Assembly: GCA_947628145.1 (NCBI GenBank)
Contig: CANQYU010000007.1
Span: 1 to 33,764, forward strand
Source of the DNA: an uncultured Bacilli bacterium
GTDB lineage: Bacteria > Bacillota_I > Bacilli_A > RF39 > UBA660
Reading direction: 5' to 3'
DNA length: 33,764 nucleotides
Below are positions 1 through 33,764 of the stretch, one piece after another. Both the position numbers and the translations under genes were made by a program. The first letter of the stretch is position 1. Every line of letters begins with the position of its first letter. The notes under the pieces were generated by a model. That model saw only the letters and a list, made by a program, of their open reading frames with translations. It was not told where the DNA came from and did not search any database.

Positions 1-24
1 ATCATATTATAATACTGAATTATA

Positions 25-67
25 ATACTGACATTTTCAAAAAATTTTATACTGACATTTTCAAAAA
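25..67. repeat. Two perfect copies of ATACTGACATTTTCAAAAA (25-43 and 49-67)
   Basis: Direct reading: identical 19-mers at 24-bp spacing, preceded by a partial TATAATACTGA duplication (about 10-31). Confidence 0.85.
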
Positions 68-92
68 GGTTTAACATAAGCTAGTAATTTAC

Positions 93-121
93 TTTACAAA
101 TCTATAAAATTATTATATACT
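93..121 (+). promoter_or_regulatory. Candidate sigma-A promoter of a short antisense/antitoxin RNA
   Basis: TTTACA (93-98), 17-nt spacer, TATACT (116-121); predicted TSS near 128. Confidence 0.6.
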
Positions 122-127
122 TAATTT

Positions 128-200
128 AGCGAGACACTTTATAGTGCTTGCCTGTTTTAGGTTTGCACCACTTACTTATAAGGTAAATGGTGCATTTTTA
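128..200 (+). ncRNA. Candidate antitoxin/antisense RNA of about 72 nt, convergent with the small hydrophobic ORF
   Basis: Starts after the promoter at 93-121 and ends at hairpin GCACCACTTAC-TTATAAG-GTAAATGGTGC (165-193) followed by ATTTTTA. Confidence 0.55.
165..200 (+). terminator. Intrinsic terminator (11-bp stem with one mismatch, followed by a T-tract)
   Basis: Stem 165-175/183-193, T-run 195-199; the T-run follows only on the + strand. Confidence 0.7.
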
Positions 201-212
201 TTATATTTAAAA

Positions 213-281
213 TTATTTAAAAATAATTTGTAGTATAATGAGCACTAAAAGTATCAAGATTAAAAAATCTTTTTTACTCAT
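213..281 (-). CDS. Candidate 22-aa hydrophobic type I toxin peptide MSKKDFLILILLVLIILQIIFK
   Basis: ATG at 281, TAA at 213-215; SD GGAGGTGG at 286-293 (GGAGGTGGTCATATG). Lys-rich N-terminus then a single hydrophobic span ending FK. Absent from the supplied ORF track. Confidence 0.6.
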   Translation of the reverse strand: MSKKDFLILILLVLIILQIIFK

Positions 282-342
282 ATGACCACCTCCGTTTAAA
301 AGATGGCAAGCACCAAGACCCCCTAAGATGTCTCGTGCCCTA

Positions 343-371
343 AACATAACATAAATTTAAATAAAGTGCAA
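343..371 (-). promoter_or_regulatory. Candidate sigma-A promoter of the toxin mRNA
   Basis: Minus strand TTGCAC (371-366), 17-nt spacer, TATGTT (348-343); predicted TSS about 336-338. Confidence 0.6.
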
Positions 372-398
372 AAAACAGATTTATTCAAATCTGCTTAG

Positions 399-470
399 CC
401 AATTTTATTAAATCTGCATCAAATTTGGCCATTTTTTACGAAAATCGCTTCCAATTTTATTAAATCTGCA
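399..470. repeat. 20-bp direct repeat CCAATTTTATTAAATCTGCA (399-418 and 451-470)
   Basis: Direct reading; a third partial AAATCTGC copy lies in the CAGATTT-ATTC-AAATCTG hairpin at about 376-393. Confidence 0.8.
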
Positions 471-527
471 AATTTTAATTATTTTACACTTGTTTACAAA
501 AAATTATTTAATTAAGAACACCTATAT

Positions 528-1256
528 CTAAAAAAACAAATCATTTAAAGCATCACTAATAATTTTACTACATATTTCTACGACATCTTTAACGTTAGGC
601 GTCGTATATAATCTTTTATCTTTTTCTAACACCAAAGGTACTCCAATTGCAATAACCGGTATATTAAAAGTTTTTGCATCTATTTTTTTATTATCTTTAA
701 TAGCACTCCCCGGGATTATTCCTGTATTATTTATTTCTATAAAATTATTTAAATTTTCTTCTTTATTAGTCGCCAAAGCATCTATCATAATTATCACGGA
801 AGGCTTTAATTTTTTTACTACCATCTCAATTAAACTAAAAGAACTTATTCCTGTTTTTTCGGTAACCTCCGGATTAAATAAAGCTACTTTTGGTAAATTA
901 AGAAAATCTGTAAAATGATTAGTTGCCATCACTTTATTAGTCGTATTTACTCCTAGACTATCACAAATAACACTGGAATTCCCCAAGCCGACAATTAAAG
1001 GTTTAGTTGGCTTTTCATTTTTAAAAAAAGCTTTTAGAATTTTCATTAATTCTTTTTTAATATTTTTTTCTTTTTCATATAACTTTTCATAATCAAAATT
1101 AATAGAGAAATAATCTCCTCTAATTCTTTTAACTTTTATTTCATTACTACTATCAACTTTAAAATGAGTTACTTTATATCCATTATAATTATACTCGTCT
1201 ATTTTATATAAATTATCGTCAATAACTTTAGCTAAATCCATAAATAATTTTTTCAT
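528..1256 (-). CDS. gpr: GPR-like germination (spore) protease, compact form
   Basis: GPR-type motifs LIVGLGNSSVICDSLGV, VIIMIDALAT, NNTGIIPGSAI and IPVIAIGVPLVL; SD GAGGTG upstream of the ATG. Confidence 0.85.
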   Translation of the reverse strand: MKKLFMDLAKVIDDNLYKIDEYNYNGYKVTHFKVDSSNEIKVKRIRGDYFSINFDYEKLYEKEKNIKKELMKILKAFFKNEKPTKPLIVGLGNSSVICDSLGVNTTNKVMATNHFTDFLNLPKVALFNPEVTEKTGISSFSLIEMVVKKLKPSVIIMIDALATNKEENLNNFIEINNTGIIPGSAIKDNKKIDAKTFNIPVIAIGVPLVLEKDKRLYTTPNVKDVVEICSKIISDALNDLFF

Positions 1257-1299
1257 ACTAACACCTCTATTATTATGAGCTAAAAAAAAGAAGATATAC

Positions 1300-4200
1300 T
1301 TACCTTGTATAATCTTCTCCTTTTATTTCTTGTTTAATATTATTTATCATACTTTCAAAATCTAAACCTGCCAAGATAGAACTATTAACTAATTCTTTTA
1401 AATATATACTAAAATCTCCCTCTATATTTAACATTTTATATTTATATTCTAATAATCTTAATATTTTAGTATATAAATCTATTTTCTTTTTAGTAAATTT
1501 TTCATATTGTTTAGCAAACCATTCTCTATTAATATTTATAAATAAATTTTCTAAATAATAATAACTAGGTAAAACTTTATATTCTAAATAATATTTATAA
1601 GATTTTAATAATAAATTAATTAGTTGAACTACGACTGAATTACTTTCTTTTGTTATTATATATTGTTTTAATAATTCTTGTTCTTCTTTATCTAAATTAG
1701 TAATCAAAATACGGCCAATAAATTCATCAAAATTTTCCCTTGGAAATAGAGCATAAATATTAATTTCTTTATTAGTACATAATTTATTATATCTATTTTT
1801 TAAATTACCAACTATGTTTTTAATCTCGTCATATCTAATTTCATTTTTATAGTATAAATCAATTTTTTCTCTTTCTTCCGGGGTTAAAGCTTCTAATAAA
1901 TAATTAAGCATTTCTCTTTTTTCTAAATCATTTACGTCTTCTTTTAAAATATAATCATAAATATCTTTATAATCTTTCTTTCTTCCTCTAAAATTTTCTG
2001 TCTTATCTTTTCTTCGGTCATACTTTAATTTTAAATTAGCAATTATATTTCTAACCTCAGTCGAATTTAATTCATTTTTATAGTATAACTCAATTTTTCC
2101 TCTTTCTTCCTCGGTTAAATCATTTAATAATTGAATAAGAATATCTTTTTTTTCTAAATCATTTATATCTTTTTTTAAGACATATTCATAAATATTTTTA
2201 TAAGTTTTCTTTCTTCCACCCGATTTATTTTCTCTAATCCCTTTTACTTTAGCTTTATTTTTTCTTCGTTCATATCTTTTTCTTAAATTAAATATTATTT
2301 TTTTAGCCTCCGGGTCAGCTTGGTCATTTTTATAATATAAAGTTATTTTTTTTCTTTCTTCTTTAGATAATTCATTTAATAAATGAGTAAGGAGCATTCT
2401 TTTTTCTAAGTTATTTATATCTTCTCTTAATATATACTCATAAATATTATTATAAATTTTTCTTCTTTTTCCCAAATTACCTGCCATACTTTTTCTTCGG
2501 TCATATTTTTGTTTTAAATTTAATAATATTTTATGAACCTCCATACAATTTATTTCGTCTTTATAATATAAATCAATTTTTGTTCTGTCATCCTCGGTTA
2601 AATCATTTAATAAACGGGTAAGTATTTCTCTTTTTTCTGTATCATTGACATCTTCTTTTAAGATATATTCATAAACATTTTTATAAAGTTTATTTCTTCC
2701 TAATAGTTTATTTTTCTTATTTATTTTTCGTTCATATTTTTGTTTTAAATTTGCTATGATATTTTTAACCCCATTATAATCTATTTTATCTTTATAATAT
2801 AAATCGATTTTTATTCTTTCTTCTTCTGTTAAAGTATTTAATAATTGATTAAGGATATTTCTTTTTTCTAAATCATTTATATTATCTCTTAATATATACT
2901 CATAAATACTATCCCAGCTTCTTTTTTTCCCCCTTTTTTCTTTCTTATCAAACCCATATTTCTTTTTTAACATATTAATTCTATCATTAATTTCTATTTT
3001 AGTTTTTTCGTCTTCCAGTTGCGAACTCGCTTCCATACTATAATATTTGAGCATTTCGGAACTTTCTTCTTTAAGAATTATATCTACTAATTTTCTTCTT
3101 TCTAAATCATTGGCATTATCGCCCAAAAAAAGTTTATAAACACTCTCTTTATTTTCATTTAAAGTTTCTTCTCTTTTTAAATATCTCGAAATATAATTTC
3201 GAATATATTTTAATGCGACAAAACTCCTTTGTTTTGCTTCTATACTTGTATCTCCCCCTAAGTAATCTTTAAGACTTATTTTATTATTTTGCATTTTTTT
3301 ATAAGCTTCCGCGATTATATTTTTCTTTTCTTCATAAGGAATATTTACCTCAATAATTTGACATAAAGCCTCGATTAAATCTTCGTCATTTTGAATATCA
3401 AAATTATAATTATCAATAATTTGTCTCTTTGGTTCTTTAACTTTATCTAACTCATTATTATTATCATTAGTATCCATTAATTTTAATTTACTATATAATC
3501 TATTAAATAAAGTATTATCATTAATATTCATAGCTTTAAAACTATTATATTTTATAAAATCATTAACTAATTGATTTAATTCTCCTAAACTAAAATTAAA
3601 AACTAATTTTTGATAAATATGGGGAGCCACTTTTCCAATAACTTTTTCGTATTCCTCATGTATTTTCATAATCATTTCATAATGAGCTAAAATAAATTTT
3701 AATCTTTTAGCTATTTCCGAATTTAAAAAACTAGAAAAAGAAATCTTATTAACCATGCTTAAATCAAAACCATCCATAAAATCTAAAACATAGTATTCCA
3801 TACTCCTAACCCAATAAAGCTCTTTATCTTGGGGTTTCATTGCTAATTCTAAATCATATTTTCCATCTACTATTTCTCTTACTTGTCTATAAGAAAAATC
3901 ACTAGCCCCTAAAGCTTTTAATATTTTATTAAATAAACCATCACGGGCTTTTAATTTTTGAAAATAACTTTCATTAAAATTAATTCTATATTTTTTTAAA
4001 AAACTATAAAAATTTAATAACGTTTTTAAATATGTTTTATTAGTAATTTCTTGCTCTAAATAAGCTTCTAAAATACTTGTATTTTCTTTTGCACAATTAT
4101 TTTTTATAACTATTTCTAATCTATTTCTTAATTTATTTACAAAAGTATCTATATTAAAATGAGCTAATTCTTTTTCTACCACTATAAATAATTGTTCCCA

Positions 4201-4335
4201 CAACCGGGGACTAATATTTAAAAAACTAAATTCATTTTTTAAATCCATCATATTTTCTTCTAATATTCTTGCATCTACCATCAATATTCGTTCATTTTCT
4301 AGTAAATTTTTAATAAAATTATCCATAAAGCTCAC
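1300..4335 (-). CDS. Large repeat-containing protein of unknown function with sigma-region-4-like tandem modules
   Basis: 1011-aa ORF; about 5 well-conserved ~77-aa repeats (YEYILKEDVNDLEKR...LTEEER.KIDLYYK.E....EV.NIIANLK.KYDRRK) plus degenerate flanking copies. Confidence 0.8.
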   Translation of the reverse strand: MSFMDNFIKNLLENERILMVDARILEENMMDLKNEFSFLNISPRLWEQLFIVVEKELAHFNIDTFVNKLRNRLEIVIKNNCAKENTSILEAYLEQEITNKTYLKTLLNFYSFLKKYRINFNESYFQKLKARDGLFNKILKALGASDFSYRQVREIVDGKYDLELAMKPQDKELYWVRSMEYYVLDFMDGFDLSMVNKISFSSFLNSEIAKRLKFILAHYEMIMKIHEEYEKVIGKVAPHIYQKLVFNFSLGELNQLVNDFIKYNSFKAMNINDNTLFNRLYSKLKLMDTNDNNNELDKVKEPKRQIIDNYNFDIQNDEDLIEALCQIIEVNIPYEEKKNIIAEAYKKMQNNKISLKDYLGGDTSIEAKQRSFVALKYIRNYISRYLKREETLNENKESVYKLFLGDNANDLERRKLVDIILKEESSEMLKYYSMEASSQLEDEKTKIEINDRINMLKKKYGFDKKEKRGKKRSWDSIYEYILRDNINDLEKRNILNQLLNTLTEEERIKIDLYYKDKIDYNGVKNIIANLKQKYERKINKKNKLLGRNKLYKNVYEYILKEDVNDTEKREILTRLLNDLTEDDRTKIDLYYKDEINCMEVHKILLNLKQKYDRRKSMAGNLGKRRKIYNNIYEYILREDINNLEKRMLLTHLLNELSKEERKKITLYYKNDQADPEAKKIIFNLRKRYERRKNKAKVKGIRENKSGGRKKTYKNIYEYVLKKDINDLEKKDILIQLLNDLTEEERGKIELYYKNELNSTEVRNIIANLKLKYDRRKDKTENFRGRKKDYKDIYDYILKEDVNDLEKREMLNYLLEALTPEEREKIDLYYKNEIRYDEIKNIVGNLKNRYNKLCTNKEINIYALFPRENFDEFIGRILITNLDKEEQELLKQYIITKESNSVVVQLINLLLKSYKYYLEYKVLPSYYYLENLFININREWFAKQYEKFTKKKIDLYTKILRLLEYKYKMLNIEGDFSIYLKELVNSSILAGLDFESMINNIKQEIKGEDYTR
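1770..2920 (-). repeat. Tandem ~77-aa (~230-bp) coding repeats within the 1300-4335 ORF
   Basis: Successive DSIYEYIL, KNVYEYIL, NNIYEYIL, KNIYEYVL and KDIYDYIL units followed by (D/E)(R)xKIxLYYK and KQKYxRR segments; limits approximate. Confidence 0.8.
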
Positions 4336-4437
4336 CTTTTTTCATATGTAATATTTTAACATAACCTTTTTAAAAGTCAATTAAAACCCTAAATTAATCA
4401 ATTTTTTTAGAATAAAGGGCTAAATATAATAAAATGC

Positions 4438-4466
4438 TTGAAAAAGCCCCAGTTTTTTGATAGAAT
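4438..4466 (+). promoter_or_regulatory. Candidate sigma-A promoter of rpsT
   Basis: TTGAAA (4438-4443), 17-nt spacer, TAGAAT (4461-4466), upstream of SD GAGAGGAG. Confidence 0.65.
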
Positions 4467-4495
4467 TGATACTGAAACGAGAGAGGAGTGTTCCC

Positions 4496-4759
4496 ATGGC
4501 AAATATTAAAAGCTCAAAGAAAGCCATTAAAGTAATTGCAAAAAAAACTGAAAACAACCATGAACTTAAAGCTCGAGTAAAAAATCTTATTAAAGAAACT
4601 GAAAAAGCTATTGCAAATGGCGACAAGGAATCTGCTAATACTTTATATAAAGATGTTCAAAAATATTTAGACCAAGCCACAAGCAAAGGGTTTATTAAAA
4701 CTAATACATCTATTAGACAAAAGACAAGATTATCTAATAAAATAAAGAATATGAAGTAA
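4496..4759 (+). CDS. rpsT: 30S ribosomal protein S20
   Basis: MANIKSSKKAIKVIAKKTENNHELKARVKNLIKETEKAI... typical bS20. Start placed at ATG 4496 with SD GAGAGGAG rather than the track's 4457. Confidence 0.95.
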   Translation: MANIKSSKKAIKVIAKKTENNHELKARVKNLIKETEKAIANGDKESANTLYKDVQKYLDQATSKGFIKTNTSIRQKTRLSNKIKNMK

Positions 4760-4787
4760 CATTTTATTGTGAACTTCTTTTTTTTTT
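4753..4787 (+). terminator. Intrinsic terminator after rpsT
   Basis: GAAGT...ACTTC hairpin followed by about 10 T. Confidence 0.65.
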
Positions 4788-4811
4788 GCTATACTATTTT
4801 TAGGTGTTAAT

Positions 4812-5750
4812 ATGAAAAAAATAATTATTCCCTTCATTTGTATATTAAGTATTCTTTTAGTCTTATTAAATATTAATTCTCTAACAACTAAAATAACTAA
4901 TATTTTAGAACATCCTAGTTTCAATACTTTAAATCAACCCAATATTTATTATAAAAATACTACTTATTCCTTTGCGACTAATACTAATAATTTTACTCCT
5001 TATGGTAAACAAGATTTATTAAATATTATTTATAGTATTATTAATCATGGTACTAAAAACTTTAGTTTTACTTGTCCCAAAGCTTATCAAAACTGTTTAG
5101 AAGATTTAAATAATTTTAGTAAAGATGCTAATTTATTAACTCATTTAAATAATTTTGTTCATCCCTTTAATTCATTTACTAGTATTAATACCACCATTTA
5201 TGATGGTGGAGAAATAAATATTAAAGTAAAATATCTTTATACTGAAGAAGAAATAACTAAACTTAATACGGAAATAAATAAAATAATTTCGACTTTAATA
5301 ACTCCCGATATCACCGAAGATTATGATAAAATAAAAACTATTCATGATTATATTATTAATGAAACTAAATATGATTTAGATAATAATAAAGAATTAAAAA
5401 GTTATAATGCTTATGGAGCATTATTTAATAAAGTTGCGACCTGTAATGGTTATACTGATTTAATGGCTTTATTTTTAACTAATATGGGTTATGAAAATAT
5501 TAAAGTAGCGACCACCAGTAGTACTAATAATTTAGAAGGCCATGTTTGGAATGCTGTTAAATTAAATAATGAATGGCTTCATTTAGATTTAACTTGGGAT
5601 GACCCGGTAAGTTCTAATGATAAAAATTATTTATATCATAAATATTTTTTAATTAATACTGAAGAATTAAAAACCGCGGATAGTAATATCACTAGTACAG
5701 AACATGACTTTGATTTAACTATTTATCCCGAATTAAAAACTTTTAGCTAA
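4812..5750 (+). CDS. Membrane-anchored transglutaminase-like domain protein
   Basis: N-terminal hydrophobic signal/anchor; transglutaminase-like triad context VATCNGYTDLMALFL, GHVWNAVKL, WLHLDLTWDDP. Confidence 0.85.
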   Translation: MKKIIIPFICILSILLVLLNINSLTTKITNILEHPSFNTLNQPNIYYKNTTYSFATNTNNFTPYGKQDLLNIIYSIINHGTKNFSFTCPKAYQNCLEDLNNFSKDANLLTHLNNFVHPFNSFTSINTTIYDGGEINIKVKYLYTEEEITKLNTEINKIISTLITPDITEDYDKIKTIHDYIINETKYDLDNNKELKSYNAYGALFNKVATCNGYTDLMALFLTNMGYENIKVATTSSTNNLEGHVWNAVKLNNEWLHLDLTWDDPVSSNDKNYLYHKYFLINTEELKTADSNITSTEHDFDLTIYPELKTFS

Positions 5751-5762
5751 CTAGAAGTTTTT

Positions 5763-7670
5763 TTAAAAGCCATGACCGGAAGAACCTCCTCCGCCAAAGC
5801 CTCCACCTGAGGAAAATCCTCCCCCTGACCCACTGCCACTGGAGAAAGAAGAATGGGTGTTGGCATAATTAGCCGCTTGTTTTTGATAAGCCCCATTAAC
5901 TGCCCTACTAACACTATTACTAATAGAATCCCCTAAGTTTAAATAAATATAAGTTGGTTCATAAATGGTATCATTAATATTTAATTCTTTTATTTTAACA
6001 TTCATATCTTTTTGTACTTTTTTAGCTAAACCAAAAATTGTCGCATAAACTAAATATCTTTCCCATAAAGCAATCTCAGGTAATTCTTTTAATTTAAATA
6101 AACCAAAATCATCTAAAAAGTTTCTAAAAGCTTTCCATTTATCGTAATGTAAACTACCCTTTTCTGTCTTTTTAAATATAAATAAACAATAAACAAAAAA
6201 TACTAAGGCTGGAAAAATAATAATTTTATTTAAAATAAAATCTACACCATTTTTAAATCCATAAGAATAAATTATAAAGGCTAAAATAACTACTATAACG
6301 GCAATAATTTTAGGTACTCCAGAAAATAAATAAAATTTTTCATTTTTAGCTATTGTTAAAACATCATTTTTCCATTTAGTATAACTTGCTACAAAATTAT
6401 CACATGTTTTAACTCCACTAGCATACTTTTTTAAATCAGCTAAAGTAAAAATCGGTTTTCCCAAAGAATTAGTACTTTTTCCTACTTTATGAAATAAAAA
6501 GTCTACTAATATTGTCTCACTACTATTTAAATTATTTTCATTATCTAAAATAAAAGTATAATCTTTTTCTTTAGATGTACTTTTTATTTCTTCTAATTTA
6601 ATATTCTTTTTATAAATTAAATTCATAATCGAAGCACTCATTGCATTAGGAGTTAAATTTCTATTCATTAAAAAATCAATAATTTCTACATTATAATCAT
6701 CAATAAATTCTCTATTATATTTTGCATAAAAACCTGATTTAGGACTTTTTCCATATTTAAAATAAATATATATTCCTAAAATAAGCATCGCTCCATATAA
6801 CATAACTGTACTTATAATTGTTTTATTTCTTTTACTCTTTAATTCTTTTCTTAAATTATTAGCTTTTAAAGCTCTTTCTTCTTCAACTTTTAATATATTA
6901 CTTAAAGCTTCCACATTAGTTTTTTTAACTTGTAAATCATCCGTAATTAAATTTTTATTAAAAGTCATTCTTATATCTAAAGCTTCGTCCGCCTCCATAT
7001 AATCTATTTTAGCTAAAGCTCCTGAATTATCAGTTAGTTTTGTTATTTCTCCCGCTAGAGGGCCATGGGTCCAAATTCGAAAATCTGAAGAATTATCTTG
7101 AGCCGGTAAATTTACTTTAATTTCGACATCTTCGATATCGTCATAATCATTAGGAGTTATAAAATTCCAATAAAATTCTGCCACATCCAAATGTTTAACT
7201 ACAGCTTGTTTTAATAAATAACTAATTTTAAAAGCTACCCTCTGTTTATTAGCTCGGTAATATAAACGATAAGTATAACCTCCATCATTAGTACTCATTG
7301 TATACTTACCTCGTTCGCCATTTTCCGCATAAACTACTTTTTCCATTTCTTCAAAATCTAAATCATTTATGGTCTCAAAACTAACATTATTAACGTATTT
7401 AGCTTGCAAACTTAATAATTCTAAACTAGAAGCATTATATATATTAGAATTATACTCATAATAATCATTATTTAATAAATCATTGGTATAAGTTAAAGTT
7501 TTCTCATATCCATTAAATGTTCCATCCATGACTATTAGCTCTGTTATTTTTACATCGCCATTATTTAAAATATCCGCTTCCACCAATTGTTCTGTAATTT
7601 TATAACTAGCCGCCTCTACTTTAAAAGGTAAAATAACTAATAGTATTAAACTAAGTAAAAATTTTTTCAT
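5763..7670 (-). CDS. DUF2207-type membrane protein with Gly/Ser-rich C-terminus
   Basis: Signal peptide, N-terminal extracellular domain, TM segments, C-term SGSGSGGGFSSGGGFGGGGSSGHGF; adjacent to LemA as is common for this family. Confidence 0.8.
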   Translation of the reverse strand: MKKFLLSLILLVILPFKVEAASYKITEQLVEADILNNGDVKITELIVMDGTFNGYEKTLTYTNDLLNNDYYEYNSNIYNASSLELLSLQAKYVNNVSFETINDLDFEEMEKVVYAENGERGKYTMSTNDGGYTYRLYYRANKQRVAFKISYLLKQAVVKHLDVAEFYWNFITPNDYDDIEDVEIKVNLPAQDNSSDFRIWTHGPLAGEITKLTDNSGALAKIDYMEADEALDIRMTFNKNLITDDLQVKKTNVEALSNILKVEEERALKANNLRKELKSKRNKTIISTVMLYGAMLILGIYIYFKYGKSPKSGFYAKYNREFIDDYNVEIIDFLMNRNLTPNAMSASIMNLIYKKNIKLEEIKSTSKEKDYTFILDNENNLNSSETILVDFLFHKVGKSTNSLGKPIFTLADLKKYASGVKTCDNFVASYTKWKNDVLTIAKNEKFYLFSGVPKIIAVIVVILAFIIYSYGFKNGVDFILNKIIIFPALVFFVYCLFIFKKTEKGSLHYDKWKAFRNFLDDFGLFKLKELPEIALWERYLVYATIFGLAKKVQKDMNVKIKELNINDTIYEPTYIYLNLGDSISNSVSRAVNGAYQKQAANYANTHSSFSSGSGSGGGFSSGGGFGGGGSSGHGF

Positions 7671-7681
7671 CTTATCTCCTA

Positions 7682-7702
7682 AAAAAAGGCTTATTTTAAG
7701 CC
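7682..7702 (-). terminator. Hairpin AAAGGCTTATTTTAAGCCTTT downstream of lemA
   Basis: Perfect inverted repeat flanked by A/T runs. Confidence 0.55.
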
Positions 7703-7703
7703 T

Positions 7704-8258
7704 TTAAAATTTAATTTTAACATTTTCTTTTTCTTCTTCTAAAGCTTTAAAGAAAGTTTCTTTTGTAAACTTGAAAATGCCCGCCACTAAATTAGATGGA
7801 AACATTTCCACTTTATTATTATATTGTAATACAATATCATTATAAAATTGTCTTGCAATAGCAATTTTATCTTCTGTTTGCTCTAAACTTGCTTGTAATT
7901 CTAAGAAATTTTGATTAGCTTTTAAATCTGGATAACTTTCTGTTAAAGCAAATAATTTATTAATGGCTTTAGTAAGTTCTCCATCAGCTTTCATTTGTTC
8001 TTCTGGTAAATTAGCACTTAAATAAGTATTTCGTGCTTTAACTACATTTTCTAATGTTTCACTTTCATGTTTAGTATAACCTTTAACAATATCTACTAAA
8101 TTTGGAACCATATCAAATCTTCTTTTTAATTGAACATCAATTTGACTCCAAGCATCTCTAACTCTGTTTCTTAATGATACTAACGAATTATAAGTTGCTA
8201 CTAACCATAAAACTAGAACAACAAGCACTACAATTAAAATAATTAAACCTGTTTTCAT
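7704..8258 (-). CDS. lemA: LemA family protein
   Basis: N-terminal TM followed by LVSLRNRVRDAWSQIDVQLKRRFDMVPNLVDIVKGYTKHE, a characteristic LemA sequence. Confidence 0.95.
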   Translation of the reverse strand: MKTGLIILIVVLVVLVLWLVATYNSLVSLRNRVRDAWSQIDVQLKRRFDMVPNLVDIVKGYTKHESETLENVVKARNTYLSANLPEEQMKADGELTKAINKLFALTESYPDLKANQNFLELQASLEQTEDKIAIARQFYNDIVLQYNNKVEMFPSNLVAGIFKFTKETFFKALEEEKENVKIKF

Positions 8259-8312
8259 TACTTCCTCCTATATAAATATATTATCATAATATTTATTTTA
8301 ACTCAATATTTA

Positions 8313-11300
8313 TTAATTAGTTTGTAATATCTTTATTTCTTTAACATTATTATCTAATATCGAATATAAATATAAACTTACATTTTTATCACTAACAGTT
8401 TTTATATAATTATAATAAACATTAAGTTGTTTTGTATATTCTTCATCATCAATATTTTTTAATTTATAATCAATTATTTTTATCTCATCTTCATATTCTA
8501 ACATTAAATCAATTATTCCAGTATATTCTTGCTCATTTAAATCATATATAAACTCTAATTCTTGATAAATAGTCGCATCTTTAAAATTAAATTTTTCTTT
8601 TAAATTATTTACATATTTATTCTTACTTTCTTCTTTAAAATTAGTTAATTCTAATATTTCATGTAAATGCGTTCCATAATCTAATGTTGCTTGTTCTTCT
8701 TTAGATAATAGTTTTTTAATTGTTTTAGAACCATGTTTAAGTTCAATTAAATTAGAAGCAATATTATTTTCTAAAAAAGTAATTTTTTCTTCTTCTTTAG
8801 TTTCTAACCCTTTTCTATTTATATTTATTAAATCATAATCTTTAGTTAAACCTAAACTATTTAAATCTAGCATTTTAACATATTCTTTTAAATTACCTGC
8901 CATTGCATTTAAAAAATCATAAAAATTCCGAAAATTTCTTCCCTCTTGAACCATATATGGCTCTTTTCTTCTTTCTTCATTTTTAAAACTTGGCATAACC
9001 ATTATAATTTTTTCTTGAGCTCGCGTTAAAGCTACATAAAATAATCTTATTTTCTCGGATATTTCTTCTTGTCGTTCATGTACTTTAATTAATTCTTTTA
9101 TAAACGTAACCCCTATTCCCTCTTTATAAAAAGGAGTTAAAATTCCGTATTTAGTAGAAAACATAAATCTACTTTGCAAATCTCTTAAATTAAAATTTCT
9201 TTTAAAACCTGCAAAATAACATATAGGAAACTGTAGCCCTTTAGATTTATGAATATTCATAAGCTTTACACAATTGACATCCATTCTTGCTTCTTTATAT
9301 CTAATTTCTTCTTTATTATTTAGCATTTCTTCTAAATAATCTTCTAAATCATTAATAGTAAATCCTAAATCTTCCATTCCTTTAACTAAAGTCTCTAAAT
9401 AATCTAATTTATTAATATTAGCTTCCACATCTCCGACTAAAATTAAATTATCATACCAATTAAATTCTTTAATTATTTCCTCAATAAGCTCTAAAGGAGT
9501 TTTAAATTCTAAATCTTGGGCTATTTTAAAACATTTTTGCATTATTTCACTATCATAAAAAGTATGTTTTTTAAGCATTTTAAAAATTATATTATCATCT
9601 AAATTACCTAAAAAGCTTCTTGCCACACTTAAAAAAGCATATTCCATTTTTGCATCATATTCTTTAGCCTTAATTTTTAATATTAAACTAACTATATTTT
9701 TAAGAATTAAAAGAACATCAGTTGTACTTAAATCACTATCTTTATAAACCTCCATCGGTACATTTAAATATTCAAATATCTTTTTATAACTAGCCATTTC
9801 TGTACCTCTATCTAAAATAATACAAAAATCACTATATAAAGCTTTTCTTAATTTTTTTAATTTAAAATCATATACTAAATATCCTAAATTAATTTTTTCT
9901 TTTATATCTTTTAAAATACTAAAAGCTTCAATTTCTCCATTACTGTAAAGGGAAGAATCATTATTATATTGCCATATTTCCATATTATTATCATAAGTAT
10001 TAGCTCCCTCTTTTTCATAAGCTAAATTTCCATAAACCATGGCATGTTCTTTCTGATAATTAGCATTTCCTAAATCATCCGTCATTAATATTTCAAATAT
10101 TTGATTAATATTAGCTAAAACCTCTTTTCGTGACCGAAAGTTTTTTAATAAATCTATTTTTTCGCCCCCTAAATGTTTGGCATAATCATCATATTTCTTT
10201 TTAAATATTCCCGGATTAGCATTCCGAAACCGATAAATAGATTGTTTTATATCCCCGACCATATAAACGTTATTATTTTCGATTTCTTTAATAAACATAT
10301 CTTGTAAATCATTAGTATCTTGTTCTTCGTCAATTAATATTTCATTATAACTTTTAAATTCTTCTTTGATTTCCGAATTTCCTTTTACTATTTTAATAGC
10401 CATTTTCGCAATATCTAAAAACTCAAAAGCTTCATTTTTTCTTTTATATTCTTCTAAACGTTTATCTAATTCTAAAACTATCTTAATTATCGCTTTTACA
10501 TATTCTTTAGTACTTAAATATTGTTCTTTAAGTTCTTCTTCACTATATTTTGAAAGTTCCATAATTAAATTAGCTTTTTCTTTAAGTTCGGCTCTAAGTT
10601 CTTTTGCTTCTTCCGGAATATTCCGAATTTGTTTCTTAGCTAATTCTTTAATATTATATAAGGAATTATAACTTTTCGGCTTAATTAATTTTCCATATTG
10701 TTCATATATTTTAATATAAGCTTCCTCGGGAATTAAATCTTCTAATGCATATAAAGCATCTTCTATTTCTAAAGCTAAAGACTGTAAATATTGAAAATAT
10801 TCTTGAAATACTTTATTTATATATTCTTCACTATAATAATTAGCAATATAATTATTTAAATATTCTTCTTTATCATATATTAAATCTAAACTATTTTTTA
10901 TATTTAAAATAGCTTCTTTAATTACCTCGTCATCTCTATTAGTAAAATCCCCGACTAACTTTAAAAAATCAGCATCTTTCTTCTCATATAATTCTAAAAA
11001 TATATTATCAAGTAATCTTTTCTTTTCTAAATTAATAATTGAACCATCAATAATTGTAATATTTTTTCCTATATTAAGTAAATAATGATATTTTTTCACC
11101 ACATTTAAAGCAAAAGCATCAAAAGTTGTTATATAAGCACTATCTATATATTCTAATTGCTCTTTTAAATTAGCTTCTTCTAATTTTTTTCTTATTCTAC
11201 CTTTCATTTCCCCCGCGGCTTCATTAGTAAAAGTTAAAACTAATATTTTCCGGATATCTATCCCTTCTAATACTTTCCGAAATACTCGTTCTGTTAATAC

Positions 11301-11399
11301 GGCTGTTTTTCCTGACCCTGCCCCGGCGGATACTAAAATATTAGTGCCTTCTTTATTAATCGCTAATTTCTGTTCCAGTGTTGCTTCCATCATTATCAT
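8313..11399 (-). CDS. addA: ATP-dependent helicase/nuclease subunit A
   Basis: UvrD-like motifs SAGAGSGKTAVLTERV, LIDEEQDTNDLQ, VGDIKQSIYRFRNANP, RLFYVALTRAQEKI; C-terminal PD-(D/E)XK nuclease IIDYK. Confidence 0.93.
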   Translation of the reverse strand: MIMMEATLEQKLAINKEGTNILVSAGAGSGKTAVLTERVFRKVLEGIDIRKILVLTFTNEAAGEMKGRIRKKLEEANLKEQLEYIDSAYITTFDAFALNVVKKYHYLLNIGKNITIIDGSIINLEKKRLLDNIFLELYEKKDADFLKLVGDFTNRDDEVIKEAILNIKNSLDLIYDKEEYLNNYIANYYSEEYINKVFQEYFQYLQSLALEIEDALYALEDLIPEEAYIKIYEQYGKLIKPKSYNSLYNIKELAKKQIRNIPEEAKELRAELKEKANLIMELSKYSEEELKEQYLSTKEYVKAIIKIVLELDKRLEEYKRKNEAFEFLDIAKMAIKIVKGNSEIKEEFKSYNEILIDEEQDTNDLQDMFIKEIENNNVYMVGDIKQSIYRFRNANPGIFKKKYDDYAKHLGGEKIDLLKNFRSRKEVLANINQIFEILMTDDLGNANYQKEHAMVYGNLAYEKEGANTYDNNMEIWQYNNDSSLYSNGEIEAFSILKDIKEKINLGYLVYDFKLKKLRKALYSDFCIILDRGTEMASYKKIFEYLNVPMEVYKDSDLSTTDVLLILKNIVSLILKIKAKEYDAKMEYAFLSVARSFLGNLDDNIIFKMLKKHTFYDSEIMQKCFKIAQDLEFKTPLELIEEIIKEFNWYDNLILVGDVEANINKLDYLETLVKGMEDLGFTINDLEDYLEEMLNNKEEIRYKEARMDVNCVKLMNIHKSKGLQFPICYFAGFKRNFNLRDLQSRFMFSTKYGILTPFYKEGIGVTFIKELIKVHERQEEISEKIRLFYVALTRAQEKIIMVMPSFKNEERRKEPYMVQEGRNFRNFYDFLNAMAGNLKEYVKMLDLNSLGLTKDYDLININRKGLETKEEEKITFLENNIASNLIELKHGSKTIKKLLSKEEQATLDYGTHLHEILELTNFKEESKNKYVNNLKEKFNFKDATIYQELEFIYDLNEQEYTGIIDLMLEYEDEIKIIDYKLKNIDDEEYTKQLNVYYNYIKTVSDKNVSLYLYSILDNNVKEIKILQTN

Positions 11400-13695
11400 C
11401 TCCTAGCTTTACTTCGTCTTTTTTAGTTTTAAAACATACATCTTTAAAATGACAATACTCACATGCTATATTTTTATTTTTAATAACTTTAGGAGATATC
11501 GTAAATACTCCCTTTAAAATATTATCAATACATTCTTCTATTTTTTCTTCTACAACTTTTTTTAAATCTTCCATTTCTTCATTAGTTAAAACTTTCGCTC
11601 TCTTACTTAATGTTCCATCTTGTTTATAAACTAAATCTTTTATCACTGTACTATTTAAATAATCTTTATCTATTAATTCTAAAATATCCTCATCACTATT
11701 TGAATAACCCTGTAATTTTAAATTATCTTCCCGTAATTGAGCCAATGTTTTTTCACTAATATTAGGAACATTATCTAATACTTTTTGAATATAAAATCCC
11801 CCAATAATTGCCTCTTTAAATCTTTCTGTTTCTTTTAATAAATATAAATATATCGGCAGTTGCATATTTAAACCATATTTAATATTATCTAAAGTAATTA
11901 AAGTATTACCAGTTTTATAATCTACGACGACAATTACTTCTTTTCCATTTTTTTCTCCAAGCATAACTTTATCTATTAAACCTTTAAAAGTTACATTAAC
12001 ATTTCTATCTTTATAAACATATAATTCTTCTTCAAATAAATATTTATTTAATTTAGTTTTAGCTTCTTGCTTTTTTAATACATCTCTTATTTTTTCTAAT
12101 TCTTCTTCTAATTTTTCTAAATAAAAATATTCTTTTGCACCTAATTTATAATCTTTATCTTTAATAAAACGCATTATTTCTGCTTTAATATCAACATCTT
12201 TATTATATATTAATTCTAAAATATGATGGACAATATTTCCAATAATTGTTTTAAAATTTTCTTGAAAAATATCTAATTTTAATACTTTACTTACATAATA
12301 TTTAAAAGCACATTCATTATACATCTCCATATTGGTATATGCTAAGGTTAAGCCCTCTTTAAAAGTATCTTGAAGCATTGCTTCCTTAATACCCTTAAAT
12401 TCATTACTATAAGCTAAATATTTAATATTTAAATTATTTTTATAAAGAGCCAAATCCGGAGCAACTATATTATATTTATATAAATTATCTAGTTTCATTG
12501 CATATTTTAATTCTATATTTCTTTTAGAGTAGCATACATTATCTTTTATTTCTATTTTTTCTATCTTGTTACTTAAATCTTTAATTAATAAAGATGGCTC
12601 ACATTTTCCATGTTGATTATTTAATTTATAAGTTATAATTAAATTTTTTATTTTTCTTAAATTATCTTTAACTTTCTTCTTCGCTAATATATTTTTCGCA
12701 ATACTAGTATCAATATTTAATAATGTTTTAATATCGTCACTTAAATAATCGTCATCTTTATATATTTTCGGAAAACTATCTATATTAAAACCTAATAAAA
12801 ATACATATTCATCTTCTAAATAATAATCTTCTACTTTTCCTAAATTAACCGCTCTATCATAAATCTTTTTATTTAATTTTTCTTCTTTAAAATCTGAAAT
12901 AATAAATTCTTTTCGAATATCTTTATTCTTTATTCTTACCGTTTTATTAATAATTCTTATTAAATCATTTAAATTACTATATTTTTTTTCTAACTCTAAA
13001 ATATTATCTGGAATATCTAAATAATCATAATTATTTAAAAAATCTTGAGCTATTTTAGTACTAAAAAAACTCCCCTCATTATCTAAATTTATCGGAATAT
13101 TAAATAAATCAAAATATCTTCTTACACAACTCCTATATTCTTCATTCATAATTAATTTAATTTTATTTATATCAATATTATTATGAATAAGCTCACTAAT
13201 TTTATTAACCACAAATTCCACTTCTTGTTCCATATTTTTAGCTTCATAAATTAATGGTTCATAATTTTTATTTTCCGGATTTCTAATTTCATAATTAATT
13301 TCTAAACTATCTAATATTATTTGTTCTTCTTTAGAAAGTTGTTCATTATATATAATTATTCTTTTTGTCTTTAAAAATTTTTTAAAATCTTCGCTATATA
13401 TTAATAAATTATTTTGAATTAAATCTCTTTTTATATCATTTAAAAACTGTACTTTTTTATTATTAATATCTTTTAAAAAATACATATTTTCTATATAAAT
13501 CTTAGCTATATTTAAATTAACTTTATATTTTTCCATCACATATTCTAAAGTTTCAGGAGTATAATCAAAAAAAACTTTCTTTTTTAATTCTTTAAAAGTA
13601 TAAAATTTTAAATTATATAACTTTTTATTTTTACTTAAATCATATAGTATTTTTTTCTTATTATTTCTATTTGTTATTATGACAATACTTTCCAT
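11356..13695 (-). CDS. addB: ATP-dependent nuclease subunit B-like, PD-(D/E)XK nuclease with Fe-S cysteines
   Basis: Immediately upstream of and overlapping addA; nuclease motif GLIDKVM...VVVDYKTG; CEYCHFKDVC Fe-S cysteines. Preferred start ATG 13695 (MESIVIITN) with SD AGGATGG; the track start is 13728. Confidence 0.85.
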   Translation of the reverse strand: MESIVIITNRNNKKKILYDLSKNKKLYNLKFYTFKELKKKVFFDYTPETLEYVMEKYKVNLNIAKIYIENMYFLKDINNKKVQFLNDIKRDLIQNNLLIYSEDFKKFLKTKRIIIYNEQLSKEEQIILDSLEINYEIRNPENKNYEPLIYEAKNMEQEVEFVVNKISELIHNNIDINKIKLIMNEEYRSCVRRYFDLFNIPINLDNEGSFFSTKIAQDFLNNYDYLDIPDNILELEKKYSNLNDLIRIINKTVRIKNKDIRKEFIISDFKEEKLNKKIYDRAVNLGKVEDYYLEDEYVFLLGFNIDSFPKIYKDDDYLSDDIKTLLNIDTSIAKNILAKKKVKDNLRKIKNLIITYKLNNQHGKCEPSLLIKDLSNKIEKIEIKDNVCYSKRNIELKYAMKLDNLYKYNIVAPDLALYKNNLNIKYLAYSNEFKGIKEAMLQDTFKEGLTLAYTNMEMYNECAFKYYVSKVLKLDIFQENFKTIIGNIVHHILELIYNKDVDIKAEIMRFIKDKDYKLGAKEYFYLEKLEEELEKIRDVLKKQEAKTKLNKYLFEEELYVYKDRNVNVTFKGLIDKVMLGEKNGKEVIVVVDYKTGNTLITLDNIKYGLNMQLPIYLYLLKETERFKEAIIGGFYIQKVLDNVPNISEKTLAQLREDNLKLQGYSNSDEDILELIDKDYLNSTVIKDLVYKQDGTLSKRAKVLTNEEMEDLKKVVEEKIEECIDNILKGVFTISPKVIKNKNIACEYCHFKDVCFKTKKDEVKLGDDNDGSNTGTEISD

Positions 13696-13780
13696 AAAGA
13701 CCATCCTACTAAATATTTTAATATACATTTATTTTAACGTCAATAAGAAAAAAATACCAATAATTTTATTATAACAATTA

Positions 13781-13815
13781 AAAAACAAACTCTTTAAATA
13801 AAGAATTTGTTTCAT
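13781..13815 (-). terminator. Hairpin downstream of tRNA-Asn
   Basis: AACAAA(C)TCTTTAAATAAAGAATTTGTTT inverted repeat with a T-run on the minus strand. Confidence 0.55.
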
Positions 13816-13823
13816 TTCCTAAA

Positions 13824-13899
13824 TGGCGCCCAATGTAGGACTCGAACCTACGACCTAACGGTTAACAGCCGTGCGCTCTACCGACTGAGCTAATTGGGC
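13824..13899 (-). tRNA. tRNA-Asn (GTT), CCA encoded
   Basis: Minus strand GCCCAATTAGCTCAGTCGGTAGAGCGCACGGCTGTTAACCGTTAGGTCGTAGGTTCGAGTCCTACATTGGGCGCCA; acceptor 5' GCCCAAT pairs with ATTGGGC; anticodon GTT at position 34-36. Confidence 0.97.
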
Positions 13900-13961
13900 A
13901 TTGCTATTACATTATAGTAAATATTATGTTTAATGTCAATAACTTTATACTTAAAAAATGC

Positions 13962-13994
13962 AAAAAATAAAAAAAATTCCAGTATTGGAATTTT
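13962..13994 (-). terminator. Intrinsic terminator of the Tad-like operon
   Basis: Minus strand AATTCCAATACTGGAATTTTTTTTATTTTTT. Confidence 0.7.
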
Positions 13995-14011
13995 AATCTT
14001 AAATTTATATT

Positions 14012-14425
14012 TTAGTTACAAGTTTTGTCAGAATCGTTCCATTTTCTATCGCCGCCTAAATCATTACAACGCGCTTTAGCTGCATCATAACAACCACTTG
14101 GACTAGTAATACATGTTTTACAAACATTATATTCGTTTTTATAACTTGATGAAGTAAATTCTGTAACTAGACTAAATATAGCTCCAACTAAAGTTGGTAT
14201 AAAGAAAATAACTATACCAGCAATAGCTCTCATAACTAAAGATTTAACTGATTTTTTAATTTCGTCATCTTTACTTGCAACAACTGCTTTTCCTAAATCA
14301 ATAGCTCCAAATAAAATTATAATAAGTGGGATAGCTATTTTAAATACAAATAATACCCAACCTAGAATTTGCCATACTTGAGCTAAATCAGTACATACTG
14401 AAGGGTCCATTAATAACATACTCAA
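14012..14425 (-). CDS. Small two-TM protein resembling VirB2/TrbC-type pilins
   Basis: Hydrophobic segments ILGWVLFVFKIAIPLIIILFGAIDLGKAVV and AIAGIVIFFIPTLVGAIFSLV with an intervening charged loop; Cys-containing C-terminal tail. Confidence 0.6.
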   Translation of the reverse strand: MSMLLMDPSVCTDLAQVWQILGWVLFVFKIAIPLIIILFGAIDLGKAVVASKDDEIKKSVKSLVMRAIAGIVIFFIPTLVGAIFSLVTEFTSSSYKNEYNVCKTCITSPSGCYDAAKARCNDLGGDRKWNDSDKTCN

Positions 14426-14500
14426 TTCCTCGCTTTCTTAATCTATAAATATTGTATCTTATGTTTATCTGATTGTCAAGATTCTAATGTCAAAATTTGT

Positions 14501-15289
14501 CTATGTACCCATAATTAACAATACAGCTAAAACTAATAATACCATTACTCCAACTCCCGTTGTAATAAGCATACTCATAGTTTTGCTTTCCATTTTTTCA
14601 AGTCTGTTCTTATATTTTGTTTCTCTCGCTTTTTGTTGTAAACTAGATATTGTTTTAGAAAAAGCTAATAATTGTTCTTGCTTTCTCTCTTGTCTACCTA
14701 AACTCAAACGATAAAGCAACCTCATCATTCTCATGGAATCTCTAACTGGGTATTTTCTTGCAAAATCCATATAAGGCTCAATTGTATCATTACCAGCATT
14801 AATTTCATTAATTAAATCTTTTAATCCATCTTTAAATATTTCGGGCGCATCCTCTAAAGACTTACCAATTGCTACCGGAACAGTATAATGTTGAATTAAA
14901 ATTTCTAATCCTTTAAGATAATATGGAAGCATGGTGTCTATTTCATGTAAATGTCTTTTATAATAATTTTTTAAATTAATATAATCTAACTTAAAATAAC
15001 CAAAACCAACCACCAAACAAATAATTACATATGTATAAGACATATTTTTTAAAAGTAAACAAAATACTACAAGCATGACTATTAAGGTATTTTGAATTCT
15101 TTTACTAAACAAAATATCGGCATTTACTTTATCCCCATATTTAGCCCGTACATAAAAATCATAATCGCTTTCTTTAAGTCTTCGTAAATACATTTCATTA
15201 TCTGCGACTAATTTACTAATACTTATTTTTCCACTTTTAATAAATATATATATAATTATGAAGGCTACAATCGCTAATTCTATTTGCAT
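14501..15289 (-). CDS. TadC/GspF-like membrane protein
   Basis: Multi-TM protein with central cytoplasmic helical domain, positioned after a TadB-like gene; C-terminal TM. Confidence 0.6.
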   Translation of the reverse strand: MQIELAIVAFIIIYIFIKSGKISISKLVADNEMYLRRLKESDYDFYVRAKYGDKVNADILFSKRIQNTLIVMLVVFCLLLKNMSYTYVIICLVVGFGYFKLDYINLKNYYKRHLHEIDTMLPYYLKGLEILIQHYTVPVAIGKSLEDAPEIFKDGLKDLINEINAGNDTIEPYMDFARKYPVRDSMRMMRLLYRLSLGRQERKQEQLLAFSKTISSLQQKARETKYKNRLEKMESKTMSMLITTGVGVMVLLVLAVLLIMGT

Positions 15290-16185
15290 TATTCTACCCC
15301 CACATCATCATTATAATATTTCTCTCCTGTTAGAAGAAAATAACTATTTATAATTATTATAGCATGTAAAACTAAATGAACATACCATAACTGTAATAAA
15401 TCCAGATAACTATCTCTACCGAGTAATAATTGCATAACCAATACTAATAAAAATAATACTAACGCAAAAGTAATAAATTTTGTATGGAATTGTTTTCTAT
15501 CCATTTGGTCTCGATATACACCCTCAACTAAAGCATCTATATCCATACTCATATTTTCTAAAGCTTCTCCTGAATCTTTAGCACCCTCTTTTGTTATTTG
15601 TAAAAATAATTGATGCATATTTTTTACCATATAATAAGGATATTTTTGATTAAAGAACTCAATAGACTCATCAATTGTTCCATTTTGATAAGACATTTCT
15701 ATCATTGTTTTAATATCTTGTAAAACAGGGTCTTCAATTATTCCTGAATCTCGAACCCCCTCCAAAGATTTAACGAAACTTTGAGTTGTATTAAACTCCA
15801 TTATAACGTTAGTCGTATATACTTGAATTTGTTCAAAAATATATTCACTATATATTCTCTTACTTCTAAGCCAAGCTAAATATGGAATGAAAAGAATTGC
15901 TACTCCAGCGTATATAATAACCATTATCAAACTATAAAAATATAAATAAGCAATTCCTCCCGCAAGTCCTCCTAATGCTATAATTTGAATAGTATAATCT
16001 TTTATCGTATATTCTTGCTTTAATTCTTTCATTTTCGCACTTATAGTTTTAAAACTATATGGAGCATACTTTTCATAAATAAAACTTACTTGCTTTTTAG
16101 CAAATTTATAGAAATTTTCTGTTCCATTATTTTTTCGATATATAAATATAAATAAAGCTATCAATATCCATATTACGAGCTCCAT
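15289..16185 (-). CDS. TadB/GspF-like membrane protein
   Basis: N-terminal TMs, helical GspF-like domain (LEGVRDSGIIEDPVLQDIKTMIEMSYQNGTIDESIEFFNQKYPYYMVKNMHQLFLQITKEG), C-terminal TMs; adjacent to the CpaF ATPase. Confidence 0.65.
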   Translation of the reverse strand: MELVIWILIALFIFIYRKNNGTENFYKFAKKQVSFIYEKYAPYSFKTISAKMKELKQEYTIKDYTIQIIALGGLAGGIAYLYFYSLIMVIIYAGVAILFIPYLAWLRSKRIYSEYIFEQIQVYTTNVIMEFNTTQSFVKSLEGVRDSGIIEDPVLQDIKTMIEMSYQNGTIDESIEFFNQKYPYYMVKNMHQLFLQITKEGAKDSGEALENMSMDIDALVEGVYRDQMDRKQFHTKFITFALVLFLLVLVMQLLLGRDSYLDLLQLWYVHLVLHAIIIINSYFLLTGEKYYNDDVGVE

Positions 16186-16194
16186 ATTTACCTC

Positions 16195-17295
16195 CTATAA
16201 TGCTTCTATGTTTTCTGTATTACTTGGATTATTTAAATTAAATAAATCTTCTTTTAAAATTACTCCCTGAATTGCTAAATAATTTCTTAGATATTTGGTT
16301 GGATTATTTAAAGTAAATCGCCCATCCAAAGTTTTTTGAAAAATAGTATTTACCTGCGGTTTATTATCGTCATCAACATAAAATTCGCATATTTCCATAA
16401 TCTCTCTTTGAAATCTCCCCAATTTCTCACTCATATATCCTTTTACATATATTCCAATTTGTACATAACGATGAATTGTTGCCACAAATTGCTCAACATC
16501 AATATTCGATTCTATCAAACTATACATCCGCATTGGAATTAATGAAGCTTTATCGGAGTGAATTGTCGAAATAATATGGTGTCCGGAAGAAATAGAGTTA
16601 CGAACGGCCATAACAGCTTCTGCACTACGAACCTCGGAAAGTAATATCCAAATCGGATTTTGTCGCATACATGTAACCAAAACCTCAGAATAAGAAGCAA
16701 TATTGTTTGTTTTCATTGCTACAATATCCCGGTGGGGAAATATTCTATCTAAGTGTAATTCCAAAGTATCTTCTATTGTAATTATTTTTTCATTTTCTCT
16801 TGTATTACTAGCTAAATATTTAACTAATTCGGTTTTACCTGAACCAGTTTCTCCACTAACAATAATATTAGCATGACCATGAACACAATCAATTAAAAAA
16901 TCTAATAAATCTGCACTTACATATTCTTCATTAAGTAACTTATCCCTATTTAATCTAATCTTTGCTGGAGTTTTCCGAATAACAAGCGCTATTCCATTAG
17001 TTGCAATAGAATCATGAATAAAGTTAAGTCTTAATTCTGTACTTTCAGCATCTAAAAAAGGATGTGCCATATTGAATGTTTTTCCCATGACATTGGAACA
17101 TTGAAAGGCTAACTTTTCTATTAAAGCATTATTTATTTCCGGTCTATCTACTCGATAAACCCCTTTTGATAAAGACTTCAACCATACTTGTCCTCCGTTT
17201 GTATAGGAAATATCGGTTATATCATCAATATCAATAAACTCTTTCAAGGGTCCAAAATCAATTTGCGAAAATATCGCATCATTCATATATGCCAC
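16195..17295 (-). CDS. cpaF: CpaF/TadA-family secretion ATPase
   Basis: Walker A IIVSGETGSGKTELVKYLA; ITIEDTLELHL; NPIWILLSEVRSAEAVMAVRNSISSGHHIISTIHSDKA. Confidence 0.93.
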   Translation of the reverse strand: MAYMNDAIFSQIDFGPLKEFIDIDDITDISYTNGGQVWLKSLSKGVYRVDRPEINNALIEKLAFQCSNVMGKTFNMAHPFLDAESTELRLNFIHDSIATNGIALVIRKTPAKIRLNRDKLLNEEYVSADLLDFLIDCVHGHANIIVSGETGSGKTELVKYLASNTRENEKIITIEDTLELHLDRIFPHRDIVAMKTNNIASYSEVLVTCMRQNPIWILLSEVRSAEAVMAVRNSISSGHHIISTIHSDKASLIPMRMYSLIESNIDVEQFVATIHRYVQIGIYVKGYMSEKLGRFQREIMEICEFYVDDDNKPQVNTIFQKTLDGRFTLNNPTKYLRNYLAIQGVILKEDLFNLNNPSNTENIEAL

Positions 17296-17325
17296 CTCCT
17301 TTTTTATTCATTCTTTTTTTATTTT

Positions 17326-18144
17326 TTAAGACCAATCAGGGATGTCTTCTTCGCCAATATTAATTGTATATCTTAGAATTTCTTCTTTTAATTGCTCATT
17401 AGTTACTTTAGTTTCTCCAGCCTCAGCACTATAATTAGCATTTCTTGGCATTGGAACCAATTCTACAATGTTATCTGGTAAAATAACCGCTTTGGCTAAT
17501 AAATCAAATAATCCATCAGCTTCTGGTACTCCGAATAGTAACATTGCTGGAACTCCTCCATTACCACCATAATAAATACTATTACCATTTGCATCCCGAA
17601 CATCCATTATTGGTAATTTAGAAATTAAACGGCTATATATTAATAATCCGGTATCAGATGTCATTCTTGCCCAAATATCAATATATTCTCCAGGTATCAT
17701 TGAATTACCATAAGTAGTTTGTAAATCAACTGGAATAGCAACTGGTAAATAACCATCAGGCATTCTATCAAAAACATTTGAAGCTACATCATCACATAAT
17801 TTAACTTGTTCTGTATAGAAAAAGCCACCTTCAGGAACGCTAGTTTTTTCTGCTACACAATATCGTTGTGATGTAGAAACTACTCTATTTATGTCTGAAA
17901 TTAAAGTTTTATTGTTATTTACAGTACTTCTTAATATTTCCATCGTACCAACTACATCAGATGTAATTTCTTTTGTTGATGCAATTGTCTTTTTAGCATA
18001 AGGAACCATAATTGTATCTACTGCCTTGTTTATTCGGTAATTATAACCTATAAAAAGAACAATTATACCAAGTATCACACCTAAAATAGTTACTGTATTT
18101 TTATTAGCTAAAAATCGTTTTAACGTTGCTCCTATATTTCCCAT
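17326..18144 (-). CDS. CpaB/RcpC-like protein (SAF domain)
   Basis: N-terminal TM then SAF-like VPYAKKTIASTKEITSDVVGTMEIL; located upstream of cpaF in the operon. Confidence 0.65.
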   Translation of the reverse strand: MGNIGATLKRFLANKNTVTILGVILGIIVLFIGYNYRINKAVDTIMVPYAKKTIASTKEITSDVVGTMEILRSTVNNNKTLISDINRVVSTSQRYCVAEKTSVPEGGFFYTEQVKLCDDVASNVFDRMPDGYLPVAIPVDLQTTYGNSMIPGEYIDIWARMTSDTGLLIYSRLISKLPIMDVRDANGNSIYYGGNGGVPAMLLFGVPEADGLFDLLAKAVILPDNIVELVPMPRNANYSAEAGETKVTNEQLKEEILRYTINIGEEDIPDWS

Positions 18145-18162
18145 TTTATCCTACCTTCCTAA

Positions 18163-19764
18163 TTATACATTACTCCAAAAATTACTAGATGATGAAATAT
18201 TATTGCAAGTTGTTGAATCTTGAAAATGCCACCATTCAGATGCTAAATCATTCAATTTACCAATATCAGTCATATAATGGTCTAATAATATAGCTGACTC
18301 TGTCATAGATGCAGCATAATTACCTGCACTTCTTCTTTCAGATGAAGTAGATTTTGGCGATAAATAATTACCATTGGCATAATATTTAATTGACCAAGTA
18401 CTTAATTCATGCATAGCAGATGGCATTGTTCCGCCTTTAATTGAAATATCTACAGCGCAAGCTCTATTATGAGCTGATGTAGTACCAGCTAAGAACCAGT
18501 GTGAATTTCTACTATCACCCATTGACGTGTCCATTTCCCATGTATATGCTTTACCAGAACTTCCATAACTAGTATGTAAAACATTCCAAATCTTTTTACT
18601 AGAATCTCCATCTATCATTGCTTTAAGTTTATCTCTAGCCGCCGCCGAAACTGATGTTGGTCTATAAGCATCATAAATTTGTAACGTATATCCATCACTA
18701 GATGCTGCTACAACAGCCGGTTTCAATTTACTAGCAAAATTATATCTAGCAAGAGGAAGATAATCATTGGTATATAATTTACCTAAATTTAATTTATAAA
18801 CTGTATCTTTAAGAAATCTTCCGTCTCCAGTTTCACTTTGTCGAGTTGTAACTTGATATATACTATTAGATTTATTAGTTAATGGATATTCTACTTTATA
18901 TCCACTAAGATATTCTTGTAAATTAACAGCTATATATTTCTTATCAATCCAACCACATTCTCCATCACTAGTTTTAATTTCAAAACTACTAGATTTTGAC
19001 TTACCCATTCCAACAATTGTCACAACTTCTGGACTTGTTGAATATGATGTAGTTTTTGAATCTCTAAGTACTGAACTTAAATTTTCATTTGTATAAATTT
19101 TTGCAGGTTCCATGATGTAACCTTTCATATTAGTTGCATCAATATTTGTAGAGGTTCCTGAGCAAGAAGCTGGAGTTACTTCTCCAGAGCCTCCAGGAGT
19201 GGTTCCACCCGGTGTTGTAGTTCCACTTCCGCCTGTACCAGTGCCAGTACCACTAGGAGTGGTTCCACCTGGTGTTGTAGTACCGCCACCACCTGTACCA
19301 GTTGAGCCTCCAGGAGTTTGAGCCCCAGAAGAGCCACTAGTACCTGGCGTATCAGTTGTTTCCACTTCTCTAGCATGAATTTGAATTACTGCATCATATC
19401 TTGTCGTTAAATCAAATCCCTCTGATACAAAATTAGTTCCACTGCTACTTTTTATTTCTACACTAACTTTAGGAGGAGCTTCATATAAACCATAGAAACT
19501 AACTTTATATGTATCTGCTCTCCCCATATTCTCTGAAAGCATTCTAAGAAATACTTCCATAAATTTTTCTTTATTCATTTTTACTTCATTATAGTCACGA
19601 TAGTAACCATAATCAACAGCTTCTAACATTGCCGCTTCTGTAACTTCTTTTACGCTTAAGTAATCTTGAGTTGTATTTGTAGTAAGAGCTTGAATTGGTA
19701 TCATAATTCCTACAATAGCAACTCCAAAAACTACTAGCCAATAACCCCAATATGATGTTTGCAT
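18163..19764 (-). CDS. Pilin-like N-terminal TM protein fused to an SH3-like domain and a VanX/M15-type D-Ala-D-Ala peptidase domain
   Basis: N-term MQTSYWGYWLVVFGVAIVGIMIPIQALTTNT; Gly/Thr/Pro linker; SH3-like segment AKIYTNENLSSVLRD...GECGWIDKKYIAV; M15 motifs IYDAYRPTS, TSAHNRACAVDIS, EWWHF. Confidence 0.8.
   Translation of the reverse strand: MQTSYWGYWLVVFGVAIVGIMIPIQALTTNTTQDYLSVKEVTEAAMLEAVDYGYYRDYNEVKMNKEKFMEVFLRMLSENMGRADTYKVSFYGLYEAPPKVSVEIKSSSGTNFVSEGFDLTTRYDAVIQIHAREVETTDTPGTSGSSGAQTPGGSTGTGGGGTTTPGGTTPSGTGTGTGGSGTTTPGGTTPGGSGEVTPASCSGTSTNIDATNMKGYIMEPAKIYTNENLSSVLRDSKTTSYSTSPEVVTIVGMGKSKSSSFEIKTSDGECGWIDKKYIAVNLQEYLSGYKVEYPLTNKSNSIYQVTTRQSETGDGRFLKDTVYKLNLGKLYTNDYLPLARYNFASKLKPAVVAASSDGYTLQIYDAYRPTSVSAAARDKLKAMIDGDSSKKIWNVLHTSYGSSGKAYTWEMDTSMGDSRNSHWFLAGTTSAHNRACAVDISIKGGTMPSAMHELSTWSIKYYANGNYLSPKSTSSERRSAGNYAASMTESAILLDHYMTDIGKLNDLASEWWHFQDSTTCNNISSSSNFWSNV
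19196..19315 (-). repeat. 60-bp coding minisatellite (2 units) in the Gly/Thr/Pro linker
   Basis: AGGAGTGGTTCCACC(C/T)GGTGTTGTAGT... recurs at exact 60-bp spacing (GGTTCCACC at 19201 and 19261). Confidence 0.75.
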
Positions 19765-19779
19765 ATTCTCACTCCTCTC

Positions 19780-22700
19780 CTATTTCCAAGATGGGCCAAC
19801 CATAGATTTTTCGTCTATACCACTATCCCATTTTACGAAATATTCGCCTTCGTTACCATTTACATCTGTTCTTGTACGATAATTTTGGTCAAAAATTAAA
19901 CTATTACTATCAACAACATTTGACCCAAATTTACCATCAATCAAATCACTAATAAATGAACTATAACATGCAGCTTCTTCATATCCACCTAAAGCATAAC
20001 AGTCTAAAGTTTGATTAGAATATCCACCAATATTAGAATAAAGTGAATTATATCTTCTAATTTCTTGCGATACAGATGGAGTAATTGTAACACTTAAAAC
20101 AGGAGTTGTATTATATATAGCATTTCCATTGCTCTTATCACTATCTTCAATTTCACTTCTTGTAATTAAGCCTTTAGCATTTACCCAGTTATAAGAATCT
20201 GTTCCATTAGGGAACATATTATTTAAGGTTATTGTTCTCTCAAAAAGTGAAGTACCAGCATCAGCATCATATATACAACCTATTCCTACACAGTCTGCAA
20301 TACAATCTGTTCCATCACATATTGCATCACAACCAGGTCCTATACAATCAGATATACATTTGTCAGTACATGTATCATCAAAATCGCATACCAATCTATC
20401 TTGGTCAGTTATAACCATATTTACTAAATATGCACAATTATATAATAATGGTGAATTAGCCCCAACTAAAGCTGTATTAGAACCGGCATATCTTCCTAAA
20501 GCTCCATTAGCTGTATCATAAAATTCTCCCAAATTATTAATCTTTACAACATATTTATAAATACCTCTTGGTGTACTTAATGATACCGGTAATTTATTTT
20601 CTAGAGGAACATTGCCTTCATTCTCTGAATTTTCAATTTCACCAGAAGGATAAGCATTATAGAATAATGTTGATGGTCTATAATTTCTTGAAATTGTTGT
20701 AGAATATTTTTTATATCTTGCTATATAAATATTTTGACTACTTTGTGTCTTTGAATCACTACATCCATTAGTATCACAATATACAAAGTTTCGTTTTTCA
20801 GTAGGTATCAATGTTGATGGTGTAGCAGAGCATCCTGTATAATTTCCATTACTTAAATCTCCTGTACAATACCATGAACTAAAAGTTTGATTTCCACCAT
20901 ATTCATCCATTCTACCTAGCAAACCAAATTTAGTTAAATATTCTTCTTGATAATCATAAGTAACTTCTGGGTCATATTTAATATCTGACTCCCAAGTGGA
21001 ACATTTATTAAATTCACTTATTACCCTTTTATAAGCATCTTGCGCGTCAGTTAAATCTTCTCTTGCATCATCAAGTGCATCTCCATATTTACCATTGTTA
21101 TAATCATCTTGATAGTCTGTAGCACTACAACTTCCAACAGTTCCATTACAATTACAATCATTTCCTGTTACTGAGCCAAAAGTCAAAGTTTCTGGTTTAG
21201 CTTCACATTTTACTATTCCATTATTAATACTACAAACAGTATAAGTTATCTTTTTTTGGGCTACATAAGCAGAGCACTCTGTTTTGCCACTTGCTACACA
21301 TGTAGTTGTTTTACATTTTTCTTTGTCTTCTTCTTCACACGGAGTTTTTTCGGTAGTTTTAGGAGTACAACCCGTAGAATATGAGCCAGAAACAGAATGT
21401 GCATTTGTAAAAGGAGTATTTACTATTGCATTTAATCTTGACCAAGTATTAAAAGCTGTTACCATGTTTTCTTGAGCTCTTTCAATATCTATTTCAAATT
21501 TTTCTCTATTTATAGTATTTGTATAACATGTTTTAGTTCCTTCAATAGAAGCTCTAAATGTAAAGTATCTACCGGCATTTACTAATTTTGCTGTAGGCAT
21601 AGTCATTGTATAGTCTTCTTTACAAGACACAGTACAATAACTATTTTCTTTCATGGAATTTAAAGTAAATGAATTTCCATTTTGGTCTTTAACTCCTTCA
21701 ACATTTGAATCATCTTTTACCTCTGGTGTACCATTTTCTGCAGCTTGAATATCTATTTTGTCTACAAAACATGTCTTAATATCATTTGAATTTTCTATTC
21801 CGTTAATATTAACTTGATGGTCATCTTTATCTGATACTAATAAAGTTTCTCCAATTTCATCACAACATTCAAATACATCTAAATGAGTATTACAAGTTAC
21901 TTCACATAACTCTGCTCTTTTATCACAATCTGGATTGTTAGGGAAATTTTCACAAACAACATCTAAATAAGAACAACCACAATTAGATTCTTTTAAATCT
22001 TGACAAGCTGGGCCAGTTACACTATTAGTATCTTTAATTTCTTCTTCGCAAGCTCTTTCTAAATCTTCACATGTACATACTGAAATTAAAGCTATTTCTC
22101 CTGAAACTGAATAATCTTGTTCAGTAGGTTGAGATGTAGTTTTACCTTTATAAGCCATAAATCTTTGTTTAGAAGAAGGGTTATTTTGGTTTCTCCAAAC
22201 TACAGCCAAATCATTTGAAAATTCATTAGTTGTTGTTAACACATTTGTACTGTAATTTATATTATATTTCATTGGTTGATTTCCACATTTTATTTTGCCA
22301 TCAATTCCTGTAAAATTAGCTACAATTTCTACTGTAGTTTGAGATGTAAAGCTTCGTCCTGCAAATAAATTTTTACCAATAGAAGAAGAACAGTTACCAT
22401 CACAAATAACGCTTCCATCTATTGTAATCTTTGTTATAGTTGGTTGAGCATTTACTCCGTATTTATCTAATGTATCTGCATAAGTAATATTTTTAATTAC
22501 AAATGAAGGCTCGCTAATAGTATCAACATTTTTAAAAATTAAAGTATGAGTACTATTCTTAGAAAGTACAGTTTGTCCTCCAACTACTGTTTCTGTAGCG
22601 TTTAAATCTGCTACTGCCTTACTTTGCTCTAACTCTGGAGCATTTTCTAATCCTTTAAGGTATTGAGCTGCATCTTCTAAAGCTGTTTTAACTATATTTT

Positions 22701-23478
22701 TAGCTGGAGCTAAACAACTAGCTGTGCCATCAGAACACTCCCAACCATAGTTTTTACCTTTTGTTTCTATTTCGGTTAAACTTTCGGTACTATTTCCCGT
22801 TTCTCCTCGAATAAATTTATAGTTTTCAGCCATTTGAGCATCATAATCAGAACCTTTTGTATCTACTAACCATTTATATAAAAGGCCATCATATGAATGT
22901 TGAAGAGCATTTTTTTGTTTAACACTTAAATTACTATTATCAAAACCTACATTTAACCATCTAAAAGCCGCATTAATTACCCGAATTGCTGTACTTTTAT
23001 AAAAATAAGTTTTATAAGCTTCCGAATTTCCACTCTTTATAGCATCTATGTTCGCATCAGCTCCTTTTGTTAAAGCTGACATTAACATATAATCTGCTAC
23101 AAAATAACCACTTTTAGGAGCTACTGGTTTTAAATCTTCTTGACCTGTAAATAAAAATCTTCCGGCATATAACTTACTTGTAGATACTAAAGTTGCATCT
23201 AAGCAATAAATAAGTAAGTTCCCAGAATAATGAACATAATAACCATTATATGAAGTCTTTGTGCCACTAGTTTTATCTACATACCAAGCTCCAATATCAT
23301 CTGTATCAAAATGAGCAGAAGACTTAGGCATAGTTGAAGAAACACCTGACTCATATTTCATTCCTGTTGCTGTTATATTTTCTTTAGTTAATTTAACTGC
23401 AAAAACATTTTGCATTCCTGCAAAACTTAACACAGCCATTAAAATTATTACTATTAATTTTTTATTTATATTTTTCAT
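19780..23478 (-). CDS. Large secreted Cys-rich protein encoded in the Tad-like locus
   Basis: Signal peptide; N-terminal domain with IYCLDATL and KSTAIRVINAAFRWL; Cys clusters CTCEDLERACEEE, CGCSYLDVVC, CTDKCISDCIGPGCDAICDGTDCIADCVGIGC. No LPXTG-like signal or C-terminal TM seen. Confidence 0.75.
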   Translation of the reverse strand: MKNINKKLIVIILMAVLSFAGMQNVFAVKLTKENITATGMKYESGVSSTMPKSSAHFDTDDIGAWYVDKTSGTKTSYNGYYVHYSGNLLIYCLDATLVSTSKLYAGRFLFTGQEDLKPVAPKSGYFVADYMLMSALTKGADANIDAIKSGNSEAYKTYFYKSTAIRVINAAFRWLNVGFDNSNLSVKQKNALQHSYDGLLYKWLVDTKGSDYDAQMAENYKFIRGETGNSTESLTEIETKGKNYGWECSDGTASCLAPAKNIVKTALEDAAQYLKGLENAPELEQSKAVADLNATETVVGGQTVLSKNSTHTLIFKNVDTISEPSFVIKNITYADTLDKYGVNAQPTITKITIDGSVICDGNCSSSIGKNLFAGRSFTSQTTVEIVANFTGIDGKIKCGNQPMKYNINYSTNVLTTTNEFSNDLAVVWRNQNNPSSKQRFMAYKGKTTSQPTEQDYSVSGEIALISVCTCEDLERACEEEIKDTNSVTGPACQDLKESNCGCSYLDVVCENFPNNPDCDKRAELCEVTCNTHLDVFECCDEIGETLLVSDKDDHQVNINGIENSNDIKTCFVDKIDIQAAENGTPEVKDDSNVEGVKDQNGNSFTLNSMKENSYCTVSCKEDYTMTMPTAKLVNAGRYFTFRASIEGTKTCYTNTINREKFEIDIERAQENMVTAFNTWSRLNAIVNTPFTNAHSVSGSYSTGCTPKTTEKTPCEEEDKEKCKTTTCVASGKTECSAYVAQKKITYTVCSINNGIVKCEAKPETLTFGSVTGNDCNCNGTVGSCSATDYQDDYNNGKYGDALDDAREDLTDAQDAYKRVISEFNKCSTWESDIKYDPEVTYDYQEEYLTKFGLLGRMDEYGGNQTFSSWYCTGDLSNGNYTGCSATPSTLIPTEKRNFVYCDTNGCSDSKTQSSQNIYIARYKKYSTTISRNYRPSTLFYNAYPSGEIENSENEGNVPLENKLPVSLSTPRGIYKYVVKINNLGEFYDTANGALGRYAGSNTALVGANSPLLYNCAYLVNMVITDQDRLVCDFDDTCTDKCISDCIGPGCDAICDGTDCIADCVGIGCIYDADAGTSLFERTITLNNMFPNGTDSYNWVNAKGLITRSEIEDSDKSNGNAIYNTTPVLSVTITPSVSQEIRRYNSLYSNIGGYSNQTLDCYALGGYEEAACYSSFISDLIDGKFGSNVVDSNSLIFDQNYRTRTDVNGNEGEYFVKWDSGIDEKSMVGPSWK

Positions 23479-24239
23479 GCTACTCTCCTTCTTCTTACCA
23501 TAATTACTATTGTAGTAGCAACCCCTGCTCCAACAATTATACCACCAACTATAATTGCTATTTTATTCTTTCCTAAAAAATTTTCAATTTTGTCAGTAAC
23601 ACTATTGTTTCCCTTCTCTTCTTCTTCTTTTTCTTTAGCTGCTATCTGATTGCTTATCTTATCATACACCTCATCAAAATTATAATCAATATCAAAATCG
23701 ATAAAAGTTTTGCATAAATAATAACTTGATAAGCCTTCGCATATGCTATATCCACTATATTCATTATATTTTGGTTTTCTATAATTAATAGTTCTTATTT
23801 TCGTGCTTCCACAATCAACATTTTCAGCATATATATCAATTGTATAATCATTTAATTCTGTAAAATTTTCATCTTTTATTGTAATTACACCATTATTTGT
23901 ATCTGCATGATGAAAAGTTTTTGAAGCCCCAGATATTGAATCTTTTACCACCACATATAAGTCTTCTGATACATTGTTAATATAAATATTAAAATAATAG
24001 TTATAAGGAACAAAATTCTCTATCTCTTCTTCAGTCAACCCATCTGGTGGAGTATAATCTTCATCATTTTCTTCTTCTTTTATTAAATCATAACTTGTTG
24101 ATACTTTATAGGCATTTTGCCTAACTTTATTTAACTCGGATGTCTCGCACACTGCAAACGCACTATTTACCCCTATTATAAAAGTTAATAGAAAAGTAAA
24201 CAGTAACTTTATTTTTTTCATAGTATACACCAACCTCAT
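23475..24239 (-). CDS. Surface protein with signal peptide and C-terminal TM anchor
   Basis: MKKIKLLFTFLLTFIIGVNSAFAV signal; C-term KIAIIVGGIIVGAGVATTIVIMVRRRRVA; overlaps the next gene by 4 nt. Confidence 0.75.
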   Translation of the reverse strand: MRLVYTMKKIKLLFTFLLTFIIGVNSAFAVCETSELNKVRQNAYKVSTSYDLIKEEENDEDYTPPDGLTEEEIENFVPYNYYFNIYINNVSEDLYVVVKDSISGASKTFHHADTNNGVITIKDENFTELNDYTIDIYAENVDCGSTKIRTINYRKPKYNEYSGYSICEGLSSYYLCKTFIDFDIDYNFDEVYDKISNQIAAKEKEEEEKGNNSVTDKIENFLGKNKIAIIVGGIIVGAGVATTIVIMVRRRRVA

Positions 24240-24325
24240 AATTCAAATTATAGCATGTCCTCTAGCATTTTTCAAGTACTATTGCCGAAAAAAAGACCCC
24301 CATAGTTCTCTTAAAAAAACCTGAT

Positions 24326-24519
24326 TTAATCTTTATGATACATTTGCTTACTACTATTAAGTTTATCAGAAATTGTTAATTTAACTAATCCTTGTTTAAT
24401 TGGTATGCTCCTTTTAACATTTCTGGTGTAATTTCAAAGGAAAATACCTAATCTTCCATTAATAATCCTATATATTTATTATTTACCTTATTAATCAATA
24501 AGACTTGCTCAAAACTTAG
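24326..24519 (-). pseudogene. Candidate decayed ORF remnant
   Basis: LSFEQVLLINKVNNKYIGLLMED*VFSFEITPEMLKGA, then a frame change to SIPIKQGLVKLTISDKLNSSKQMYHKD*; protein-like composition broken by one stop and one frameshift. Confidence 0.35.
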
Positions 24520-24526
24520 TCAAAAT

Positions 24527-24550
24527 AAAAAGTGCAAAATTGCACTTTTA
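24527..24550 (-). terminator. Intrinsic terminator downstream of the YfcC-like transporter
   Basis: AAAAGTGCA-AAAT-TGCACTTTT perfect hairpin with a T-run on the minus strand. Confidence 0.7.
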
Positions 24551-24563
24551 GCTCCTATTAGCC

Positions 24564-26006
24564 TTAAATAAATGTTAATAAAATGAAAATTACTAACAAG
24601 CAAACGAACATTCCGACCATAAATTTCCAAATATGTTTAATCCAATCTGAATATTTAACATTTAAAGTTGTAAGACCTGTTCCTAAAACTATACCTGTTG
24701 GAATAAAGAATTGAACTAAACCATAAATAGTCGTTAATATTACAAATACTGGTTTAATATAATCTGCATATTCTGCTGTGAAAAATGAACCTAATAAGAA
24801 TCCTGAATAACCTAAATCAGCATTATGGAAAATATTTGTAATAAAGGATACCATAATAGTCGTGGCTAAATTAAAGCCATCAGTTAAACCTAAGAATTTA
24901 TCTAAAATAGTTGTAACATAAGTAGATTTATAAACTATAAGCATTAAAGTATAAGCCGCTAGTACAAATAAGCAAGGTTTAACCATCTTTTTAACTCCAG
25001 CCGCAAAATTAGAAACAAATTCACTAAATTTAACTCTATAACAAACCGCGATTAAAATTATTAATAATAATAGAATTGGATTAAATGTGAATAAATCCCA
25101 AGCACCTAAAGGATAAGCTTGTTGTCCTAATAAATCTCTAAGAACATAAAAATCAGAACCAATTCTAACATTAGATACTAGGTCATGGAATGTATTAAAT
25201 ATTTCAATATTAAAATTATCACTCCAGTTCATAAATCCTAAAATTACTAAAACTAAAAGTAAAACACTCCAAATAATAAATGGAATAGCACTTTTCTTTT
25301 TAGTAGTTTCTTCTTCTAAAACTGGAAATATTTCTTCTCCTTGTTCTAAAGAAGCATCACTTTTACTCATATGTGATAAAGTAAAGAAATTAAATAAAGC
25401 TAAGCCTATTACTAAAATACCAGCTCTTACTAAGATAGTGGAATATATAACATCACTAACTTCTTGTCCTTCTAAAGCCAAATAAGGATTAAATAAAGTA
25501 AGTCCATCTGTTCCAAATGTTGCACCAATAATACCCACTAAAATAGAGCCAAATGTTGTCGCAAATATTGTCATTTTATCTAATTTCATTCTGTTTAAAA
25601 TAGAAACAAAGAATGGAATAAATAATATAACTACATAAGTTGATGATATTACACTAGTAAATATTGCAATTAAAACCGAAATTAAAACTACAAACACCTT
25701 TTTATTTTTACTAAAAGTCTTAGCAATACTATTAACTACTCTATTATAACCATCAGTTTTTGCTAAAACTCCATATAAGCCACCTACAAGTAATAAAAAT
25801 ATCACTTTATCAAGGACAAAAGAATAAAACTCGTTATAAATAATTACTGATAAATCATTTAAACCAATTCTCATCATTCCATCACTAACTATTAATCCGG
25901 CATCATCAAAATGACTGGCTGGAATTAACCATGAAAGAATTATTGCCACGCCTAAAAATATTAGAATACTTTTAAGTAGCCCAAATTTACCTTCTTTTTT
26001 CTTCAT
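24564..26006 (-). CDS. YfcC/ArcD-like multi-TM carboxylate or amino-acid transporter
   Basis: About 12 hydrophobic spans; N-term LSWLIPASHF and GLYGVLAKTDGYNRVV resemble the YfcC/AbgT-like superfamily. Confidence 0.65.
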   Translation of the reverse strand: MKKKEGKFGLLKSILIFLGVAIILSWLIPASHFDDAGLIVSDGMMRIGLNDLSVIIYNEFYSFVLDKVIFLLLVGGLYGVLAKTDGYNRVVNSIAKTFSKNKKVFVVLISVLIAIFTSVISSTYVVILFIPFFVSILNRMKLDKMTIFATTFGSILVGIIGATFGTDGLTLFNPYLALEGQEVSDVIYSTILVRAGILVIGLALFNFFTLSHMSKSDASLEQGEEIFPVLEEETTKKKSAIPFIIWSVLLLVLVILGFMNWSDNFNIEIFNTFHDLVSNVRIGSDFYVLRDLLGQQAYPLGAWDLFTFNPILLLLIILIAVCYRVKFSEFVSNFAAGVKKMVKPCLFVLAAYTLMLIVYKSTYVTTILDKFLGLTDGFNLATTIMVSFITNIFHNADLGYSGFLLGSFFTAEYADYIKPVFVILTTIYGLVQFFIPTGIVLGTGLTTLNVKYSDWIKHIWKFMVGMFVCLLVIFILLTFI

Positions 26007-26056
26007 AAAAATCCCTCCTTTTTTGATTATATCACAAAATTTTCTAAATAAAAGAA

Positions 26057-26109
26057 AAAACGCTAAGTTTTTTATGAAATTTTTGTGAAAAATAACTTTT
26101 TAGCGTTTA
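26057..26109 (-). terminator. Hairpin downstream of lysS
   Basis: AAAACGCTAA...TTAGCGTTT inverted repeat (26057-26066 and 26100-26108). Confidence 0.55.
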
Positions 26110-26116
26110 TTTATTT

Positions 26117-27598
26117 TTAATCTCTTGGTTTCATTGTTGGGAATAAAATTACTTCTCGAATTGTATCACTACCGGTAAGAAGCATTACTAATCTATCAAT
26201 TCCCATGCCCATTCCCCCAGCCGGAGGCATACCATATTCTAAGGCTTCGACAAAGTCTATATCCATATCATTAGCTTCCGCATTACCTAATTCTTTTTCT
26301 TTTAATTGTCCTAAAAATCTTTCGTATTGGTCAATTGGGTCATTAAGTTCTGTAAAAGCATTGGCATATTCACAACCATTGATAAATAATTCAAATCTTT
26401 GTGTAAAACGTTCGTCGTTTGGAGCTTTTTTAGCGAGAGGACTAATTTCAATTGGATGGCCAAATACAAATGTTGGTTCAATTATTGTTTCTTCAACATA
26501 CTTTTCAAAAAAAGCATTAACAATATGACCATAAGTAAAATGTTCTTCCACTTGAATATCATGTTCTAAAGCTAATTTAATTGCTTCTTCCGTACTTTTA
26601 ACGTTAAAGAAATCTATTCCTGTTTTTTCTTTTATTAAATCTACCATATGAGCTCTTTTAAAACCTGGGGTTAAACTAATATGATGTCCTTGATAATCTA
26701 CCTCATAACTACCATTTAAAGTCATGGCCGCATTACTAACTAAAGCTTCGGTTAAATCCATCATTCCCTCTAAATCACTGAATGCTTTATAAACCTCAAT
26801 TGAGGTAAACTCAGGATTATGTTTTTTATCCATTCCCTCATTTCTAAAGTTTCTGCCTATTTCATAAACGGCATCCATTCCTCCGACTAATAATCTTTTT
26901 AAATTAAGCTCGGTGGCAATTCTAAGATACATATCGATATTTTGTGTATTATGATGGGTAATAAATGGTTTAGCCGCGGCTCCCCCTAAAATAGTTCCTA
27001 GAATTGGGGTTTCTACCTCAACATAACCATGACTATCTAAATAATTTTGAATAGAGCGAATAATTTTAGGTCTGGCAAAAGCAATTTTTCTTGCTTCATC
27101 ATTGACAATTAAATCGACATATCTTCTTCTAAATCTTTCTTCTACATCACTTAAACCATGAAATTTTTCAGGAAGAGGTCTTAAAGCTTTAACTAAATGA
27201 GTATATTCTAAACATTTTATTGTTATTTCTCCTGTGCCAGTTTTCATAACAATTCCTCTAACCCCTACAATATCTCCTATATCGGCGGTTTTAAATAAAT
27301 TATAAGTTTCTTCGCCCACATCATTTATTGAAATATATATTTGAATACTACCTAATTTATCTTTAATTAGAAAGAAACTAGCTTTACCCATTTTACGAAT
27401 AAACATTATTCTTCCTGCCACTTTTACTTCTCTATGTAATTCTTCTAATTCTTCATGAGTTTTATCTTGTTCTTCTTCTTTTATATTTATAGAAAAATCT
27501 GTAACATCATATTTTTGTCCAAAAGGGTCAATTCCTAATTCTTTAATTTTATTTAACTTTTCTCTTCTAACTAATTCTTGCTCTGTAAATTCTCGCAT
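26117..27598 (-). CDS. lysS: Lysyl-tRNA synthetase (class II)
   Basis: VAGRIMFIRKMGKASFFLIKD, RRRYVDLIVN, FRNEGMDKKHNPEFTSIEVYKA, GGMGMGIDRLVMLLTGSDTIREVILFPTMKP. Confidence 0.97.
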   Translation of the reverse strand: MREFTEQELVRREKLNKIKELGIDPFGQKYDVTDFSINIKEEEQDKTHEELEELHREVKVAGRIMFIRKMGKASFFLIKDKLGSIQIYISINDVGEETYNLFKTADIGDIVGVRGIVMKTGTGEITIKCLEYTHLVKALRPLPEKFHGLSDVEERFRRRYVDLIVNDEARKIAFARPKIIRSIQNYLDSHGYVEVETPILGTILGGAAAKPFITHHNTQNIDMYLRIATELNLKRLLVGGMDAVYEIGRNFRNEGMDKKHNPEFTSIEVYKAFSDLEGMMDLTEALVSNAAMTLNGSYEVDYQGHHISLTPGFKRAHMVDLIKEKTGIDFFNVKSTEEAIKLALEHDIQVEEHFTYGHIVNAFFEKYVEETIIEPTFVFGHPIEISPLAKKAPNDERFTQRFELFINGCEYANAFTELNDPIDQYERFLGQLKEKELGNAEANDMDIDFVEALEYGMPPAGGMGMGIDRLVMLLTGSDTIREVILFPTMKPRD

Positions 27599-27656
27599 TT
27601 ACTTCAACTCCTCATACAAGATAATATAACATAAAATATTAAACTTATCAAATAAA

Positions 27657-27703
27657 AAATAGGCTTAATGCCTAATATTTAAAAAAGCAACTATTCGTTG
27701 CTT
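27657..27703 (-). terminator. Tandem hairpins downstream of the SPDTG protein gene
   Basis: AAGCAACGAATAGTTGCTTTTTT then TAGGCATTAAGCCTATTTTTT on the minus strand. Confidence 0.6.
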
Positions 27704-27708
27704 AATTT

Positions 27709-28341
27709 CTATATTTTATAAACTTTATTAGATTTTCTACTATATAAATATACACCCGCAATTGCAACTAATCCTCCGCCAATTGCAATATATGGAATAA
27801 CGCTTCCTGTATCTGGTGAAGGAACATCATTAGGATTTGATGGTGTTACCCCCTCACAAGATGCTTGAGCTTCTTCTTCGGTTACCTCTTTACTATCTTT
27901 ATCAAAATAATGGTCATCTATAGTCATACAAGATAATCCTAAAGGACTATAATCTAATTGACATTCTTTTTTAGAAGCATCAACAATATCTGCCGTAACA
28001 GTTATAGCTTCTGTTTTACCACTTACATTAACTCCATCTTTAACTTTAAGTAAATAACTAATTCCATTTTCTTCTCTAGTTTCGTTTACAATTGTAAAAT
28101 TTGAACCTGCTAAACTAGCTGTTATTTTAACATTATTAGTTTCAATTAATTTTAAATATACATAACCATTAACTGTTTTTTCTACATAATATATTTTATT
28201 AATATAATAACTTCCATCATCTTTCTTTGTCCATTCGCTTTGGTCATAAGAAACATTATAATAAGCATCCGCGGCTTTAACATTTGGCATAACTACTAGC
28301 ATCGCCACAATTAAACTAACCATCAATAAAAATCTTTTCAT
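27709..28341 (-). CDS. Cell-surface protein with a C-terminal SPDTG sorting signal
   Basis: Signal peptide; C-term DVPSPDTGSVIPYIAIGGGLVAIAGVYLYSRKSNKVYKI (motif, hydrophobic span, basic tail). Confidence 0.8.
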   Translation of the reverse strand: MKRFLLMVSLIVAMLVVMPNVKAADAYYNVSYDQSEWTKKDDGSYYINKIYYVEKTVNGYVYLKLIETNNVKITASLAGSNFTIVNETREENGISYLLKVKDGVNVSGKTEAITVTADIVDASKKECQLDYSPLGLSCMTIDDHYFDKDSKEVTEEEAQASCEGVTPSNPNDVPSPDTGSVIPYIAIGGGLVAIAGVYLYSRKSNKVYKI

Positions 28342-28454
28342 TTGAATAACCTCTCTTACTTTTCTATTATGTCCTAATTATATCATAAAAATGTAAAAAA
28401 TAAATATTTTTTTGTAAATTATTTCAAAATATGTAAAGATATGTTATTATATAA

Positions 28455-30089
28455 ATGGTGGCTAATGTGAAAAAGATTTTAATAAATATTAAAGATAACA
28501 CAATTATCTTTGCTTATAAAACCAATAATAGTACAATTAATAATGAACTTATTAACACTAATATTATTAGTAATAATGAATTAGTTTTTAGTGATGTCTA
28601 TATAAAAGAAAATAATAAAATTTTATCGGCATTTATAAATGAATTATCTTTACAGTATCATATAAATAAAATAGTTATTTCTAAAAATTCTCTAGCCCCT
28701 TTAATTTTAAATTTATTTACTAAAGCCTCTAGTATTACTAGTGTTTATTTTAAAAGTGACGAACCACTTAGTTATACTATTTGTGAACAATTAATATCTT
28801 TAAAAACTATCAAAGAAATTAATTGTTATACTCTCCAACCCTTTATGTTAGAATTATTAGATAAAAATAATATTACTTGTGATACCCGTAGTGAAATTCT
28901 TTATTTAAGTAATTTTATGGAAACTAATAATTTAATTAGATTTTCTAATATTTATTATAAAACCAATATTCGTATAAATACTCCTTTAACTTTAGAAGAT
29001 TTAACTGATATTGAAAACTTTTTAAAAATAAATAAATATCTTAAAATAGTTCATATTAATACTTTAAATATTAAAGAATTAGAACATCTTTTAAAACTAT
29101 TTATTAAATATGAACGTCATTTAAAAATAGTTATTCATGATAATATTAATGATGAAAAAACTATTAATTATTTAAAAACTCTTAATAAAAAATATAAAAG
29201 AAAATACCATCTTTATTTAACTTTAGAATATTCTAAAGAATATCTTAATCAAAATATTTTTAAACAAACTATTATTAATACTTTAAAAGTATGTGGTTTA
29301 ATTATTTCTAGTTTAGTTATTTTAGTTGTAACTTATATTGGTGTTTCTAATTATGTTGCTCTAAAACAAGTAAATAAAATTAAAGACGAATTAGCCGAGG
29401 TTATAACTACGACTGACCCTACGCCTTTTATTGAAGCTAAAAATAAAGAAAACGAAAAGAATTATGAAATCACCACTCCGGAAGAAGAAACTCCTAATGA
29501 ATATCCTATTAAAAAAGTAACTAATGAAAATTTAGCTTCTCTTCTTACCGTTAATAATGATGTCGTCGGTGAATTAAAAGTTAATAATACTAATATTGAT
29601 TATCCTGTTGTTCAAACTGATAATAATGATTATTATTTAAAACATAATATTAATCGCGAAAATAATGCTAACGGATGGATATATATGGATTATCGTAATG
29701 ATGCCATGAATTTACATAGAAATACTATTATATATGGTCATAATATGTATTATAGTGGTGTTATGTTTGGAACTCTTTATAAAACGGCAACTAAAAATTG
29801 GTATACTAATCCCGAAAATCAAATTATAACTTTTAATACTTTATATGAAAAAATGCAATTTCAAATTTTTTCTATTTATCGCGTTCCCAAGACTAATGAT
29901 TATTTAAAAGTTTACTTTAATGATAATCAAGAATTTCTTGACTTTATTGATTTAGTTAAAAATCGTAGTATTTATAATTTTAATGTTGAGGTACCAGTGG
30001 ATGCGAAAATTCTTACTTTATCTACTTGTTCTAATAATGGTACTAAAAGATTAGTTATTCATGCTAAATTAATTACTCCTGAAAATTAG
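28455..30089 (+). CDS. Class B sortase with a long cytoplasmic N-terminal extension
   Basis: Catalytic domain VGELKVNNTNIDYPVVQTDNNDYYLKHNI..., IIYGHNMYYSGVMFGTL, LTLSTCSNNGTKRLVIHAKL; TM about 29283-29360 preceded by ~270 residues without a signal. GTG 28467 with SD GGTGG is a plausible alternative start. Confidence 0.9.
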   Translation: MVANVKKILINIKDNTIIFAYKTNNSTINNELINTNIISNNELVFSDVYIKENNKILSAFINELSLQYHINKIVISKNSLAPLILNLFTKASSITSVYFKSDEPLSYTICEQLISLKTIKEINCYTLQPFMLELLDKNNITCDTRSEILYLSNFMETNNLIRFSNIYYKTNIRINTPLTLEDLTDIENFLKINKYLKIVHINTLNIKELEHLLKLFIKYERHLKIVIHDNINDEKTINYLKTLNKKYKRKYHLYLTLEYSKEYLNQNIFKQTIINTLKVCGLIISSLVILVVTYIGVSNYVALKQVNKIKDELAEVITTTDPTPFIEAKNKENEKNYEITTPEEETPNEYPIKKVTNENLASLLTVNNDVVGELKVNNTNIDYPVVQTDNNDYYLKHNINRENNANGWIYMDYRNDAMNLHRNTIIYGHNMYYSGVMFGTLYKTATKNWYTNPENQIITFNTLYEKMQFQIFSIYRVPKTNDYLKVYFNDNQEFLDFIDLVKNRSIYNFNVEVPVDAKILTLSTCSNNGTKRLVIHAKLITPEN

Positions 30090-30103
30090 GAGTTTTTTTT
30101 CGC
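30076..30103 (+). terminator. Terminator overlapping the sortase stop codon
   Basis: ACTCCTGAAAATTAGGAGTTTTTTTT. Confidence 0.65.
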
Positions 30104-30715
30104 GACTAAATAATTAATTTTAATTCCCTGCTCCTGAAATTTCTTTTCATATTCTGTGACTACATTATCTATATCGCTATTAGCTAAATCTAAATTAACA
30201 TCAACAAATTTATAACCATAATTACTAAGAGAGACTAAAGAACTTGCAAAAAGACCTAAATTATCAGTTTTCAAGGCAATAATTCTTTCATCCTTAAATA
30301 TTTCTTCATAAATTGCTAAAAATATTTCACTAGTAAGTCTTCTTTTAGCTTGTCTTTTCTTAGGCCAAGGGTCAGAAAAATTTAAATATATTTGGGTTAT
30401 TTCTTTCGAAAACACTTGAGCTAAAGCTAAAGAATCCATATTAATAATCCGTAAATTAGGTAACTTTTGAGGATATTTTTTTATAGCTCGAGCTAATACT
30501 CCCGAATATTTTTCAATTCCAATAAAATTAATATGGGGAAACTTTAAAGCCATATTATAGATAAAATCTCCTTTCCCCATGCCTATTTCTAAATGAATAG
30601 GATTTTTATTAGCAAATTCTATCGCCCACTTGCCCTTTAAATTATTTGGTTCTTTAATTAAATAATCACATTCATTTATTAATATCTCTTTATCTTTTAA
30701 ATTTCTAAGACGCAT
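30086..30715 (-). CDS. trmB: tRNA (guanine-N7-)-methyltransferase
   Basis: HLEIGMGKGDFIYNMALKFPHINFIGIEKYSGVL; IYLNFSDPWPKKRQAKRRLTSEIFL. Confidence 0.96.
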   Translation of the reverse strand: MRLRNLKDKEILINECDYLIKEPNNLKGKWAIEFANKNPIHLEIGMGKGDFIYNMALKFPHINFIGIEKYSGVLARAIKKYPQKLPNLRIINMDSLALAQVFSKEITQIYLNFSDPWPKKRQAKRRLTSEIFLAIYEEIFKDERIIALKTDNLGLFASSLVSLSNYGYKFVDVNLDLANSDIDNVVTEYEKKFQEQGIKINYLVAKKNS

Positions 30716-30769
30716 TTAAATCACTTCTTTCTTACGTATGCATATAATAAAATTGAAAGGAAAATAATC

Positions 30770-31090
30770 ATGAAAAAAGACCGAAATTCATTTTTTGGAG
30801 AAGCTTCTTATCTAAATCAACAAACATACCCTAATCCTAATATGGCTCCTTTTGCAACCACTAGTTTTGCTAATCAAGGATTTTATGCCGGCCCTATTGG
30901 TGGCAATATGAATTATAACCCTAACATTCCCCTAAATAAAGAAATGCCTGATTATTCTGATATCGAAGCTCGTTTATCTAAAATTGAAAGACAAATTAAT
31001 CGTCTTGACATTCGTTTAAATAAACTTGAAACAAATGGGTTTTATTCCACGGATGATTTAGAAAATACCACTAACGTTTATATGGTCTAA
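30770..31090 (+). CDS. Hypothetical 106-aa Asn/Pro-rich protein with C-terminal coiled coil (possible spore-coat-type protein)
   Basis: ORF with SD GAAAGGAAA; low-complexity N-terminus, heptad-like IEARLSKIERQINRLDIRLNKLE. Confidence 0.65.
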   Translation: MKKDRNSFFGEASYLNQQTYPNPNMAPFATTSFANQGFYAGPIGGNMNYNPNIPLNKEMPDYSDIEARLSKIERQINRLDIRLNKLETNGFYSTDDLENTTNVYMV

Positions 31091-31106
31091 TTAGACCTCT
31101 TTTTTA
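31082..31106 (+). terminator. Terminator overlapping the stop codon of the 106-aa ORF
   Basis: GGTCTAATTAGACC followed by TCTTTTTT. Confidence 0.65.
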
Positions 31107-32740
31107 TTTCTTTTAAATTTTCCTTTAATTCTCTTAATTAAATCATTTCCCAGTATATCATTAGTAAGTCCCATTTTAAAGGCTACTAAGAAATAAACAA
31201 TGGCTCCCACCATCGAAACTAAACCGATATACCCAACTACAAGTAATCTATTAGTATAATCAATTTTAATAACTAATTTTATTAATATAACAACAACGAG
31301 CATTGTAATAAGAGGAACGGCAATCTTTTTTAAAGTTTTAATAATTTCTTTATATTTAAAATGATATTCTTTGTTTAAATAATGCATAGCTAATATAACT
31401 GTTACACTATAACCTATTATTGAAGCAAAAGTAGCTCCTAAATAAGCTGGTATTCCTAATAAATTAAATAATAACATCATAGGTATATCTAATATTGTAT
31501 TTACTAAAATACCTGAAATAGAAGCTTTATAAACCATTTTAAACTTATTCATACTTTGTAAAGTATAATTAGAAATCGTAAATAAATTAGAAAATAAAGG
31601 AGCAAATATACCAAAAGCTAATATATTAGTACCTATTTGAATAAAATCTAAACCATAAAATACTGTCCATATTTCTTTACTAAGTAAAGCTATTCCAAAA
31701 CACATTGGTAAACAACCAAATAAAATTAATTCCATAGCTTTAATAAATTTTCGATTTACATCATCATATTTTTTTAAAGTAAAAGCTTCGACCATATTAG
31801 GAATTAAACTCGCCGATAAACCTAACCCTACTGAGGTAATTATAACACTTATTTTAGCCGCCCATGTACTAATTCCACTAGCAATAAATTCTACCTCTAA
31901 AGGTTCAAAACCTAAAAAATCCATCGTTCTTAATATTAAAATCATATCTATATTGTTATATAAAGAAAAGGCTAAACTAATTACAATTGTCGGTATAGCA
32001 TAAGTTATTATTTTTTTGATTATTTCTTTATTAGAAATATCGTCTTTTTTTTCAAATTTTACATCTAAAGCTAAAGCTTGTTTATTTTTTCGTAATTTAT
32101 CTTTCACATATATTAAAGAACATAAACCCCCCACAAAAGCGCCAAATACCGCGATTCCAATTGTATGAGTTAAATCTAAATGTAAAACTTTTAAAGCAAT
32201 AAAACTGCCACCGATAATTACGACAACCCGAGCTAATTGTTCAATAACTTGCGAAAAACTAGATACGGAAATTATATTATGTCCTTGAAAAAAACCTCTA
32301 GAAACACTTAAAAATGGAAAAACTAAAATAGCTAAAGAAACACATCTAATTACAAAAGTAACATCTTGAATAGTATTTCCACCCTTTAAATCTCCTAAAA
32401 TTAACGTTGCAATATCCTTAGCAAATACCACTAAAATTATAAAAGCAATTATCGCAATAAAAGTAAGCATCTTTTTTCCTAACTTAAAAGCTCTAATTTT
32501 AGCTTCTTGCATATTTAAAGTATTAAATTCATTAACTAATTTTCCAATTGCATTAGGAAGCCCCGCGGTGGAAATTTCTAAAAATAAACCATATATATTA
32601 TAAGCATAAGCATATAAAGCCGCCCCTTTTACCCCAACTATGGCATAAAAAGGTATTACATAGAGCATTCCTATTATTTTTACTAAAAATATTGCTACTG
32701 TTGCAATAATTGTTCCCTCAACAAATGAATTCTTCCTCAT
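31091..32740 (-). CDS. SpoVB/MurJ-like polysaccharide flippase (MVF/MATE-like)
   Basis: Multi-TM; FVEGTIIATVAIFLVKIIGMLYVIPFYAIVG, GLPNAIGKLVNEF, SRGFFQGHNIISVSSFSQVIEQLARV. Confidence 0.88.
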   Translation of the reverse strand: MRKNSFVEGTIIATVAIFLVKIIGMLYVIPFYAIVGVKGAALYAYAYNIYGLFLEISTAGLPNAIGKLVNEFNTLNMQEAKIRAFKLGKKMLTFIAIIAFIILVVFAKDIATLILGDLKGGNTIQDVTFVIRCVSLAILVFPFLSVSRGFFQGHNIISVSSFSQVIEQLARVVVIIGGSFIALKVLHLDLTHTIGIAVFGAFVGGLCSLIYVKDKLRKNKQALALDVKFEKKDDISNKEIIKKIITYAIPTIVISLAFSLYNNIDMILILRTMDFLGFEPLEVEFIASGISTWAAKISVIITSVGLGLSASLIPNMVEAFTLKKYDDVNRKFIKAMELILFGCLPMCFGIALLSKEIWTVFYGLDFIQIGTNILAFGIFAPLFSNLFTISNYTLQSMNKFKMVYKASISGILVNTILDIPMMLLFNLLGIPAYLGATFASIIGYSVTVILAMHYLNKEYHFKYKEIIKTLKKIAVPLITMLVVVILIKLVIKIDYTNRLLVVGYIGLVSMVGAIVYFLVAFKMGLTNDILGNDLIKRIKGKFKRNKKEV

Positions 32741-32760
32741 ACTTCACCTCAAAAAATTTT

Positions 32761-32931
32761 TTATAAATATATAATCATCGCGGAAAAGCAATAAATTTGT
32801 TCTTCTCCCATCGTCATAATTGCTGTTTCAAACTTAATATCTATAACATCACTTTGTAAATTACTTAAAAATTCATTAACTTTAGCTTCTAAATCTTTTT
32901 CATGGGACTCATCAAATATTTTAACTTTCAT
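32761..32931 (-). CDS. cse60: Cse60-like sporulation protein, 56 aa (not in the ORF track)
   Basis: Translation MKVKIFDESHEKDLEAKVNEFLSNLQSDVIDIKFETAIMTMGEEQIYCFSAMIIYL; KIFDE.HEKDLE..VN.FL and QIYCFSAMI are typical of the Cse60 family. Confidence 0.8.
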   Translation of the reverse strand: MKVKIFDESHEKDLEAKVNEFLSNLQSDVIDIKFETAIMTMGEEQIYCFSAMIIYL

Positions 32932-32963
32932 TTTTTATCACCATGAAAATTCTATCATAATTT

Positions 32964-33416
32964 TTATTCTTTAATTGTCGAATTAAATAATTTTTTAAAA
33001 GCTTCTATTACTTCTAATTTTTCTTTAGTTCTAACCTCTTCTTTTATTTCGACATAATCATGATAATATTGTCTTAATCTTGTATCATATATACATAAAT
33101 ATACACCTTTTTCATTTCCAGATAATTGCCCACTTATTCCAACCCCTATTATACTTTGAGCAACTTTTGCTATATTATAAGCCATTTCCTCGACAACCTC
33201 TTTACTATAAACTGTATATTTATCAATTGTCTCTTTCTTTACTCCCATATATTCTTTATATTGAGAGGAATATGTAACTGCACTAAATTTTAAAATTGCA
33301 CTTGCCCCCTCTATATCGGTAAGCATACTTGCTAATAATCCTCCTGTACAAGATTCCATTGTTGCAATAGTTATCTTATTTTTAATCAAATATCTCACAA
33401 CATCTTCTAAAACCAT
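32964..33416 (-). CDS. pncC: CinA C-terminal domain (NMN amidohydrolase PncC-like)
   Basis: ATMESCTGGLLASMLTDIEGAS, FSAVTYSSQYKEYMGV, VGISGQLSG. Confidence 0.9.
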   Translation of the reverse strand: MVLEDVVRYLIKNKITIATMESCTGGLLASMLTDIEGASAILKFSAVTYSSQYKEYMGVKKETIDKYTVYSKEVVEEMAYNIAKVAQSIIGVGISGQLSGNEKGVYLCIYDTRLRQYYHDYVEIKEEVRTKEKLEVIEAFKKLFNSTIKE

Positions 33417-33515
33417 AATATCACTCTCTCCTAAATTTTAACATAAATAAAAATTAAAGTACAGAACTCCTTAACATTTATTGTCAAAAAAGAAAAAAGT
33501 TAAACTTAATTAACT

Positions 33516-33764
33516 TTATCTATAAGGAATATATCCTCCGTAAGAATTATAAGCATATGGTACTCCATAAGGTGGTCTTGGACCAAAACCTGGACCATAC
33601 CCATTATTAGGGGCAACATTATAAATTGGTCGAGGACGAGTAAGACCTACCGCGGCCCCTCCGACTAAAGCTCCAGTTAAAAAAGGAAAAAAGAATTGTC
33701 GCTCCCCACCTTGAACTCCAAATGCTCGATAATAAGGATTATTATACATATTTTGATAATTCAT
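33516..33764 (-). CDS. Gly/Tyr/Pro-rich small protein, possibly spore-coat/surface; ORF reaches the window edge
   Basis: MNYQNMYNNPYYRAFGVQGGERQFFFPFLTGALVGGAAVGLTRPRPIYNV...; the ATG coincides with the window end, so the start is uncertain. Confidence 0.6.
   Translation of the reverse strand: MNYQNMYNNPYYRAFGVQGGERQFFFPFLTGALVGGAAVGLTRPRPIYNVAPNNGYGPGFGPRPPYGVPYAYNSYGGYIPYR

Follow-up and report, generated by a model that had tools for sequence, protein, structure and literature searches.

A probable modular Tad/Flp-type minor pilin presenting a VanX-like peptidase in uncultured gut Bacilli

Modular type IV pilins have been described in S. sanguinis, where PilB bears a vWA and PilC a lectin domain, and the available portions of the published survey of such pilins name S74 and M26 as peptidase modules, with M15, M23 and CHAP unmentioned in these portions (PMC8179133, PMC9934059). 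Tad pili with exchangeable minor-pilin tips are represented by the Kil system of Myxococcus with its TadE/TadF/TadG tip complexes (PMC12075869). In gut Gram-positives, the accessible part of a gene-context study placed DUF5411, a CpaF-type ATPase and a GspF/PilC-type membrane protein into an operon regarded as secretion-related (PMC9523054), and therefore the link between DUF5411 and a pilus or secretion operon had already been made. The literature searched, which lay mostly outside subscription papers, contained no minor pilins carrying enzymes in the way described below, a result that does not prove their absence. The gene analyzed here, from an uncultured Bacilli bacterium of the gut, is likely to encode a modular minor pilin of the Tad/Flp type presenting a peptidoglycan-active enzyme.

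Domain layout of the fusion protein

The window (the whole 33,764-nucleotide stretch analyzed) includes an ORF at 18163-19764 encoding 533 aa in a single frame without interruption, with aggagaggag, a strong ribosome-binding site, immediately 5' of its ATG. The boundaries given in the initial annotation were exact, and the strand, absent from it, is minus. The combination that it had read from this one ORF (hydrophobic helix, Gly/Thr/Pro linker, SH3-like segment and M15 peptidase) was confirmed by profiles and models, resulting in the following features (evidence in brackets):

18163-19764, minus: DUF5411 - linker - SH3-like - M15 (VanX-like) fusion, 533 aa (sequence, profile, model, ribosome-binding site)
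19372-19764, minus: DUF5411 module, residues 1-131, pilin-like, a hydrophobic N-terminal helix followed by three beta strands (PF17424 and AlphaFold2 model)
19621-19755, minus: long N-terminal helix, residues 4-48, first half hydrophobic (model; alignment column counts)
19165-19371, minus: Gly/Thr/Pro/Ser low-complexity linker, residues 132-200 (sequence)
18922-19125, minus: SH3-like domain, about residues 214-281 (profile, Pfam matches of homologues, model, Foldseek)
18166-18921, minus: M15/VanX-like zinc peptidase domain, about residues 282-533 (Pfam, family profile, model, Foldseek)
18658-18672, minus: DAYRP, residues 365-369, with R368 at the position of VanX R71 (Y, R and P invariant, n=23; VanX alignment)
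18448-18477, minus: SAHNRACAVD, residues 430-439, with zinc ligands H432 and D439 (H and D invariant, n=23; VanX alignment)
18223-18240, minus: SEWWHF, residues 509-514, with catalytic E510 and zinc ligand H513 (E and H invariant, n=23; VanX alignment)

Residues 1-130 matched PF17424 (DUF5411) with E 5e-47 and 159.6 bits (cutoff 30), and the family named in the initial annotation was thus correct. Its AlphaFold2 model (mean pLDDT 79.8) consisted of one 45-residue N-terminal helix followed by short helices and three strands, and a PDB fold search with this model produced nothing significant among the solved structures (best E 0.12). A profile comparison with the locus's own TadE-like family gave no sign of homology (hhalign probability 1.8%), and one with the Flp-like family detected no homology either. 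The Glu+5 of a canonical prepilin cleavage site (class III signal peptide) was absent from the DUF5411 alignment, in which position 7 was occupied by Gly in 69 of 83 sequences and by Ala or Thr in the remainder. Since neither a structure match nor TadE/Flp homology was obtained, the term pilin rests on context and topology: what stood of the pilin-like N-terminus proposed initially was the operon setting and the topology of the model, and what did not was a significant match to a solved structure. The linker differed in length between homologues, and no tandem repeats were found when looked for in its DNA.

VanX is a cytoplasmic enzyme cutting free dipeptides, with Arg71, His116, Asp123, Glu181 and His184 as catalytic or zinc positions. 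The M15 family (PF01427) was matched by the window protein at E 3.4e-5 and 24.2 bits, under the curated cutoff of 27 and weak for a single protein, while all ten members of the fused set matched it with a best E of 5.7e-14, and L106 reached 43.6 bits. The family profile led to VanX 1R44 (E 5e-12), the only PDB peptidase matched by sequence over the catalytic domain. With the AlphaFold2 model of the SH3-M15 part (mean pLDDT 85.6, pTM 0.87), VanX was also the top match in Foldseek (E 3e-6, TM 0.62 on the target, identity 18%). The segments DAYRP, SAHNRACAVD and SEWWHF aligned with the VanX segments bearing Arg71, His116/Asp123 and Glu181/His184, respectively, the HxxxxxxD and EWWHF motifs noticed earlier being H432-D439 and E510-F514. 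As judged from the 1R44 alignment and from 23 modules, the zinc and catalytic residues do align with those of M15/VanX, as the first reading of the gene had it. In the 23 aligned modules, both fusion types included, Tyr-Arg-Pro, His, Asp, Glu and His were invariant, indicating that the site is under constraint.

For the SH3-like segment, Pfam SH3_3 was matched by two of ten homologues (E 1.4e-6), the family profile matched the SH3 structures of Src, Fyn and Abl with E 0.007-0.09, the AlphaFold2 model was all-beta across the segment, and SH3 structures were also among the Foldseek matches. Homologues, profile and model thus give moderate support to a predicted bacterial SH3-like domain, as first proposed, the support being modest for the window copy.

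The Tad-type operon

The fusion gene is part of a compact minus-strand operon with intergenic gaps of at most 30 bases or short overlaps. The gene order is 254-aa anchored protein, 1232-aa Cys-rich protein, fusion, CpaB-like, TadA-type, TadB-like and TadC-like, after which a two-helix protein and then tRNA-Asn follow:

24247-24275, minus: promoter-like site TTGAAA-17-TATAAT, immediately 5' of operon gene 1 (consensus match only)
23475-24239, minus: 254-aa protein with N-terminal signal and C-terminal membrane anchor, operon gene 1 (sequence; kept in related loci)
19780-23478, minus: 1232-aa large Cys-rich secreted protein with signal peptide (no Pfam family)
17326-18144, minus: CpaB/RcpC-like protein (TIGR03177 E 0.0024 and PF16976 E 0.019, both weak; position conserved in related loci)
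16195-17295, minus: TadA/VirB11-type ATPase (PF00437 E 1.9e-25; TIGR03819 E 3.5e-28)
15289-16185, minus: TadB-like membrane platform protein (named by position and conservation; no family match)
14501-15289, minus: TadC-like membrane platform protein (named by position and conservation; no family match)
14012-14425, minus: 137-aa two-helix membrane protein (PF18895 T4SS_pilin E 0.006, weak; conserved in the locus)

The names TadB, TadC, TadZ, Flp and TadE were assigned by position and general features, not by Pfam matches. In other genera of the family these genes are followed by those for two small Flp-like pilins, two TadE-like proteins and a TadZ-like protein, and in the genus of the window organism this second half of the apparatus is located elsewhere in the genome, on another contig. 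In the window genome, that other contig encodes two Flp-like pilins, two TadE-like proteins and one TadZ-like protein; with both operon halves and a prepilin peptidase present, a whole Tad-type apparatus is encoded. The second TadE-like protein of this genome (L216:6512-7498, contig C4) ends in a Listeria-Bacteroides repeat (Flg_new, E 2.9e-14), and hence the pilus may carry an adhesive module besides the enzyme. Related loci have between one and four copies of the two-helix protein at 14012-14425.

In nearly all complete loci examined, DUF5411 is located between the giant protein and CpaB-TadA-TadB-TadC. Of 193 genomes belonging to the same order as the window organism, 156 contained it, mostly as solitary copies of about 130-167 aa, and sampling across the phylum found it almost only in the family of this organism; frames of at least 200 aa were present at 24 of the listed DUF5411 places. 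DUF5411 is a core part of the Tad-type apparatus, and the N-terminal module of the fusion is accordingly a conserved component of the Tad operon rather than an ordinary signal anchor. One record titled Ruminococcus sp. (L131) bears the locus of this family, and the DUF5411 labels in Clostridia in databases may partly belong to such misnamed genomes.

Several observations concern the remaining genes. The 1232-aa protein adjoining DUF5411, which may include an unrecognized adhesin domain, has Cys92 and Asp94 (YCxD-type) invariant in 12 homologues. A thioester domain, suspected from the YCxD, was rejected, with no Pfam match in the N-terminal 300 residues of the 12 homologues; the only TED_2 match in the giant proteins was sub-threshold (L110). 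Elsewhere in the window, a germination-protease-like gene is present at 528-1256 (PF03418, E 2.1e-32) in this reduced genome of 1.06 Mb, suggesting spore-related genes in the lineage. A 1011-aa protein at 1300-4335 had no Pfam match at 1e-4, and a 544-aa protein at 28455-30089 has a C-terminal sortase domain (PF04203, E 8.4e-14) preceded by about 370 residues with no Pfam match.

Distribution and exchange of the SH3-M15 module

The relatives found by similarity were metagenome-assembled uncultured Bacilli, from animal sources where the titles show one. The SH3-M15 module, in any form, was present in 41 of the 385 genomes searched. Of the 30 best loci, 17, with the window among them, had it intact on DUF5411 (17 of the 385 genomes); it was on a protein with a single N-terminal helix in four and on a giant secreted protein in one, and was free-standing or otherwise attached in eight. 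The fusion architecture recurs in many genomes and is therefore neither a product of chance nor an assembly artefact. Most homologous Tad-like loci, the check on which had been proposed at the outset, have the N-terminal domain alone; SH3-M15 is accessory, not core, to DUF5411.

The single-helix carrier was identified as the TadE-like protein of the locus (profile E 8e-49 for L167). This second fusion is encoded downstream of TadC in the same operon, where DUF5411 is plain. Including L175 from the named collection, five genomes have SH3-M15 on the TadE-like protein, and none of the loci examined had the module on both proteins. The M15 module on this second pilin-like protein of the same operon is a new observation. 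A search for phage origin recovered one relative only of the module from IMG/VR.

Individual loci deviate from these two forms. A giant secreted protein near DUF5411 bears SH3-M15 close to its own N-terminus (L110:4389-9008), and DUF5411-SH3-M15 genes form a tandem pair in L141 (303-1892 and 1917-3614). A DUF5411-M15 gene with an internal deletion (L120:8311-9117, contig shared with L138) has lost the Arg, His and Asp motifs and kept EWWH; in L120/L138, which belong to the same genus, the sequence is that of a decayed enzyme in a retained operon.

Other C-terminal domains were found at the same two places. DUF5411 is combined with M23 in L169 (E 8e-17), with a CHAP-like domain in L178 (E 0.004, below the Pfam cutoff, with Cys and His motifs visible) and with a YkuD-like domain in L204 (E 0.001, below the Pfam cutoff, with an SxGCxR motif visible). 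The TadE-like protein of L168 carries CHAP (E 3.4e-15), and its nearest row in the TadABC tree, L107, has M15 at the same place. Elsewhere the two proteins have the non-enzyme extensions SpaA, Big_2 (Ig-like) and Flg_new. Such variety indicates that the pilin-like proteins behave as carriers with an exchanged load, of which enzymes predicted from their sequences to be wall-active are a frequent part on both.

When the TadA, TadB and TadC sequences of 87 loci were concatenated for a tree, the DUF5411-M15 state changed at least 14 times on it, nine of the changes being forced by well-supported branches, a number which is not a rate because the locus sample was enriched for fusions. Single fusion origin with plain vertical descent was rejected as incompatible with this tree unless many losses had occurred. 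The window and L137 are 92% identical in TadABC, 75% in DUF5411 and 34% in the M15 module, and a sister position of their M15 modules was rejected with p-AU 0.008, a somewhat optimistic value since the pair was picked after viewing the trees. The converse case is L130 and L056, with 49% identity in DUF5411 and 60% in M15. A single clade of the five TadE-like M15 modules was not rejected (p-AU 0.38), and several independent jumps to the TadE-like protein are therefore not claimed. Modules have been swapped between very similar machines, with a fast turnover of the load, which suggests that the pili of related species have repeatedly been re-tipped with wall-acting enzymes.

Proposed function and comparison with known systems

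The DUF5411 part would act as a pilin-like module, inserting into the membrane with its C-terminus outside and joining the minor-pilin complex of the filament, and the SH3-M15 part would be held extracellularly on the flexible linker. The SH3-like domain may bind peptidoglycan, the VanX-like zinc site may cut D-amino-acid bonds of the stem peptide, and extension of the filament would carry the enzyme outward, probably at the tip. From the operon, the conserved Cys residues and, by analogy, the modular-pilin and Tad-tip precedents, we infer the outside orientation and incorporation into the filament; the tip position and peptidoglycan as the substrate are likewise presumed. Each of the 26 genomes of the genus that were searched had penicillin-binding proteins, and Ddl was found in eight of 12 relatives of the same genus, indicating that peptidoglycan exists and that the cell makes a cross-linked wall. 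D-Ala-D-Ala ligase had no match in the window assembly (about 92% complete) or in four genomes of the same genus, which may reflect incompleteness.

As to the target, the walls of neighboring cells or niche-specific surfaces have slightly better than an even chance, and the cell's own wall during extrusion falls somewhat short of one; the outward target (neighbor cells or shed wall material) is slightly favored because the patchiness and swapping fit it better. A broader and less likely reading is that a lineage of gut Bacilli employs its Tad pili as enzyme-tipped, contact-dependent wall tools, on which two minor pilins would repeatedly receive and exchange different peptidoglycan enzymes (M15, M23, CHAP, YkuD) suited to the walls of neighboring bacteria.

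It is rather doubtful that the pilus-borne enzyme serves specifically to loosen the cell's own peptidoglycan for the exit of the filament. A tip pilin would meet its own wall first, peptidoglycan is present in the cell and the enzymes replacing M15 are likewise wall-active, but in the majority of related genomes this operon has DUF5411 in its plain form and M15 is missing altogether, the fused state changes often on the TadABC tree, and in L120/L138 the domain decayed with the operon kept. With the machine of most relatives lacking M15 and the repeated changes, M15 is no general requirement for assembly, so the idea in the initial annotation that the enzyme opens the cell's own thick wall during assembly is so far unsupported. 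That SH3-M15 mainly ties the base or tip of the filament to peptidoglycan, with catalysis secondary, is unlikely: an SH3-like domain is indeed present, DUF5411 in L204 carries a domain resembling YkuD, a bond-making family, and Ig-like, SpaA and Flg_new modules occur on the same proteins in other genomes, yet binding alone would not lead one to expect Arg, both His, Asp and Glu to be invariant in 23 diverse sequences. Least probable is an ordinary membrane-anchored housekeeping D,D-peptidase, not borne by a filament and with DUF5411 as its signal anchor, for which it would speak that the family includes free-standing relatives of the module with a membrane anchor (L100, L102-L105), but DUF5411 is conserved in the operon with or without the enzyme, the module shifts to a second pilin-like protein encoded in this operon, and there is one carrier per locus.

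Under the preferred reading of an enzyme-presenting minor pilin, DUF5411 would function as a carrier pilin, a role open to testing. The modular pilins known so far are mostly adhesins, and here wall-active enzymes recur on pilus-operon subunits within one family, with one or the other of two subunits in a machine bearing them. How pili handle thick walls, or act on the walls of other cells, becomes directly testable.

Among the known enzymes, VanX/DdpX (M15D; 1R44) is the best PDB match of the module both by sequence and by fold, and its five positions Arg71, His116, Asp123, Glu181 and His184 are kept in the window protein. In contrast to VanX, the window enzyme lies outside any vancomycin resistance cluster, is predicted to be extracellular, carries an SH3-like domain and is fused to a pilus-operon protein, and the overall identity is low (18%). 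With the operons of the gene-context study, as far as its accessible part describes them, the window operon shares the set of DUF5411, ATPase and GspF/PilC-type genes and differs in the enzyme fusion, none being reported there (PMC9523054). Similarly to the Tad tips of Myxococcus Kil, the system combines small Flp pilins with larger minor pilins whose C-terminal domains are variable and exchangeable (PMC12075869). The Kil and TadE/TadF/TadG systems, however, belong to diderm hosts and the word peptidoglycan is absent from that text (PMC12075869), and DUF5411 had no sequence link to the TadE-like proteins of the locus, with which the comparison was made. Modular type IV pilins, to the extent covered by the available portions of their descriptions, resemble the window protein in having an N-terminal pilin module and a linker-borne C-terminal functional domain in a monoderm host, while the system described here differs from them in its Tad/Flp-type machine, its predicted peptidoglycan-active enzyme and the presence of DUF5411 instead of IPR012902.
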